A stretch of 64,000 nucleotides of DNA, from the NCBI GenBank assembly GCA_018434685.1, contig JAHDOV010000002.1, forward strand, positions 1-64,000, in the 5' to 3' direction. Shown one piece after another: positions 1-64,000 of the stretch. The notes beneath the pieces are model-generated. The model was not told the DNA's origin. It did not search any database and was given only the letters and a program-made list of their open reading frames with translations. Each line of letters begins with the position of its first letter. Positions within the stretch are counted from its first letter, which is position 1. The stretch is from Deltaproteobacteria bacterium (lineage in GTDB: Bacteria; Desulfobacterota; Desulfomonilia; UBA1062). A program made the position numbers and the translations under genes.

Positions 1-17
1 CAGTTCTTTCTTCCTCT

Positions 18-1850
18 TTACGTCTGCCGTTTCCGTTCTGTCAGGAGAATGATGTCGCGCAGGGACTTCTCATTCTTTACTCTCATCCAGCGTTTCTCGA
101 AATCGGCATCCTGAAAGATCTGGGCAATGGCTGCCAGCGACTGGAGATGAAGAGGCCTCGTGTCCCTGGTGCCGACAAGCACAAAGACCGCGTGCACGCA
201 GGGAAACTCCTCGGAAAAGCCAATACCCGAAGAGCTGCGGGCAATGAGAACCTCAAAGACTCCCCTGCCCCTGATAATTACGTGCGGTATGGCCAAAAAC
301 GGGCTCAGAACCGTGGAACTTTCCTGCTCCCGCTCCATGAGCATCCTCTTGATCTGTGTCTGCTTCATGCCGGTTCTGCCTGTCAGGCTTTCGGCAACGA
401 GATCGAAGAACTCCTCTTTTCCCATGGGTTCGTCGATATCCAAGAGCGGACACTCCTCGATGAGGTGATCGAAACTGTCCTTGGAGATGTTGTCCCGCTC
501 ATGGATTATCTGCTTCAGTTCGGTCTCCAGCACATGGTCGGTGTAGTCCCTCTCGCTGATCCGCTCGATGAGGTGCAGCAGCGCGAACTCCTTGTTCACC
601 CCGATGCCCCCGTAGTACCACTGGAGGAATCCCCCGGCGAACAGGATGACCAGGGTGATGATCACGCTGGTTACCCCCGTCTGGAACAGGAGAACACCGA
701 AGCCGAAGATGCCCACGATCTGCACCCACGGATACAGGGGGGACCTGAAATGGGGCCGATAGTTCTGGAGCCTGCTCTCCCGCATGATGATAATGGAGAT
801 GCAGGAAAAGGCATAGGTGAGGATGAGGACGCTCGATGCCGCCTTGATAATGAATTCCAGCTTGAAGAACAGGGAGCAGATAATGAGGATGCCGGTTGCG
901 ACGATGGAGATGTGCGGGGTGTTGAACCGATCGTTTATATGGGAAAAGATCTCCGGGAGCAGCCCGTCACGGCTCAGCGCCAGAGGATAGCGCGAAGCAG
1001 CCATGATTCCGGCATTGGCAGCGGTGAGGATGGACAGGATAGCGACGATCTGGAAGACAAAGCCCCCCGCGCTCCCGAGAAATTCCCCGGCACCGAGCGA
1101 TATCGGTGTGACGGAACCGGAGATCCAGGACGGAGATACCACACCAACGGTGATGAAGATGATGCAGAGATAGACAACCCCGATGATCGCCAGCGACATC
1201 ATCATCCCGCGGGGGACGACCGTGCCCGCATCCTTCACCTCTTCGGCGATGCTGGCTACCTTGAGCAGGCCGCCGAAGGAGACAAACATGAACCCCGCAC
1301 CGGCAACAATCCCGTGGAGTCCGTCTGGTGCAAAGGGGGTGAAGTAATTGACATTGACCTGCGAGATACCCCTGAAGGCATAGAAGGCAAGGGCCGCACA
1401 TACGGCGAACACGAGCACCGTCTGTATCCACCCTGCCTCCTTTACCCCGAAGAGATTGATGGCAAGAAACAGCAGGCACATCACCACCGCAATACCGGGC
1501 ATGACGGAGCCAACAAAGACTGCGGCAAAGACAGAGACCGCAAACAGCTCCATGGCACTCTTCAGACAGAGCGAGAGCCACGTGATCAACCCGTATATGG
1601 TTCCCACCGAAGGGCCCATGCTGCGGGATACGAAGAAATAGGCACCCCCTGCCTTCGGCATGGCAGAGGTCAGCTCTGCCTGGCTCAGCATCCCGGTCAA
1701 TGCCAGGAAACCGGCAAGCAGATAGGAAACAAGAACCCCGGGGCCGCTGATCGCATAGGCCAGGCCCGGGAGGATGAAAAGGCCTGAAAGCATGGCACCG
1801 CTCGAAATGCTCACCACATCGAGCAGGCCCAATCTTCGCTTGAGGTTCAT
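18..1850 (-). CDS. APC-family amino acid permease with C-terminal PTS EIIA-like domain
   Basis: The first roughly 440 residues are a polytopic membrane protein of the amino acid-polyamine-organocation family. The N-terminus has the usual G-x-G-x-x-x-S-G-x-x-x-G type loop (GLLDVVSISSGAMLSG) and twelve or so hydrophobic segments follow. The remaining residues (about 455-605) are soluble and look like a PTS EIIA type-2 (fructose/mannitol/Ntr) domain, with a histidine at about residue 522 in AIPHVII, the position of the phosphorylated His in EIIA proteins. Such fusions suggest transport controlled by a phosphorelay or by binding of a small regulator; this is inference. The substrate cannot be read from sequence. 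ATG start, monocistronic as far as visible. Confidence 0.85.
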   Translation of the reverse strand: MNLKRRLGLLDVVSISSGAMLSGLFILPGLAYAISGPGVLVSYLLAGFLALTGMLSQAELTSAMPKAGGAYFFVSRSMGPSVGTIYGLITWLSLCLKSAMELFAVSVFAAVFVGSVMPGIAVVMCLLFLAINLFGVKEAGWIQTVLVFAVCAALAFYAFRGISQVNVNYFTPFAPDGLHGIVAGAGFMFVSFGGLLKVASIAEEVKDAGTVVPRGMMMSLAIIGVVYLCIIFITVGVVSPSWISGSVTPISLGAGEFLGSAGGFVFQIVAILSILTAANAGIMAASRYPLALSRDGLLPEIFSHINDRFNTPHISIVATGILIICSLFFKLEFIIKAASSVLILTYAFSCISIIIMRESRLQNYRPHFRSPLYPWVQIVGIFGFGVLLFQTGVTSVIITLVILFAGGFLQWYYGGIGVNKEFALLHLIERISERDYTDHVLETELKQIIHERDNISKDSFDHLIEECPLLDIDEPMGKEEFFDLVAESLTGRTGMKQTQIKRMLMEREQESSTVLSPFLAIPHVIIRGRGVFEVLIARSSSGIGFSEEFPCVHAVFVLVGTRDTRPLHLQSLAAIAQIFQDADFEKRWMRVKNEKSLRDIILLTERKRQT

Positions 1851-2073
1851 TGCAACTCCTCACCTGTTCATGAAATCAGCAGACATCCAGTGCCGGGGTA
1901 ATTATACTGAAATAACGGATTGTTTCCAGCCGAATCCACCACCGCATTGATTCTTTCACATCCATCTCATATGTTCTTGAGCCATATCAAGAGATGAACA
2001 GGCCGGTTTGCAGTTTCGTCACAGACGAGAAGCGACCCGGCACAGTGCTTCCGGTGCCACGGACCAACAGGGT

Positions 2074-2457
2074 TCATGCTGCCTGGGGAAAGGTATCCGG
2101 CGCGTTCCATTCTTCGGGTTTGATGGGCGGGAGGCCCCATGCGGCCCTGGCCTTATCACAGTTCTCATTGTGGGTGCCGTGTTCCCATGACGGTTCGAAA
2201 TCACGGCATACCGTTGAACGCTTCTCATAGATGGAACAATAGACGCCCTGCCCGATTTCACCCATGAGGGCGATACACCGGGGTTTCACCTGGTTGGTTC
2301 CCTTCATCACCCTCCTGAACTCATTCAATTTCTGAGTCATATGTTCAGGAACCCCGCCCGGAGTTGCATCATCTGCTTCTGCCCAGTAAAAAGAAGCCCG
2401 AAAGTATGCGCAGCAGGCGCCGCACGTCAGACACGGATTCATTTCACCCATAATCAT
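2074..2457 (-). CDS. YkgJ-family cysteine-cluster protein
   Basis: Small soluble protein of about 127 residues with the YkgJ/CxxCxxCC signature near the N-terminus (NPCLTCGACCAYFR) and further cysteines (CIALMG, YCSIYEKRSTVCRDFEPS). This matches the zinc- or iron-chelating UPF0153 family. The molecular role of the family is not established. The frame is open further upstream, but ATG at 2457 is preceded by AGGAG five bases away, so it is taken as the start. The next in-frame ATGs lie at 2451 and 2442. Confidence 0.8.
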   Translation of the reverse strand: MIMGEMNPCLTCGACCAYFRASFYWAEADDATPGGVPEHMTQKLNEFRRVMKGTNQVKPRCIALMGEIGQGVYCSIYEKRSTVCRDFEPSWEHGTHNENCDKARAAWGLPPIKPEEWNAPDTFPQAA

Positions 2458-2773
2458 CGCTTCTCCTGTTGTGTGATCTGTAGGCCGCGACACACAAGCC
2501 ATTTGCATAAATCCGCACGAATATATGGGGCATTTCTCTGGAAATAGCAACAGAATTCATTGAGAGATAAAAGATTGTTTTTTTAGTTTTTACAGACCCT
2601 TAGAGGCCTTCTGGCCCTGCTCAGACTTCAGGCCCTGAAGGTTTTATTTGATTTTTATCTCCAATACTATTATTTCTAAAAAAAGACATTTAATTGCAAT
2701 GGATTGACGCTATGCATATGAGCTCTCTCGAGATCCGGCCAGGAGGAACAACCACGGCACGCAGGAACACAAG
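2458..2773. other. Intergenic region between YkgJ-type gene and MCE operon
   Basis: Divergent promoter region, AT-rich between about 2560 and 2700. It holds one terminator-like stem-loop, listed separately. I could not identify a convincing -10/-35 pair for the operon starting at 2774. Confidence 0.4.
2608..2656 (+). terminator. Terminator-like stem-loop with T-rich tail, no obvious upstream gene on this strand
   Basis: The arms CCTTC..GGCC and GGCC..GAAGG (2608-2641) contain the near-perfect inner palindrome CTTCAGG-C-CCTGAAG at 2626-2640. A T-rich run, TTTTATTTGATTTTTAT, follows from 2642. The shape is that of a Rho-independent terminator on the + strand, but no + strand gene ends just before it. 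It may be an attenuator or a short-RNA terminator in the leader of the MCE operon. Confidence 0.4.
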
Positions 2774-3928
2774 ATGAATAATCTCAGCGAAAGGCAGGCT
2801 GCTCCCGGCATCATGAACTTCGACCGACCCGTACCGGACATCTTCCGGATTCACCTCGGCGGGGTCTGGGAGATCGGTCAGCAGCTGCCATCGGCCGGAC
2901 AGGTGCAGGAGCTCATCGCGGCAGACCCCCGGATCCGGCGCATCGTTTTCGATTCCACCGCCCTTGAGGGCTGGGACAGTGCGCTCATCATCTTTCTCAC
3001 GAAGATCATCGAATCAGGCACCAAAGCAGGCATCGCAGTCGAGAGAACCGGCCTGCCGTCCGGGGTCCAGAGGCTCTTTTGCCTTGCCTCCACCGTCCGG
3101 GAACCCGGCGGGATGACGTCTCACGCAACCCGTGAACCGCTTCTTGCCCGCATCGGAGAGAGAACTCTCGGCAGCCTGCGGGCTTCTGCCGGGGTGCTCG
3201 ACTTCATCGGAGAGGCGACCCTTGCCTTCTTCAGGCTGCTTGGGGCCACGGCACGCTTCCGCTGGGCCGACCTGGGGCTTACCATCCAGGAGTGCGGCCC
3301 CGGGGCGCTCCCCATTGTCTCGCTGATCAGTGCGCTTGTGGGCATCATTGTCGCCTTTGTCGGGATCGTTCAATTACGGGTGTTCGGGGCAGAGGTATAC
3401 ATTGCAGACGTGGTGGGCATCGCCATGGCCCGGGAGATGGGCGCCCTGATGACCGCGATCATCATGATGGGACGGACCGGTGCTGCCTTTGCCGCCCAGC
3501 TCGGCACCATGGAGGTCAACGAGGAGATCGATGCCTTCAGGACCCTGGGCATATCGCCCATGGAATTCCTGGTAATGCCCCGCATACTCGCCCTGGTGCT
3601 CATGATGCCGCTGCTGTGCATCTATTCGGACATCGTGGGCATCCTCGGCGGTGCCCTCATCGGGATCGGCATGTTCGATCTCTCCGTCACCCAGTACTAC
3701 GACCAGACCATCCAGGCACTGACCCTGACCCAGCTCTCCATCGGTATCGTAAAGAGCGCCGTGTTTGGCGTCCTCATCGCATTATCCGGCTGTTACTACG
3801 GGATTCACTGCGGCCGCAGCGCCTCGGCAGTGGGCAATGCCGCAACTTCTGCCGTGGTTACCGGGATCGTGCTGATCGTGGTTACCGACGGCATCTTCGC
3901 CGTCATCACCAATGCCCTGTGGATATGA
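2774..3928 (+). CDS. mlaE: MlaE-family ABC transporter permease with N-terminal STAS domain
   Basis: 384 residues. Residues 15 to about 115 resemble a STAS domain (RIHLGGVWEIGQQLP, VFDSTALEGWDSALI), and residues 150-380 form the MlaE permease with about five membrane segments and the family hallmarks EMGALMTAIIMMGRTGAAFAA and GTMEVNEEIDAF. MlaE-type permeases move phospholipids or other lipids between the membranes of Gram-negative bacteria together with an ATPase and an MCE protein. All these partners follow directly downstream. In many species STAS is a separate MlaB protein; here it is fused, as in some other bacteria. First gene of a tightly packed four-gene operon. Confidence 0.92.
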   Translation: MNNLSERQAAPGIMNFDRPVPDIFRIHLGGVWEIGQQLPSAGQVQELIAADPRIRRIVFDSTALEGWDSALIIFLTKIIESGTKAGIAVERTGLPSGVQRLFCLASTVREPGGMTSHATREPLLARIGERTLGSLRASAGVLDFIGEATLAFFRLLGATARFRWADLGLTIQECGPGALPIVSLISALVGIIVAFVGIVQLRVFGAEVYIADVVGIAMAREMGALMTAIIMMGRTGAAFAAQLGTMEVNEEIDAFRTLGISPMEFLVMPRILALVLMMPLLCIYSDIVGILGGALIGIGMFDLSVTQYYDQTIQALTLTQLSIGIVKSAVFGVLIALSGCYYGIHCGRSASAVGNAATSAVVTGIVLIVVTDGIFAVITNALWI

Positions 3929-3929
3929 G

Positions 3930-4760
3930 ATGAATACATCGAACAACGAGCCCAGAGAAGAGAGGCCCCATATCACGGTACACGATCTCACCATGGCCTA
4001 CGGCAGCCATGTGGTGATGCAGAACCTCAGTTTTTCCATACAAAGGGGGGAGATCTTCGTGGTGATGGGTGGCAGCGGCTGCGGCAAGAGCACCCTCATG
4101 AAGGTCATGATCGGGCTGAAATACCCCCAGAAGGGTCAGGTTTACTATGGCGACGTGAACTTCTGGGAATCGGATCAGGCGCTGCGCAACAGGGTCCTCA
4201 GGAATATCGGGATCCTCTATCAGCGGGGCGCCTTGTGGAGTTCCATGACCATTGGCGAAAATGTGGCCCTGCCGCTGGAGGAATATACCGATCTGAGCCC
4301 GTCACGGATCAGCGAGATCGTTTCGTTCAAGCTGTCCCTGGTGGGACTTGCCGGCTTCGAGGAATACTACCCTGCAGAGATCAGTGGCGGCATGGCCAAG
4401 AGGGCAGCCCTTGCACGGGCCATGGCCCTGGACCCCGAGATCCTCTTCTTTGACGAGCCTTCATCAGGCCTGGATCCGGTGAGTGCCCGGCTCCTCGACG
4501 ATCTCATCCTTGAGCTGCGGGAAAGTCTGCAGACCACCGTGGTAGTCGTATCGCACGACCTGGAAAGCATCTTCGCCATCGCAGACAACACGGTCTTTCT
4601 CGATGCCGAGACCAGGACCATGATCGCCTCGGGCAACCCGAAAACCCTCCTGGCCGAGACCCGCGACCCGAAGGTGAGAAGATTTCTCACCCGGGGCAAA
4701 CCCGATATTCGGAAAAACAGGGAGAGAGAAAAGGACACGTATTGTCCGGAGAATGAATGA
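3930..4760 (+). CDS. mlaF: MlaF-type ABC transporter ATP-binding protein
   Basis: ATPase of the lipid transporter. It has a Walker A (GGSGCGKST), the Q-loop region YQRGALWSSMTIGENVALP typical of the MlaF subfamily, the signature ISGGMAKRAALARA, Walker B LFFDEPSSGLDP and the switch histidine VVSHDL. The frame is open to ATG 3912, but ATG 3930 lies one base after the stop of the permease gene and is the more likely, translationally coupled start. It ends with an 8 bp overlap into the mlaD-like gene. Confidence 0.92.
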   Translation: MNTSNNEPREERPHITVHDLTMAYGSHVVMQNLSFSIQRGEIFVVMGGSGCGKSTLMKVMIGLKYPQKGQVYYGDVNFWESDQALRNRVLRNIGILYQRGALWSSMTIGENVALPLEEYTDLSPSRISEIVSFKLSLVGLAGFEEYYPAEISGGMAKRAALARAMALDPEILFFDEPSSGLDPVSARLLDDLILELRESLQTTVVVVSHDLESIFAIADNTVFLDAETRTMIASGNPKTLLAETRDPKVRRFLTRGKPDIRKNREREKDTYCPENE

Positions 4761-5754
4761 TCGGGATAAGGTGATGAAAAAAAGACAACCAAAAAAGACA
4801 GTGATAGGGCTCTTCGTGCTCGGTGCGGTGGCGCTCGTGATCATCGGGATCGTGGTGTTGGGCAGCGGGAGATTCTTCACGAAACGCCCCGCCTTTGTCA
4901 TGTATTTCGAGGGGTCGGTAAAGGGGCTGGCTATCGGGGCACCGGTGGTCTTCAGGGGGGTCAAGGTGGGCACGGTCACGGATATCAGCCTGCGTTTCGA
5001 CCCCGATGACGTCTCGGTCAACATACCGGTACTGGCCGAACTGGACCCGCACAGCATCACGAGGCCCAAGGGGCAGCTCGATCCCGAGAACTATTTCAAA
5101 CTGCTCATCGCACAGGGGCTGAAGGCACAGCTCCAGCTGCAGAACCTCATTACCGGCCAGCTCATCATAGAGCTCGATTTTCATCCCGACAAACCGGCCA
5201 CGTTCGTGCAGCCGGACAAGAAATACCTTGAGATCCCTACCATACCCTCGAGCCTCGAGGAGTTTACCCGGGCGCTCGTCCAACTGCCGCTGGATGAGCT
5301 CATGAACAAACTCATATCAGCCATCGAGGGCATCGACCGGGTCGTGAACTCACCGGACTTCAGTGAGAGCATCCAGGGCATGAACCAGTCCCTCAAAGAC
5401 CTCCAGAAGCTGGTGCAGGACATCTCCACACAGATCGGGCCCATCTCGACCGATCTTCGCGGCACGGTGAGCGATGCGCGGACCTTTGTCCGGAATTTCG
5501 ACACACAGATCACGAAGCTCCAGGCCGATCTCGACCTCGCTGCCAGGGCGGCAGGGGATGCCCTGACACAGGCCCAGAAGACTTTTGAGTCCATCGAGAA
5601 CATCACATCAGAGGATTCCGCCCTTGTTTACCAGCTCACCAGGACCCTCGACGAGATCTCGTCGGCAGCACGCTCGGTCCGGGTGTGGGCCGACTACCTG
5701 GAACGGCACCCGGAAGCCCTCATCCATGGAAAACCGGGATCGGAAAGGAGATAG
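4753..5754 (+). CDS. mlaD: MCE/MlaD domain protein (periplasmic lipid-binding subunit)
   Basis: 333 residues. One N-terminal membrane anchor (about residues 17-37) is followed by a single MCE domain (about 45-125; EGSVKGLAIGAPVVFRGVKVGTV) and a long helical C-terminal region rich in coiled-coil pattern (about 190-320). This is the architecture of membrane-anchored MCE subunits that bind lipid and bridge the periplasm. An alternative start is ATG 4774, which would remove seven residues. Overlaps the ATPase gene by 8 bp. Confidence 0.9.
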   Translation: MNDRDKVMKKRQPKKTVIGLFVLGAVALVIIGIVVLGSGRFFTKRPAFVMYFEGSVKGLAIGAPVVFRGVKVGTVTDISLRFDPDDVSVNIPVLAELDPHSITRPKGQLDPENYFKLLIAQGLKAQLQLQNLITGQLIIELDFHPDKPATFVQPDKKYLEIPTIPSSLEEFTRALVQLPLDELMNKLISAIEGIDRVVNSPDFSESIQGMNQSLKDLQKLVQDISTQIGPISTDLRGTVSDARTFVRNFDTQITKLQADLDLAARAAGDALTQAQKTFESIENITSEDSALVYQLTRTLDEISSAARSVRVWADYLERHPEALIHGKPGSERR

Positions 5755-5758
5755 GCAG

Positions 5759-6361
5759 ATGATCAGGAGAGCGCTCGCCATACTCGTCATTTCCACGGCA
5801 ATAATCGCAGGATGCACCCACACGGAGCCGACACGGTTCTTCATCCTGAGTCCCACCGCCGGGGGGCTCCATGATAAACCAGCCCTGTCCGGGGGCGATT
5901 ACACCTCTGTGGGGGTCGGCCCGGTGGAGATCCCCGATTACCTGAACAGGCCGCAGCTGGTCCTGAGAAAAGCGCTCAACGAAATCGAGCTGGCCGAATT
6001 CTCCCATTGGGCAGAACCCCTGGACCGCTCCATCTCGCGCATCCTCACGGAAAATCTCTGTGAGCTCCTGTGTGCCGATGCCTTCTCCATCTTCCCGTGG
6101 AGGGGCCCGTCGCAGCCTGACTACCGCGCGGCCGTGGATGTTGTCCGTTTTGACGGCGATCTCGGGGCAGCGGTAACCCTCGTGGCCAGGTGGTCCATAT
6201 TCGGCGACAAGGGGAAAGAACCCCTGTCGGCTGGGACATTTCAGCACACGAGCCCGGTTGATGCACCGAGCTACGAGTCGCTCATAGCCGCCTACAACGC
6301 TGCGCTCGAGGCACTCAGCCGGGAACTGGCCGCAGAAATCAGGAGCCTCGCGCGTCCCTAA
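5759..6361 (+). CDS. ABC-type transport auxiliary lipoprotein (PqiC/MCE-associated family)
   Basis: 200 residues with a lipoprotein signal peptide ending in the lipobox IIAGC. The body fits the ABC_trans_aux/PqiC family (FFILSP near the N-terminus, VGPVEIPDYLNRPQLV, EFSHWAEPLDRSISRIL). These outer-membrane lipoproteins accompany MCE transporters. ATG 5759 is chosen because AGGAG ends eight bases upstream; the frame is open further upstream inside the MlaD gene. Last gene of the operon. Confidence 0.9.
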   Translation: MIRRALAILVISTAIIAGCTHTEPTRFFILSPTAGGLHDKPALSGGDYTSVGVGPVEIPDYLNRPQLVLRKALNEIELAEFSHWAEPLDRSISRILTENLCELLCADAFSIFPWRGPSQPDYRAAVDVVRFDGDLGAAVTLVARWSIFGDKGKEPLSAGTFQHTSPVDAPSYESLIAAYNAALEALSRELAAEIRSLARP

Positions 6362-6397
6362 GGGCCCGGGACGCATCAGTGACCCCGCCCAAGGGTG

Positions 6398-7222
6398 CTA
6401 GTTCTTTCCCCGCTCCTGCGCCTTCTTAAAGGCATTGGTGAGGCCGAGCTCGTACATCAGCTTCCTGCCCACCGCCTCGGTGGGTGCGAAACGGCGCACG
6501 AATCCAATCTCGCGCTCGGTCGGCCGGTCTGTCTCCGAGAGGTCCTGTGCCACCTTGAGGTCCCAGGGCACTTCTTTTTTGATATCCTCGACCTTCACGC
6601 CCGGATGCACCCGGGAGAGGTACATCTCACGGCTCTCCTCGTCGAACCGGAACACGCCCTTGGTGGTCAGCAGCATGGACGGCCCCGAGCCCTTCGGGAA
6701 CAGCCCCGTGGCATCCCTGCTGTCGCCGCCGTCGAGGTATCCCGGTGAGGTGAAGTAGTCCAGCTTCTCCACGAAATCACCGCCCCGCATGGTGAGGACG
6801 GTCCTTTTCGCATAGGAGAGAAAGTCCGCTGCACCGCCTGAGCCGGGAAGCCTGAGCTTCGGTTTGTAGTAATCCCCGATGACCGTGGTGTTGATGTTGC
6901 CGAACTTGTCGATCTGTGCCACCCCGAGGAAGCACACGTCTACATACCCCCGGTAGGTCATGGTAAATGCCGAAAACAGGTCCGTGGCATAGGAAAAACC
7001 CCGGCAGGAGTGCGCATCGGCGATGTGGTTCGGCGGGACCAGGGGCTGAAAATCGATGATCCCGGACTCCATCATCAGGGTCGCCCCGGGTGCGTGCAGG
7101 GCCTTGGCCAGGGCCCCTGCCGTCGTGGGCAGCCCCACACCCAGGATTACGTTTTCACCGTCGTGGATCTCCCGCGCGGCCGTTATGATCAGGAGTTCAT
7201 CGAGCGTGTATTTCTTAGCCAT
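6398..7222 (-). CDS. Acyl-CoA:CoA transferase subunit B (glutaconate CoA-transferase-like)
   Basis: Beta subunit of a class I CoA transferase. The catalytic-glutamate motif of the family is visible in MMESG, followed by HSCRGFSYATDLFSAF, and the glycine-rich segment RLPGSGGAADF is characteristic of GctB/IpdB-type subunits. Transfers CoA between carboxylic acids; the substrate pair cannot be read. ATG 7222 has AGGGGG upstream and overlaps the stop of the A subunit gene (8 bp), so the longer frame to 7255 is rejected. Confidence 0.85.
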   Translation of the reverse strand: MAKKYTLDELLIITAAREIHDGENVILGVGLPTTAGALAKALHAPGATLMMESGIIDFQPLVPPNHIADAHSCRGFSYATDLFSAFTMTYRGYVDVCFLGVAQIDKFGNINTTVIGDYYKPKLRLPGSGGAADFLSYAKRTVLTMRGGDFVEKLDYFTSPGYLDGGDSRDATGLFPKGSGPSMLLTTKGVFRFDEESREMYLSRVHPGVKVEDIKKEVPWDLKVAQDLSETDRPTEREIGFVRRFAPTEAVGRKLMYELGLTNAFKKAQERGKN

Positions 7223-8261
7223 TGAGCAACCCCCTTTCCTCCAGGATTTCTTCAAGCTCTTCGAGCGTCAGGCCCATGGTGCGCTCCCGGTCCTCATCAT
7301 CCCAGCACGAGGTGAAGGCGGAACCATAATCGGCCGGGGCCGAAAAGTAGGATTTCGCCCTGATCGCTTCGAGCATCTCAGAGCCGTGTTTCGCCATGTA
7401 GTGATCCAGGTAGTCGGCGCGGTCCCGGCAGCCGTAGACCCACTCGTCCATCCATGCCTTCAGGCCGTCGCCTCTCATGTCCGAAACGAAGAACATGGCA
7501 TACATCAACCGGTCGAGGTTGTAGTACCCGAGCACCTCGGTGGGATGAGCCCCCCAGGGGATCTCCACCACGGCATCCACCCGGTAGCCCGGGATGATCG
7601 TCAGGTGCGGGCTGGACTGGATGATATCGTGCTCCACGATCTCCTCGCACGAGACGATGATCCTTTTGCTCGCGAGCGCCGCTGCCGCAACACTGCCCAG
7701 CGCGCCCCAGTACTGGGCATTCCCGTACCGGTCGCACCGCTGGACATGCACGATGCACACGTCCGGGTTTGCCGCCGGCACGGTGAGGATGTCCTTGCCC
7801 GTGTACGGGCACGTGATCACCCGGTACTTGTCTTCTCCCATGAACGAGCGCTTCTTGAACAGGTCGGTAACCATGGCTCCCTCGAGGACCTGCATGAAGC
7901 TGAACCCGTGCATACCGGCCACGAGCCGGGCGTTGTACTGGAAATTCGTGTAGTCCTCCATCTCCAGGGTCCCTGCCTGCAGCGCCCGCTCCACGGCAGA
8001 TCCCCCTTCCTTTCCGCCGGCACGGTACACGTAGGTGGACACGAGCCGGTCCACGCACCCGCCTGCCACGAGCACCTCCACGTCGAAGACCCCGGATTGT
8101 GAATACAGGGTCAGCCCCGTCTTTTTCTGCCTGATGACCTCGAAGGCGAGCTCGGCACAGGTCCCTACCGTGTAGTTGCCGATTACGAGGTGATCGCCGT
8201 CATGCACGAACCTGCTGATGGCCTCGTGCGCAGTCATGACCTTGGTCTTTGAATCTGTCAT
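7215..8261 (-). CDS. Acyl-CoA:CoA transferase subunit A (glutaconate CoA-transferase-like)
   Basis: Alpha subunit, about 348 residues, partner of the gene immediately downstream. Family features are FVHDGDHLVIGNYTVGT near the N-terminus, ANPDVCIVHVQRCDRYGNAQYWG and a C-terminal helical extension. ATG 8261 is preceded by GGAGGAGG at two bases, a very strong ribosome binding site, so the upstream extension to 8384 is unlikely. Together with the acyl-CoA synthetase at 36-38 kb it suggests carboxylic-acid activation and degradation. Confidence 0.85.
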   Translation of the reverse strand: MTDSKTKVMTAHEAISRFVHDGDHLVIGNYTVGTCAELAFEVIRQKKTGLTLYSQSGVFDVEVLVAGGCVDRLVSTYVYRAGGKEGGSAVERALQAGTLEMEDYTNFQYNARLVAGMHGFSFMQVLEGAMVTDLFKKRSFMGEDKYRVITCPYTGKDILTVPAANPDVCIVHVQRCDRYGNAQYWGALGSVAAAALASKRIIVSCEEIVEHDIIQSSPHLTIIPGYRVDAVVEIPWGAHPTEVLGYYNLDRLMYAMFFVSDMRGDGLKAWMDEWVYGCRDRADYLDHYMAKHGSEMLEAIRAKSYFSAPADYGSAFTSCWDDEDRERTMGLTLEELEEILEERGLLNG

Positions 8262-8400
8262 ATCCTCCTCCAGCGCTCTGTACTGTCGGGCAGCCGTGCT
8301 GCCCGAGTCACTCACATAGAATTCAACAAATCCCGGTCGTTCCCGGACCTGCCTCACACACGGCCCCGGCACTATCCCGTTCACTCTCCCGGGGGGAGCC

Positions 8401-9696
8401 TCACTCGTGCCCTGACGAACCGGCCTTGGCCCTGAGCCGTCTCAGTCGGTATTCGAGGGCATCCCGCTGTGCAAGGGGGCGGCTCAGGACCCGCTCGACA
8501 AGATCGATAGCGCGCAGGTAATCATGGGCGCGGTGCTCGAGGAACTTGGCGAGCTCCTCAACGGCAAACAGGTCGCAGGGGTCCTCTCTGGCCATGTCCT
8601 CCCAGAGCTTCACCGCCTCTTCCCATAAGCCCGATCTCTTGTGCATCAGGGACAGCGCCATCCTGGCATCGCGGGCGATCAGGCGGTTTTCAGAGGCCAT
8701 GACACACCCGAAGAAATGCCGGGCCGTCCCGGTGTTGCCCCGTTCATGATGCAGCCTTGCTGCGGCGAGAAGATCGGCCGGGTGTACCGACATCATCTCC
8801 CCGCTCGCGCAGAGAATACCGGCGAGGTGCTTCACGAGGGCGGCCATGGAGATGATGTCGAGGCGGTTGTGCTCGAAGACGTCTTCCATGAGCCTGGCAT
8901 CCCTTCTCCTGAGCCAGTCAAAGTAACGCTGGGGGATCTCGAAACCCGGGACATCGCCGTGTCGTTCCACCCCGAGCACGCACGCCTCCAGGGTCACGAG
9001 CCTGCTGTTCTCGAGCCGGTGTCCCAGGAGCCTGCGGCTCGGGTGCAGCAGGTCGAGGTGCGGCATGCCGGTGAAGGGATCGCTCATCCGGTTGAGGACG
9101 AACCGCGCGGCGAGCAGGTTCATGTCGTATGCCCTGCCGTTGAAGGTGACGAGAAAGCGTTTTTCAAGGGCGATCTCCCGAAGGAAGGCGAGCATGGCTG
9201 CCTCTTCGGAAAAGTCGCGCGCAAAGAGCTGACAGACGATAAAATCATCCCCCTCGAACCAGCCGAGCCCGATCAGAAAGGCAAAGGTTCCGGTACCGCC
9301 TGCAAGCCCGGTGGTCTCGGTATCGAGGAACAGGGCGTCTGCCATGTTCATGCGTGCAAGCTCGCTGCTACCCGCCAGGAGGGCGGCAGCGTCCATATCC
9401 GTCCGGGCAAGGGTATCGATCCGGTGGTTCCCGTGCGCCGCAGTTCCCCTGAACAGGTTCCGGGAAAAATAGAACCTCCCGCAGCTGTTCTCCACCTCTT
9501 CACCGGTGATGAGATCTTCCAGGCCAGGGGGTGCTTCCCGGTATGTGGCCACAGGACGCCTCTCTATCCGCTCCCGGGGCTCCATGAGTGCATCGATCTT
9601 CCTGCGCAGCTCCGTGATTATCTCTTTGTTGGAGATATCCTGCTCCTGTGCAGGAGCCTCGCCGGTCAGGCGTTTCAGTCTGTCTTTTACGCTCAT
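8401..9696 (-). CDS. RNase H-fold DEDD exonuclease, YprB/MrfB-like, with TPR tail
   Basis: 431 residues. Residues of about 115-285 form a DEDD-type 3'-5' exonuclease domain: FLDTETTGLAGGTGTFAF carries the first acidic pair, FNGRAYDMNLL the next Asp and EHNRLDIISM the last. The C-terminal part (about 310-425) is helical and TPR-like, as in Bacillus YprB. In Bacillus, YprB (MrfB) works with the helicase YprA (MrfA) in a mitomycin-damage repair route. A YprA-like helicase is encoded at 17.9-20.2 kb, so the two partners are present but separated. Function in this organism is inferred. Confidence 0.8.
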   Translation of the reverse strand: MSVKDRLKRLTGEAPAQEQDISNKEIITELRRKIDALMEPRERIERRPVATYREAPPGLEDLITGEEVENSCGRFYFSRNLFRGTAAHGNHRIDTLARTDMDAAALLAGSSELARMNMADALFLDTETTGLAGGTGTFAFLIGLGWFEGDDFIVCQLFARDFSEEAAMLAFLREIALEKRFLVTFNGRAYDMNLLAARFVLNRMSDPFTGMPHLDLLHPSRRLLGHRLENSRLVTLEACVLGVERHGDVPGFEIPQRYFDWLRRRDARLMEDVFEHNRLDIISMAALVKHLAGILCASGEMMSVHPADLLAAARLHHERGNTGTARHFFGCVMASENRLIARDARMALSLMHKRSGLWEEAVKLWEDMAREDPCDLFAVEELAKFLEHRAHDYLRAIDLVERVLSRPLAQRDALEYRLRRLRAKAGSSGHE

Positions 9697-10216
9697 GTGT
9701 CATGTTTAATACGGCGTATTCATCCATCCCTGTCAAGGGATTTCGTATGGGGAGGCAGGGGCGTCTCATGGATGTTTATGTACCTGCTTTGAGTGCGACC
9801 GGAGGGTGATGGCCAAGGGTAGTCCGAATCACAATTCGGCAGGACAGCCGAATTGGACGCGCTTTAGTCGCGCCCGCAGGGCGAGGCACAAGGATGTGCC
9901 AAATCAAACGAACCAAAAAAATGCACCCTCACGAAGCCGCTCCTGCGGAGTTCATTCTCTCATTCGGGGCACACCACAACTGACCACTGTTTATCTTCCT
10001 GTTAAATGTCAATATTTCAAGGGCATTATATTTTCCTATCTTTTGTAATTCGATCAGCTTCAATGTAGTGCTCAAGCAATCGACGAAATCGTGGGGACTT
10101 AGTACTCGAAACATGTGTTTCAGAAACAGGACCATTCCGAACCAAAAGAAAGCGAACAGTTTATTTATATTGATATTATCTCTGTTCGCCTATCCGGAAT
10201 GGCCGCCGTCACAAGT
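9697..10216. other. Intergenic region bordering the AT-rich island
   Basis: No convincing gene. It contains the hairpin cluster listed next and, around 9931-9955, a fragment (AGCCGCTCCT) resembling the core of the REP-like repeats at 17.3-17.6 kb. Base composition shifts to visibly more AT to the right of about 9900. Confidence 0.4.
9833..9900. repeat. Cluster of small palindromes
   Basis: AATTCGGC (9833-9840), a six-base loop and GCCGAATT (9847-9854) form a perfect 8 bp stem. GGCACA-AGGA-TGTGCC (9885-9900) forms a second hairpin. Between them lies a GC-rich segment with GCGC direct/inverted repeats. It looks like an extragenic repeat element at the edge of the island; copy number elsewhere in the genome is unknown. 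Confidence 0.4.
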
Positions 10217-11089
10217 TTATCCCCTGCTGCGGCAAACATCGATGCAGGCAATTGCAAGCGGCATGTTCAACATAAAAGCTAAGAATGGAAGTTCACGCCG
10301 AACCTTCTCCATATGTATCATGCCGCTGTATGATTTTCGGCCCTTGTCCTTTGCCTTTTCTTGTCCGACCAGACATAGGTCATGGGCAAATTTCTCGGTA
10401 GGCACAATGAGCACGCCAAGTTTTGTCGTTCTCTGCTGAAATGCCAACAAAAACTTGATGTAGTCCTGGTAATAAGTCCGCGCATTTCCGAACTCAACCT
10501 CGACTTGTACATTATTTTTTATGAAATCACATTTCAGGGGTAGTTCCGGGATGGCTTGCTGTTCACGCTGCCACTCCCACAAAACAAAGTAGTGGGACAA
10601 CTGGCGGTTGTAGAATGCCTGTCCTTCAGATGGACTGTACTGAACACTCTGAACAATGGCCGGAATCTCGCGCACTGCGTCACGACTATGAAATGCGCGT
10701 TCATTAGTGCGATGGAATATCCATTCCACAACGGTCAAGCGGTCCTCTGATTTTTTGCTTAAAGGAAAGGGGGTTACCCTATAAGTTTCATCATCAACTT
10801 TATGCAACTCAATATATTCACCCCCCATACCGTCTTCAGTAGGAGTAAAGAGAGAAGCAAGCCATTGCCGGAATGGCTTGCTCTCTTTGTTCTCATATTT
10901 GATCTGCACATGCCCCCTGGCATTCGCCAGCCGTCTTAAAGTCACAACGGCGTGTTGATCGTCGAACAACAAAGTCAGTTTCCTTTTCTGGCCTCGGTTT
11001 GGTGCGCCGACCCATGACTCCAATGATTTTGGCACTGTAAGCCCTTCAGAAAGAGTCGACTTACCAATTGTGTGTCGCAGTACAGTCAC
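10217..11089 (-). CDS. BglII/BstYI-family restriction endonuclease-like protein
   Basis: 290 residues, GTG start with GGGGAG ten bases upstream. The C-terminal half matches the BglII/BstYI fold: D188, then E197-V-E199 (CDFIKNNVQVEVEFGN) keeps exactly the spacing of the BglII active site Asp84-Glu93-Gln95, with Gln replaced by Glu. It is followed by YIKFLLAFQ and the hydrophobic strand GVLIVP typical of the family. The N-terminal ~110 residues may be a DNA-recognition domain (inference). No DNA methyltransferase gene is visible nearby, so it is an orphan nuclease in a small defence island. AT-richer than its surroundings. Confidence 0.6.
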   Translation of the reverse strand: MTVLRHTIGKSTLSEGLTVPKSLESWVGAPNRGQKRKLTLLFDDQHAVVTLRRLANARGHVQIKYENKESKPFRQWLASLFTPTEDGMGGEYIELHKVDDETYRVTPFPLSKKSEDRLTVVEWIFHRTNERAFHSRDAVREIPAIVQSVQYSPSEGQAFYNRQLSHYFVLWEWQREQQAIPELPLKCDFIKNNVQVEVEFGNARTYYQDYIKFLLAFQQRTTKLGVLIVPTEKFAHDLCLVGQEKAKDKGRKSYSGMIHMEKVRRELPFLAFMLNMPLAIACIDVCRSRG

Positions 11090-11248
11090 TTCTATGCTAC
11101 TCCCCAGATGACAGTTCTAAACAATGAAGCCCTAGAAACCCCATCTTTTCCAAGATGCAGACCAGTTTCTTTTCTGACTTTAAGATTTGAAAAAATGCGA
11201 TGATTTCTGAAGTGATTATAAAAGCTGTCACAATCAGTATATCGCCCA

Positions 11249-12076
11249 TCAATACCCTAACTTCGCCAGGAAGGCATGTACTCGTTCAAAGGCATCTCGC
11301 TTAATCCGATCAATCTCCTCCGGATCATCAGCTTCCTCAAAATCTACAACAAACTTGGGGCCGATATCCTTTTCAGAAGAAAACTTCGAGGCAATGTTAC
11401 CCAGTCCTTCTCGTACCAGGCCATGGTCCCTATGCAACTCAAACTCCTGAACAAGCCCACCTATTCCCCCGGGATAGGTCAGGATGCAATAATAGATATC
11501 CCAGACATCCTTCTCTTTCATCCGGTCAACAAGTGCCATCCCCTTCATGACAAGAAACGGGACAATGGCCGCAACCCGGATGACCACCCTGTCCAGCCCT
11601 CCACCAGGAAGTTCCCCTTCAAGAGAGATCTCTTTGATCATCTCGAATGCGAGATCACATCCCCTGGCCTTTCTGGCCTTAATTCCCTGAACCTTCTGAT
11701 GGCGACGGCCCTTCCCGGTCCCCTCGTATTCGCCGGCAAGGAGATCAACCTCTACGGTAATCACGATGCCACCAATCTTCACATCTCGTAAAAAGATGTA
11801 TGGTGGCCTTTCCTTGTCCTGATAATATCCACGGGAGCGAAGCAATTCCTCGATCCTCCTGTATCCCGCTTCCTTTATCCTGGTATGGTTCAGCGCAAGG
11901 TCTACATCGATACTCCCGACATGTGGCTTTTGCCCTTGCGGGATAATCAGCTCTGGCACCCACCCACCGATGAGCACGATATCTTCTCGATACTCACCCA
12001 GGAGGTGCGTCAGTTCGATCAGCACCGATTTAGCTGCCCGAACGGCATCTGCTGAATAATCTCGCCGTGTCACCAT
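11249..12076 (-). CDS. AbiEii-type nucleotidyltransferase (type IV toxin family)
   Basis: 275 residues. The nucleotidyltransferase core motif is visible at residues 37-59: GG, then S55-I-D57-V-D59. The C-terminal part has the second AbiEii hallmark (FLVMKGMALVDRMKEKDVWDIYY). AbiEii toxins belong to the type IV toxin-antitoxin / abortive infection family (PF08843). Its start overlaps the stop of the upstream AbiEi-like gene by 7 bp, the usual arrangement of abiE operons with the antitoxin first. Confidence 0.8.
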   Translation of the reverse strand: MVTRRDYSADAVRAAKSVLIELTHLLGEYREDIVLIGGWVPELIIPQGQKPHVGSIDVDLALNHTRIKEAGYRRIEELLRSRGYYQDKERPPYIFLRDVKIGGIVITVEVDLLAGEYEGTGKGRRHQKVQGIKARKARGCDLAFEMIKEISLEGELPGGGLDRVVIRVAAIVPFLVMKGMALVDRMKEKDVWDIYYCILTYPGGIGGLVQEFELHRDHGLVREGLGNIASKFSSEKDIGPKFVVDFEEADDPEEIDRIKRDAFERVHAFLAKLGY

Positions 12077-13134
12077 GCCTGTTTGATCACCTTAGCCAGG
12101 ACCGCAGACGCAGCTTCCTCCCCCCGCCCTTTCATATTCATTAGGTCAAGATATACCTGGACCGGGGAAGAAACTTGAATTCCATCGACATCCTGTCTGC
12201 CGTAAAAAACACCTTCATCGTATGGTGCAAGGAGCGTAACATTCGCCCCGCTGGTCACTTCCTTAAGGGACAACTGCGCAGTGATGAGGTCCAACCCATC
12301 TGCAACATAACCCATGACCCGCTGATAGCGGACCATGGGTGCATATCGCACTGCTCCTGAAAACCCTGTGAGTGCATAGGTAATTTTCCTTCGTTCACAC
12401 TCTTCAGCCAGATCAGCTTCAATCTCAGCCGGTGTCTTCAGTGAGTAGTAGTTTCGGGCAATGTTTTTCTTGAAGTTGTAGTTCTCTGTCCATTCTGCCA
12501 ACAGGCTCTCAGGGTCCTTGACCCGGAATCCATCATTTGTTGTTACCAGCCATTCTTGATCTTCAAGAAGGGTTTTCACATTGGAGACCTGCCCCAGACT
12601 TACCTCAGCCTCTTTTGCCAGAGGCTGGAAACGCCAGAACTTTCCCGGGTTATTGAGAAGAACCCGTAAAACCCGTTCAGCTTTTGGTGAATACAAAGAG
12701 CGCAGGTAGCGCTTTTCTAAAAATGGATTAGGATTTCCCCTTTGTTCAATAAAGACCTCTTCAAAGCTCAATCTGCAATTCCCCGCAAGATCAAGATACC
12801 CAACGCCTTCATTGATGCAAATCTCAGCGGCCTGAGAAGAGATATATGGTGCGACGAATATAGAATAGACATCCGATGAATTCTCACAATACCTTTTGAG
12901 TTGAGAGATGGAGAATCGTACTACTCTCGGCTGTCCGTTATTTTTGACCTCGGCAATTATCCGCAGACGCTTCTGGCCAAGGCATATCGTCGCCACAAGA
13001 TCAAAAGTACTTTCGCCTGTCCCATCCCTGGTTTCCCGGACAATCTTCTCAATATTCAAAAAAGGGACTCTCTGCAGGCAAGACCGGAGTGCATTATCAG
13101 CTTTTTCTTCGATTAGCATCCCTTGTATTTTCAC
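12070..13134 (-). CDS. AbiEi-like antitoxin/regulator with N-terminal PD-(D/E)XK-like domain
   Basis: 354 residues. Residues 1-120 contain a nuclease-like pattern: D45, E62-V-K64 and Q78-L-K-R-Y82, followed by GVGYLDLAGN. Residues of about 140-200 look like a winged helix (SPKAERVLRVLLNNPGKFWRFQPLAKEAEVSLGQVSNV in part). The C-terminal part (about 220-354; ITYALTGFSGAVRYAP, VSSPVQVYLDL) is the AbiEi antitoxin domain. Predicted cognate antitoxin and autorepressor of the AbiEii gene. GTG 13134 with AAGGG upstream is taken as start; ATG 13119 is possible. The promoter region carries two long direct repeats. Confidence 0.7.
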   Translation of the reverse strand: MKIQGMLIEEKADNALRSCLQRVPFLNIEKIVRETRDGTGESTFDLVATICLGQKRLRIIAEVKNNGQPRVVRFSISQLKRYCENSSDVYSIFVAPYISSQAAEICINEGVGYLDLAGNCRLSFEEVFIEQRGNPNPFLEKRYLRSLYSPKAERVLRVLLNNPGKFWRFQPLAKEAEVSLGQVSNVKTLLEDQEWLVTTNDGFRVKDPESLLAEWTENYNFKKNIARNYYSLKTPAEIEADLAEECERRKITYALTGFSGAVRYAPMVRYQRVMGYVADGLDLITAQLSLKEVTSGANVTLLAPYDEGVFYGRQDVDGIQVSSPVQVYLDLMNMKGRGEEAASAVLAKVIKQAW

Positions 13135-13145
13135 TTTAATTGCCC

Positions 13146-13256
13146 TTTTCAGCGATTGTTGAAAACTTCTTTTATAGTGAAAAGCTTTTTATGTCAAGTT
13201 TTTTCACCCAATATAGCGTTTTCAGCATTTGTTGAAAATAGTTTTTTAGTGAAAAG
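13146..13256. repeat. Two 38-39 bp direct repeats with internal inverted repeats (candidate AbiEi operator)
   Basis: Copy 1 at 13146-13184 and copy 2 at 13219-13256 share TTTTCAGC-x(3)-TTGTTGAAAA, then a T-rich stretch, then TAGTGAAAAG. Each has the inverted arms TTTTCA/TGAAAA. Copy 1 covers the -10 element and copy 2 lies upstream of the -35 of the abiE promoter. AbiEi proteins are known to repress their own operon by binding paired repeats in the promoter, so this is the likely operator. Confidence 0.65.
13171..13197 (-). promoter_or_regulatory. Promoter of the abiE-like operon
   Basis: On the minus strand, TTGACA (13197-13192) and TATAAA (13176-13171) are separated by 15 bp. The -35 is consensus and the predicted start of transcription lies about 30 bases before the GTG at 13134. 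The -10 is embedded in repeat copy 1. Confidence 0.55.
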
Positions 13257-13379
13257 AACACAAACAGATAACACCTCATTAAAGGGACATAGGTAACACC
13301 TTTCAATGCTATCCCGGTGCATCCAACCAGCCCCCCTCCCCTATGTTGCCCCCGCATCCACCAGGCTTATTATATCGTT

Positions 13380-14885
13380 ATGAAATACATTTTTTTTGCC
13401 CTCGCGGCAGTACTGCTCTATGAGATACTGCGCGCAGTTCTGCTGGCCTGGATACGGGGCAGGCTCTACCGCTCGGTCAGGGACTATCTGGAGAAGAACG
13501 ACATCCGTCTCGACAAGTACAAGCTCATGCACAAGATCGCGGTGAAGCAGGACCTGTTGAACGACAGCGAGATCCACCGGGCCATCATCGCTCATGCACA
13601 GGAAAAGGGCCTGAAGATCAAGAATGTGCAGGACCAGGTGGAGGAGTATATTGAGGAGATCGTGCCGTTTTTCAACCTGCTCTCCTACTACAAGATCGGC
13701 TACTGGATCGCAAACTTCTTCCTGAACCTCATATACGAGGTGGTGATCGACCTGGAGAACGCCGAGAAGCTGAAGAAGATACCCGCCGACAGCGTGGTGG
13801 TCTTTGTCATGAACCATAGGAGCAATATCGATTATATCCTGGTGGCCTACATGCTGGCCCAGCAGATATCGCTGAGCTATGCGGTGGGAGAGTGGGCCCG
13901 GGTGTGGCCGCTTGAATACATCTTCAAGTCGTTCGGCGCCTACTTCATCCGCCGGAAATTCCGCGAGCCGCTCTACCACCTGGTGCTCGAAAAATACGTG
14001 CAGCTCATCAGCCTTCAGGGGGTTACCCAGGGCATCTTCCTCGAAGGGGGGCTCTCGCGCGACGGGAACTTCCGGCCAGCCAAGATCGGCATCCTGGATT
14101 ACATCATCAGGATCAAGAAGAATCCCGCCTTTGAGAGGGACCTGGTCTTCGTGCCTGCGGCCATCAACTACGACTGGGTGCTCGAAGACCGTACGCTCGT
14201 GCAGGAGTGGAAGAAGGGCAAAGAAAAGAGCGGGTTCAAGGACCACACATCCTCCCTCGTGAGGTTCCTGATCAAGGGACCGGCCACGCTGATGGCCAAC
14301 CTGGCCAGGTACTGCACCAGAAGGCTCAAGCACCACGGGTATGCGAGCGTGAGCTTCGGGGATCCGGTCTTTCTCTCGGAGTTCCTCACTCTACAGGAAG
14401 AGAACATCTTTCACCTTGACCGTCACGACAGGCTCTCCCGCATACAGACCTTTGCCGATGGCCTGCTGGAGCGGATCGGGTCCGCTATCCCGGTGACCCC
14501 GGTGTGCATCACCGCTCAGGCGCTCCTTTCGTTCGACAGCGGTGAAATTGCGAAAACAGACCTGATCAAAAAGGTCTCGATGCTGCGCACCGCCATCAGG
14601 GAAGGCGGCGGCCGCATCGTGCTGGGCAAGACCTTTGAGAGCAGTGTGGACATCAAGAAGCATCTCCTGGCTGAAAAGCAGGACCGGAGACAAGATCTGG
14701 TATCCTTTGAGGAGGATCTGCTCGATCTCGAGGATGCCCGGCAGACGGTGGAGGTCGCCCTGGACCTGCTCAGGAGGAGGAAGATCATCTCATCCCTTAA
14801 TGAAAAGATCACGATCAACGAAAAGAGAAGACCCCTCCTGGAATACTATGCAAACTCCCTGAGCCTGCTCGATCTGAAGTATTGA
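13380..14885 (+). CDS. PlsB-like 1-acyl-glycerol-3-phosphate-type acyltransferase
   Basis: About 501 residues with an N-terminal membrane segment (MKYIFFALAAVLLYEI). The acyltransferase blocks are in order: NHRSNID (the HX4D catalytic motif), GAYFIRRKF, FLEGGLSRDGNF and FVPAAINYD. This is the PlsB/GPAT family that acylates glycerol 3-phosphate or lysophospholipid at the membrane. It is shorter than E. coli PlsB (about 800 residues), so the exact acceptor is uncertain. ATG 13380 is chosen over the upstream frame to 13317 because the hydrophobic segment begins there. Confidence 0.8.
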   Translation: MKYIFFALAAVLLYEILRAVLLAWIRGRLYRSVRDYLEKNDIRLDKYKLMHKIAVKQDLLNDSEIHRAIIAHAQEKGLKIKNVQDQVEEYIEEIVPFFNLLSYYKIGYWIANFFLNLIYEVVIDLENAEKLKKIPADSVVVFVMNHRSNIDYILVAYMLAQQISLSYAVGEWARVWPLEYIFKSFGAYFIRRKFREPLYHLVLEKYVQLISLQGVTQGIFLEGGLSRDGNFRPAKIGILDYIIRIKKNPAFERDLVFVPAAINYDWVLEDRTLVQEWKKGKEKSGFKDHTSSLVRFLIKGPATLMANLARYCTRRLKHHGYASVSFGDPVFLSEFLTLQEENIFHLDRHDRLSRIQTFADGLLERIGSAIPVTPVCITAQALLSFDSGEIAKTDLIKKVSMLRTAIREGGGRIVLGKTFESSVDIKKHLLAEKQDRRQDLVSFEEDLLDLEDARQTVEVALDLLRRRKIISSLNEKITINEKRRPLLEYYANSLSLLDLKY

Positions 14886-14899
14886 TAAAAAACCGATTG

Positions 14900-14929
14900 T
14901 TGACATCCCCCTGCCAGTTCCCTCATAGT
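14900..14929 (+). promoter_or_regulatory. Promoter upstream of the Tat-exported phosphatase gene
   Basis: TTGACA at 14900-14905 and CATAGT at 14924-14929 are separated by 18 bp, about 45 bases before the ATG at 14975. The -35 matches consensus; the -10 is a moderate match. Confidence 0.4.
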
Positions 14930-14974
14930 CATACCGTACGCATGCAATGAACTATCTTGAACAGGGGAGGGACT

Positions 14975-16786
14975 ATGCCCGACACACAGGGTACCGGTGG
15001 TACTGTAAAGAACACCCCGATAAAGAGGAGATCGTTTCTGAAATGGGCCGCTGCGCTTTTGGGCGGAATCGCCCTGCTGGTCTGGGGGGTGTTCCCGAAA
15101 AAGAAGAAGCAGGCCGCGCCGCCGGTGAAGACCTCACCTGGCACCCGCGAGAAGCTCGTCTTTGTCGCCATCGACGGCCTGCACCCCGGCTACCTCGATC
15201 TCGACGCCAAAGGGCTTCCCGGGGGGAGCGACGGGAACTGGCTGATGCCCAATATTCGGGCATTTCTGAAGAACGCCCTGTGGTATAAGAATGCCAGGGC
15301 CTTTCTGCCCGCTGCCACGGACATGAACCACCTCAACGCGCTGGCAGGAACCTCCTCGGCCCAGACCGGGATCATCAGCGTGTGGGCGCAGCCGATGCTC
15401 TGGGATAAGGATGGGGAGGCCATCATAGAAAGCACCAACCTGTCTTTTGCCAGGGATGACATGGGACGGTCCGTGGACACCCTCTTCCATGCCTGGAAAC
15501 GCCGCTGGCCCGACTCGAAGACCATGCTCATTACCGGCAAGGAATGGGTGGGCGAGATGTTCCGGCTCAAGGATGGCGGCTCGATCGTGGATCTCCTCGT
15601 GACCGGACCGGACCACCCCGAGTACCTCGAGCCTCCCCGGAAGGAAAGCCTTGCAGACCCCCATACAGACACCGATGCAGCCTGTGACCCGGAGTCAAAA
15701 CGTCTCGGCCTCTTTGACGGCCCCCTGGGCTTGAGCGATATCTGGACCCGGGCCTATACGGGCCAGGGAAGTTTCGTCACCCTGCAGATGGAGCACTTCG
15801 CCAAACATTTCCCCCACGACAGCTGGATCGTGGAATCGTCCCTGGAGCTGTTCAGACGTGAAGACCCCGACATGGCATATATCCTCCTGGCCCAGTGCGA
15901 CGATGCGGGGCACGCCATCGGCAACGCCTGGGACCCCTCGGAATTCATACCCTCGGAGGAACCCCTGGAACTGCCGCAGGGCTGTGAAGACAGGCCGGAA
16001 TACCACCTGGTCAGCAGCAGGAACAGGCTCCTTTTCAGGGAGGCGATCCTCGATGTGATCCGCGACGTGGACATCCAGTTCGGACGCCTCATGGACGGGC
16101 TGCAGAAGCAGGGGCTGCTCGAGAGGACAAAGGTTGTCCTCCTGAGCGATCACTCCGCGGTGAACCACCTCTACTCCGATGTCTTCTCCTCCACCGATGC
16201 CATGGGCCTGCTCGAGGAGGCAGGGATAGCAGACAAGAAGAACGTGTACGCCTTCAGCGTGAGCAGCTACGGCGTGCTGTACTGGCGCACCGGCAAGGAG
16301 CAGGTTTCGCGGGCAAAACAGCTGCTCGAGGCCCACAAGGCACTCAACCCCCAGACCGGCGAGACCGAGTGCCCGTGGTGGGTGCTGGACCGCGGCGACA
16401 TGAAAAACGGCGTCGAGGGGGTGTGCCTGCCCGGAGAGCTGTACCACACCTATTACATCGACATCGACAAGGAACAGACCATGATGTGGCCCGACCTCAT
16501 CATCCTGGCGAAAAACGGCTGGCAGATACCCGCCTACAACGGTCATGTCCCCAATGTCGGCATCAAGGCGCCGAAATGGTCTCCGCCGTGGCGGGTGTAC
16601 AACGGCGGCCACGGCTCTGTCGACACGCTCCCCATCGTCGCGGCGATCTCCCTGCCCGGGGGAAAGACCGGTGTGCAGGACAGACCGATCCGCATCGCAG
16701 ACCTCGGGGTCACGGCAGCCTCACTCTTCGGCCTGCAGCTCAACAGCACCACAATCGGCGAGGACCTGAGCGAAGACCTGCTCTGA
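14975..16786 (+). CDS. Tat-exported alkaline phosphatase/phosphodiesterase superfamily protein
   Basis: About 603 residues. The N-terminus carries a twin-arginine signal (KRRSFLKWAAALLGG) followed by a hydrophobic segment. The body has the alkaline-phosphatase superfamily pattern: FVAIDGLHPGY with the first metal-binding Asp, ATDMNHLNALAGTSSAQTG with the nucleophile region, LLAQCDDAGHAIG and VVLLSDHSAVNHL with the later metal ligands. Likely a periplasmic hydrolase of phosphate or sulfate esters; substrate unknown. ATG 14975 is chosen because AGGGGAGG ends about four bases upstream. Confidence 0.8.
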   Translation: MPDTQGTGGTVKNTPIKRRSFLKWAAALLGGIALLVWGVFPKKKKQAAPPVKTSPGTREKLVFVAIDGLHPGYLDLDAKGLPGGSDGNWLMPNIRAFLKNALWYKNARAFLPAATDMNHLNALAGTSSAQTGIISVWAQPMLWDKDGEAIIESTNLSFARDDMGRSVDTLFHAWKRRWPDSKTMLITGKEWVGEMFRLKDGGSIVDLLVTGPDHPEYLEPPRKESLADPHTDTDAACDPESKRLGLFDGPLGLSDIWTRAYTGQGSFVTLQMEHFAKHFPHDSWIVESSLELFRREDPDMAYILLAQCDDAGHAIGNAWDPSEFIPSEEPLELPQGCEDRPEYHLVSSRNRLLFREAILDVIRDVDIQFGRLMDGLQKQGLLERTKVVLLSDHSAVNHLYSDVFSSTDAMGLLEEAGIADKKNVYAFSVSSYGVLYWRTGKEQVSRAKQLLEAHKALNPQTGETECPWWVLDRGDMKNGVEGVCLPGELYHTYYIDIDKEQTMMWPDLIILAKNGWQIPAYNGHVPNVGIKAPKWSPPWRVYNGGHGSVDTLPIVAAISLPGGKTGVQDRPIRIADLGVTAASLFGLQLNSTTIGEDLSEDLL

Positions 16787-16836
16787 GGTGAAGTCCCGGT
16801 GACGGGTATCCTAGGGCGGGTCGGTACAGTACTGCT

Positions 16837-17133
16837 CTATAATCCCACCATGCTCAGGGCCTCTCCCACATCGAGCCAGACATTTATGCTGTACGTCAAC
16901 CCGGGCACGCCGAAATAGGTGACGTACCGGGCACTGACCTGCTCGACGGCATCGGCGAGCTTCGCCCTGTCGAACTCGTACAGGGTAAGCGACTGGATAC
17001 CCCTGTCAATGTCCCCGAAGATAAAGGGACCCTTCATCTTGAGAAAGGCCGGCAGCGCAGGCATATCCTTGAACCGCTTCCCAATCTCCACGGCCTCTTC
17101 CGGTGGCCACGACAACTTCGCGATGATAATCAT
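16837..17133 (-). CDS. Conserved hypothetical small protein
   Basis: 98 residues, soluble, no signal peptide. Excellent ribosome binding site (AAGGAGGGTTACC before ATG 17133). The layout MIIIAKLSWPPEEAVEIGKR with later beta-rich segments suggests a ferredoxin-like alpha-beta fold of the kind seen in small dimeric GYD/DUF3303-type proteins. That is a guess from pattern only; function unknown. Confidence 0.65.
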   Translation of the reverse strand: MIIIAKLSWPPEEAVEIGKRFKDMPALPAFLKMKGPFIFGDIDRGIQSLTLYEFDRAKLADAVEQVSARYVTYFGVPGLTYSINVWLDVGEALSMVGL

Positions 17134-17879
17134 GGTAACCCTCCTTTTCCTGGTTTTTAACGGGTGAACGCCCGTGCAGGAGAGACTCCCCCTGCACCCC
17201 TTAAGGAACCTCGATCCTCCTTTGTTCTCAGCTTTGACCCGGATCGTTCATCTCGCATGCCCATCAAGGGATACAGCCGCTCGGGACTTCTTTCTTGTTC
17301 AGGAGCGGCAGCACCCGGTTCCATGTTCGAAGTCCGGTCGCGGCTGAAGCCGCTCCTACAGTGTTATCAGCCACCCCCCCGTGTAGGAGCCGGTTCAACG
17401 GCGACCTCATCTCCCCCGCAAACTAAGGTCATTGCCCGGTCGCGGCTCCAGTTGTAGGTCATGCTGCGAGCGAAGCGAGTTGCTTGACATTCCACCTCCT
17501 ACAGCGTTATCTGCTGCACTCCCTGTAGGAGCCGGTTCAGCGGCGACCATCACCGCCTCCCGAGTTCCGGTCGTGCTCAAATCGCACCTGAAGCAACCCC
17601 TCCGAGCCCTGCCCCATTCCTGAAGCAGAATCCGCGTTTCATGCAGCTGGTTATCCTGGGCTGTTGCCTGCTGAGGTGAGCAATCAAACGCTCACAAGGT
17701 CATCAATCAAACGAAAGGCCATGGAATGGTATCAACGATGAAACGATCGTCATTAAAGATACGGCGGCTCAAGAGAAAGTCAAGCCATGAGCCGGGAATT
17801 TCCGTATGCTGGGAATGGAACGGGACCGGCAGCTTCGACGGCACTGCAGGCGGCATTGTGCATGGTCAGTGCAGGGTCG
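17134..17879. other. Gene-free region with REP-like repeats
   Basis: 746 bp without a credible gene between the small protein gene and the end of the helicase gene. The central part holds the repeat cluster listed separately. 17600-17879 shows nothing I can name. Confidence 0.5.
17336..17548. repeat. REP-like extragenic palindromic repeats, alternating orientation
   Basis: Unit GTAGGAGCCGGTTCAGCGG followed by CGACC. Full copies lie at 17381-17406 (+), 17523-17548 (+) and 17336-17361 (reverse). Degraded copies lie at 17438-17459 (reverse) and 17492-17503 (reverse fragment). Reverse and forward units are paired around a similar 18-20 bp spacer (ACAG[TC]GTTATC...), as in bacterial BIME/REP pairs. 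Confidence 0.65.
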
Positions 17880-20249
17880 TCAGTGTGTATGAAACAGCCC
17901 GAGGATCTTCAGTGCGGCATCCTTGGCAGAGGGGCCCACGTCCAGCACAGGCCCGACGCACATGGGACAGCCGTGCTCGCACGGGCATGAACCGATCAGC
18001 GTCGTCACCGCATCGAGCAGCATCTCGTGCTTCTCGAAGAGGAGGCCGGAGAACCCGATCCCCCCGGGGTAGGCATCGAAGATGAATACCGTGGGATCAT
18101 AGGCATCCATCATGACCTCCGCACCGGTTGCCCCTGCCTGGGGCGAAGACAGGATCACCCGGCTGTCCGTGCCGTGCCGCACATACCACTCCCCGCTCTT
18201 GTCACCGATGCAGTGGTCGATGTCGCGGATATCGGCCATGAGCAGGACAGCCGAGATATGGTGCAGGGCATAGGCCAGACCCCGCAGGCCGTCGATGATC
18301 TCCTCGCGCCTGAGCGAGAGCGTGCCCAGGAGATCCCAGGGGATAGTGAACCAGTAGCTCGTGGTGTGCATGTCCTTCTGGGGCAGGTCGACATCCCCAT
18401 AGCCCACGTTCTCCGACGTGTAGAACTTGATCTTCTTGTACCCCACCACCTTGCGCACCACCTGCACCTCGCCGTGTTCCACGATGATGCTGGCGTGCAT
18501 CTTCTTGTCGAAGTCATCGATGACCCGGACATTGGTGTAGGTCATGGCATCGGTGTAGTAGTCCACGTCCACCTTCTTCACATAGGCCTTCTGGCGTTCG
18601 AGATCGAGCCTGTCCACGTGGTACTGCTGCGACTCCACCATGTAGATGGCGTCTTCGTGCACCGTGGTGAAGGCGCTGTCCCAGTCCACCTCGGCAATGA
18701 CCCGGTGATTGCCGGTCTCGGTGGTATCGACCACCACGACATTCTCCGGGTTGACCGTGCGCAGGCTCACCTCGTCTGCGGGATAGCTCTCGGCAGCCCA
18801 GTGCCAGCGCTCGTCCACCCGGTGAAGCACGCCTTTTTCCTCGAGATAGTCCAGGAGTTCTTCCAGGTCTTCAGCCCCGAACCGTTCACCCTTTTCAAAG
18901 GGCAGCTCAAAGGCCGCGCTCTTGATGTGGTGCAGGAGGATGAGCAGGTTATCCGGGTTGATGCGGCAGTGTTCCGGGGAGCGGGAGAAGAAATAGTCGG
19001 GATTCTCCACGATAAACTGGTCCATGGGCGTGCTCTTGGCGATAAGGATGGCGAGGCTCGTTCCCGCCCTGCGTCCTGCCCTGCCCGCCTGCTGCCAGGT
19101 GCTGGCAATGGAGCCCGGGTAGCCCGCCATGAGACACGCCTCCAGATCACCGATGTCGATGCCGAGTTCCAGGGCATTGGTGCTCACCACACCCATGACC
19201 TCACGCTCGCGCAGGCCCTTCTCGATGCTCCTGCGCAGGTTCGGGAGGTAGCCGCCCCGGTAGCCGGTCACGAAGTGGTTGTCCACCGGGGTCTTGCCCT
19301 TGAACCTGTCCTTGAGATACTTGGTGAGCACCTCCACGTTGAGCCTGCTGGTTGCAAAGACAATGGTCTGGATATGGTTGCCGATAAGCTCGCCCGCTAT
19401 GTTTCTCGCCGGTGTCAGGGCCGACTGGCGGATCCCCAGCTCCCGGTTGACAATGGGCGGGTTGTAGAGAATAAAGGTCTTCTCCGCGGTCGGCGCACCG
19501 CTTTCGTCGACGAGCGCCACCGGCTTCTCCAGGAGATTCTCGGCATGTTCCTTCGGGTTTGCCACGGTCGCCGAGCAGCAGATGAAGATCGGGTCGGCCC
19601 CGTAGAACCGGCAGACCCGCTTGAGCCGCCTGAACACATTGGTCAGGTGGCTGCCGAACACCCCCCGGTAGACGTGAAGCTCGTCCACGACGACATACCT
19701 GAGGTTGGCGAAGAGCTTCTGCCATTTGGTGTGGTGCGGCAGGATCCCGGTATGGAGCATGTCAGGGTTGGTCACCACCACGTGGCCCTGCCTGCGGATC
19801 GCCTGGCGGGCATCATCGGGCGTGTCGCCGTCGTACGTAAAGGTCCTGATATCCGCCCGCAGGTCCCCGATCAGGGACTGCACCTCATGCATCTGGTCCT
19901 GGGCCAGGGCCTTGGTGGGAAAGATATAGAGCGCCCTTGTCTCGCTCTCTTCGAGAATCTTCTGGAGTACCGGGATATTGTAGCACAGGGTCTTGCCACT
20001 CGCGGTCGGGGTGACGAGCACCACATCCTTTCCGCCCCTGACCAGCTCTATGGCCTTGTGCTGGTGGCTGTAGAGCTGTTCGATACCGCGCTTCCGGAGC
20101 ACGTCCCTGATCTTCGGCATCACCCAGCCCGGGTACGGGCTGAAGCTTCCCGGACGGGCAGGCAGGTGTTTCAGGGCCGAAACATTCTCCATGAAGCGGG
20201 TATTGCCCTGTGCCCGGTCAAGCCATTGTGAAAGTGTCAGCTGAGCCAT
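17880..20249 (-). CDS. DEAD/DEAH-box helicase with C-terminal DUF1998 cysteine cluster, YprA/MrfA-like
   Basis: About 789 residues. Superfamily 2 helicase motifs are in order: motif I TPTASGKT, motif II DELH (VVVDELHVYRG), motif III SAT (CCSATVANP) and motif VI QQAGRAGRR. The C-terminus carries the four-cysteine cluster CPCEHGCPMC of the DUF1998/MZB domain. This is the architecture of Bacillus YprA (MrfA), the helicase partner of the YprB/MrfB exonuclease in repair of mitomycin adducts. The YprB-like gene is at 8.4-9.7 kb. ATG 20249 has a GAGAGAGG site ten bases upstream; the frame to 20387 is rejected. Confidence 0.88.
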   Translation of the reverse strand: MAQLTLSQWLDRAQGNTRFMENVSALKHLPARPGSFSPYPGWVMPKIRDVLRKRGIEQLYSHQHKAIELVRGGKDVVLVTPTASGKTLCYNIPVLQKILEESETRALYIFPTKALAQDQMHEVQSLIGDLRADIRTFTYDGDTPDDARQAIRRQGHVVVTNPDMLHTGILPHHTKWQKLFANLRYVVVDELHVYRGVFGSHLTNVFRRLKRVCRFYGADPIFICCSATVANPKEHAENLLEKPVALVDESGAPTAEKTFILYNPPIVNRELGIRQSALTPARNIAGELIGNHIQTIVFATSRLNVEVLTKYLKDRFKGKTPVDNHFVTGYRGGYLPNLRRSIEKGLREREVMGVVSTNALELGIDIGDLEACLMAGYPGSIASTWQQAGRAGRRAGTSLAILIAKSTPMDQFIVENPDYFFSRSPEHCRINPDNLLILLHHIKSAAFELPFEKGERFGAEDLEELLDYLEEKGVLHRVDERWHWAAESYPADEVSLRTVNPENVVVVDTTETGNHRVIAEVDWDSAFTTVHEDAIYMVESQQYHVDRLDLERQKAYVKKVDVDYYTDAMTYTNVRVIDDFDKKMHASIIVEHGEVQVVRKVVGYKKIKFYTSENVGYGDVDLPQKDMHTTSYWFTIPWDLLGTLSLRREEIIDGLRGLAYALHHISAVLLMADIRDIDHCIGDKSGEWYVRHGTDSRVILSSPQAGATGAEVMMDAYDPTVFIFDAYPGGIGFSGLLFEKHEMLLDAVTTLIGSCPCEHGCPMCVGPVLDVGPSAKDAALKILGLFHTH

Positions 20250-20477
20250 TGTGTCTGAAGCCTCTCTCAAGACGCGAATATGAAACACTACAACCGGCAA
20301 CGTGCCTGTGTAAGGATCGGATTGAATATAGAAAGGCCGTCCTCTTGTGTCAATGGGGAAATGCAGGGGAGAAGCAGCGGGCCCCACTGGTCACGGCCCG
20401 GACAAAATATGGAAATCTGTTGATTTATCCCATGGTTTGTCTATTATTAAGTAACTACTGAAAGTGGGATACTGCCA

Positions 20478-23351
20478 ATGCCTAAAAGAATCCTGATTGG
20501 AACCCTTGTCTTTTTTGTCCTGTATACCATCTTCGGATTCCTGATTCTCCCGGGCATTCTCAAATCCATACTCACGAAGAACCTTACCGAGACCCTTCAC
20601 CGTACGGTCTCGATCCAGGATATCGATACGAACCCGTACCTCCTCTCGGCCAGGGTCAAGGGGCTCGTCATCACGGAGGTGCAGACCCAGGACACCTTCA
20701 CGTCATTCGATGAACTCTTCGTCAACCTCCAGGCCTCTTCGGCCCTGAAACTGGCCCTGATCGTAAAAGAAATCCGCCTGGACAAACCCTATGTGAAGGT
20801 AATCCACACGGGTTCGGGGCAGTACAATTTCTCCGATCTCATGGCTGCAGGCTCCAGCGGGGAGGGTACGAAGAAAGAGCCGATGCGCTTCTTTCTCGGG
20901 AACATCCAGGTTACCGGCGGCAAGCTCGATGTCGTGGATTCACCGAAGAACAAGCAGCACGCCCTCACCAGCATAGCCTTCAGCCTGCCCTTCCTGTCCA
21001 ACATGGGCAAGAATGCCGAGGTGTTTGTGCAGCCGTATTTCGAGGCCAACATCAACGGCACCCCCTTCATTCTCGGAGGACAGACAAAGCCGTTCCACGA
21101 TTCCTTGGAGACGACCTTCCAGATGAATCTCAAGGGGATCGACATCCCGTACTACATCGAATACCTGCCCCGTGAGATCAGGATAAAGATCCCGTCGGGC
21201 ACCCTCGACTTCCAGGCATCGCTCTCCTATACCCAGTACACGGACAAGGCCCCTGTCCTCCAGACCTACGGCAAGCTGGTGCTCACCGACCTGTCCATCA
21301 CGGACATGCAGGATCTCCCGCTGCTCACGCTCCCCCAGGCCGTCATCGACATTGCACCGTCGCAATTTCTCCAGAAGAAGGTTCATATCTCGACCGTTAC
21401 CGTCTCCTCACCGGAGGCGCACATCAGGCGGGATAAGGCAGGAACCGTCAACTTCGCCTCCATTGTGAAGACGGGCCAGGGCGACCAAGACACCAAGGAC
21501 ACCAGCACCGAAGAAAACCCGCTGTCCCTCACCATCGACCAGGTGGCACTGAAAGACGGCACCGTGACCTTTTCCGACAGCTCCACCACAGACCCGGTAG
21601 AACTGGTAGCGCAGGACCTCGAGATCAGCGCCCGGAACATAACGACAACACCCGGCAGCTCCGCTACGGCAGAGATCGCCTGCAGGCTCAACAAAAAGGG
21701 CAAGGTCTCCACCACGGCAACCTTCGGCATGGACCCGCTCGCCTGTGATGCACAAATCAGCATGGAGGGCCTGGAACCCGCATGGGTACAACCCTACTTC
21801 ACCGACCGGATACAGATCATGGTAACAGGGGGCCGCGCCTCCACCAAGGGCTCTTTGAGCCTGAAAGAGACCGCAGACAAGGGGATGCAGATTTCCTATA
21901 AGGGCAACGCCGCGCTCAGGGACTTTGCCTCGGTGGACAAGGAATACAAGGATGACTTCGTCAACTGGCAGGCCCTGGAGATCAGCAACCTGGCTGTAGG
22001 AGTCAACCCCGCGTACCTCGATATCAAAGAGATCGCACTGGAGGATTTCTTCTCCCGCATCATAGTGAACACTGACGGAAAGCTCAACCTGAGCACCGTG
22101 GTCACGAAGAATCCGGACCAGGAGGGCCCTCCGGCCGGGAGCAAACCGCAGGGGATCGACAAGATACGCATCGACAGGGTCGCCATAACCAACGGCACCA
22201 TCCTGTTTGTCGACAGAAGCATCACCCCGCGCTACACCACGCAACTGGCAAACATCGACGGGTCGATCTCCGGGCTCACCTCGCAGGAGACCAGGGCTGC
22301 AACAATAGACCTGTCGGCCAGGCTCGACAATTCCTCCCCGCTCACCATCAAGGGGAAGATCAACCCCTTGAAGGACGATCTCTTTGTCGATATCCACACG
22401 AGCTTCAAGGACATCGACCTGACACCCGAGTCTCCCTATGCGGGAAAATACCTCGGCTATACGATACACAAGGGAAAGCTCTCCCTTGACCTGAGGTATC
22501 TCATCGACAAGAAGAAGCTGGATTCTCAGAACAACGTGTTCATCGATCAGTTCACCTTCGGCGACCCGGTCGAAAGCGCCGATGCGACAGGCCTGCCGGT
22601 TAAATTCGCCATTTCCCTTCTCAAAGATCCCCAGGGCAGGATCAATCTCCAGCTCCCGGTTACCGGCAGAACGGACGATCCCGAGTTCCGGGTGGGCAAA
22701 ATCATTCTCCAGATGCTTGCCAACATTATCAAAAAGGCTGCAACATCCCCGTTTTCCGCCCTTGCAGCCATGTATCCGGGTGCCGAACAGCTCAGCTATG
22801 TGGAATTCCCCTACGGCAGGGTGAACCTCTCCCCCGAATCCGAACAGAAGCTCTTAGTCCTCCTGCAGATACTCACCGACAAGCCCTCGGTCAACCTGGA
22901 GATACGGGGTTATGCGGACCGGGAGAAAGACCGGGAGGGTCTCACCCGGTACTTCTTCGAGAAAAAGCTCAAGGCCCAGAAGCTCACGGACATGCTGAAA
23001 GACGGCCGGCCGGCAATGGCCGTGGATGAGGTGACCATAGCCCCTGACGAATACGAGCAGTATCTGAAAAAGGCATACAAGGCCGAGACGTTCCCCAGGC
23101 CCAAGAATGCCTTCGGTTTCCTCCAGTCACTGCCCGCCCCCGAGATGGAGAGGCTCATTACAGAACATATCGAGGTAACCGATAACGACCTGCATATGCT
23201 GGCGTCCCAGAGGGCTCAACAGGTCAAGAATGTCCTGGTAAAATCACAGAAGGTCAACCCGGAGAGGATATTTCTGGTCAAGGCGCCATCCCTCTCCCCG
23301 GAAAAGATCGAAGGCTCCGCAGACGCCCGCGTCGACCTGAACCTGAAATAG
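20478..23351 (+). CDS. DUF748/AsmA-like envelope protein with C-terminal OmpA-like region
   Basis: 957 residues. One N-terminal membrane segment (about 5-27) is followed by a long beta-rich periplasmic body of the DUF748 type (NPYLLSARVKGLVI, VKEIRLDKPYVKV, repeated KIDRVAITNGTILFVD-like strands). The C-terminal ~200 residues contain an OmpA-like segment (VNLEIRGYADREKDREG). AsmA/DUF748 proteins are thought to form lipid-conducting bridges between inner and outer membrane. Possible transcriptional coupling with the BrkB gene 74 bases downstream. Confidence 0.8.
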   Translation: MPKRILIGTLVFFVLYTIFGFLILPGILKSILTKNLTETLHRTVSIQDIDTNPYLLSARVKGLVITEVQTQDTFTSFDELFVNLQASSALKLALIVKEIRLDKPYVKVIHTGSGQYNFSDLMAAGSSGEGTKKEPMRFFLGNIQVTGGKLDVVDSPKNKQHALTSIAFSLPFLSNMGKNAEVFVQPYFEANINGTPFILGGQTKPFHDSLETTFQMNLKGIDIPYYIEYLPREIRIKIPSGTLDFQASLSYTQYTDKAPVLQTYGKLVLTDLSITDMQDLPLLTLPQAVIDIAPSQFLQKKVHISTVTVSSPEAHIRRDKAGTVNFASIVKTGQGDQDTKDTSTEENPLSLTIDQVALKDGTVTFSDSSTTDPVELVAQDLEISARNITTTPGSSATAEIACRLNKKGKVSTTATFGMDPLACDAQISMEGLEPAWVQPYFTDRIQIMVTGGRASTKGSLSLKETADKGMQISYKGNAALRDFASVDKEYKDDFVNWQALEISNLAVGVNPAYLDIKEIALEDFFSRIIVNTDGKLNLSTVVTKNPDQEGPPAGSKPQGIDKIRIDRVAITNGTILFVDRSITPRYTTQLANIDGSISGLTSQETRAATIDLSARLDNSSPLTIKGKINPLKDDLFVDIHTSFKDIDLTPESPYAGKYLGYTIHKGKLSLDLRYLIDKKKLDSQNNVFIDQFTFGDPVESADATGLPVKFAISLLKDPQGRINLQLPVTGRTDDPEFRVGKIILQMLANIIKKAATSPFSALAAMYPGAEQLSYVEFPYGRVNLSPESEQKLLVLLQILTDKPSVNLEIRGYADREKDREGLTRYFFEKKLKAQKLTDMLKDGRPAMAVDEVTIAPDEYEQYLKKAYKAETFPRPKNAFGFLQSLPAPEMERLITEHIEVTDNDLHMLASQRAQQVKNVLVKSQKVNPERIFLVKAPSLSPEKIEGSADARVDLNLK

Positions 23352-23425
23352 GTGAACCGACAGCAGTTCCGGTACGAGGCATGCTCCGGCAACGATACCG
23401 GCTTTATGTGAGGAGGAACTGATCC

Positions 23426-24763
23426 ATGAAAGATCTCGTGGGCACGGCATGGTCTTGGATAGATTTTGTCAGAGAGGGCATCTGGCGCATCCGCCTCAAG
23501 GATCTCCCGAAGGGACGGCAGTTCCTCATCCGGTATCTGCGGATCATGGTGATAGCGGTGAAGGAATTCATCGAGGACAAGTGCCCGCTCCGTGCATCGG
23601 CCCTGACGTTCTACTCGGTGCTGTCCGTTGTCCCGGTCCTGGCCATGGCCTTTGCCATCGCCAAGGGATTCGGCCTCCAGAAACACCTTGAAACGCAACT
23701 CCTGGAGAAATTCGCCGGCCAGGAGATGGTGATCATGCGGCTCCTCGAATTCTCCCGCAACATGCTGGAAGACACCAAGGGCGGCATCATTGCCGGGGTG
23801 GGCGTAGTGGTGCTCCTCTGGGCGGTCATAAACGTTCTCAGCCAGATCGAAGAATCATTGAATGATATCTGCGGAATAAAGAAGGCCCGTTCGTTCGGCA
23901 GAAAATTCAGCGATTACCTCTCCATAATTCTCATTGGCCCTGTGCTCCTGATCATATCCAGCAGTGCCACGGTGCTCATAGCCACCCGCATCGCCGAGAT
24001 AACACAGAAAATATCTCTGCTCGGGGTGTTCAGCCCTCTCATTGCCCTGATCATAGGACTCATTCCCTTCTGTCTCATCTGGATCCTCTTTGCCTTTGTC
24101 TACATCTTCATGCCCAATACCAAGGTCAACCTCTTTTCCGGCCTTATCGCAGGTATTGCAGCGGGAACGATCTTCGTCATCGTCCAGAGGATCTATATCC
24201 TGTTCCAGATAGGGGTATCCAAGTACAACGCCATCTACGGCAGCTTCGCCGCGCTTCCGCTGTTTCTCGTATGGCTGCAGCTCAGCTGGCTCATCGTGCT
24301 CTTCGGCGCCGAGATATCCTATGCGCACCAGAGCGTGGAGGCATACGAGTTCGAACCTGACCGGAAAAAGATCAGCCCCCGGTTCAGGAGACTCCTGAGT
24401 CTGCAGGTCACCCACCTGCTCGTGATGAATTTTGTCCGGGGCAACAAACCCATGCCCGCATCCCTGATATGCACCACCCTCGACATCCCGATCCGTCTCG
24501 TCCAGGAGATCATCTCCGCCCTGAGTGAATGCGGCCTCATATCAGAGTCCTCGTCCGAAGACAACGGGGAGATCGCATATCAGCCGGGGCGTGACATCAA
24601 CGACTTCAGCATCTCATTCATCGTGGAAGCCCTCGACAACCGGGGTATCGACACCATACCGGTGGCCAGGACGGCTACCTTCCATACACTCTCCGAAAGC
24701 CTCAAGTCCTTTGCCGCTGCCATTGAACAGTCTCCGTCGAACAGGCTGCTCAAGGACATCTGA
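23426..24763 (+). CDS. YihY/BrkB-family inner membrane protein
   Basis: 445 residues. The first 300 form the YihY/UPF0761 domain with six membrane segments and family motifs ASALTFYSVLSVVPVLAMAFA, YGSFAALPLFLVWLQLSWLIVL (in part) and GAEISYAHQ. The soluble C-terminal ~130 residues look like a winged helix (ICTTLDIPIRLVQEIISAL). Strong AGGAGG site nine bases before ATG. Not an established ribonuclease despite old annotations; function unknown, envelope-associated. Confidence 0.85.
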   Translation: MKDLVGTAWSWIDFVREGIWRIRLKDLPKGRQFLIRYLRIMVIAVKEFIEDKCPLRASALTFYSVLSVVPVLAMAFAIAKGFGLQKHLETQLLEKFAGQEMVIMRLLEFSRNMLEDTKGGIIAGVGVVVLLWAVINVLSQIEESLNDICGIKKARSFGRKFSDYLSIILIGPVLLIISSSATVLIATRIAEITQKISLLGVFSPLIALIIGLIPFCLIWILFAFVYIFMPNTKVNLFSGLIAGIAAGTIFVIVQRIYILFQIGVSKYNAIYGSFAALPLFLVWLQLSWLIVLFGAEISYAHQSVEAYEFEPDRKKISPRFRRLLSLQVTHLLVMNFVRGNKPMPASLICTTLDIPIRLVQEIISALSECGLISESSSEDNGEIAYQPGRDINDFSISFIVEALDNRGIDTIPVARTATFHTLSESLKSFAAAIEQSPSNRLLKDI

Positions 24764-24777
24764 GAAGACCGGCCCCG

Positions 24778-24797
24778 TGCCGGAGAATCTCCCGGCA
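24778..24797. terminator. Stem-loop between convergent genes
   Basis: TGCCGG (24778-24783), eight-base loop and CCGGCA (24792-24797), located between the ends of the converging BrkB and PfkB-type genes. There is no long T run, so bidirectional termination is only likely. Confidence 0.35.
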
Positions 24798-24838
24798 TAG
24801 GGCATGAAACCTCTGGTGTCGGGGTATGGTGCACGTTT

Positions 24839-25786
24839 CTATGAAGAAGGCGTGAGAATCCGCGTCCTGATCGTCCGGGAGATCCGGACTGCCTCCTCGA
24901 ATTCAGGCACCCCTTCCCTCCCGCCATAGCTCCTGCATGAAAGCGTTGCAACGGCCACGGAAAACCGCACCGCATCGGCGAGTTCAAGGCCCCGGCTCAT
25001 GGCAAGGGCAAACGAGGCATGAAAATTATCCCCGGCCCCGGTAGTATCCCTGATCCCGACCGCAGGCGGCAGCACCTGGAGAAGGTTTCCCCCGTCCAGG
25101 TAATAGGCCCCCTGCTCCCCGTCGGTAACGACAAGCACCCCTGAGACCCGCCCGGCCAGGGTTCTGATCTTTTCCATCTTTGAAGAACCGGAAATCTTAC
25201 CCGAACCATCACGGAGAAACTCGGAGGAGGGAATGAAATAATCCGCGATCCCCATCATGTCCTCTACACCTTCACCCCAGCGCTCACAGTCGTATACGAT
25301 GGCCGGGAGCGTCGTGCCCGGGCACTTGAGAGACCCGGCAAGGTAGGTGGTCTGGGGGTCCAGCATGAGCACCCGGGACCGTGCGATGAGGCCCTGCAGC
25401 GACTCATCCACGGTCATTCGGGGCAGCGACGACCGCTCGTACACAATGGTGCGCCTGCCGCTGCCTTTGGTGATGAAGACATAGGCCACCGGCGTCACAG
25501 CGCCATGAACGATCCTGACCGTGGAGGTGTCGACACCGAAGTCGCTCAGGCGCTTCAGGCAGAACCTCCCCTCATCATCGTCGCCTACACTGCCCACATA
25601 GGCAACCCTGCCACCGAGCCTGGAGATGCAGCATGATGAAGTCGTTGCCTGGCCGCCGCCCTCGACGAGCCGCATCTCGAGAGGCACCTTGCTGTCTTCT
25701 TCAGGAAACCGCTCCACCACGGAGATGAAATCGACACAGGCCCTGCCGATCACGAGTACATCGATATCTTTAGTGGTCTCTTTCAC
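24839..25786 (-). CDS. PfkB-family carbohydrate kinase
   Basis: 315 residues, ribokinase fold. The N-terminal glycine pair region (LVEGGGQATTSSCCISRLGG) binds sugar, and the C-terminal signature TTGAGDNFHASFALAMSRG contains the catalytic Asp (GAGD). Phosphorylates a sugar or nucleoside with ATP; the substrate cannot be predicted. GTG start with GAGGGAG only two bases away; no better in-frame start is visible before conserved sequence. Confidence 0.88.
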   Translation of the reverse strand: MKETTKDIDVLVIGRACVDFISVVERFPEEDSKVPLEMRLVEGGGQATTSSCCISRLGGRVAYVGSVGDDDEGRFCLKRLSDFGVDTSTVRIVHGAVTPVAYVFITKGSGRRTIVYERSSLPRMTVDESLQGLIARSRVLMLDPQTTYLAGSLKCPGTTLPAIVYDCERWGEGVEDMMGIADYFIPSSEFLRDGSGKISGSSKMEKIRTLAGRVSGVLVVTDGEQGAYYLDGGNLLQVLPPAVGIRDTTGAGDNFHASFALAMSRGLELADAVRFSVAVATLSCRSYGGREGVPEFEEAVRISRTIRTRILTPSS

Positions 25787-25949
25787 CTCTCCCTCAGCTC
25801 CGATCGTGAAGGGTCATTCTCCCTGATCACCGGTAGAGCCTACCATGTTTTAATGGAAAAGTGGAAGGGGGACCGCAGCCCGGAACAATGCCGCCTTGCA
25901 TTGACCGGAGTGTTCCGCTAGACTGGTTCATCTAAAAAGGGAATGACTC

Positions 25950-26615
25950 ATGAAGAACAAACCTGTCGGGGCATTCTTTGATTTCGACAAGACACTGCTC
26001 ATGGAAGAGAGCCCCAAGCTCGGCATCCGCTACCTGTGGGACAGGGGCATGGTATCCTTTGCCTATGTCGTCAAGATCATCATCGCCAACTTCTTCTATG
26101 AGAGGAACCGCATTTCCGACGAGACCATGGCCAACCTGCTGCTCACCTTCTACAGGGGCAAACGTCTCGAAGCCTTTGAAGCCGGGGCACACGACTATTA
26201 CCAGGAGATCATCAGGCCGCACCTTGCACCGAACATCCTTGCCAGGGTGAACACACACCGCGAGAATGACCATATCCTCATTCTCGTCTCCGCGGGGATC
26301 AGGTACCTCCTCAAGCCCGTTGCCGCGGACCTGGGATTCGACTACCTGCTCTGTACCGACCTGGAGCAGGGGCCCGACGGTCTGCTGACCGGAAAATCCC
26401 AGGGCCCCATCTGCACCGATACCAACAAGAGATCGCTGGCGGCCCGGCTCGCGAGAGACCTGGACATGGACCTGCTTCGTTCATACGCGTACGGCAATCA
26501 CCATAGTGACATCCCCCTGCTCGAGATGGTGGGAAATCCCCATGCAGTGGAACCTACCGCTGTGCTGAGGAAGGTTGCCCAGGAGAGAAACTGGCCCATC
26601 CTCAGCTTCCGCTAG
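25950..26615 (+). CDS. HAD-IB family hydrolase (SerB-like)
   Basis: 221 residues. The haloacid dehalogenase motif I is D11-F-D13-K-T15; motif II LVSAG and motif IV YGNHHSDIPLLEMVG follow. The family's usual GDSxxD is here GNHHSD, a variant seen in HAD-IB enzymes. Likely phosphoserine phosphatase-like or phospholipid/lysophosphatidate phosphatase activity; substrate unknown. Confidence 0.85.
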   Translation: MKNKPVGAFFDFDKTLLMEESPKLGIRYLWDRGMVSFAYVVKIIIANFFYERNRISDETMANLLLTFYRGKRLEAFEAGAHDYYQEIIRPHLAPNILARVNTHRENDHILILVSAGIRYLLKPVAADLGFDYLLCTDLEQGPDGLLTGKSQGPICTDTNKRSLAARLARDLDMDLLRSYAYGNHHSDIPLLEMVGNPHAVEPTAVLRKVAQERNWPILSFR

Positions 26616-26709
26616 TCCCTGCACGCAGGCGCTCAAGACCGGGCTTGACTGGCAGCACACCGGCACTATCATACTGAGAGAGAACGATACCCGGCACAGG
26701 AAGGTGACT

Positions 26710-27231
26710 ATGAAGACAACCCAGCTTTTCCTGCTTTGTGTTTCAGCTGTGTTCATCTTGGGCGGATGTGCATCGGTCATATCGAAAGATGTGCGCACTA
26801 CCCTGGACGAGACGGTGGGCATACAACAGGTGCTCGAACAGCCTGATACATTCATCGGGACGCGCGTACTCTGGGCGGGGATCATTATCGAGACAAGCAA
26901 CTTCAGCGATCACACCATGCTCGAAGTACTCCAGCATCCGGCTGACTTCCAGGGCAGGCCCATTGATGTCGATACCTCTGAGGGCCGCTTCTTTGGCCGT
27001 AAGGACGGGTTCCTCGATCCTGCGATCTATGCCGTGGGGAGGAAGGTAACCATTGCCGGCGAGGTGCAGGGGAACGAACTCTCCCTCATCGGGGAGTATG
27101 AATACCCACACCCTGTTGTAAAAATTACCGAGATTCACCTGTGGCCGGTCGAACCCGAGGAAAAGATATACAACTATTACTACTACCCCAGCTACCCCCG
27201 CTACTACCGCCAGCAGTGGATGTACTGGTGA
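26710..27231 (+). CDS. Slp-family outer membrane lipoprotein
   Basis: 173 residues. Signal peptide with lipobox ILGGC; body of the Slp family (VLEQPDTFIGTRVLWAGIIIE, GRFFGRKDGFLDPAIYAVGRKVTIAGEV). Ends in a tyrosine-rich tail (YNYYYYPSYPRYY). ATG 26710 with AAGGTG upstream; the frame continues upstream into the HAD gene but without signal features. Starvation- or stationary-phase lipoprotein in enterics; role here unknown. Confidence 0.85.
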   Translation: MKTTQLFLLCVSAVFILGGCASVISKDVRTTLDETVGIQQVLEQPDTFIGTRVLWAGIIIETSNFSDHTMLEVLQHPADFQGRPIDVDTSEGRFFGRKDGFLDPAIYAVGRKVTIAGEVQGNELSLIGEYEYPHPVVKITEIHLWPVEPEEKIYNYYYYPSYPRYYRQQWMYW

Positions 27232-27382
27232 TGGAATGAACCCTTTGTCCCCATACGCGCATCTGAACTAACATGCCGCCTGGTATGATGATGCTTGCAA
27301 TAGTGCGCAGGAATTGCAAAGATAGGCATGCAGGGTCACAGGAGCGCTTGAGCGTTAAAGGAGCCGAACCGATAGCACAATC

Positions 27383-29065
27383 ATGAAACTCATTTATGCC
27401 ACCGACATTCACGGCGATTTCGAAAAGGTCAAGACCCTGCTCTATGGAACCGTTGCAGACGTCTACATCATTGCAGGCGACCTGATCGACATCCCCTTCT
27501 ACAACATGGGCTCTTCCATCCGCTACCACGAGCTCCAGTCCTATTTCCACGGCCTGCGGAGAAAGATGGGGGCAGAGGATACGCTCATCGAGGACTTTGT
27601 CGCCGAGATGCTCGATGACCCGGAGGTCTCCGAAGAGATCCAGGATGCAGGCACCCGGTACCAGCAGTATACCATCCGGGCCCGCAGAGTCATGCAGCAG
27701 AAGTACAAGGTGCTGAAAAACATCATCTACACCAAGCAGAAACCCCATATCCTGTGCCTGCCCGGCAATTACGATATGGACCTCAAGTTCACGTCGCTCC
27801 ACGACAACGACCTGCACCTCCACTGGTACCAGGAAGACGGGCTCAAGATAGGCGGCTACGGCGGGGCAGCCGTCTGGACCGCCGGTATCCCCGAGAGGTA
27901 TATCGTAAAATATCAGGCAGGCATGAAGGCGGATGAAACCCACAACGAGATGTACCGTTTCTTCAGGGCGGTCAAACCGGACATCATCGTAACTCACCAG
28001 CCCGCCTACGGGATCAACGATCACACCTCGTACGGAGGCCCTGTGGGCTCCCCTTCGCTGAGGACCTACTGCGAAAACAACGAGGTGCTCCTGTGCCTGA
28101 GCGGACATGCCCACGATGCATGGGGGGTCCACCTGAGCGACAACACCCTCTACCTCAACCCCTCGAACTTCGGCGAGGTTACCACGGCCTCCGGCGAGGT
28201 ATCCGAGGGCGGATTCTTCTACCAGATAGAGATCAAGGACCGGGCAGCAAAAAAGATCGTTTTCCGGAAGATCTGCAACGGGAAGGTCTTCGATGTCGCG
28301 GACTACTACGTGAAGGACGGGCACCTGGTGGAGAAGATCATCGACCAGGGACGGTACACCTCGCTCAAGAACGGCAGGAACCACGATGCAGTGGACGTCA
28401 AATACTCACATATCCCGGAGATCGAGCTGTTCAACGAGATCAAAAAATTCTACAGGACGTTCCAGACAGCTGAAGCAGAGGACAGGATCGACATACTCGA
28501 GGATGTGGTCCAGCTCCTGGAGAACAACATCCAGGGGCCCATCGCCCTGGACGTGATGGGTTCGGTGAACATGGGGATCTCCCAGAGCACCTCGGACATC
28601 GACTTTGTCATCTATGTGCGGTGCGATTCAAAGTGCATAGACGGGTTCGGCAAGTGCGCCTATTTCAAGCGGGCGGAGAACATGCTCCGCGAGGTCCTCG
28701 GCACCAAGTACGATTTCGACATCCTCGACTGCGTGGATCTCAACCTGGTGGAAAAGAGCATCAGGGAGAAAAATTACGAATGCGAGACCACCCAGCGCTT
28801 CGTAGCCTACCGCGCCATGTGCCGGCCCATAAACTACCGGGTCATCGCACCGGTGGAGGACATGCTCAACAAGGAGATCCTGTTCAGGAAGGAGCTCGAG
28901 GGCAGTGTCCAGTCATACCTGAAGATCTTCACCGCGACCACGCCGCACATGATGTCGTTCAAGAAATACGAATCGCGCCTGTCTGCCCTGGGCGTGAGGC
29001 TCCCGGAATCCATCAGGAGAAAGATCACCCAGTACCTCAAGGAAGAGAACGGAGAAGGCGAGTAA
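27383..29065 (+). CDS. Metallophosphoesterase-nucleotidyltransferase fusion protein
   Basis: 560 residues. Residues 1 to about 290 are a calcineurin-like phosphoesterase: D8-I-H10, AGD33, GN129-Y-D131, VTHQP and SGHAHD supply the usual metal ligands. At about residue 392 a nucleotidyltransferase core begins (GSVNMGISQSTSDIDFVIY: GS then SDxD), followed by helices. The two enzymes could add and remove a nucleotide or phosphodiester on the same target, but no partner is obvious. Ribosome site AAGGAG lies about 20 bases upstream, so the start is slightly uncertain. Converges with the gene at 29155. Confidence 0.75.
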   Translation: MKLIYATDIHGDFEKVKTLLYGTVADVYIIAGDLIDIPFYNMGSSIRYHELQSYFHGLRRKMGAEDTLIEDFVAEMLDDPEVSEEIQDAGTRYQQYTIRARRVMQQKYKVLKNIIYTKQKPHILCLPGNYDMDLKFTSLHDNDLHLHWYQEDGLKIGGYGGAAVWTAGIPERYIVKYQAGMKADETHNEMYRFFRAVKPDIIVTHQPAYGINDHTSYGGPVGSPSLRTYCENNEVLLCLSGHAHDAWGVHLSDNTLYLNPSNFGEVTTASGEVSEGGFFYQIEIKDRAAKKIVFRKICNGKVFDVADYYVKDGHLVEKIIDQGRYTSLKNGRNHDAVDVKYSHIPEIELFNEIKKFYRTFQTAEAEDRIDILEDVVQLLENNIQGPIALDVMGSVNMGISQSTSDIDFVIYVRCDSKCIDGFGKCAYFKRAENMLREVLGTKYDFDILDCVDLNLVEKSIREKNYECETTQRFVAYRAMCRPINYRVIAPVEDMLNKEILFRKELEGSVQSYLKIFTATTPHMMSFKKYESRLSALGVRLPESIRRKITQYLKEENGEGE

Positions 29066-29154
29066 AGGCCTCAATGAAGTCTTCGAGATTCCCGGTTTGT
29101 TATCCGCTCCCGGAACGACCGCCTCGGTCATCGAACCGGCCCTGCCACAGCAAT

Positions 29155-30822
29155 TCACTCACCGGGATTCTTCATGGCCGTCTCGGAGACGATCCGGGCG
29201 ATCTCGCCATGGACATCCAGGTTGTAGCGTGGATTCAAGCGGATGATGTTCGCGCAGAACTTCCCCTCGGTGCAGTAGCCGAGATTGCACTTGGGCTCGA
29301 AGAGGAAGGCGAGGTCCGGCAGGTGTTTCTTGAGGGATTGGGCCTTTTTCTCCGAGGTTTCCCTCCTCTCGGGCTCGCATTCGGTGCACAGCCGTAGCGG
29401 CAGCTCGAGGCTCGCCGCATTGATCAGGTCGTAGCTCTCCAGGGTGCGCAGCCGGATGTTCCGCGGCACGGAATACAGCGCATCACGCGGGGCAATGCCG
29501 CAGTCGATGAGCTTGCCGTAAAACATGATCTGCCGTGCCGTGTGGTAGAGATACCCGCTGAGGATCTCGCGCTCTTTCCTGATCTCGCCGCTGATCACGA
29601 AGGCCTTCTCGGCCTGGGGCAGGATCGTCTCGATATCCCTGCCCTGCTCTATGACCGGCCAGATTTCCCTGACCAGGCCGCAGGCCCTCTCGGCTGCAGA
29701 ATAGATGGATTCCACGTGCTGCGACAGGGTAGCGTGACGTTTCTGCTCGCTCCACACCCGCCACGACAACGAGCTGATGGTCTTGATCCTGAGGGCCTCG
29801 TTGTACCTCCGGCACAACGATGAGAGCACCTCCTTGTTCCGGCACGTGATCCGGTAGAGGTCTGCGGCATCGGTAAAATCGCGGCATGCCCTCAACCCTG
29901 CCTTGATCTCTCCGAGTTCACGTATGGCGCTGGCAGGGAGATCGTTCATTACCCCCACGACCTCGGGGTCCAGAGGGTTCCCGTGCTCCTCGTGCTTGTC
30001 CACGGCATAATCGCTGCCCGGTATTCTGAAGATATTGTAGTGGAGATAGGTTTCCCGGGGCACGGCCTTTCTCATCCGGTAGATCTGCCCCATGCCCATC
30101 TCGTCCACCAGCTCTTCCATGATATCGACAAAGAAGGCGCACTCTTCGGGGAGATAGCAGGTCTGGCTGCGCCGCTGCTCCTCCACCTGTACGGCAAGGT
30201 TCACCAGAGAGCTCAGCGGCAGCACATAGAAGAGATCCGCAGGGTCGTTGTAGGGTTTCAGCTTGTTCAGCGCCTGTATGGCATCCACCTTCCTGGTGTA
30301 TTGCGTCTTGATCTTCTCGGCAAAGGCAAAGAGCTCCTCGGAGATCTTCCGGTATTCCTCGAAGAGCTGCGGATCTGCGCTGATGGACCTCGGCACCACG
30401 AGCTCGAGGAGCTTTGTCTCACGCCTGCGGCCGCTCGTGACGAGCGATCGCGAATACACCATGCCGGTCAGGGCCGAATCGATCATCTTGGTCCCGTTGA
30501 TGCCCAGGGCCACGACCGGGAGCCCGTCCAGCGAATGTCCCCGGCCGATGCCCGAGAGATTCTTTTTGAAGATGGTCTCGGTAATGCTCTTTCCCGATGC
30601 ATGAATCCTGAGCAGCTCTTCGGCCAGGTCCGACTGGTAGTCCACCGAGCGTGCCACTGCCACCTGAATGAGGGCCACCACTTCGTCCGGTCCGAGAAAG
30701 TCTCTGCCCAGTTCCCCCGCGACAACGCTTTCCTGAATCGGTACACGGGGAAGAAAATCCAGGAGCTTTACCTTGAGATCCTGCGGTTCCAGATACCGCC
30801 TGCCGTCTGCTTCATATGCCAT
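29155..30822 (-). CDS. Divergent, double-length ThyX-like protein (FAD-dependent thymidylate synthase superfamily, tentative)
   Basis: 555 residues, soluble. Two halves show similar pattern: (1) ALTGMVYSRSLVTSGRRR then LVVPRSI and LFYVLPLSSLVNL; (2) FYGKLIDCGIAPRDALYSVPRNI then LELPLRLCTECEPERR. These echo the ThyX order (RHR/S region, DARxxLP, asparagine helix, final EIR). The canonical ThyX RHRxxS motif is not intact. C-terminus has cysteines (CTEC, KCNLGYC, KFC). If homologous, catalytic capacity is doubtful; otherwise a hypothetical protein. Good GGGGGA site before ATG 30822. Confidence 0.45.
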   Translation of the reverse strand: MAYEADGRRYLEPQDLKVKLLDFLPRVPIQESVVAGELGRDFLGPDEVVALIQVAVARSVDYQSDLAEELLRIHASGKSITETIFKKNLSGIGRGHSLDGLPVVALGINGTKMIDSALTGMVYSRSLVTSGRRRETKLLELVVPRSISADPQLFEEYRKISEELFAFAEKIKTQYTRKVDAIQALNKLKPYNDPADLFYVLPLSSLVNLAVQVEEQRRSQTCYLPEECAFFVDIMEELVDEMGMGQIYRMRKAVPRETYLHYNIFRIPGSDYAVDKHEEHGNPLDPEVVGVMNDLPASAIRELGEIKAGLRACRDFTDAADLYRITCRNKEVLSSLCRRYNEALRIKTISSLSWRVWSEQKRHATLSQHVESIYSAAERACGLVREIWPVIEQGRDIETILPQAEKAFVISGEIRKEREILSGYLYHTARQIMFYGKLIDCGIAPRDALYSVPRNIRLRTLESYDLINAASLELPLRLCTECEPERRETSEKKAQSLKKHLPDLAFLFEPKCNLGYCTEGKFCANIIRLNPRYNLDVHGEIARIVSETAMKNPGE

Positions 30823-30915
30823 TGCAATCCCCCAGAATCAATATACCCAAGGTTGTATCGCTTCATCACGTTTGAATCAACGCATTTATTGAGTAAGGTG
30901 CAATAGATTTCTCAG

Positions 30916-31115
30916 CCGGGTTGTTTTTCGGGAACAACCCGGTTCCTGCCTTGAACAGTAATTGGCCGGACCTTTCCCGAGAGCACAGCTCTCAAGGAAT
31001 GATCCGGCCGGGAAAACGAGTGCGGACCGACCCAGTTCATCGGCATCACCTGCACAATGACTCGGTGCTCTCCTTGGCAGACCGCAGCAATTCCGCTGCT
31101 ATCAGCATCGAGCAC
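30916..31115. other. Intergenic region with nested stem-loops
   Basis: The 304-bp gap 30823-31126 holds several hairpins: CCGGGTTGTT/AACAACCCGG (30916-30925, 30933-30942; perfect 10 bp); GGCCGGA/TCCGGCC (30964-30970, 31003-31009) enclosing GAGAGC/GCTCTC; and GTGCTC/GAGCAC (31065-31070, 31110-31115) enclosing GCAGC/GCTGC. It may be the 3' end or terminator of the DUF4397 transcript (minus strand) or a structured RNA. No T run follows. Confidence 0.4.
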
Positions 31116-31126
31116 GAACCCTCGTG

Positions 31127-31867
31127 CTATTCATTATTCACCGGAACCAGATCCACATACTGGTTCCCGTCGTCATTATCGATAAAGACCCGCACGGTGA
31201 AATCATAGGCATCTCCGGCGTCGAGAGTACCCAGGGCGACGACGGTATAGAGCGTTTCATCTTCCAGGGTAACCTCTTGGAACGTTACCACCGCTGCCGT
31301 TTCCCCTGCGGCAGTGACCACAAAGACATAGGCGCCCGGATCGACATCGATATAGTCCTCAACGTCGGTGAATGAAACATCGCTGAATACCTGGGGCCCG
31401 TCCCCAGCACCGACCCTGATATCCACAGCAGGCGCGTCCGGTGAAGCATGCACGAACCGGACCCTTGCTTTGCCGCTCAGGATAAACCGGGAATCCACGG
31501 CAATGACCGGTTGAATACTTGCAAGTTCATTCACCGCAAAGACCGTTATCGCCTCGCTCGGGAAGAATACAAAGTCAGCGAGCGAAATAACTACCGGGGT
31601 TTCCGCATTGGCAGGTGTCACGGCGATATCATATGTCTCCGACAGCACGGATGCATAACCCGAACTCTCACCATACGCCAGATCCTCGATCGCGACAGCC
31701 CCGTCCAGAGAGACATCCACCGCCGGTGCATCGTAGCTTGCATGAATCACCCGGACCTTAGAGAAAAACTCATTGAAGATATTGGTCTCGTCATCATCGC
31801 TGCACCCGTGACACACCACCATGAGAAGCCCGACAGACAATACTACCGACACTACCTTCCTCATCAT
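31127..31867 (-). CDS. DUF4397 domain lipoprotein
   Basis: 246 residues. Signal peptide ending at a lipobox-like VCHGC; two DUF4397 repeats, recognised by VRVIHASYDAPAVDV (about residue 38) and VRFVHASPDAPAVDI (about residue 135). Surface or periplasmic protein of unknown role. Confidence 0.85.
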   Translation of the reverse strand: MMRKVVSVVLSVGLLMVVCHGCSDDDETNIFNEFFSKVRVIHASYDAPAVDVSLDGAVAIEDLAYGESSGYASVLSETYDIAVTPANAETPVVISLADFVFFPSEAITVFAVNELASIQPVIAVDSRFILSGKARVRFVHASPDAPAVDIRVGAGDGPQVFSDVSFTDVEDYIDVDPGAYVFVVTAAGETAAVVTFQEVTLEDETLYTVVALGTLDAGDAYDFTVRVFIDNDDGNQYVDLVPVNNE

Positions 31868-32265
31868 TGTGCTACCCTCCTTGCTCTGGTGTACTTGGAT
31901 TCATTCACGGCAGGTAATACGAAAACACCGGGTGATCTTACGTGGTGAGGATTATAACACTCTATAAAATGTCAGCGTGCTGTAGCCAGAAAAATCGAAT
32001 CATACGAAACCGGCCTTGCAACATATGATAACGGGTGGCCGGGCAATGTCAATATTACGGAACAACCATGATAACCCGGTATGATCAGCTCCGGGTCGAT
32101 GCCATCGTCGAGTACAGCGACTATGGCTTCGCCGGTGCCATCCCTGGAATGGAAATTTCCCCGTGTCCCTGTGACCGGTTGCCCCTTCCAAACACAGCAT
32201 TATATTTCTTCAGCACAGAAAAAGACCTGCAGATCCACGGGCACCCACGAGGTCAAGGAGGGTTT
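31868..32265. other. Gene-free region
   Basis: 398 bp between the divergent DUF4397 and membrane protein genes. Frames through it are open in places but lack start sites or recognisable domains. I see no repeat or RNA gene. Confidence 0.4.
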
Positions 32266-32694
32266 ATGAATCGTGCGGTTCACACCATCAGCCTGTTCTT
32301 CGCGGCGGGATGCCTCGGCGGGCTCATCAACAGCCTTGTGGTCTGGGGGTTCGGCACGGCCGGGATCACCCAGGCCCTGGGGGTGAGCATCGCCCCGGCC
32401 CTGAACCCCGCATGGCTGTATCCGCGTATAGTCTGGGGAGGTCTCTGGGGATTTACGTTCCTGCTGCCCCTTGTCAAGGGGCGCCTGCTGACAAAGGGCC
32501 TTGTCCTGAGCCTCGGCCCTACCCTGGTGCAGCTCCTCATCGTGTTCCCTTTCAAGGCCGACAAGGGCATGCTGGGGCTCGATCTCGGCCTCCTGACCCC
32601 GCTGTTCGTGCTCGTGTTCAACGCGGTCTGGGGCCTTGCTGCAGCCATCTGGATCAAGGCTGCAGGGTCATCTGCCCGAGCCCGCATGCTGTGA
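32266..32694 (+). CDS. Small integral membrane protein, unknown function
   Basis: 142 residues with four hydrophobic segments (about 5-30, 48-70, 78-95, 105-130). Very strong AAGGAGGGTTT before ATG 32266, which fixes the start; the frame continues upstream. No family recognised. Confidence 0.75.
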   Translation: MNRAVHTISLFFAAGCLGGLINSLVVWGFGTAGITQALGVSIAPALNPAWLYPRIVWGGLWGFTFLLPLVKGRLLTKGLVLSLGPTLVQLLIVFPFKADKGMLGLDLGLLTPLFVLVFNAVWGLAAAIWIKAAGSSARARML

Positions 32695-32754
32695 ACGGGC
32701 AGAGGTCAATAGAGAAAAACGGGCGATTGCCGTGGGCTGGCCGCTCTGTGCCGC

Positions 32755-33171
32755 TTATGCGATGCTGGCCCCGGCATCAGGACCCGGGGCATTGGTGAAG
32801 ATCCCGGTGATCCTGAGCACGACGGCACCCTTGGATTTGAGCGGAATGTTCCGGGCGCGGGCTATTTCGTCGATCCAGGCCGCGGTCTGCCTGAAGATCT
32901 CTCCCGAGGTCTCGATGGTGACCGTGCCCTTGATCTGATATGACTCGTGGGTTGCGGCATCCCAGAACGTGAGCGCCACCCGTGGGTTCGCCCTGAGGTT
33001 GGCGAGGGTCTTGCCAAAAAACTGGTTTGAGATCACAATGGTTTCGTCATCGAGCACCTTCTTGGCACCGATAGGCACCACATTGGGAATCCCGTCGGCA
33101 GATGCGGTTGCCATGGCGACCGTACCCTGATTCTCGAACAGGGCTCGAACCTTTGCATTCATTTTTGCCAT
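32755..33171 (-). CDS. Pyridoxamine 5'-phosphate oxidase-like flavin-binding protein
   Basis: 138 residues of split-barrel fold: VAMATASADGIPNVVPIGAKKV at the N-terminus, then NQFFGKTLANLRANPRVALTFW and a strand-rich end. Typical of small FMN-binding PNPOx-like proteins; the physiological substrate is unknown. GGGGAA site before ATG. Confidence 0.8.
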   Translation of the reverse strand: MAKMNAKVRALFENQGTVAMATASADGIPNVVPIGAKKVLDDETIVISNQFFGKTLANLRANPRVALTFWDAATHESYQIKGTVTIETSGEIFRQTAAWIDEIARARNIPLKSKGAVVLRITGIFTNAPGPDAGASIA

Positions 33172-33408
33172 GTGTGTTCCCCTTTTCTCGTGTTTGGTCG
33201 TTCTACATCAAGGGTGCGTGAACACCAGGGTTTTACCTACCGGACAATCCCGTAAAGATCAACACCAAATCTGCAGGGATGTTCGGGCTCTCCTCCCGGC
33301 CGCAACCGTGTGGTTTTTCCTTCGGGTGTATTGACTCCCAAGAAGGGCTCATTACTATTCCCTGAATACACCTCGTGTGCCGCATATCTTCTAAAAGGAG
33401 CCGGAGAG

Positions 33409-33678
33409 ATGAAGAAAACAGAATGTCTGAACCTGATGGATTATGTCAAGGATTGGGACAACTGGAGGGATACGCTTCATGATGCCATTGGCGAGGCCCG
33501 CAAACTCGGCTGGACAGACGCCCAGATCAAGGAGACCGCCGCGCAGATGGGGGATTTTCTCGCCAGCCGGGTCTGCCCGGCCACCAAGGAAGAGAAACTG
33601 CTCCAGGAACTCTGGAATGCCGGAAGCCCGGAAGAAAGAAAGACCCTTGCCACGCTGCTGTTCAAGATAATGAAATAG
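33409..33678 (+). CDS. DUF3243 domain protein
   Basis: 89 residues, all helical. WDNWRDTLHDAIGEARKLGW, MGDFLASRVCPATKEEKLLQ and ELWNAGSPEERKTLATLLFK follow the DUF3243 pattern known from Bacillus YmfJ. AAAGGAG upstream fixes ATG 33409; the longer frame to 33310 is rejected. Function unknown. Confidence 0.75.
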   Translation: MKKTECLNLMDYVKDWDNWRDTLHDAIGEARKLGWTDAQIKETAAQMGDFLASRVCPATKEEKLLQELWNAGSPEERKTLATLLFKIMK

Positions 33679-33687
33679 CGGGCACGG

Positions 33688-34056
33688 TTACTGCTCCAGG
33701 ACCTCGAACCACAGGGCCGAGTGATCCTCGGGCCGGCCGTTGTAGTTTATGGTGATCTCTTCTCCCTCTCTGATGTCCCGCAGGGCATAGATTTCAAGAA
33801 TCAGGTCATCGTAGTTTTTCAGGTAGATGGCATTGGGGTAGTAGGAATGGTTGTACAGGGAACCATAGCCCAGCACCAGGGCTGTATCGTTTCCCCAGGC
33901 AAAGACGTAGGATGCTATCTCCAGATGCTGCACATATTCCAGCTGGCTGTCCGGGATTACGATCACCGGGGCTTTCTCGATCAGTTCACCCATGGTAATG
34001 CGGTTCTGCGCAAATACTCCTCTGCCCTTCTTCTCTGTGTTGTGGATGCAAATCAT
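33688..34056 (-). CDS. SET domain protein
   Basis: 122 residues, a minimal SET fold: KKGRGVFAQNRI at the start, SLYNHSYYPNA (the NHS motif of the SAM-binding knot) and EITINYNG (C-terminal tyrosine). Bacterial SET proteins methylate lysine in proteins; the target is unknown. AAGGAG seven bases before ATG 34056 fixes the start. Converges with the DUF3243 gene, 9 bp apart. Confidence 0.8.
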   Translation of the reverse strand: MICIHNTEKKGRGVFAQNRITMGELIEKAPVIVIPDSQLEYVQHLEIASYVFAWGNDTALVLGYGSLYNHSYYPNAIYLKNYDDLILEIYALRDIREGEEITINYNGRPEDHSALWFEVLEQ

Positions 34057-34350
34057 ACTGTGTCTCCTTAAGATCTGGTGAAACCGTGGTATGGATTCCT
34101 GGATAACGTCAACCCACAGGCCAGGGCAGAGGCGGTCCTTCTCCATTGAATGGATGCGCCAGGGAACTGCGCCCCGACGATCCAGGATGATCCATGAGTA
34201 TTGTCACGGATTTCATGATCTTATTTCCCGGTCCAGACATGAGGGTGGCTTATACACCTTTACCGGGAACAGTCAAGGGGCTCGATGAGAGAGAAAACCA
34301 CGGGACGGTCCTGTTTTCTGCCCGGACCTCCTGGCCATTCAGCAGGCCGC

Positions 34351-34626
34351 TCAGATGTGGTATTTCTTATACAGTTCATGCCGTGTGGGGCACGTGCAGA
34401 TATAGGAGGAACCGAACGGGATCTTGTAGGGGCAGGGCCTCGGGTTTCTCTCGATGAACAACACGTTCTCGCCATTGGCGTGAATCACTTCGCAAAGATC
34501 CCTGGTACTCTCGGACAGACACGAATAGTCCCTGTCGCATCTCGTTGTCCGATCGATTATCTCCTGAGAGATCTTACTATCTGTCAAGTCTTCTACCTCA
34601 CTATCTTCCTGCACGTATCTACGCAT
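34351..34626 (-). CDS. Conserved small cysteine protein
   Basis: About 91 residues. The C-terminal core CPYKIPFGSSYICTCPTRHELYKKY is known to me only as a recurring motif in small anaerobe proteins (shown here in two parts: CPYKIPFG and ICTCPTR). Cysteines at the middle and end could bind a metal. The start is uncertain: ATG 34626 is preferred, TTG 34641 or GTG 34614 are possible. A promoter is visible upstream. Confidence 0.55.
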   Translation of the reverse strand: MRRYVQEDSEVEDLTDSKISQEIIDRTTRCDRDYSCLSESTRDLCEVIHANGENVLFIERNPRPCPYKIPFGSSYICTCPTRHELYKKYHI

Positions 34627-34708
34627 AAAACCAGGCGGCAAAGAAGCTGCCTCGTGGACGTCCAGGGGATGTTCGTGGAGGGCGCTACGATTTCCAATCC
34701 TGTATTAC

Positions 34709-34736
34709 ATAATAAGTCATCCCGCTTGAGGTGCAA
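34709..34736 (-). promoter_or_regulatory. Promoter of the small cysteine protein gene
   Basis: On the minus strand TTGCAC (34736-34731) and TATTAT (34714-34709), 16 bp apart; the gene begins about 70-80 bases downstream. Confidence 0.4.
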
Positions 34737-34799
34737 GGGCTCGTATAAGTGTAAGGGGTTCTTTACTGGGTGATGCCCGGGCTGCTGTCTCCTTGCACA

Positions 34800-35927
34800 C
34801 TACACAACCGGCCTCTCGTAGATCCGGTAGGTCTTGTAGAGCTCCGGGGTAAGCGGCTCGAGTGCCCCGATCATCTTCCGGTTCGTCTCGGCAATCAGGG
34901 AGCAATCCGATTCCCAGATATCCAGGAGCACCCCCTGTTCAATTGATTTCAAATAGAAGATATCGTCAATATGCTGGCCGCGATATTCGGGCAGCACCCC
35001 CATGATGACCGTCCGGACCCTTGCTGATCTTCCGGCCTTTCCGGCGAACCTGAGCAGGCGCCAGGGGTACAGCCTGCCGTCCAGGATCCTCAGGGCAGGG
35101 TTTATATCGCGAATGGAGATAATGAACCCGATCGTGGTAGAGTCTTTCTCTGCAAAGATGGACAGCTCCGGGATGATAAACCACTTCAGCCCGGCGAAGA
35201 TCATCTCCATCTGACGGTCCGTCAGCGGCAGGTGGCCCCAGTTCCCCACCCACGCGGCATTGAAGATCTGCTGAACATCTCTCACCCTGCGCGCGATGTC
35301 CCTCCGGGTCAGTTTCCTGAATACCACGTCCGTGCCGTTGATCAGCATTGACCTGACCTCCTCGAGGTAGGGTTCGTGCCTGGCATAATTGACCCTCTTG
35401 ACGAGAAAGCAGTGCCAGTCGATACACTTGGCAAACCCGCATGCCTCGGCGAGATCTTTATAGTACGGGGCGAGATGGAACAGGCCCACGCTCGGCAGTC
35501 TGTCCTCACCTTCCACCTCGAAGCCCACGGAATCGTAGATGGAGAAGCTCTGGGGCCCGTTCATGATCTTCTTGCCCTTGTGCCTGAGCCAGTCAGAGGC
35601 CGCATCGAACAGGGCGCCGGCGACCTCTGTATCGTTGAGCGCCTCAAAGAAGCCGAAGAACCCGGTAGCGGTATCGTATCTTTCCTCGTACAGGTGATTG
35701 ATGTGCGCCGTTATGCGGCCGACAGGGGTGCTGCCCCGGTATGCCAGGAAGAACGCGACCTCGCCGATCTCGAAGAAATATCCCCTTTCAGGGTCGAACA
35801 GCTTCTTCTGTTCGCTGATCAGGGGGGGAACCCATGCCGGGTCACTGCCGTAGATCCCGGAGGTCCAGGGAAACATGATGAATTCTCTCATCATGGCCCT
35901 GCCCTCCACCGGTTTCACCGTGATCAT
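34800..35927 (-). CDS. GNAT-like N-acyltransferase family protein
   Basis: 375 residues. N-terminal part begins FIMFPWTSGIYGSDPAWVPPLISEQKKLFDP (in parts), a hallmark of a conserved acyltransferase-like family, and IGFIISIRDINPAL near residue 270 with VRTVIMGVLPEYRG resembles the GNAT acetyl-CoA loop. Substrate unknown. ATG 35927 with GGGGG nine bases upstream is preferred to GTG 35936. Confidence 0.7.
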   Translation of the reverse strand: MITVKPVEGRAMMREFIMFPWTSGIYGSDPAWVPPLISEQKKLFDPERGYFFEIGEVAFFLAYRGSTPVGRITAHINHLYEERYDTATGFFGFFEALNDTEVAGALFDAASDWLRHKGKKIMNGPQSFSIYDSVGFEVEGEDRLPSVGLFHLAPYYKDLAEACGFAKCIDWHCFLVKRVNYARHEPYLEEVRSMLINGTDVVFRKLTRRDIARRVRDVQQIFNAAWVGNWGHLPLTDRQMEMIFAGLKWFIIPELSIFAEKDSTTIGFIISIRDINPALRILDGRLYPWRLLRFAGKAGRSARVRTVIMGVLPEYRGQHIDDIFYLKSIEQGVLLDIWESDCSLIAETNRKMIGALEPLTPELYKTYRIYERPVV

Positions 35928-36130
35928 AAAGGCCACCCCCGCTCCCTGGCACGGATCCCGGGGAACTAACCTCTAAGATAATACCCTTTCGCCTGTTTTC
36001 AACTGAAGACACCCTCCGGTTCTGCCGCAGTCCATCCACAGGCCGTCTCGAGTGACCCGGTTGTCCTTGTCGGGCCAACAGCGATGTGGCGTATACCCTA
36101 CAGCAGGAATCAACAAAGCTGGAGCACCGG

Positions 36131-38227
36131 TCAGGGCAGGCTTTTTCCCTGGCGGAGGAGCCCCTTGAACCGGGCATAGGCAACCATGCGGCTGAAGGCA
36201 TACACGGCACGCTCCGGTGTGGGATAGCTGGGCACGCCGAGCAGGAGGAACCCCTCGTGTACGTGCTTGATCTCCTTTTCCGTCCCGCCGTAATAGCTTG
36301 CGAAAACAGGCTTGCCGGGGTGCTCCCGGACGACCTCGCAGAAGGCCTCCTCTATATCGAAGATGCTCTCGGGCATGAGGACGAAGATCACGAGCAGCGC
36401 GTCGATGTCCTTCTGTTCGAGGAGGCAGCGCGAGATGTGGCTCATGGTCTTCTTCGACCCGTGCTGTTCCACTGCCGACCAGATATCCACCGGATTGCGC
36501 ACAGGTGCCCAGGCAGGCATCACCTCGCGCAGCCTCCTGAGAGTACCCGGCCTGAGCGCGGGCAGTTCCACGCCATACTCGTCTGCAGCATCCGTGGTGA
36601 CCACGCAGCCCATCCCAGTGATGGAGAGCACGCCCATGCGGTTGCCGCGTGGCAGGGGAAGCGCCTCAAAGGCAGCGAGCGTGTCGAAGAAGGTCTCGGA
36701 ATCGTGCACGCGCACCATGCCTGTTTCCCGGCAGACCGCATCGAAGACCGCGTCCGATCCCGCCAGCGATCCCGTGTGTGACGCGATGGCTGCTGCACCG
36801 GCCTCGGTGTGCCCGGATTTCATCACCACGACCGGCTTCCTGGCGCACGCCCGGGAGGCGGCCTTCACGAAACGCACCCCTTCCACCACGCCCTCCAGGT
36901 ACATGCCCACGGTTTTCGTCTCGGCGTCGTCGGCAAGGTACTCCAACAGATCACTCTCGTTGATATCGCCCTTGTTGCCGATGCAGCCGATCTTGGCAAT
37001 GCCGAAGGGCTTGAAGTCCGCAATCCAGCGCCCCCACCCCGAGGAGAAGACACCTGACTGCCCGATGAGCGAAACCCCGCCCGGACGGATGAGCTCGAGC
37101 CCCACGATGGAGGTGGCAAGCCCGGCCACCGGATTGATCGTGCCGATGCTGTTGGGACCCATGAGCCGCATACCTTCGCCGCGGGCCTGCTCGACCAGGG
37201 CTTTCTGTTCGAGGGCACCCGATTCCCCGATATCCGAGTAGCCCCCCGTACTGAGAATGATGCTGCGGACCCCCTTTGCTGCGCAGTCAGCAATGGCGTC
37301 CGGCACAGCTGCCTTGGGGATCACGATCATGGCCAGGTCCACGGGCCCGGGCACATCGGAAACTCTCTGAAAGGACTGCATCCCGAGGATCTCTTTCCCC
37401 GTGGGGTTGATGGGGTATATCCTGCCCTTGAAACCGGCCTTGAGGATATTGCGCAGGATGATGTTGCCGCCCTTGCCCGGACTCCTGGATGCGCCGATCA
37501 GCGCGATCGACCGTGGATTGAAGAAGGGGGCGACCGTGTCCGGGGAGAAGCCCTTCCGCCGTTCAGCAGGGGATTTTCCGTTGAGCCGGACGAGGGCATC
37601 CACGGCAACCGCGCCTGTCGGATAGGCGATCAGGGGGTTGATGTCGATCTCGAGGATGTCGCGCCGCCTTGTAATGAGCTTAGAGAGCGCGGCAAGGGCT
37701 TCGGCCACGGCAGAAAGGTCAATGGCGGGCTGCGAGCGGAACCCGCCCAGCAGGGCCTGGCCCTTCAGGCGCGAGAGCATCTCACGGGCAGTTCTGCTGG
37801 TGACCGGGGCGAGTTCGATGACCGTGTCGCGGAAGATCTCGGTGAATATGCCGCCGATGCCGACCAATACCACGGGTCCGAATACGGGATCGCGCCGGGC
37901 ACCAAGGATGAGCTCGAGACCGGGAGACGCCATCTGCTGCACGAGAAACGCGTGAGGAACAGTCGAGAACCGCGACCGGATATCATGCACTGCCCGGGTC
38001 AGGGCTGCGGCATCAGGGATATTCAGGACCACGCCCCCCTGCTCTGTCTTGTGCAGGACAGTCTCCGAACACACCTTGAGGACCACGGGGTAGCCGAGCC
38101 TGTCTGCCGCGTCTTTCACCCCGGATTGGTCCGTCACCAGGACCTCGTCGATCACCGGGATGCCCCACTCCCCGAGCAGCACTGACCCGGCATATTCGCT
38201 CATAGTTGTTGCGTTTTCACCTTCCAT
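36131..38227 (-). CDS. NDP-forming acyl-CoA synthetase, beta-alpha fused (acetate-CoA ligase family)
   Basis: 698 residues. The N-terminal ~220 residues are an ATP-grasp domain (YPVVLKVCSETVLHKTEQGGV, FGPVVLVGIGGIFTE, EIDINPLIA). Next come a CoA-binding Rossmann domain (FFNPRSIALIGASRSPGKGG) and succinyl-CoA-ligase-like domains with the SHTGSLAGSD motif that carries the phospho-histidine. It forms acyl-CoA from acid and CoA, or the reverse to make ATP. Domain order is ATP-grasp first, the reverse of the Pat/Giardia type. GGGAGG site six bases before ATG. Confidence 0.9.
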   Translation of the reverse strand: MEGENATTMSEYAGSVLLGEWGIPVIDEVLVTDQSGVKDAADRLGYPVVLKVCSETVLHKTEQGGVVLNIPDAAALTRAVHDIRSRFSTVPHAFLVQQMASPGLELILGARRDPVFGPVVLVGIGGIFTEIFRDTVIELAPVTSRTAREMLSRLKGQALLGGFRSQPAIDLSAVAEALAALSKLITRRRDILEIDINPLIAYPTGAVAVDALVRLNGKSPAERRKGFSPDTVAPFFNPRSIALIGASRSPGKGGNIILRNILKAGFKGRIYPINPTGKEILGMQSFQRVSDVPGPVDLAMIVIPKAAVPDAIADCAAKGVRSIILSTGGYSDIGESGALEQKALVEQARGEGMRLMGPNSIGTINPVAGLATSIVGLELIRPGGVSLIGQSGVFSSGWGRWIADFKPFGIAKIGCIGNKGDINESDLLEYLADDAETKTVGMYLEGVVEGVRFVKAASRACARKPVVVMKSGHTEAGAAAIASHTGSLAGSDAVFDAVCRETGMVRVHDSETFFDTLAAFEALPLPRGNRMGVLSITGMGCVVTTDAADEYGVELPALRPGTLRRLREVMPAWAPVRNPVDIWSAVEQHGSKKTMSHISRCLLEQKDIDALLVIFVLMPESIFDIEEAFCEVVREHPGKPVFASYYGGTEKEIKHVHEGFLLLGVPSYPTPERAVYAFSRMVAYARFKGLLRQGKSLP

Positions 38228-38587
38228 CTGAACCCTCCCAGAGCTGTTTCATTTCATGAGTGATTCCGAACATATACCAGATCAATGGCCGATCCCGCAA
38301 TGGTATTCAGTGAATAATCGGGCCATCACACTGCCGGATCGTCCGGCCCACGTCACGGCAGGCGTCTGCCCTGGTGAACGCTTCAAACCCGAAAGTGGCT
38401 GCACCGGGGAGATTCCCGGACCTATCTCACGTTTCTGTGATTATTTTTCACCTTGTGGCAGTACCGTCTGATGACGGGGCAGTCACAGGACGCTCCAGAA
38501 TCGTTCTTTCATCACGATTGACACCGGGTCAATTATTCTATAGTGTTTCCCGAAAGTGCTTCTCATCAAACTTCTTGGAAGGTAACT
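38228..38587. other. Divergent promoter region before the repeat-peptide operon
   Basis: 360 bp between the divergent acyl-CoA synthetase and precursor genes. It contains the palindromic promoter listed next; no other feature seen. Confidence 0.45.
38517..38544 (+). promoter_or_regulatory. Promoter with overlapping palindrome upstream of the repeat-peptide gene
   Basis: TTGACA (38518-38523) and TATAGT (38539-38544), 15 bp apart, about 45 bases before ATG 38588. The -35 is part of the inverted repeat ATTGAC-ACCGG-GTCAAT (38517-38533), a plausible repressor or activator site. Confidence 0.5.
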
Positions 38588-39019
38588 ATGCCAAACACAC
38601 CGAGAGAGAGCGACAGGACATTGGTTCAGCGAGACAGCGGCGACAGTACACCGATCACCAGAAGAGATGCCATCAAGCGGATCTCCAAGGTGCTGATGGT
38701 TTCCGGCTCGGTTGCCGTCACGGGCCTGGTTACGTCAAAGGTCTTTGCAGAATCAACGTATGACAATTACTGCAATTATGCCAACTATGCAGACTACACC
38801 AACTACGCCAATCAGAAGTATGGAAACTACACCGCCTATGGCAACTACAAAGAGTATGCTAATTATGCGAACTACTACAACAAGAGCTCGGGCGGCAATT
38901 ATCTGAACTACGCCAATTACGTCAACTGGCGAGACTACATAAACTATACGAATTACTCGGACTACACCAACTATACCAACTACACCAACTACGCGAATTA
39001 CTCGAACACCTGCAAATAG
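38588..39019 (+). CDS. Tat-signal repeat peptide (Tyr-x-Asn tandem repeats), predicted radical SAM substrate
   Basis: 143 residues; ATG 38588 has GGAAGG five bases upstream. Residues 1-54 are a leader with a twin-arginine signal (TRRDAIKRISKV, then a hydrophobic stretch, cleavage likely after KVFA54). Residues 58-140 are almost pure three-residue repeats: aromatic residues at 58, 61, 64, 67, 70, 73; 78 to 96 every third; and 105 to 138 every third, with Trp at 114 in register. 23 of these 25 units are aromatic-x-Asn/Asp. Cysteines at 62 and 142. Asn and Tyr codons alternate between AAC/AAT and TAC/TAT, so the protein pattern rather than recent DNA slippage is conserved. Directly followed by two radical SAM genes; predicted to be their substrate. 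Confidence 0.85.
   Translation: MPNTPRESDRTLVQRDSGDSTPITRRDAIKRISKVLMVSGSVAVTGLVTSKVFAESTYDNYCNYANYADYTNYANQKYGNYTAYGNYKEYANYANYYNKSSGGNYLNYANYVNWRDYINYTNYSDYTNYTNYTNYANYSNTCK
38759..39007 (+). repeat. Tandem 9-bp coding repeats (Tyr-x-Asn units)
   Basis: About 25 units in three blocks (38759-38812, 38819-38881, 38900-39007 approximately), separated by short non-repeat linkers (NQK-like and NKSSGG). Degenerate at DNA level, regular at protein level. Confidence 0.8.
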
Positions 39020-39048
39020 CATGCTTTTGTGTGCGAGCCTGAGATAGT

Positions 39049-40047
39049 ATGGCGAATCTCCTGTTAACCACGAGGTGTGTCCGTTCCTGCCCCTACTGCT
39101 TTGCCCGCAACGAGATGGCACAGTCCCCTCAGAGCGACACGGTATCCTGGGAAAACATCATATACCTTGCAGATTTTCTCGTCCGGTCCGGGGAACATCA
39201 CATCGCGCTCTTGGGCGGAGAGCCGACCCTGCATCCGCATTTCGTTGACATCGTCCTCTATCTGCTGGAACGGGGCTTTCACATAACCGTATTCACCAGC
39301 GGCGTGATGTCGGATGAACGGCTCGAGGACGTGGCAGATCACGTTACCCGGATCCCCCCTGACCGGATCCAGTTCGTCTGCAACCTCAACGACCCCGAAC
39401 AGACACCTGCTCCCGAAGGGGAGCTTCGCAGGGTGGAGGCATTTCTCACCGCCCTGGGCCCCTGGACAACACCGGGATTCAATATCTACCGGACAGACTT
39501 CAGTCTCGACTTCATCTTTCACAACATCACCCGCTTCGGCATGCAGGGACTGCTGCGCATCGGCCTTGCAAGCCCCATATCACAGCAGGAGAACCTGTAC
39601 ATCAAGAGCGAGGACATGAAGAACGTTATCGACAGGCTCTACAGCTACCGTGCCCTGTTCGAGAAGCTCCATGTGAAACCGAATCTCGACTGCGGATTCC
39701 CGCTGTGTTATTTCTCCGACGAACAGCTCGGGTGGTTTTTCCGCATGTCAGGCGGTGCCAATTTCGGCTGCGGACCGGCCATCGACATAAAACCGAACAT
39801 GGATGTGTACAGCTGCTTCCCGCTTTCAGGCATCCACAAACGTTCCCTGTTCGAATTCGACTCGCTGCAGGATGTTGCAGCCTTCTATATCGATCTTCAT
39901 GACCGGATCCGTCAGGATTTCCCCGGGGTGTTCGCCCAGTGCGCCACGTGCACCTACCGGCATGACGGCCGCTGTTCCGGTGGCGGAGTATGCCATCTAT
40001 TGAGGGATGCTGCCCATGAAACTCCCAACCCTTGTATGTCCCTATAA
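39049..40047 (+). CDS. Radical SAM/SPASM protein, putative peptide maturase
   Basis: 332 residues. The radical SAM cluster motif is C10-VRS-C14-PY-C17 followed by LLGGEPTLHP, the SAM-binding GGE. The C-terminal SPASM-like region has C241, C256 (DIKPNMDVYSC), C298-x2-C301, C309 and C315, enough for one or two auxiliary iron-sulfur clusters. Such enzymes make carbon-carbon or thioether links in ribosomal peptides. It starts 29 bases after the repeat peptide gene and overlaps the next gene by 32 bp, so it is in the same operon. Confidence 0.88.
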   Translation: MANLLLTTRCVRSCPYCFARNEMAQSPQSDTVSWENIIYLADFLVRSGEHHIALLGGEPTLHPHFVDIVLYLLERGFHITVFTSGVMSDERLEDVADHVTRIPPDRIQFVCNLNDPEQTPAPEGELRRVEAFLTALGPWTTPGFNIYRTDFSLDFIFHNITRFGMQGLLRIGLASPISQQENLYIKSEDMKNVIDRLYSYRALFEKLHVKPNLDCGFPLCYFSDEQLGWFFRMSGGANFGCGPAIDIKPNMDVYSCFPLSGIHKRSLFEFDSLQDVAAFYIDLHDRIRQDFPGVFAQCATCTYRHDGRCSGGGVCHLLRDAAHETPNPCMSL

Positions 40048-40882
40048 CCGCGCCCTGCTCGAGGGGATCGACCGGCACGACATCGTCGTCAGGGTCGAAC
40101 AGCTCCCGGATATTACCCGTGCGGCCCACGACATCCGTTCGTCCGGCAAGAACCTGATCGATGTCGTCATCGAGGTCGATCAGCCGCTGAGCGACATCCC
40201 TATCCAGGAGGACTGGCACGGCATCCCGATCGCGTTGTTTACCCCTGAGATGGGCAGGTTCAGGGATATCGCCCACCAGGTACCGCGCATTCGCGACCTC
40301 AGGATGCACGTGTATCTCCCGGCCGAGAACCCGGAGAACCTCACGGCCTGCCGCATCCTGTCCTCTCTGGGGATCACCTGCTGTCTGGTCTTCGGTACGG
40401 CCGAGCCGGACTGGACGGCCCTGTCAGACCTGATGGCCTATGCCGTCTTCGGCCCCGTCCCCCACGCCCCCATCGAACCCTTCGGTTATATTGCCAGGCA
40501 GTACAGCCCCGATGCATACACACTCTGGGGCAGTGTGTACTATGACGAACCAGGGGAATTTCTCCATCTCGATGGAGACGGACGGGTGGCACTGTCTTCT
40601 GCGGCACTGCTGAGCGGGTCATACATTGCCGACCATATCCCCCCGGCATCCGAGCCGCTTGATACCGAGGACTACAGACAGGGGATCACTGCATGGAGGC
40701 ACCTGTTCCTGGCAGACCATCCCTGCAGGGCATGCGAGGGCTGGAGAATCTGCATGGGCAGGTTCGGCGCCCAAGGCAGGCACGCCCCTGGCTGTTCGAG
40801 ATTCGCTGCCGATATGCTCACAGAGGTCGAGCAGTACCGCACTGAGAACAAGACCGAACCCCTGCAGGAAGACCTCTCATGA
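40016..40882 (+). CDS. Radical-SAM-like protein lacking the SAM cluster, with C-terminal SPASM-type cysteines
   Basis: 288 residues. No CxxxCxxC motif at the N-terminus (only LVCPYNRALL). The C-terminus keeps C237-x2-C240-x5-C246-x13-C260 (HPCRACEGWRICMGRF), a SPASM/twitch-like cluster site, preceded by FLHLDGDGRVALSS where catalytic homologues have cysteines. It resembles in layout the SPASM-only partners of systems such as GeoRSP; a scaffold or substrate-binding partner is inferred. ATG 40016 is preferred to 40007 because GAGGG lies nine bases upstream. Overlaps the next gene by ATGA. Confidence 0.7.
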   Translation: MKLPTLVCPYNRALLEGIDRHDIVVRVEQLPDITRAAHDIRSSGKNLIDVVIEVDQPLSDIPIQEDWHGIPIALFTPEMGRFRDIAHQVPRIRDLRMHVYLPAENPENLTACRILSSLGITCCLVFGTAEPDWTALSDLMAYAVFGPVPHAPIEPFGYIARQYSPDAYTLWGSVYYDEPGEFLHLDGDGRVALSSAALLSGSYIADHIPPASEPLDTEDYRQGITAWRHLFLADHPCRACEGWRICMGRFGAQGRHAPGCSRFAADMLTEVEQYRTENKTEPLQEDLS

Positions 40883-42987
40883 AGACCGTCATCTTCAAGG
40901 CAACCGACCGGTGCAATTCCAATTGCGTATACTGCCACGCAATCCGCAAGAACAATCCCGTACCGACCATGCCCTTCGATATCCTCGAACAGTTCTTCAT
41001 AAAGGCGAACGCCTTTCTTACTCAGTGGCCCGAAGAAACCCTGAAGATCATCTGGCACGGCGGAGAGCCGCTGATCCTCAAACCCGAATACTACTACCAG
41101 GCCCTGGGCTACAAAGAGACCATCTGCAGGGATACCGGTTCGCGGATATCGTTCGACATGCAGAGCAATCTCACCTTGTTTTCCAGGGAATATGTCGACG
41201 TCCTGAAAAAGATGGGGATCCAGAGCTTCGGCACCAGCTTCTACCTCCTTCCCGGCGTCCGGGGCAGCGGAGGCACAGAGGGCTCTGACCGCTACAACCG
41301 GCAGTTCATCCGCGCTACCTCGCTCCTGGAGGAGGAAGGGTTCTCCTGGGGAATCATCTACGTGGTCACGAAACTCGCGCTGGAAAACCCGCTTGAACTC
41401 TTCCGGATACTTACCAACTTCGTTCCCTCTGCCTCGGTCATGTTCAATCCCGTCACCTTTTACCCGGAAAAACCCGGCCAGGTCGCCATCACCCCCGAGG
41501 AATTCGTGGATTTTCTCGGCGCGATCTTCCCTCAGTGGTGGCGGAAACGAGACCGGTATCCCGGGGTAGACCCCTTCAGTTCCCTGGTGGAAAACCTTAT
41601 CAATGGAAACAGATCCCTCATATGCATCGATTCGGGCAGATGCGCCGACACGCATCTGAGCATCAGTCCCGACGGCATGGTCTGGCAGTGCGGCAGATCT
41701 TCCGACTGGGGCCTCATGTCCTACGGTTCGATCATGGACTTCTCGCTTACGGACATCATGAATCACCCCCAGAAAGACCTCATGAGAAAGAGGAACGCCA
41801 TCCTGCAGGAAGGCGAGTGCAAAGGCTGCCGCTTCTGGGACATCTGTCATGGCGGCTGCCCGCTCGATGCCCTGGCCGAGCACGGTTCCCTCCTGCATAA
41901 ATCCCCCTGGTGCTGGACCAAGAAAGGGTTTATCGAGAAATACTTCGAACCCGTCACGGGCGTGACGTACCAGCCATCTTCCGGGCAGGCCCAAGCACAG
42001 CAGACCCTGCGGGGTGAAACCATCACCATCCCCGAGTTTGAATCCCGGCCACCGGCACCCCCTGCCGGGGAGTGCAGCACTGAAGAATCCCCCTGGATCG
42101 GACCCATCAACCGGATTGACGATGTATTGATGATATCGGGCATATTGCAGCAGCTTGTCGAGGAAAACCCATCACGGAGATTCAACCTGGTAAACAAGGC
42201 GAGCTACCGGGAACTTCTCGAGGGTCATCCGGCCATCTCCTCTATCGGCCGGCCGCCGCAGGGAACGGTTCCCCTCTGCCTCGACTATGGAGACAGCACT
42301 GGTCCCACATGCCCTGCGAGGGCCTACCAGGCCATCGCCGACCTGCTCGGACTGGCCACCCCGGCGGAAGAAAGGCTCTGTGTCCCCTGGCAATTCGAGG
42401 ATGATCCGGTTCTCCGGGGTCTCATTCCCTGGAGGGCTCGCAACATCCTCATCTGCCCCGCAGCGGAGTCGCAACGGGCGAGGATGGATGTCCAGAAATG
42501 GGAAGACCTTGTCAAGCGTCTTGTGGCCGATGGTTTCGGGGTCATGCAGATCGCAAGCATACGGCATCCCCATATCCGCGGTGCCTGCGGCATTCGCGGC
42601 CTGAGCAGTCTGAAACAGATCATATCGTTTACGCGAAACTTCGATCTGATCATCACCTCGCACAACCTGTTCATGCATGCCGCACAACTGCACGGCATAC
42701 CCGCCATCGTCCTGTGGGGTCCGAGCGATCATACGTTCTACGGCTATGAGGGCCACTATCATCTTCAAGGACCGCGGGCATGCCACCACGCCCAAGGCTG
42801 CCTGGTGCATAATCAGACCGAATCACCATGCCCCATGGCGGATGAGCACTGTATGGACCTCATCGAGGTGGACACCATCCACCAGACCGCCCTGGAGGCA
42901 GCCCGCTCTCATGCGGCACAGACAAGGACATCCCCCGAGCCCGGGATCATGGAAGGTGCAGCGTGGCAGGATTTCTCTCGAGACTGA
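40879..42987 (+). CDS. Radical SAM/SPASM enzyme fused to GT9 glycosyltransferase domain
   Basis: 702 residues. Residues 1-350: radical SAM core C12-NSN-C16-VY-C19, WHGGEPLI, and a full SPASM set (C249, C255, C271, C314, C317, C323, C327, C345) like anaerobic sulfatase-maturing enzymes. Residues 408-668: a complete GT9 (heptosyltransferase) pair of Rossmann domains; R-I-D-D415-V matches the N-terminal catalytic GD region, WEDLVKRLVADGFGV the helix after the nucleotide-binding strand, FMHAAQLHGIPAIVLWGPS the donor site, and C635/C641/C651/C658-M the usual GT9 tail. The donor-site Asp of the (D)TGxxH motif is His595 here. Predicted to modify and perhaps glycosylate the repeat peptide. Confidence 0.85.
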   Translation: MKTVIFKATDRCNSNCVYCHAIRKNNPVPTMPFDILEQFFIKANAFLTQWPEETLKIIWHGGEPLILKPEYYYQALGYKETICRDTGSRISFDMQSNLTLFSREYVDVLKKMGIQSFGTSFYLLPGVRGSGGTEGSDRYNRQFIRATSLLEEEGFSWGIIYVVTKLALENPLELFRILTNFVPSASVMFNPVTFYPEKPGQVAITPEEFVDFLGAIFPQWWRKRDRYPGVDPFSSLVENLINGNRSLICIDSGRCADTHLSISPDGMVWQCGRSSDWGLMSYGSIMDFSLTDIMNHPQKDLMRKRNAILQEGECKGCRFWDICHGGCPLDALAEHGSLLHKSPWCWTKKGFIEKYFEPVTGVTYQPSSGQAQAQQTLRGETITIPEFESRPPAPPAGECSTEESPWIGPINRIDDVLMISGILQQLVEENPSRRFNLVNKASYRELLEGHPAISSIGRPPQGTVPLCLDYGDSTGPTCPARAYQAIADLLGLATPAEERLCVPWQFEDDPVLRGLIPWRARNILICPAAESQRARMDVQKWEDLVKRLVADGFGVMQIASIRHPHIRGACGIRGLSSLKQIISFTRNFDLIITSHNLFMHAAQLHGIPAIVLWGPSDHTFYGYEGHYHLQGPRACHHAQGCLVHNQTESPCPMADEHCMDLIEVDTIHQTALEAARSHAAQTRTSPEPGIMEGAAWQDFSRD

Positions 42988-43014
42988 AAAAAGGCGTAGA
43001 AGGAGCGAAGAGCG

Positions 43015-43395
43015 ATGGATAGCAGGACATACGTACGACCGTCGAGGGCCTCTGGCTTTGTCCTCATTGTCTTCGGGTTCCTCTTCCTCGTTTTCGGGGT
43101 CGTCCTCCTCCTGTCCGCCGAGGGAGAGGCAAAACCATACGCGATAATGTTTCTCGTCATATGGGTCAGTGTCTGCCTGTATATGATCGGGTTCGGCTTT
43201 TATATCCTCCGCGGCAAGGTCCCCCCTGCCGTATTGACCCTCGATACGTCAGCCGCACCTCATGGTGAGGAAAACGGCAGCGGAATCGATTTCGAACTGA
43301 AGCTGAAAAGACTTGAGAAGCTCCGGAAAGAAAACCTCATCACCGAAGACGAATATCGCCACAAACGCGAAGAGATCATGAACGAGAAGTGGTGA
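43015..43395 (+). CDS. Small membrane protein with SHOCT tail
   Basis: 126 residues: two membrane segments (about 13-35 and 43-65) and a C-terminal SHOCT domain (KLKRLEKLRKENLITEDEYR). AAGGAG nine bases before ATG 43015, and only 27 bases from the glycosyltransferase fusion gene, so probably last gene of the repeat-peptide operon. SHOCT domains often mediate oligomerisation; a membrane partner for export or anchoring is possible. Confidence 0.75.
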   Translation: MDSRTYVRPSRASGFVLIVFGFLFLVFGVVLLLSAEGEAKPYAIMFLVIWVSVCLYMIGFGFYILRGKVPPAVLTLDTSAAPHGEENGSGIDFELKLKRLEKLRKENLITEDEYRHKREEIMNEKW

Positions 43396-43450
43396 AGGAC
43401 GGTTCTTTGTTATCAGGGGGATCGTCGCTGTCTGCCACAGCTGATACTCC

Positions 43451-43969
43451 TCAATCGATATACCGCCATTGTCCGGTCTCGAATTCATACGCCGGCCTGC
43501 CGAAAGCAGGGGCTTCTTCCCAGAGCAGGTAATGACTGCCGCTGCTTTCAAAAAAGGTATACCGCGAACTGACAAAGCGGTAAGCGCATATCGGAATCTC
43601 CTCCAGGTATTCGGGGATCAGTTCATCGAGTGCTTCGGGATATTCTCCCTGGTCACTGCGGAACGATACTACCGCCCCGATTATAGCTTCGGCATGCGTA
43701 TACCCGACGTGCTTATTGAAAGCGAATGTTGAGAATATCGCCACGATCGTGAGGATAAACCCTATCGAAACGAAGCCATACTGACGAACCGCCGGACTGT
43801 CCTCCCTCATCCTGCCGGAGAGACTTCTGGTGTTCCTGATGAGGGCTGCGAACGAAACGATCACACCCAAGCCCGGCAGACCGATGAAGAGAGCGTCCAT
43901 GCCATAGAGAAAAATGCAGCATGCTATCGTAACGATAACAGCCTTGTTATATTTCAAAGCCCACCCCAT
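43451..43969 (-). CDS. Hypothetical membrane protein
   Basis: 172 residues: three hydrophobic segments (about 8-28, 30-43, 66-85) and a soluble C-terminal half with FRSDQGEYPEALDELIPEYLEEIP, a pattern seen in pseudopilin-like C-terminal domains. AAGGGGGG upstream of ATG. Converges with the SHOCT gene; function unknown. Confidence 0.6.
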   Translation of the reverse strand: MGWALKYNKAVIVTIACCIFLYGMDALFIGLPGLGVIVSFAALIRNTRSLSGRMREDSPAVRQYGFVSIGFILTIVAIFSTFAFNKHVGYTHAEAIIGAVVSFRSDQGEYPEALDELIPEYLEEIPICAYRFVSSRYTFFESSGSHYLLWEEAPAFGRPAYEFETGQWRYID

Positions 43970-44107
43970 ACATGGGTACCCCCCCTTGTTCGCACAGTGG
44001 TCCAGGGCTCCCGGTGGACAACCCCACCCCTGCCGTGGTCTGCGTCGTGAATATGATCGGTTTATCCCATGATATGGGTTTCAATGTCCAGAAGAGAGCG
44101 AGGGAGC

Positions 44108-44120
44108 GCCGGTCTCCGGC
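44108..44120 (-). terminator. Stem-loop after the efflux operon
   Basis: GCCGG-TCT-CCGGC immediately downstream of the TolC-like stop (44129), followed on the minus strand by a CT-rich stretch. Weak terminator candidate. Confidence 0.3.
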
Positions 44121-44128
44121 CGGTCAGC

Positions 44129-45742
44129 TCAATTCCCCACAGGTTCGTTTCCCGGTGCGATGATACCCCGGCGTTCGAGCAGCGAGCCTTCCAGCCGGTA
44201 CAGTTCCACGAGGGACTTGAGGTAGTTGGCGATGGTCTGGATCTCGGTGATCCGGCTCTGGAGGAGATCCCGCTGGGCCTGCGCGACCATGAGCGCAGTG
44301 GATTTGCCCACCCGGAATTTTTCCGCCTCGATGCGCGCCTTTTCCTCCTGGAGGACCCTGGTGGCCGCGGTTGCGGCAATCTGTTCCCGTGAACGGTTCA
44401 CCTCGATATAGGCGCTACGGACGTCCACCTCTACGAGCTGGCCAAGGTTTCTCACCGCCTCTTCTGCCTGGGAGCGGCTAAGGAGCGATGAGCGGTACTG
44501 CGCACGGGCATCACGGTTCAGGAGCGGGAACCCGACAGACAGGCCTGTGGCTATATCGTACGAATCGCCATCCATATCCCTGACCGACCGGCCGAACGAA
44601 TCCGCATATCCGGTCTTGCCGAGATCGATGAAGAAATCCATCTTCGGCAGCAGCCCGTTCTTTGTCTTCACGATCTCCAGATCGCCCTGCTGCACCTGCA
44701 GTCTGGCCTGGTTGAGATCGGGCCTCATCCGCAGGGCAACGTCCACATGAGAGTCCACGGCATCGAGCGTCACCTCGGGTATGGCCGGCTGAAGGAGAAG
44801 CACGATCTCGCGCTGCCACAGGTTGGCACCGGGCGGATTCAGCAGCCGCAGGAGCTGGAGCCGGGTCTTCTCCAGGTTGCTCCGGGCATTGATCAGTCCT
44901 TCCCGCCTGAGAGCGATCTCCGCCTCTGCCGCGGCAACCTCGGATTCGGCCAGGTACCCGATCCTGATCATCTCCTGCATCTCGTCTTTCTGCTGCTCTG
45001 CCAGCTTGAGCGACTCGAGGAAGATCTCGATCTGCCGCTGCGTCAGGGCATAGTCCCAGTAGGTTTCCTCCACCCCTGCCACGAGGGCCTCGGCAAACCC
45101 CCGGAGCTCGTACTGCGAGGCCAGCGTGTCGAGCCTGGCCTGGCGCAGAGCGGCAAGGTTGTATCCCAGGCCTGCCCCCTTCAGGAGGGCCTGCGTGACG
45201 CTCAGCCCCAGGCGCGTTTCATACAGGTCGTCGCTGTACAGGTCCGACCAGGACCGCTGGTTCGACATCCCTACGGCGATATCCGTGCCGGTCGGGAGAT
45301 GCTCCAGGACAGCCAGATTCCCGTCGATCTCGTTGCTCACCCGCTCGCTGACAGGGCGTTGATCCTGGTCGATCTTTTCACGCAGGCGGGAATACGAGCC
45401 GCTCAAGACCGGATCGAATGCAGAGCGCTGTGTTTCCTCCGCCTCTTTGCTGATCGCGGGGTTGAACTTTTCCACCCGCAGGCCGCGGTTATGTTCCAGT
45501 GCCAGCAGAATGGCGTCCTGCACCGCAATCTGGAGCGGGCCGTCGGCCCCGGGCATGGGTGAAGACGGTTCGGCCGCGGGCGCCTGATCCTTGACCGGTG
45601 AGGGCTGAGCCGGGGCGGCCGTCGGGCCGATATAGTCCTGTCCCTTTAAGATGTCTGTGGATACACAGGATGAGCAGGTCAGGCACAGTACGACAATGGC
45701 GGCCTGTACCAGGATTTTCTTGCCCGGTTCTCTTTCTGTCAT
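44129..45742 (-). CDS. TolC-family outer membrane efflux lipoprotein
   Basis: 537 residues. Signal peptide with lipobox-like LTCSSC; two outer-membrane-efflux repeats of long helices and beta segments (ILLALEHNRGLRVEKFNP, ALLKGAGLGYNLAALRQARLD). Outer-membrane channel of the RND system encoded upstream; overlaps the RND gene by 4 bp (ATGA), hence translationally coupled. Confidence 0.9.
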   Translation of the reverse strand: MTEREPGKKILVQAAIVVLCLTCSSCVSTDILKGQDYIGPTAAPAQPSPVKDQAPAAEPSSPMPGADGPLQIAVQDAILLALEHNRGLRVEKFNPAISKEAEETQRSAFDPVLSGSYSRLREKIDQDQRPVSERVSNEIDGNLAVLEHLPTGTDIAVGMSNQRSWSDLYSDDLYETRLGLSVTQALLKGAGLGYNLAALRQARLDTLASQYELRGFAEALVAGVEETYWDYALTQRQIEIFLESLKLAEQQKDEMQEMIRIGYLAESEVAAAEAEIALRREGLINARSNLEKTRLQLLRLLNPPGANLWQREIVLLLQPAIPEVTLDAVDSHVDVALRMRPDLNQARLQVQQGDLEIVKTKNGLLPKMDFFIDLGKTGYADSFGRSVRDMDGDSYDIATGLSVGFPLLNRDARAQYRSSLLSRSQAEEAVRNLGQLVEVDVRSAYIEVNRSREQIAATAATRVLQEEKARIEAEKFRVGKSTALMVAQAQRDLLQSRITEIQTIANYLKSLVELYRLEGSLLERRGIIAPGNEPVGN

Positions 45743-48700
45743 GGCTTAACCGTATCCTTCGTAGCCGATTCTGCAAGTTTTTTTCTCCGCATCAGCCGGG
45801 TGTCGAACAGCAGGTAGACCGTGGGGATGATCACCAGGGTAATGAGCGTCGAGCTGATGAGTCCTCCGATGACTGCCCGCGCCAGGGGTGCCTGCACCTC
45901 GCCGCCTTCACCGAGGCCTATGGCCAGCGGCACCATGGCCAGGATCGTCGTCATAGCCGTCATGAGGATGGGCCTCAGACGCCGCCTTCCGGCCTCCTCT
46001 ATGGCCTCCCTGAGCTCCATTGTATCGCGGCGGCGAAGCAGGTTTATATGGTCCACCAACAGGATGGCATTGTTCACCACGATCCCGCCGAGCATGATGC
46101 AGCCGATATAGGACTGCACGTTGAAGGAGGAACTGGTCATGAACAGCATGAGGATGACCCCGATGGCGGCAAACGGTACCGAGAACATCACGACCAGTGG
46201 ATAGCGGAAGGATTCGTAGAGCGATGCCATGACCATGTAGACGAGCAGCACGGCAAGGATGAGGCTCAAGAGGAGCTCTCTGAAGGCCTTCTCCTGTTCC
46301 TCGTAATCGCCGCCGAAGACAATGCTGAAATCCCGGGGGATCGGGACATTCTGCAGCCTGCCCCGGATATCTGCCAGGATGGAACCCATATCCCGGCCGC
46401 TGATGTTTGCCGAGACGGTCACAATCCGTTCCTGATCTTTCCGTTCGATACGGACCGGGCCGGTCTTGGGCTGGAGACTGACCACGTTGCGCAGCACCAC
46501 CGCCTCGCCCCCGGTTCCGGCTATGGTCAGGTCCAGGATCTCCCGCATATCCATCTTCTCGGCATCCCTGATCTTCACGCGGATGTCGTATTCATCACCG
46601 CCTTCCCGGTAGCTGCCGGCCGTACTCCCTGCCAGGACGGTCTGGAGCATGTCGGCAATCCCCGAGACCGTGAGGTTCATATCTGCCGCCTTCTGACGGT
46701 CAACGAAGATGAGCTCTTCGGGGCTGCCCGATTCCCTGCTCACCTGGGCATCGGTCACCCCTTCGGTATCCTCGGCGATCTGTTTCACCCGCTGCGCGAG
46801 AATATCCGAGGTCTCCAGGTCGTATCCCCGGATCTCGATCTGTACCTTTTCCGTATCGCCGCCGCTGAACATCCTCAGGAGGAACAGCCCCTGGCCGGCA
46901 CGGGTCCGTATCGTCACCCCGGGAATACCCGTCAGCTTCGTGCGGAGATCGGCTGCGATCTGCTCGCTGGAGCGTACCCGCTCAGAAACCGGCTTCAGGG
47001 CTACCTGCATCTCGCCCGCATGAGATCCCCGTGACCGCCCGCCCGAGCCGCCCATACTCGTTACCATGTTCTTCGCTTCCGGGACTTCCTGCTTCACGAT
47101 AGACTCGATCAGCTTGAACCGCTCAGCGAGCACTTCAACCCTGGAACCCACCTCCATTTCCGCACTTATGCGGACCTCGCCCTCGTCGGCTGTCGGCATG
47201 AACTCCACCCCAACCAGGGGAATGAGAGCCAGGCTCCCGGCCAGCACAAGGACAGTGGCCGTCACCACAAGCCCTGCATGATCGAGCGACCGGTGGAGCA
47301 GCCGTTTGTATCCGTCCTCCATGCTTGTGAAAAAACGGGCACTCAGGGTGTAGAGGGTCTTGATCCAGGAATCTTTTGAATCGGCTGTCCTGAGATGGAT
47401 CAGCCGGGCCGACATGAGGGGAACCAGGGTCAGGGCGACCATGAGGGCACACAGCAGCGCAAAGCTCACCACAAAGGCGAGCTGCTTGAACATCACCCCG
47501 GACATGCCCCGGATGAACACGAGGGGAAGAAAGACCGCCAGGGTCGTCAGCGTGCTTGCCACGATGGCGGAAGTCACCTCGGTGGTGCCGGAGAGCGTAG
47601 CCTGTTCCGGGTCTTCCCCTGCCTCCCTGTGGCGATAGATGTTCTCCAGGACCACGATGGCGTTGTCTACCAGCATGCCGATGCCGAGCGCCAGACCGCC
47701 CAGCGTCATGATGTTCAGGGTCAGTCCCCCGAAATACATGAGCGCAAAGGTGGCAATGATGGAGATGGGTATGGCGGCGGCAATGATGAGCGTGCTGACA
47801 ATGTTGCGCAGGAAAAAGAGCAGAACGACAATCGCCAGGATGCCGCCGTAGAGTGCCATGGAGCCTACGTTGGTAATGGAGTTGCGGATATAGTCCGAGG
47901 TGTCGATGATCGGGGTCAGCCTCACCTGCGGGATATCCCGATTTATCTTTTCCGCCTCTTGAAGGACCAGCCGGGCCACCTCCACGGTGTTCGTACCCGA
48001 TTGTTTACGCACCCCCAGGCGGACGCCGGGCTGTCCGTTCACCCAGATGATCCGGGTGATCTTTTTCCAGGTATCATCGATCTTCGCGATATCACCGAGT
48101 TTGATCGGGGCACCATCCCGGATGGCCACCACGGTGCCGGAGAGCTGGGAGAGACTCGTATATTCACCCAGGGTGCGCATGGTCACCTGGATATCCCCCC
48201 GGTCGATGGTTCCTGCAGGCAGGGTGACATTGCCCTGCCTGATCCTCTCGAGGATCTGAGCAAGCGGCAGATCCATGGCCTTGATCTTGCCGGCATCGAG
48301 ATTTACCTGCACCTCACGTTCATAGCCGCCGAAGACATCGAGCGATGCCACCCCGGGAATGCGTTCGATACGGTACTTGATCTGGTCGTCGATGATCTTC
48401 CGGGTCTGGAGGGGATTCAGTTTGCTGGCCGCACCGAAGACCAGGATGGGAAAGTTGGCGACATCGAACTTGTAGAGGATCGGACGCTCGGCGTCGTCGG
48501 GAAGCCGTGAGATGATACGGTCCAGCCGGTCGCGCATATCGTTGGAGGCAGTATCCAGGTCTGTCCCCCACGAAAAGGATACGCGGACATTGCTGGACCC
48601 TTCCGAAGAGATGGAGTACACGTTCTCAACGCCGGGCACGGCACTCATTGCCTCTTCGATGGGTCGGGTTACGAGCTCTTCGATCTCTTCCGGGCTCGCG

Positions 48701-48858
48701 TCTTCATAGGTGGTCCGCACAGTCAGGGTCGGATAGGTGATGTCGGGCATCAGATCGACCGGGAGCCGGATGAGGGATATGCCCCCCAGGATCAGGACAA
48801 TCAGGATGACCATGACGGTGAAGACCGGGCGGTGGACAGCGAAGCGTGAAAGATTCAT
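45739..48858 (-). CDS. RND efflux transporter permease (HAE1/SwrC-like)
   Basis: 1039 residues, full-length RND pump: FAVHRPVFTVMVILIVLILGG start, TM4 motif GGLALGIGMLVDNAIVVLENIYRHR (shown as LGIGMLVDNAIVVLEN), and the C-terminal repeat GIVVNNAILLVDHIN. The proton-relay pair is Asp-Asn rather than the AcrB Asp-Asp, a common feature of this subfamily. Substrates probably drugs, bile-like or lipidic compounds; cannot be specified. Middle gene of the operon. Confidence 0.93.
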   Translation of the reverse strand: MNLSRFAVHRPVFTVMVILIVLILGGISLIRLPVDLMPDITYPTLTVRTTYEDASPEEIEELVTRPIEEAMSAVPGVENVYSISSEGSSNVRVSFSWGTDLDTASNDMRDRLDRIISRLPDDAERPILYKFDVANFPILVFGAASKLNPLQTRKIIDDQIKYRIERIPGVASLDVFGGYEREVQVNLDAGKIKAMDLPLAQILERIRQGNVTLPAGTIDRGDIQVTMRTLGEYTSLSQLSGTVVAIRDGAPIKLGDIAKIDDTWKKITRIIWVNGQPGVRLGVRKQSGTNTVEVARLVLQEAEKINRDIPQVRLTPIIDTSDYIRNSITNVGSMALYGGILAIVVLLFFLRNIVSTLIIAAAIPISIIATFALMYFGGLTLNIMTLGGLALGIGMLVDNAIVVLENIYRHREAGEDPEQATLSGTTEVTSAIVASTLTTLAVFLPLVFIRGMSGVMFKQLAFVVSFALLCALMVALTLVPLMSARLIHLRTADSKDSWIKTLYTLSARFFTSMEDGYKRLLHRSLDHAGLVVTATVLVLAGSLALIPLVGVEFMPTADEGEVRISAEMEVGSRVEVLAERFKLIESIVKQEVPEAKNMVTSMGGSGGRSRGSHAGEMQVALKPVSERVRSSEQIAADLRTKLTGIPGVTIRTRAGQGLFLLRMFSGGDTEKVQIEIRGYDLETSDILAQRVKQIAEDTEGVTDAQVSRESGSPEELIFVDRQKAADMNLTVSGIADMLQTVLAGSTAGSYREGGDEYDIRVKIRDAEKMDMREILDLTIAGTGGEAVVLRNVVSLQPKTGPVRIERKDQERIVTVSANISGRDMGSILADIRGRLQNVPIPRDFSIVFGGDYEEQEKAFRELLLSLILAVLLVYMVMASLYESFRYPLVVMFSVPFAAIGVILMLFMTSSSFNVQSYIGCIMLGGIVVNNAILLVDHINLLRRRDTMELREAIEEAGRRRLRPILMTAMTTILAMVPLAIGLGEGGEVQAPLARAVIGGLISSTLITLVIIPTVYLLFDTRLMRRKKLAESATKDTVKP

Positions 48859-48864
48859 ACCCGG

Positions 48865-50091
48865 CTACCCCTTTCCCGGGGAGGTTTCCTTCCTGGGATT
48901 TTCGGCATCGCCCGTACCGGTGGGCACCGGGTTTGTTTTCTTCTCCGGCATGGTTATGACGGACCCGTCATCGAGCAGGTGCTGCCCAACAATTACCACG
49001 AACCCGGTAATGGCCGGGCTTACAACCTCCGCAAGGGTACCGTTGACTATCCCCACCTCGACCGGGACGCGTCTGGCCCGCATGTTCTCCATGTCTGCCA
49101 GGAAAACGCTCCTGCCGTTGCCGGTCTTTATCAGGGCGTTTACCGGAACCACCGTTGCATTGTCGTGCCGGTTGTATTCAATCTCGACCCTGACAAACAT
49201 ACCCGGTCTGAGAATGCCTTCCGGGTTCGAGATGGCGATCTCGACCCGTGCCTGGCGCGCCGCCTCCTTCAGGATCGGGGCAACGCGTTCAATGGTGCCG
49301 ATGAACACCCTGCCCGGATACGCATCGGTGGTAATGAGCGCACCCTGTCCGGCCCGGACCCGGGGATAGTCCAGCTCGATGACGTGGATCACGGCCTTGA
49401 GGGTATTGATGTCGATGACCGAGGCAATGGGGGCATTGGCCGACAGCATGGCCCCCTCGTCCACAAACCGTTCACCAACGAACCGGCCCTGGTCGCCATC
49501 CTCCCACAGGGCCCTGATACGCGTATAATCCAGGCGCACCTGGGCTGTTTTCAGCTCGGCCTCCTTCTGGGCGGACTGGGCCTGGGCGACCTTCTGTTTG
49601 GCGAGCGCAGCCTTGTACTGCGACTCGGCAGTGTCCAGCTCCGCCTCGGAGACGATCTTCTTTTCCCGCAGGGCCTGGGCCCGCTCGAATTCACGCTGTT
49701 TCAGGTTCAGGGCACTGCGGGATTCCTCGATGTTTGCCCTGGCCACATCCAGTTCGGCCCGTGCCTGGTCGACCTGCTGAACGAACTCGTCATCATCGAG
49801 CACAGCGATCAGCTGACCCTGTTCGACCCGGTCGCCGATGTTGACGAAAATCTTCTGCAGTTTGCCTGCTATCTTGGGAGCCACGACAAACTGAGACTCG
49901 GGCAGCAGGGTGCCGGTATAGACCCCCACTTCCCGGATGGTTGCCTTCGTGACCGGCGAAACCTCCACGGCAACCGGCGGGGTCTGCCTCTGGCCAGGCT
50001 GGATCCGTGATTGAACGGTCTTGTGATAAATCTGCCAGCCGACCAATGCCGCTGCTGCGACCAGTGCGATGATAATCAGCTTTTTCTTCAT
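48865..50091 (-). CDS. RND periplasmic adaptor subunit (membrane fusion protein)
   Basis: 408 residues. N-terminal membrane anchor (LIIIALVAAAALVGWQI), lipoyl halves (VAPKIAGKLQKIFVNIGDRVEQGQLIAVLDD and later GRFVGERFVDEGAMLS), a long alpha-hairpin (about 105-180) and a C-terminal beta barrel (RPGMFVRVEIEY). First gene of the adaptor-pump-TolC operon; six bases separate it from the pump gene. Confidence 0.92.
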   Translation of the reverse strand: MKKKLIIIALVAAAALVGWQIYHKTVQSRIQPGQRQTPPVAVEVSPVTKATIREVGVYTGTLLPESQFVVAPKIAGKLQKIFVNIGDRVEQGQLIAVLDDDEFVQQVDQARAELDVARANIEESRSALNLKQREFERAQALREKKIVSEAELDTAESQYKAALAKQKVAQAQSAQKEAELKTAQVRLDYTRIRALWEDGDQGRFVGERFVDEGAMLSANAPIASVIDINTLKAVIHVIELDYPRVRAGQGALITTDAYPGRVFIGTIERVAPILKEAARQARVEIAISNPEGILRPGMFVRVEIEYNRHDNATVVPVNALIKTGNGRSVFLADMENMRARRVPVEVGIVNGTLAEVVSPAITGFVVIVGQHLLDDGSVITMPEKKTNPVPTGTGDAENPRKETSPGKG

Positions 50092-50383
50092 GTCGATATT
50101 CTCTGGGCCACCCGAACAGTGTTTTTAGTGTGCATCAGTTTCGCTCGCAGGGTCAATCTATGTCATTTTCTCCTGAACAGCAATGAGTTTCCTTCCTGAC
50201 TGCCGCCGGCTTTGTGTCCGAATCGCCCGGCCGAGAGGGGCCCCATGGGGTGACTGAAGGATTTATTTCATTGATTGTCTGATAAAGTGTGAGTATAAGA
50301 CTGTGTTCTCATATGGTTGCGCATGCTCGACCGGCAACTGGTTACACAACATTCTTCAGCTAAGGCGGATGTTCGACGGAACA

Positions 50384-50701
50384 ATGAAAAACTATAAATT
50401 GCTCATGAATGGACGGAACTTTCTTATCAGCACCAATGGTAAGGCGAAAAAGCACGGGTTTTATCAACATATCGTCATAGAGGCAGAATCCCCCCAGAAA
50501 GCCGGATTACTGGCGAGGGCCAGGATAACGCACGACAGCGCGCTCAAAGAAATAACCCTCAACACAGAGAACGATCCCCCGGTGGTCCAGCTCCATACAT
50601 TCTGGGAACTGGACGTCGCCGATGAGGTGGGCGAACTCGAGCAGGGCCGTACCTTCTACTTGGAGAAAAAGTGGTGGCAGTTCTGGAAGAAAACCCCGTG
50701 A
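50384..50701 (+). CDS. Hypothetical small soluble protein
   Basis: 105 residues, beta-rich start (MKNYKLLMNGRNFLIS) and a Trp/Lys-rich tail (EKKWWQFWKKTP). ATG 50384 is chosen because the upstream extension is hydrophilic noise; ribosome site weak. No family recognised, though similar short proteins occur in this clade. Confidence 0.6.
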   Translation: MKNYKLLMNGRNFLISTNGKAKKHGFYQHIVIEAESPQKAGLLARARITHDSALKEITLNTENDPPVVQLHTFWELDVADEVGELEQGRTFYLEKKWWQFWKKTP

Positions 50702-50836
50702 AGACCTCCTGCCCGAGGCAGACTGCGGGACAGAGGCCCCACACTACCGGGGCACGATATATCGGTGTTGACAAGGCCGGCACAGGCAGCTATTCAGCAC
50801 AGCTGTAGCTATAGAGGAAAAGGAGCGGACACGTAC

Positions 50837-51136
50837 GTGAAATCGCTGAAAGGATCACAGCGGACATTCCTTCGGGGCCTGGCTCACAGCCTGCGCCCGG
50901 TCATCCAGGTGGGCAAGAACGGCATTACCCCGGAACTGATCAGGGCTGTGGATGAGGCCCTCGATACCCACGAACTCATCAAGGTCAAGTTTGTCGATTT
51001 CAAGGAGGAGAAAAAGTCCCTCGCGCAGGAAATCGGTCAACGTACCTCCTGCGAAGAAGTCGGCCTCATCGGCAATATCGCCATCTTTTACCGGGAACAG
51101 CCGGACAAGGAAAAACGAAAGATCACCCTGCCCTGA
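50837..51136 (+). CDS. yhbY: YhbY/CRM-domain ribosome assembly RNA-binding protein
   Basis: 99 residues. Matches YhbY end to end: LKGSQRTFLRGLAHSLRPVIQVGKNGI, HELIKVKFVD, GLIGNIAIFYRE. Binds rRNA precursors in 50S subunit assembly. GTG 50837 is taken as start, with AGGAG eleven bases upstream; no other start precedes the conserved Leu-Lys. Confidence 0.88.
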   Translation: MKSLKGSQRTFLRGLAHSLRPVIQVGKNGITPELIRAVDEALDTHELIKVKFVDFKEEKKSLAQEIGQRTSCEEVGLIGNIAIFYREQPDKEKRKITLP

Positions 51137-51228
51137 ACTTTCAGGACGCCCCACCTGGTGAAGCACCCGGTCCGGGTATCTCTTTGGGCGTTTCGCTGCA
51201 AGGAGACAGCGCCCAGACAAGCAGCTGC

Positions 51229-51268
51229 CCCGCGTTCAATTCCTTTTTATACATGAATTGAACGCGGG
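51229..51268. other. Perfect 14-bp inverted repeat
   Basis: CCCGCGTTCAATTC (51229-51242), a 12-base AT-rich loop and GAATTGAACGCGGG (51255-51268). Lies between the converging yhbY and porin genes. No T run on either strand; could be a bidirectional terminator or a repeat element. Confidence 0.5.
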
Positions 51269-51340
51269 CCGGATGCTTCAGTCAGACGAGACACACCCCT
51301 TCATATCGAGGCACGAAGTCTGTTGCTGATGATGAGCTGT

Positions 51341-52621
51341 CTATTTGGAAAAGACGTAGCTCACCGTCAGCCCGGCAGTCCACATATAGCCGTCTGCTTC
51401 CAGGGAAAGATTCTCGCTCGTGGCAGGGTTGAAGTCCTGGAACGCCTCGTTGAGATTGAAGCTTTCCCCGCCGACTTCCCGTTTTGATTCTGCGGTGAAG
51501 TACTGAATGACCGTGTCGATCTTCCAGTTCTCCAGGTTCAGGCCGGCACCAACCGAGTAGGTCTTCCTGTCGGCATCGGGCCACCCGAAATCAAAGGTGC
51601 TGTCAGAAACCGGTGATGGATCGTAGAAATAGCCGGCGCGCAGATCGAGAAGATCGGAGACACCCCATTCCGCCCCCAGTCTGATCTGAACGGTATCGTC
51701 CCAGTCTCTGGGATAGCGCGCCTCGGGGAACATGCCCATCAGGGGCGTCGAGAACGTTCCCACCTGGTCCCCTTCAATGCTCCACCTGGTCCATATGAGG
51801 TCGAAGCAGAGGGAGACATTGTGCGGGGTCATGTACCTGATACCGCCCTGGATCTGTTCTGGATGATCAAACTGCGACCTCACATCGATGCCGGAATCCA
51901 TCCCGTTGAGATCCACATCACCCGTAAAGACCGCCTTTGCCCTGCCCCGGTAGGTGAGCCCTAACGTGAGGAAGTCCTCGGGATGATACTGCACCCCCAG
52001 GTTGAAGGAATAGTTGAAATCATCGATCGTATCCAGCGTGATCTGGGTCGTTGACCCGAACAGGACCTTTTCCGCCACCATTTCGGAACGGCCCAGGCTC
52101 ACCCCGGCCCCGACGGACAGCTTTTCGCTGAGCTTGTACGCCAGAGAAGGGGTGACGACTTCACGCATATACAGGGTATGGAAGGCGCTGTAGGCTCCGG
52201 GGTTTTCCGCTGCGTCGTCGTTCCATTCCAGGTCAAGGCCGAAGGGGACGTAGGCGGCCACGCCGAAGACCAGCCGATCCGATATCGGATATGCGGCACC
52301 TAAGTGCGGGACATAGAGCGGGTCGAACTTTTCGGAATAGCTCGTCGGACCGAGAACCACGGTGTTGTCCCGTTCAAAGGTCAGGTCGTAATATTTCAGG
52401 GTGGGCTTCATCATGAACAGCCCGCCTGAAACGATTGGTGCCTGTATCTGCGTCAACCCGGCCGGGTTGTAGTACACCGCATAGGGATCATCGGCATAGG
52501 CACTGTAGGCACCGCCCATTGCCGTGGCCTTGGACCCAATGCCCGCGGTATCCACATTAGCAGCCAGACAGAGTGATAGGGGAAAAAGTACAAAAAAGAT
52601 TCCTGCGACCAATTTCTTCAT
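51341..52621 (-). CDS. OmpP1/FadL-family outer membrane transporter
   Basis: 426 residues: signal peptide (LVAGIFFVLFPLSLCLAANVD), the family plug motif GIGSKATAMGGAYSAYADDPYAVYYNPAG (shown as GSKATAMGGAYSAYADDP) and alternating beta strands to the C-terminus. FadL proteins carry long-chain fatty acids and other hydrophobics across the outer membrane. AGAGGAGG site before ATG; a promoter and possible operator lie upstream. Confidence 0.9.
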   Translation of the reverse strand: MKKLVAGIFFVLFPLSLCLAANVDTAGIGSKATAMGGAYSAYADDPYAVYYNPAGLTQIQAPIVSGGLFMMKPTLKYYDLTFERDNTVVLGPTSYSEKFDPLYVPHLGAAYPISDRLVFGVAAYVPFGLDLEWNDDAAENPGAYSAFHTLYMREVVTPSLAYKLSEKLSVGAGVSLGRSEMVAEKVLFGSTTQITLDTIDDFNYSFNLGVQYHPEDFLTLGLTYRGRAKAVFTGDVDLNGMDSGIDVRSQFDHPEQIQGGIRYMTPHNVSLCFDLIWTRWSIEGDQVGTFSTPLMGMFPEARYPRDWDDTVQIRLGAEWGVSDLLDLRAGYFYDPSPVSDSTFDFGWPDADRKTYSVGAGLNLENWKIDTVIQYFTAESKREVGGESFNLNEAFQDFNPATSENLSLEADGYMWTAGLTVSYVFSK

Positions 52622-52696
52622 GTTGCCTCCTCTTGTTGTCTCATTGGTATGGATTCTTCGTGGTGAAGCACCTTAATCCTGTACCGTATGTTTCAT

Positions 52697-52737
52697 ATAT
52701 CGGTCGGTCATATTACAATATCCACACATTTTATCAA
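52697..52737 (-). promoter_or_regulatory. Promoter and possible TetR-type site for the porin gene
   Basis: In the 337-bp gap 52622-52958, the minus strand has TTGATA (52737-52732) and TAATAT (52715-52710), 16 bp apart. Just downstream, 52697-52713 reads ATATCGGTCGGTCATAT, with near-palindromic ends and a CGGTCGGTC core of the kind bound by TetR-family fatty-acid regulators. The rest of the gap shows nothing. Confidence 0.4.
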
Positions 52738-52958
52738 GATAAGTTATGGTAAAATTTAAGTAAAGAGAGCCCTGAATTAGACTTCGAGAACTTTACCTGT
52801 TCCCCTGATACCGCCTGCCCGGACACAGGACAGGCCCACGCCGGGAACACAGATCCCCCCGGGAAACCTCTGTTTTAAGGCCTGTCAGGAACCGTGACCA
52901 AGGGGCAACTCCTTCCCGGTGTTCACCCGTGTGGTGCCCGGTGAACCGGGACCGGGCG

Positions 52959-53684
52959 TTATGCCACCCCCAGGAGGATGACAAACATCACCCCGGTGAT
53001 GAGGGAAAAGATCGTCTTGTGATCGGTGCCTGAACACGAGGAGGGAATCAGTTCATCTGCGGTTATGTAGATCATCAAACCGGCCGTTGCCCCGATAATA
53101 GCCCCGATGACCTGGTCTGGGATGTTGAGAAAGAGGTGACGCGCCAGCAGATACCCCGCGACGATGGGAATAGCCGTGGATGATGAGACAAGAAATGATT
53201 TCAAGCGGTTTCCTGTCACGTGATAGAACGGCGCCGACGTACAGATACCCTCGGGTATGTTGTGGATGGAGATCGCCAGCGCGATGGCCATGGAGACCTT
53301 CACATCGGAAACGGCACCGACCGCAATGGCCATGCCTTCGGGGAAATTATGGAGAAAGATCCCCATGATCAGATACGTGGACGTCCTCTTGATGTTGCGA
53401 CCCTGTTCCTGGTTGCATAATTCGGGATGAATATGGGGGATGAGGCGATCGAGCCCGTACATGACCAGCGAACCGAACAGGACGCCGAGCATGCACACGA
53501 TCACCGACGAGAGGTGAATGCTCTCCGGAATCAGCTCCAGGAAGGAAATGGCCAGCATGACCCCTGCGGCGAAGCTGAGCATGTTGCTGATGTAGTTGAC
53601 CGATGGTTTTCTCAGCACCCCTATGGCAGAACCAATGACAGGTCCCAGCACCGATACGATCACGATTGTCAGAAGTGGATCCAT
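52959..53684 (-). CDS. ZIP-family metal transporter
   Basis: 241 residues, about eight membrane segments. The metal-binding helices carry FLHNFPEGMAIAVG (HNxPEG) and SIHNIPEGI, the ZIP signature. Likely imports zinc or another divalent metal. The 336 bases upstream (53685-54021) contain nothing I can name. Confidence 0.9.
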   Translation of the reverse strand: MDPLLTIVIVSVLGPVIGSAIGVLRKPSVNYISNMLSFAAGVMLAISFLELIPESIHLSSVIVCMLGVLFGSLVMYGLDRLIPHIHPELCNQEQGRNIKRTSTYLIMGIFLHNFPEGMAIAVGAVSDVKVSMAIALAISIHNIPEGICTSAPFYHVTGNRLKSFLVSSSTAIPIVAGYLLARHLFLNIPDQVIGAIIGATAGLMIYITADELIPSSCSGTDHKTIFSLITGVMFVILLGVA

Positions 53685-54021
53685 AATGACGTGTATACCC
53701 TGTTCAAATCGTTAGTTGTTCTCCCCCAGACAGATCCTCATCTGAGTAGCTTGTACGGACTGCCTCCTGCAATTTCCAGGTGGCATATCCCAGCACCTCA
53801 TACACCATGCGATTCAAACATGCGAGAGAGAATTTTTGTGCCCTCCTCAGACAAACTTCGATAACGGCTTCTCACATCGGAAAGGGCCAGGAGGACGCGA
53901 GAGGGTCACCGGTGCGGGAGAACATCGTCATGACCGCGGCATGAAGGTGTGGCACCGCGTGGGGTGATGTGCTAAAGACAGCATCAGGTAAGGAATCCAT
54001 CAAGGAGTTCAAAGCGTACTT
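53685..54021. other. Gene-free region
   Basis: Short frames on both strands lack ribosome sites or domains. No repeats noticed. Confidence 0.35.
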
Positions 54022-54414
54022 ATGGGAAGAAAAGACACCTGGGCTGATTCACCGCAGCCTGACGTACATGAATATGAACTCCCCGGGGGCTGGAGAGTGC
54101 TCGTCGGCAAGACCGAGGACGACAATGATATCCTGAGCACCCGGGTTGCAGAGCCACAGGACTGGTGGTTTCACGTCCACGCCCTGCCGGGCAGCCACGT
54201 CATCCTGCGGGCCAGGCCAGGCGAAGAGCCGGACAGGGAGACACTCAAGAAAGCCGCGTCCATAGCTGCCTATCACAGCAAGGCGAGGAATGCCGGCATC
54301 ACCCCGGTCTCGTTCACCCGGGCCTGCAATGTGAGCAAGCCCCGCAACGCAAAGCCCGGCACCGTGCAGATCCGCAAGGAAGCCATCCTGAAGGTACGCC
54401 CGGGCCTCCCCTGA
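54022..54414 (+). CDS. Stand-alone NFACT-R (DUF814) domain protein
   Basis: 130 residues covering only the RNA-binding NFACT-R domain: RVLVGKTEDDNDILS, DWWFHVHALPGSHVIL, KAASIAAYHSKAR. In Fbp/RqcH proteins this domain follows a long NFACT-N region and takes part in ribosome quality control. Here it is a separate small protein. Start slightly uncertain because the GGAG site is distant. Confidence 0.8.
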   Translation: MGRKDTWADSPQPDVHEYELPGGWRVLVGKTEDDNDILSTRVAEPQDWWFHVHALPGSHVILRARPGEEPDRETLKKAASIAAYHSKARNAGITPVSFTRACNVSKPRNAKPGTVQIRKEAILKVRPGLP

Positions 54415-54511
54415 AGCCCTCCTGAACCCTGCAGGCATGGGCCGGACAGGGAACACCTTTTTCAGCGTTCGGTCCGATGCCCCTTGACGTTACAGGTCGT
54501 CGTGGCTGGAA

Positions 54512-55732
54512 TTACACCACCCCGTAGTCTTTCCCGTAGGTCTCGGCCACATAGTCGATATCCTTGTCACCCCTGCCCGAGAGGTTGACGAGGATGGTCT
54601 TGTCTTTCTCCAGCTTGCCGGCCAGTTTCAGCGCAAAGGCCACAGCATGGGCACTTTCCAGTGCAGGGATGATGCCTTCGAACCGGGAGAGATCGAAGAA
54701 GGCATCGATGGCCTCAGAGTCACCGGCAGTGACATAGGTGACCCTCTCGAGATCCTTGAGCAGGCTGTGCTGTGGACCCACACCGGGATAGTCGAGGCCG
54801 CTGGCCACTGAGTAGACCTTGAGGGGATTTCCCTTTTCATCCTGGAGCAGGTAAGACTTGAACCCGTGGAGCACCCCTGGTTTGCCCAGCGTGAGGGTCG
54901 CTGCATGCTCTCCCTCCCTGAGGCTGAGCCCTGAGGGCTCGACCCCGTAGATGAGGACCTCCTCATCATCGAGGAATGCGGTGAAAAGCCCCATGGCATT
55001 CGACCCGCCGCCCACACAGGCAACGAGGTTGTCCGGCAGCGAGCCGGTCATCTCCCTGAACTGCTGGCGGGCCTCCCTGCCCACGATACTCTGGAAATCC
55101 CGCACCATCATGGGAAACGGGTGCGGACCGACGACCGAGCCGATGGCATAGAACTGCGTGATGGGGTCCCCGAGATAGGCCTCGAAGGCCTCGTCGACCG
55201 CATCTTTCAGGGTTTTGGTGCCGCGGGTGACGGAGATCACCCGCGCCCCCAGGATCTTCATCCTGATGACATTGGGCTTTTCCTTGGCGATATCCACTTC
55301 TCCCATGTAGATGTCACACTTGAGACCTACGAGGGCAGCGGCTGTTGCCAGGGCTACTCCGTGCTGACCTGCCCCGGTCTCTGCGATGAGGGTCTGCTTC
55401 CCCATCTTCTTGGCGAGCAGTGCCTGGCCCAGGCAGTGATTGATCTTGTGGGCCCCGGTATGGTTCAGGTCTTCCCGCTTGAGGTATATCTGAGCACCGC
55501 CCATCTTTTCGGAGAGTGAGCGGGCATGAAAGATCGGGCTGGGACGACCTACATAGTGTTTGTAGAGCGCATGGAGCTCCGTGAGAAACTGCTCGTCATC
55601 CTTGATCTCCATGTAGGCCTGGGTGATTTCATCGAGTACACCCTGGAGCTGGGGGGGCACGAAACTGCCGCCATATGGTCCGAAATACCCCTTTTCGTCG
55701 GGAAGCTGGAACGATTTCAACTCTGTCTTCAT
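54512..55732 (-). CDS. trpB: Tryptophan synthase beta subunit
   Basis: 406 residues. TrpB hallmarks: [27 protein letters not shown] with the PLP-lysine, [23 protein letters not shown] and the C-terminal GRGDKD. Makes tryptophan from indole and serine. No trpA or other trp gene is in the window, so it is an orphan here. ATG 55732 has AAAGGA five bases upstream; the ORF to 55783 is rejected. Confidence 0.93.
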
Positions 55733-56014
55733 GTTAGTCCTTTCCTTCGTGAGCAGTACATGGTGTGTATCCATCGCTGCCACAGGTTTCTATTGAGAGA
55801 AACGATAGGATGAATCACCTGTCTCTGTCAAACACTTTTTCCACCTGACGCTTTAATCCCCTGATTTTTTGGGGTGTGAAATAGCTGCAGCAGGAGATGT
55901 CCGTTCGAAATCGTTTCCCCCGGAAACGAGCGCAGCACATCTCAGGGCTCAGCCTGAGCAGTTCCTGCACGACATGAAATCCGCCTTCATGCCGGAGTGA
56001 GCCGCCTGGACGCC

Positions 56015-56284
56015 TCAGGAACGCTCCCGCGTATACGAGCGGGAGAGAAACTCCATGACCTGCCGCTCCTGTTCCGGGGCGATCTTGAGGCCCCGCGCCT
56101 TCATGGCAAACATGATCCGCTCCCACTCTCCCTGGGTGCGCTTTTTTTCGTACACAACCGATGCATCGTGGCATGTGCTGCACGATCGGTCTATGACCCC
56201 GGATCTCCGGGGGCTGCAGCCCGTGCACAGCAGAAAAACCATGAGGGAGCACAAAAGGATCGAGACCGTTTTCCGGCAGTTCAT
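56015..56284 (-). CDS. Small CxxCH lipoprotein (haem c-like)
   Basis: 89 residues. Lipobox LLCTGC after a signal peptide; then CSTCH, a c-type haem attachment site, in a short helical domain (QGEWERIMFAMKARGLKI, QVMEFLSRSY). A membrane-anchored mono-haem cytochrome or a cytochrome-like sensor is likely. GGGAGG site five bases before ATG 56284. Confidence 0.7.
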   Translation of the reverse strand: MNCRKTVSILLCSLMVFLLCTGCSPRRSGVIDRSCSTCHDASVVYEKKRTQGEWERIMFAMKARGLKIAPEQERQVMEFLSRSYTRERS

Positions 56285-56380
56285 ATAGCCTCCCTTGCGC
56301 AACGATGCCTGGGAAAAAAATAGCGCTCACCGTTCTGCGGTCAATATCCCGTCCTCGATCTCAAAACGGCCGGCACTGCA

Positions 56381-57778
56381 TCAGTTCTCCGCGCTGCCTA
56401 AAGATGCCGACCACAGCCACGAGATCCCGAGAACCCCTGATATGAGCGACGCAAAGATGATGCCGGTCTTTGCTATGGCAAGAGTCTCCGGCTGCCCCCC
56501 GAAAGAGAGCTCCGCGATGAAGATGGACATGGTGAACCCTATCCCGCCCAGCAGCCCCACCCCGAAGACATGGCGCATGGTGGCCCCATAGGGTGCCGCG
56601 ACGATGTTCATCCTGATGAATATCCACGAAAACAGCGTGATCCCCAGCGGTTTGCCGAGAACGAGACCGCACATCACACCCAGGGTGACCGGGTGGGTGG
56701 CAAGGGTAACCGGCGAGGGAAAATCAAAGGTGATACCTGCATTGGCGAGTGCGAACAGCGGAATGACGATGAGCGCCACCGGCAGGTGAAGATAATCGAG
56801 CATGCGCTGGAGCGGGGGTTCTGCCAGGTGTCCTTCGCAGTCAATGGCCTTGAGCACGGTCTGCTGTTCCATGTTGGTCAGGATGCATTCCTGGGCCTGG
56901 GCGGCCTCGTCGAATTTCTGTGCCAGTTCCCTGAGTCTGCCCCCGAACATCGCCGGGTTGTAACGCCCCCGCGCTGGGATGCAGAATGCCACCAGTGCCC
57001 CGGACACTGCTGCATCAACGCCGGAGTACAGCATGGAGAGCCACAGGACGGTCCCCACGAGGAAATAGGGTACATTCCGGCGTACCCCGCTGAGGTTGAA
57101 TACCATGAGGACGAAAAAGGCAGCCACGGTTGTGCCCAGGGCAAGGTACTGGATCGTCTTGGTGTAGAAGATGGCGATGACCGCCACTGCAGCGAGATCG
57201 TCCACGATGGCAAGGGACACGAGAAAGATCATGAGCGACTGGGGTATGCGCCGGCCGATCAAGACGAGCGCCCCGATGCAGAAGGCGATGTCGGTGGTCA
57301 TGGGGATGCCCCACCCTATGGCGTACTCCCCCCACGGATTGAACAGGTAGTAGATGCATGCGGGAATTATCATTCCGCCAAGGGCGGCAACAATGGGCAG
57401 GCCTGCACTCCTGAGATCGGAAAGCTCGCCCACGAGGATCTCCCGCTTGATCTCGAGGCCCACGACAAAAAAGAAGAAGGCCATGAGCCCCTCGTTGATC
57501 CAGTGCACGAAGCTGCGCTCGAGCCTCCACTGCCCGATGCTGACCCCGATGGGAAGGTGGATGACGTGGGTATAGAGCTCCCTGATCGGGGAGTTGGCGA
57601 TTATGAGCGCCAGGACCGTGCACGCCATGAGGATGAGCCCGCTCGTGGTCTCCCGTGCGATGAATTCCTCGAACGGGGTCACCAGGCGGTCGAACGTCCT
57701 CTCCCACGGGTAGAGGAAGCTGCCGTCCGGCAGCCAGCTATAGGTTTTCTTCTTCTTTCTCCCTGTGTCCTCGTTCAT
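56381..57778 (-). CDS. nhaA: Na+/H+ antiporter NhaA
   Basis: 465 residues, longer than E. coli NhaA (388) because of a soluble segment around residues 275-330. Family features: GLMAFFFFVVGLEIKREI, TDIAFCIGALVLIG, SLAIVDDLAAVAVIAIFY with the ion-binding Asp pair. Inner membrane exchanger for sodium and pH homeostasis. Confidence 0.93.
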   Translation of the reverse strand: MNEDTGRKKKKTYSWLPDGSFLYPWERTFDRLVTPFEEFIARETTSGLILMACTVLALIIANSPIRELYTHVIHLPIGVSIGQWRLERSFVHWINEGLMAFFFFVVGLEIKREILVGELSDLRSAGLPIVAALGGMIIPACIYYLFNPWGEYAIGWGIPMTTDIAFCIGALVLIGRRIPQSLMIFLVSLAIVDDLAAVAVIAIFYTKTIQYLALGTTVAAFFVLMVFNLSGVRRNVPYFLVGTVLWLSMLYSGVDAAVSGALVAFCIPARGRYNPAMFGGRLRELAQKFDEAAQAQECILTNMEQQTVLKAIDCEGHLAEPPLQRMLDYLHLPVALIVIPLFALANAGITFDFPSPVTLATHPVTLGVMCGLVLGKPLGITLFSWIFIRMNIVAAPYGATMRHVFGVGLLGGIGFTMSIFIAELSFGGQPETLAIAKTGIIFASLISGVLGISWLWSASLGSAEN

Positions 57779-57961
57779 GGCCTGTAGGTTAAGATAAGTC
57801 GATTACCTGCAGAGTAAAGACCCCTGGAGTGAATCCCGGCTGTTGAGCGCGACGGCTTCCATGAGAAGCGGAGGAAGGGGGCCGGCAGACACGAGGCTGT
57901 ACGCATCTGCCGGCCCCTTGTGGTTCTTGAATCAGTATCCGGGCAACGCCCTGTTCTTAGC

Positions 57962-59749
57962 TTATCCGAGGCGGTTCTTCAGCTCTTCGAGCTGCTGTCT
58001 CATCCGCTCGGGCAGGCGGTCGCCGAACTGGGCGAAGTGTTCCTCGATGCTCGCGATCTCGGCCTTCCAGGCACCCATGTCCACGCGGAGCAGCTCTTCC
58101 ATCTTCTCTGCCGCGACGTTCAGTCCGGCGAGGTCCAAGCCGCCGTCATCCGGCAGCAAACCGATGGCGGTTTCCCGAGCGCCGGCATGGCCGTCGATCC
58201 GTTCGCACATCCATTTCAGAACGCGGCTGTTCTCGCCGAATCCCGGCCAGAGAAATTTCCCCTGCGCGCTCTTGCGGAACCAGTTGACGTAAAAGATCCT
58301 CGGCGCCTTCTCCCCCAGTTTGTCTCCCATCTCGAGCCAGTGGTGGAAGTAATCCCCCATGTTGTAGCCGCAGAACGGCTTCATGGCAAAGGGGTCTCTC
58401 CTGAGGTTGCCGATGTCGCCGATATTGGCGGCAGTGGTCTCGGAAGACGCGGTCGCACCGAGGAAAACGCCGTGGTCCCAGCTGTATGCCTCGTTGACCA
58501 AGGGGACGACGCCCGCACGCCTCCCTCCGAAGATGAAGATGTCGATGGGCACTCCCTCGGGCTTTTCCCAGTCCCTGCAGATTACCGGGCACTGGGAGGC
58601 CGGGGCCGTGAAGCGGGCATTGGGGTGCGCTGCCGGTTCTTTGCTGTCAGGTGACCAGTCCCTGCCCTTCCAGTCGATGGCATGGGCTGGCGGTTCCCCG
58701 TCCATGCCTTCCCACCAGATGTCACCGTCGTCTTTCAGCGCACAGTTGGTAAAGATGATGTTCTCGTGGAGTGTGTCCATGGCCATGGGATTCGATTCAT
58801 AGGACGTACCGGGGGCCACGCCGAAAAACCCTGCCTCGGGGTTGATGGCATAGAGCCGTCCATCCGGTCCGATCTTCATCCAGGCGATGTCATCGCCGAT
58901 GGTCTCGCATTTCCACCCTTCGATCGTTGGCTGAAGCATGGCCAGGTTCGTCTTGCCGCAGGCGGACGGGAACGCTGCAGCGATATGGTACTGCCTGCCT
59001 CCGGGGCTCGTCAGGCGCAGGATGAGCATGTGTTCCGCCATCCAGCCTTCCCTCCTCGCCATTGCCGATGCGATGCGCAGAGCCAGACATTTTTTCCCGA
59101 GCAGGGCATTGCCCCCGTATCCCGAACCATACGACCAGATCAGGTTCTCATCGGGAAAATGGCTGATATATTTCTTCTCCATGGGGGCGCACGGCCACGG
59201 AACGTCTTCCTGGCCTTCCTCGAGCGGTGCCCCGATGGAATGGAGACAGGGGATGAACTCGCCGTCTTCGCCCAGGACATCGAGCACCTTTGTCCCGACC
59301 CGCGTCATGGTGTGCATGTTGCACACGACATACGGGCTGTCCGTGATCTCGATACCGATCTTTGCAATGGGCGAACCGATGGGGCCCATGGAAAAGGGGA
59401 TCACATACAGGGTGCGGCCCTTCATGCACCCAGCGTACAGTTCCTTCATGGTGCTCTTCAGCTCGTCAGGATCGAGCCAGTTGTTGGTGGGGCCGGCATC
59501 GATCTGTTTGGGTGTGCTGATGTAGGTCCGGGCCTCCACCCGGGCAACGTCACTCGGATCGGAGCGGAACAGGAAACTGTTCGGGCGCTTGTCGATTACA
59601 ATGGCGCTGCCGCTACGGACTGACCGGGCCATGAGGCGATCGTATTCCTCCTTGCTGCCGTCACACCAGTAGACCTCGTCGGGCCTGCACAGATCCGCAG
59701 CCTCCCGAACCCATTTGTTGAGCTTCTCATGTTTGATGATCATACTCAT
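57962..59749 (-). CDS. pckG: Phosphoenolpyruvate carboxykinase (GTP)
   Basis: 595 residues, the usual length. Nucleotide-binding [13 protein letters not shown], the substrate loop MNWFRK-like [23 protein letters not shown] and [11 protein letters not shown] are typical of the GTP-dependent enzyme. Interconverts oxaloacetate and PEP in gluconeogenesis. AGGGGA about eleven bases before ATG. Confidence 0.95.
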
Positions 59750-59932
59750 ACTTGAAGATTCCCCTTTCAGCAGATGTCAAAAAAGAGAGTATACCGAATG
59801 AATAACCGATTTTCAATAGACGTTACGAAACAAGAGGTGATTTCGATGAAAGGGGGTACCGCCGTGATGGGGTACTGGCGCCGGGTATCCGCAGCGCCAG
59901 CCGGGGCCGCCTTGACCCGGATGATCTCTGTG

Positions 59933-60727
59933 TTACCCCTTGAAAAATCCTTCTTCGAAGCCGCAGAACACACACGTTTCCTCATCCTGCTGCTTCATGA
60001 CGCCTTTGAAATCGCCGCGGACCCATTGCTGCTGTGCCTTCCAGAAATCAGAGCGGGTCCTGCCACTCAACACCTGGTTTGCAGCCAGGGTCAGGAAAAT
60101 CGCCTGGGCCTTCTGGGTAGCGAAACACTCGTTCGGGAGACCGGCCCAGTCGATGACCGTGTCCAGTGCATTCCCGCCTGCATCGGTCATGTAGGGAAGG
60201 TAGTAGTCCCTGTCGGGCATTCCCAGCTGTCTCCCGGATTGGGCGTTCTGCCTGTCGGCCACAGAGATGATCGGCCCCGGACGCTTCACCAGGGCAAACA
60301 GGACAAAGCCCTGTGACCGCGCACTGTCGATGCTCGTGACCACATAATCCTCGGAGTTGTTCAGGCCTTTATCCTTGAGGATCTTCTGCAGGTAGGCCGT
60401 CGCCTCTTTCATGTTCCTGAATACCTGCCCGGTATCCCCGCTGGGCAGGGCCTCCTCGAGATTCTTTCCATAGGCTGATTTATAGGTGTCTTCTATCGAA
60501 ACCCGAATACCCGGGCTTATCTCGCAGATCTCATTGATCTTTTCCAGGCTCGTGTCCGAGTAGACAATGTAGGGCTGAGAGGCAATGCCATACTGGAATC
60601 CGCTCGCGATCTGGCCTTCGGTCATCAGCCCGAACTGCACGAGAGATGCGGGATTCGGACAGCCGGCCAGTAGAACAAGGCTCAAACCCAGATAATACAC
60701 CCACAGTCCTGTACTCTTGACAGCCAT
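59933..60727 (-). CDS. Hypothetical lipoprotein
   Basis: 264 residues. Signal peptide with lipobox LLAGC; the rest is a soluble domain without a recognised family (MPDRDYYLPYMTDAGG, DWAGLPNECFATQKAQAIFL). Two cysteines near the end (CVFCG). GGAG nine bases before ATG. Confidence 0.7.
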   Translation of the reverse strand: MAVKSTGLWVYYLGLSLVLLAGCPNPASLVQFGLMTEGQIASGFQYGIASQPYIVYSDTSLEKINEICEISPGIRVSIEDTYKSAYGKNLEEALPSGDTGQVFRNMKEATAYLQKILKDKGLNNSEDYVVTSIDSARSQGFVLFALVKRPGPIISVADRQNAQSGRQLGMPDRDYYLPYMTDAGGNALDTVIDWAGLPNECFATQKAQAIFLTLAANQVLSGRTRSDFWKAQQQWVRGDFKGVMKQQDEETCVFCGFEEGFFKG

Positions 60728-60934
60728 CTACCCGATCACTCCTTTGGCAGCCCACGTGAGCTGCCTTGCCCTTTTTAGCAGCAAATTCCAAAAATATCAG
60801 TAGAAATTGATGATTACATGTCCCTTGCACAATGCCGCAACAAGCGAGCTCCTTTTCACTTAAGATAAGCGGTGCATATCGAATGTCAACTCATATGCCC
60901 ATTGCTGCCATGCACGCCCGGTGGCAGGCGGAGC

Positions 60935-61552
60935 CTATCCGCGCGGGGCCGACGCCATCGGGGCGGTGAATTTCTCCATGACCCACCCGTACTGTCCGTA
61001 GTTGAACTCCACATAGAGCCAGCCCGGGGCAGTTCCGCAGATCTCCAGTACCGTATTCCTGTGGGTCCTGCGCATCACGGGGAAATCCAATCCGGGCCCC
61101 TGCCGGACATTCAACAGCTCTGCGGTCACCCGCACCCTGTCATGGACCTCGAAATCCTGCGCCGGTTCTTCCCGGACAATCACCTCTTTCGGTGGCTCCA
61201 CCACCATGTACCCCTGCGGCACTCGCGAATAGAACGTTCCCCCGTACGAATAATAGGTCGTCGGGCCGAACACCACTGTCCCGAACCCCACCGGCAGCCC
61301 CAGGACGATGGCCCCGAACGGCGCGCGAACCGCTACGTACCCGCGGGGCTCCCGGTGAAAGAACCTCCCCTCATGGAAGTAGAACTGCTTGCCGTGTACG
61401 ACCACCGGGGCATAGTCATGGTGAGCGGCAACTGCCTGCCTGTGACGGTTGCGATCGGGCCTCCGCTCCTGCGCAGCGGCCGGGGTTATACAAACCAGGA
61501 CCATTACAACGGCAAGGATCAAACCTGTCAGTTTCTGGAATCTGCCATTCAT
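60935..61552 (-). CDS. Secreted protein with DUF6515-like and SH3 domains
   Basis: 205 residues. Signal peptide ending in PAAAQ; a Tyr/Gly-rich middle (YYSYGGTFYSRVPQGYMVV) of the DUF6515 type; C-terminal bacterial SH3 fold (LLNVRQGPGLDFPVM, GWLYVEFNYGQYGWVM). Probably periplasmic, cell-wall or envelope associated. AGGAGG eight bases before ATG. Confidence 0.8.
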   Translation of the reverse strand: MNGRFQKLTGLILAVVMVLVCITPAAAQERRPDRNRHRQAVAAHHDYAPVVVHGKQFYFHEGRFFHREPRGYVAVRAPFGAIVLGLPVGFGTVVFGPTTYYSYGGTFYSRVPQGYMVVEPPKEVIVREEPAQDFEVHDRVRVTAELLNVRQGPGLDFPVMRRTHRNTVLEICGTAPGWLYVEFNYGQYGWVMEKFTAPMASAPRG

Positions 61553-61771
61553 CGTCGTATACCTCCTTTGTCTCGGGATGGGTTTCCCGATCCTTAAGAT
61601 CTATCCTGACAGAACATTATGGAGAAAGTATGGAGAAACTATGTGAAGATTGTGGAAAGACAAGGATCTTGACTGATCAGTCCGCACGGGCGGACGACAG
61701 GCGTACTGCATACAAAGGCATGATAGCTGAATCCCGGACGGCCCCTTCGCCCTGCCGGTTCCCTGCCAGGG

Positions 61772-62785
61772 TTATCTGAGCCGGATCCTGACGCGGATCA
61801 TATCCTGCGGGCTCTCACGAGTAATAAGGGCCGGGCCCTGCACCTGAGCCAGCCTGGCCAGGTGTCCGTAAAGATCCCCATAGCGGCCGGCAGGAATCTC
61901 CCCGAGGATGATCAGTTCCTCCGGGTTTTCCACGTCGAGTTTTTCGGAAAGGATCTTTCCACCGCACAGGCCTATGGCATCCTCTATCCGTTGAATAATC
62001 ACCCGGGCACCATTGGCGTCGTCCTGGTCTTCCACCCCTTTCGGCCGATCCTTTTCCGCAGCGGGCCCGGTCGTATCCTCTTTGCTTTTTTCGAGGGTCC
62101 CCTCGGCCGCACTGTCCCTGGAGGCCGGGGCAGCTCCCTTCATCGCAGGCAAGGCCGGCGGTGAGAGCTCGTTGCCGGTGACCTCGAAGCTGCCTTTTGC
62201 GGCAGAAACCTCCTGTTCATCCGGGACCGCGCCCATATCCCCGGCACGAAGGGGTGACGGGAGCACCAGGGCGAGCTCGACAGGCTCAGGCCTTGCAGGC
62301 GCTTTGTCGCCAGGGATCCCCGCAGGGGCCGCAAGGGGTTGCCGGGACCTTGCCGGTGCCTCTGGCGACGCTTCGAGCAGGCCGGTACTCCTGCCGCTGT
62401 CTTCCAGTGCAAGGTCCTGCATGGAGGATACCTGCTGTCTGTCAGGAGATACGGTGCTGTACAGGGAGAAGATGATGACCGCCGCGACACAAGCCGTGGC
62501 AAACTCGAGGGGGATCTTGATCTGCGCCGGGACGAACAGGGTCTTCTTCATCCGTGTCCACCAGGTATCCCTGCTGAGTCGCTCATGGAGGGTTTCGAGA
62601 AAATCCTCAGGCGCTTTCAGCCTGCCCTCCTCCCTGAGCTCCCCCGCAACGGACCGCAAAGAGGCGAGCTCCTGCCTGCACGCCTTGCACGTGGTCAGGT
62701 GCTTCTCCACGAGGTCCTTCATCCGCTCGTCGAGCATCTCGTCCATATACTCCGACAGGTACCCTCTCACTTCCGTACAGTTCAT
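61772..62785 (-). CDS. Anti-sigma factor with zinc-finger N-terminus
   Basis: 337 residues. N-terminal zf-HC2 motif H-x3-C-x2-C (KHLTTCKACRQEL) that grips the sigma factor, one membrane segment (about 95-115), a proline/alanine-rich periplasmic linker and a C-terminal domain (GARVIIQRIEDAIGLCGG). One base separates its ATG from the stop of the sigma gene, the usual pairing. Confidence 0.85.
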   Translation of the reverse strand: MNCTEVRGYLSEYMDEMLDERMKDLVEKHLTTCKACRQELASLRSVAGELREEGRLKAPEDFLETLHERLSRDTWWTRMKKTLFVPAQIKIPLEFATACVAAVIIFSLYSTVSPDRQQVSSMQDLALEDSGRSTGLLEASPEAPARSRQPLAAPAGIPGDKAPARPEPVELALVLPSPLRAGDMGAVPDEQEVSAAKGSFEVTGNELSPPALPAMKGAAPASRDSAAEGTLEKSKEDTTGPAAEKDRPKGVEDQDDANGARVIIQRIEDAIGLCGGKILSEKLDVENPEELIILGEIPAGRYGDLYGHLARLAQVQGPALITRESPQDMIRVRIRLR

Positions 62786-62786
62786 G

Positions 62787-63380
62787 CTACCTCACGCTCC
62801 TCAATATATCCCTCAGCACCTGCCGGGCCCGGGCAAGCCTGGATTTCACGGTTCCCAGACCGTACCCGGTAATCTCGACGATCTCGTCGTAGGACAGTCC
62901 CTCGATATCTCTCAGCACCACGACGCTCTTCTGTTCGGGTGGCAGGGTCTCTATCGCCTGTTGTATCAGGGTCCGCCTCCCCTTGTTTTCGAGCTCGTCC
63001 AGGGGAGAGGGGCACGTGTCGCAGATCCCTTCGCCCACAGGGCAGTCGTGATCGTTGTGGGGGGTGTCCAGGGAAAGTGTTTTTTTCTTTTTGCGGTACT
63101 GCGAGGATTTGAGCCGGTTCTTGCAGGTATTGACTGCTATGCGATACAGCCACGTGGAAAACGCAGACTCGCTCCGGAACCGCATGAGCGACCGATATGC
63201 CTTTATGAAGGTCTCCTGGGCGCAGTCGCCCGCCTCTGCATGGTCTCCAACAAACCAGTAGCACATCGTAAACACCCTGTCCTTGTGCCTGATCACCAGC
63301 TGATCGAAGGCCTCCCTGTCTCCGGCCTGAAAGGCCTGTATCAACGCCGCATCATCAACCGTCACTGTTTCCCCGCCCAT
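62787..63380 (-). CDS. ECF-type RNA polymerase sigma factor (RpoE-like)
   Basis: 197 residues. Region 2 (AFDQLVIRHKDRVFTMCYWFVGDHAEAGDCAQETFIKAY; seen as RVFTMCYWFVGDHAEAGD) and region 4 (LPPEQKSVVVLRDIEGLSYDEI, a helix-turn-helix) are clear, with a cysteine-containing linker between them. Controlled by the anti-sigma gene next to it. Its start overlaps the end of the pseudouridine synthase gene by 26 bp. Confidence 0.92.
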   Translation of the reverse strand: MGGETVTVDDAALIQAFQAGDREAFDQLVIRHKDRVFTMCYWFVGDHAEAGDCAQETFIKAYRSLMRFRSESAFSTWLYRIAVNTCKNRLKSSQYRKKKKTLSLDTPHNDHDCPVGEGICDTCPSPLDELENKGRRTLIQQAIETLPPEQKSVVVLRDIEGLSYDEIVEITGYGLGTVKSRLARARQVLRDILRSVR

Positions 63381-64000
63381 TTACCTTAGACAAGTCCTCT
63401 TCAGAAAGGTTCCCGTCTTCCATGGTGAACACCACCCGTTCATGTTCAAACGGGCACTGAAATCCCAGCGAGTAGGCCGCAAGCCTCATGCCCTGGCTGT
63501 TCTTGTTTCCCCTGCCGTAACGGGGATCGCCCATCACCGGAAAGCCGATCCCGTTGAAATGGCGGCGGATCTGGTGGAGCCGGCCGGTCCTGATCACCAC
63601 CTCCACCCGGGAGGTGTTCGTCGGTGCATCGTATGACGTCGCCTCAAAGATGGTCAGAGCCGACTTGCCGTCCAGGGGGAGGTCTATGGTTCCGTGCCGG
63701 TGCTCTCCGGCAAGATCGCCCAAGACCTCGATGCGGTAGTGCTTTTCCACCTGGTTGTTCTGGAAAAGCATCGAGAGCTTCGATGCTGCCTCGCTGCTGT
63801 GGGCCAGGACCACCAGCCCCGATGCCTCGCGGTCTATCCGGTGTACGAGAAAGACCTTTCGCCTCGGGTTGAAAAAGAGCTCTGCCTGGCGGGTGAGTGC
63901 GCAGTGATCGCCATAGTTGGTGCCCTGGGTGAGCAGGCCCGGGGGCTTATACCAGACGCTGTAGTGCTGCCGGTCGGACAGGCACCGGGACTGCGGGGGT
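63355..64000 (-). CDS. RluA-family pseudouridine synthase, 5' end outside the window
   Basis: At least 214 residues are visible and the frame stays open to the right edge. The family motif HRIDREASGLVVLAH with the catalytic Asp, GRLHQIRRHF and the upstream KPPGLLTQG identify a 23S rRNA or tRNA pseudouridine synthase. An internal GTG at 63813 is not the start. Overlaps the ECF sigma gene, suggesting co-transcription. Confidence 0.85.
   Translation of the reverse strand, partial: PPQSRCLSDRQHYSVWYKPPGLLTQGTNYGDHCALTRQAELFFNPRRKVFLVHRIDREASGLVVLAHSSEAASKLSMLFQNNQVEKHYRIEVLGDLAGEHRHGTIDLPLDGKSALTIFEATSYDAPTNTSRVEVVIRTGRLHQIRRHFNGIGFPVMGDPRYGRGNKNSQGMRLAAYSLGFQCPFEHERVVFTMEDGNLSEEDLSKVNGRGNSDG

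Follow-up and report, generated by a model that had tools for sequence, protein, structure and literature searches.

Does a tyrosine-repeat peptide encoded beside several radical SAM proteins belong to a peptide-modification system, and is that system one already described? The window analysed here, a stretch of 64,000 nucleotides, raises this question at positions 38588–43395, where a check of open reading frames (ORFs) found closely spaced genes for a leader peptide (A), a radical SAM protein (B), a degenerate radical SAM/SPASM protein (C) and a radical SAM/SPASM–GT9 fusion (D). A sequence-only reading had grouped these genes, together with a following SHOCT membrane protein (E), as one candidate operon of a new kind. 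We find that A–D recur as a cassette in more than ten phyla and that no searched family library covers the set, and we favour, with moderate confidence, the inference that the product is a Tat-exported chain of cyclophanes.

Layout of the locus

Taken in order from A to E, the ORFs are separated by 29 bp, overlap by 32 bp, overlap by 4 bp and are separated by 27 bp (Table 1). When checked against the sequence, the ORFs, coordinates, motifs and spacings that the sequence-only reading had reported all held. Residues 52–55 of A (VFA|E) form a signal-peptidase-like end after the leader segment.

Table 1. Features of the cassette in the window.
Feature	Position	Strand	Basis or remark
A, precursor protein, 143 aa: twin-arginine leader and hydrophobic segment, then Tyr-repeat core	38588..39019	+	70% homologue in L020; homologues in nearly all cassette loci
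A, leader segment RRDAIKRIS with flanks, and hydrophobic stretch	38642..38737	+	Leader profile
A, repeat core, 23 units [Y/W]-x-[N/D]	38759..39016	+	Unit count; tiling test over 41 precursor cores
B, radical SAM protein, CxxxCxxC and SPASM-like cysteines	39049..40047	+	Motif, AF2 model, Foldseek
C, degenerate radical SAM/SPASM partner (likely) without SAM-cluster cysteines	40016..40882 (alternative start 40007)	+	Motif, AF2, Foldseek
D, whole, radical SAM/SPASM and GT9-like half	40879..42987	+	ORF, Pfam
D, N-terminal part, radical SAM/SPASM maturase	40879..42003	+	Nearest DynA/DarE, anSME and cyclophane-forming families; far below cut-offs
D, C-terminal part, GT9-like glycosyltransferase domain, four conserved cysteines near end	42064..42984	+	Optional in family, often a separate gene
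E, membrane segments and SHOCT-like end	43015..43395		SHOCT score 20.0 against a cut-off of 27 (below)

The proposed place of E in the operon held as regards position, and E is preceded by a good ribosome-binding site. Its conservation failed: E is missing from the near relative G016/L020 and from every other cassette locus, and we rejected it as a conserved part. Because it is not conserved, E probably lies outside the system. Comparison of flanks did not settle whether the cassette is an insertion, the flanking genes in relatives being on separate contigs or missing.

A repeat precursor under selection

The core of A contains 23 [YWF]-x-[ND] units, slightly fewer than the roughly 25 first counted, and more than 15 units never arose in 20,000 shuffles of the same core. 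Between A and its L020 and L023 homologues, the rate of difference at third codon positions is about double that at the first or second, and the Tyr and Asn columns are retained while the middle residue varies. This third-position excess, with the persistence of the Tyr and Asn columns, shows that A is a genuine protein under selection and that the Y-x-N frame is the part retained. Neither A nor ten diverse relatives match any NCBIfam or Pfam family.

The initial description of the repeat as Tyr-x-Asn holds only in part. YxN units are found in the window, L020, L023, L052 and L053; the repeats are Y-YYN-YGD in L016, S-YYN-YFR-YSR in L018, YxS in L030, L032, L033, L035, L036 and L072, and of other types elsewhere. 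What is invariant across loci is the rule aromatic-x-[N/D/S/R]. The 41 cores tested contain 721 non-overlapping units of this form, whereas shuffling gives 384; the mean z is 4.6, and z exceeds 2 in 37 of the 41. The spacings i+1, i+3, i−1, i−2 and i−3 gave much weaker signals, including in the subset of cores whose period is not three, a result that separates Y-x-N from N-Y. Clear units are few in the cores of L042, L049 and L056, and L022 follows the rule only partly, which counts against the mechanism proposed below. Cores extend to about 200 residues, and the L034 precursor, with the core AYASWQGYSAYASWSYNRNR, is a candidate for a shorter natural substrate.

Several further features of repeat proteins were seen in passing. 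The YxS precursors of L030, L032, L033, L036 and L072, which carry five phylum labels, have a conserved C-terminal block in common, which contains two cysteines and resembles YYSQYCSGRGS..YYYSYYCSSRYSSY, possibly a sign of cross-phylum transfer or a functional end domain. A Tyr/Ser-repeat precursor in L057 (8603–9583) has an Lcl_C domain (Pfam 1.7e-11) fused to its C-terminus, a hint that the repeat might act as a stalk in larger surface proteins. Finally, in L060, a locus with distant B homologues, an ORF at 6733–7527 has Cys-x-Cys-rich repeats followed by YYTYYQTYYQTYYVYYS and could be another repeat substrate.

Two radical SAM/SPASM enzymes and a probable degenerate partner

The claim that the precursor is followed by a radical SAM protein and a radical-SAM-like protein without SAM-cluster cysteines held. 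In B, the CxxxCxxC motif (C10, C14 and C17) and seven further, SPASM-like cysteines (C215, C220, C241, C256, C298, C301 and C309) are invariant across 39 members. The AF2 model of B (pLDDT 86) is closest in Foldseek to SuiB (E 4e-9) and SkfB (8e-9), with BlsE and anSME also matched. Both B and D meet the radical SAM/SPASM superfamily criterion, CxxxCxxC plus SPASM cysteines.

C lacks CxxxCxxC and retains C-x2-C-x5-C plus one further cysteine. Its AF2 model is confident (pLDDT 90, pTM 0.88), and the top Foldseek match is again SuiB; the probability is 1.00 and the TM score 0.50, yet the E-value is only 1.8e-3. A sequence search of the PDB with C returned nothing, and the window copy matches no NCBIfam or Pfam family; across 32 members, none matches TIGR04304 and two match the generic SPASM domain. 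With its lost SAM-cluster cysteines, its retained cysteine set and its SuiB-like model, C is best read as a degenerate radical SAM/SPASM partner, a likely assignment that rests on sequence and a predicted structure.

For D, proposed as a radical SAM/SPASM–GT9 fusion, the first half of the claim held. The window copy exceeds the Pfam cut-offs for PF04055 and PF13186, and the radical SAM/SPASM cysteines are invariant in 28 members. All 28 match the models for DynA, anaerobic sulfatase maturase, DarE, GrrM/OscB, AmcB and YhhB, and all or most match those for XyeB and FxsB. The scores of window D, in bits, are nonetheless far below the family cut-offs: DynA 132.9 versus 450, DarE 116.7 versus 650, AmcB 64 versus 425, GrrM 63 versus 310, YhhB 63 versus 445 and XyeB 57 versus 450. 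Its solved relatives in the PDB are anSME (1.5e-30), ChlB and 5wgg, which we take to be CteB.

The GT9 half of the claim needs qualification. In the window copy the C-terminal half of D scores 15.7 against a cut-off of 22 for PF01075, whereas the L037 homologue reaches 38, and there is a profile match to WaaF (1psw, 6e-8). Across the family GT9 is optional: 22 of 32 scorable loci have it, and ten, about a third, lack it while keeping A-B-C-D intact. Where it occurs, it forms a fusion with D in some loci and with C in L028, L029 and L031, and in many it is a gene of its own. Cores from loci with GT9 are richer in serine (median fraction 0.20 versus 0.10 without, p 0.001), an association that is suggestive only, the rows being related by descent and several residues having been tested. 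The core in the window has little serine.

Distribution and co-occurrence of the gene set

A scan with the B alignment as query, limited to a single genome for each species, gave 55 loci, and the trio was then identified by profile searches over all ORFs of these loci and of two loci from whole genomes. Leaving the window aside, B, C and D lie next to one another in 36 loci, the two from whole genomes included. By record title, these come from Deltaproteobacteria (Desulfobacterota and relatives), Nitrospirota, Bacteroidota (including rumen and gut bins), Chlorobi, Ignavibacteria, Elusimicrobia, Spirochaetes, Gemmatimonadetes, Armatimonadetes and Nitrospinota. The gene set is spread over more than ten phyla, with the caveat that nearly all records are metagenome assemblies, whose phylum labels may be wrong. 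With C as the query, the set was likewise recovered in related genomes, alongside homologous precursors with differing repeats.

Of these 36 loci, 34 have, next to the trio, a precursor with the leader RRxALKR(M/I)A and a hydrophobic segment, as detected by the leader profile. In the two exceptions, L024 and L043, the contig ends 2 and 148 bp past D, where many precursors sit. Tandem pairs of precursors occur in L018, L052, L053 and L055. Among 99 relatives, strong matches to the leader profile (E<1e-6) are confined to genomes with the cassette; weak matches in two same-genus genomes (L115 and L116) fall in an ORF of the ATP-synthase region and were rejected as chance. The sequence-only reading had named repeated co-occurrence in other genomes as support for its proposal, and enzymes never neighbouring such peptides, or an existing family for the set, as grounds against it. 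Co-occurrence was found, E excepted and GT9 optional; the enzymes do adjoin such peptides; and NCBIfam and Pfam searches returned no family covering the set.

In a tree of B the phyla are intermixed on well-supported branches, with at least two changes for Bacteroidota and three for Nitrospirota. Pairwise distances of B, C and D correlate (rho 0.58–0.67), which is what genes moving together would show. Horizontal transfer of the cassette is likely, subject to possible contamination of the bins. A search of plasmids with C gave no match, and no other gene recurs consistently next to the cassette. In two Bacteroidota bins a look-alike protein of 229–240 aa is encoded right after the precursor (L051, 13910–14596; L054, 13146–13865); the L051 copy matches no Pfam or NCBIfam family.

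The set is not uniform. A reduced variant (L028, 9632–12587; L029, 9647–12569; L031, 70–2632) consists of B and a C–GT9 fusion, with D missing. In L028 and L029 the short precursor carries TRREATKRIAE, has neither a hydrophobic stretch nor repeats, and has a core ending in SKDYGGYTIPVDTR. These two loci, without D and with a precursor lacking signal and repeat, count against the mechanism proposed below.

A twin-arginine leader and linked translocase genes

An alignment of the leaders shows a nearly invariant RR, a hydrophobic stretch and AxA-like or lipobox-like ends; a lipobox-like cysteine, as read from the alignment, closes the signal in about eleven precursors. The features of a Tat substrate (twin arginine, hydrophobic stretch and cleavage site) are met, except that Ala stands where the Tat consensus has Phe (RRxAL versus RRxFL). 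In three loci tatA and tatC lie directly downstream of the precursors: L048 (13289–14202, a spirochaete bin), L052 (13543–14638) and L053 (7743–8808), the latter two Bacteroidales bins. The Pfam E-values are 1e-12 or better for tatA and 1e-47 or better for tatC. These cassettes probably carry their own Tat translocase, and the linkage lends independent support to export by this pathway. The Tat pathway carries folded proteins, which would suit a substrate stiffened prior to export. The RRxAxKR element may, beyond its role in a Tat signal, also be a motif for enzyme recognition, an inference drawn because L028 and L029 keep TRREATKRIAE without the hydrophobic stretch.

Proposed mechanism and alternatives

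The core rule, aromatic-x-[N/D/S/R], is the acceptor motif of enzymes that form three-residue cyclophanes, and this identity underlies our preferred reading. In the proposed mechanism, B, C and D would recognise A through the conserved RRxALKR(M/I)A leader, with C, a catalytically dead relative, probably serving as a docking or scaffold partner. D most likely, and perhaps also B, would abstract the Cβ hydrogen from the third residue (Asn, Asp, Ser or Arg) of each aromatic-x-X unit, and that carbon would then be joined to the ring of the aromatic residue in the unit. The predicted product, inferred from motif and enzyme kinship, is a stiff poly-cyclophane rod with up to about 20 three-residue cyclophanes in series. 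Modification would take place in the cytoplasm, ahead of export. Where GT9 is present it might glycosylate the core, possibly on serines; support for this step is weak. The stiff product would leave through Tat and, where the lipobox-like cysteine occurs, could be anchored in the envelope. That A is modified at all, as first proposed, remains an inference without mass spectrometry.

Three other explanations deserve weighing. The most serious keeps the logic of the cassette and changes the chemistry: the radical SAM enzymes may oxidise, epimerise or otherwise alter Asn, Asp, Ser or Tyr singly, or form Tyr–Tyr or ether links. This remains possible. The solved relatives of D include anSME, every one of the 28 D members matches the sulfatase-maturase family, and the fold of B is nearest to SuiB, SkfB, BlsE and anSME, whose chemistries differ. 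The distance of D from all equivalog cut-offs likewise counts against cyclophanes, and kinship with anSME leaves room for other reactions at Tyr, Asn or Ser. As background, anSME oxidises Ser or Cys to formylglycine and forms no cyclophanes, and epimerases invert residues. Against this alternative, anSME acts on a single Cys or Ser in a sulfatase motif rather than on repeats, and an aromatic residue placed exactly two before N, D, S or R fits cyclophane enzymes, not epimerases or formylglycine formation.

A glycosylated surface fibre, with the GT9 sugar as the main modification and the radical SAM step secondary, is unlikely. The frequency of GT9 and the serine-richer cores that accompany it speak for this idea, as do the four conserved cysteines near the GT9 end: TibC, which modifies serines, has a four-cysteine iron finger (PMC4358343), and TibC and AAH are known to heptosylate serines of autotransporters. 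The cysteine spacing, however, is unlike that of TibC, the ten loci without GT9 are otherwise intact, the window core is poor in serine, and the serine statistics carry the weaknesses given above. Mere co-location, in which the genes lie together by chance, through hitch-hiking or as part of an unrelated surface-protein operon and the peptide is no substrate, is very improbable. It can draw on the facts that every functional step is inferred and that repeat sequences are easily gained. Against it, leader and core rule are common to more than ten phyla despite different repeats, and the precursor adjoins the trio almost without exception and is absent where the trio is absent.

On balance, an aryl–Cβ cyclophane cassette with Tat export is the best explanation, held with moderate confidence and ahead of each rival. 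The genes, their recurrent association, the common leader, the core rule and the linkage to tatA and tatC are observed; bond, export and function are all inferred. Because the product would be Tat-exported and often anchored, we infer that it is more likely a structural or redox element of the surface or periplasm than a diffusible antibiotic. A bolder reading, which we hold to be rather more doubtful than not, is a new class of envelope polymer: ribosomally made rods, exported by Tat and in many cases lipid-anchored, in which as many as tens of Tyr–Asn/Asp/Ser/Arg cyclophanes follow one another, installed by a three-protein radical SAM set with a dead partner, sometimes sugar-coated, serving structural, adhesive or electron-carrying rather than antibiotic roles and spread by transfer over more than ten phyla.

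Most known products of radical SAM peptide modification are short, soluble molecules. If our reading is correct, radical SAM chemistry extends from antibiotics to envelope materials, with whole Tyr-repeat proteins turned into rigid chains exported folded, and peptide modification acquires an unusual link to the Tat pathway, including cassettes with their own tatA and tatC. The natural variety of substrates offered to one enzyme set (YxN, YxD, YxS and YxR) is useful for working out acceptor rules.

Comparison with known systems

The cassette is apparently undescribed, a likely conclusion that rests on open-licence literature, NCBIfam and Pfam only. The novelty proposed from sequence alone is supported to that extent: we found no description of the gene set in the open-licence literature, and a subscription paper could have been missed. 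The cassette follows a logic like that of triceptide and His-Xaa-Ser systems but does not satisfy all the criteria for membership of either.

In triceptides (XncB, OscB/GrrM, MscB, YxdB, HaaB, YhhB; FxsB), a radical SAM/SPASM enzyme likewise stands next to an aromatic-x-[Asn/Asp/Ser/Arg] precursor, and the acceptors correspond one for one; in the published products, the acceptor Cβ belongs to an Asn, Asp, Ser, Arg or Ala that stands two residues after the Trp, Phe, Tyr or His to which it is joined (PMC11002830). The cassette differs in falling far below every family cut-off, in its trio with a dead radical SAM/SPASM partner, its Tat-type leader, its long cores and its optional GT9. It also lacks a conserved dedicated transporter or peptidase, except for tatAC in three loci.

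His-Xaa-Ser systems (HxsA, HxsB and HxsC), as represented by NCBIfam models, share a three-residue repeat that opens with a ring residue and closes with a small polar one, and two radical SAM proteins. The repeat of the cassette is instead Tyr-based (YxN/D/S/R, not HxS), and the precursors have no match to the HxsA family. B fails the HxsC cut-off (17.6 versus 267.9), D fails that of HxsB (54 versus 370), and none of the families searched offers a counterpart of C. Separately, an archaeal bin (L073, 6457–6951 and 7922–11996) encodes a His-Xaa-Ser repeat protein (HxsA4 58.2 versus a cut-off of 55) beside several radical SAM genes, without C.

DarE and DynA are the top-scoring named families for the radical SAM/SPASM half of D, which nevertheless stays far below the DynA cut-off. 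Darobactin and dynobactin precursors are those of short antibiotics and are not known to carry repeats behind Tat leaders. GeoRSP systems combine an active radical SAM/SPASM protein with a SPASM-only partner that has no SAM cluster, and the cassette likewise pairs an active enzyme with a partner lacking the cluster; it differs in that C does not match TIGR04304 and no other gene recurs beside the set. The TvgA/TvgB system, which makes poly-cyclopropylglycine, has a TVGG repeat, another enzyme and another gene set. There, a single radical SAM enzyme repeatedly modifies a precursor built of tandem repeats (PMC9062424), and the cassette likewise offers a putative tandem-repeat substrate to radical SAM enzymes.
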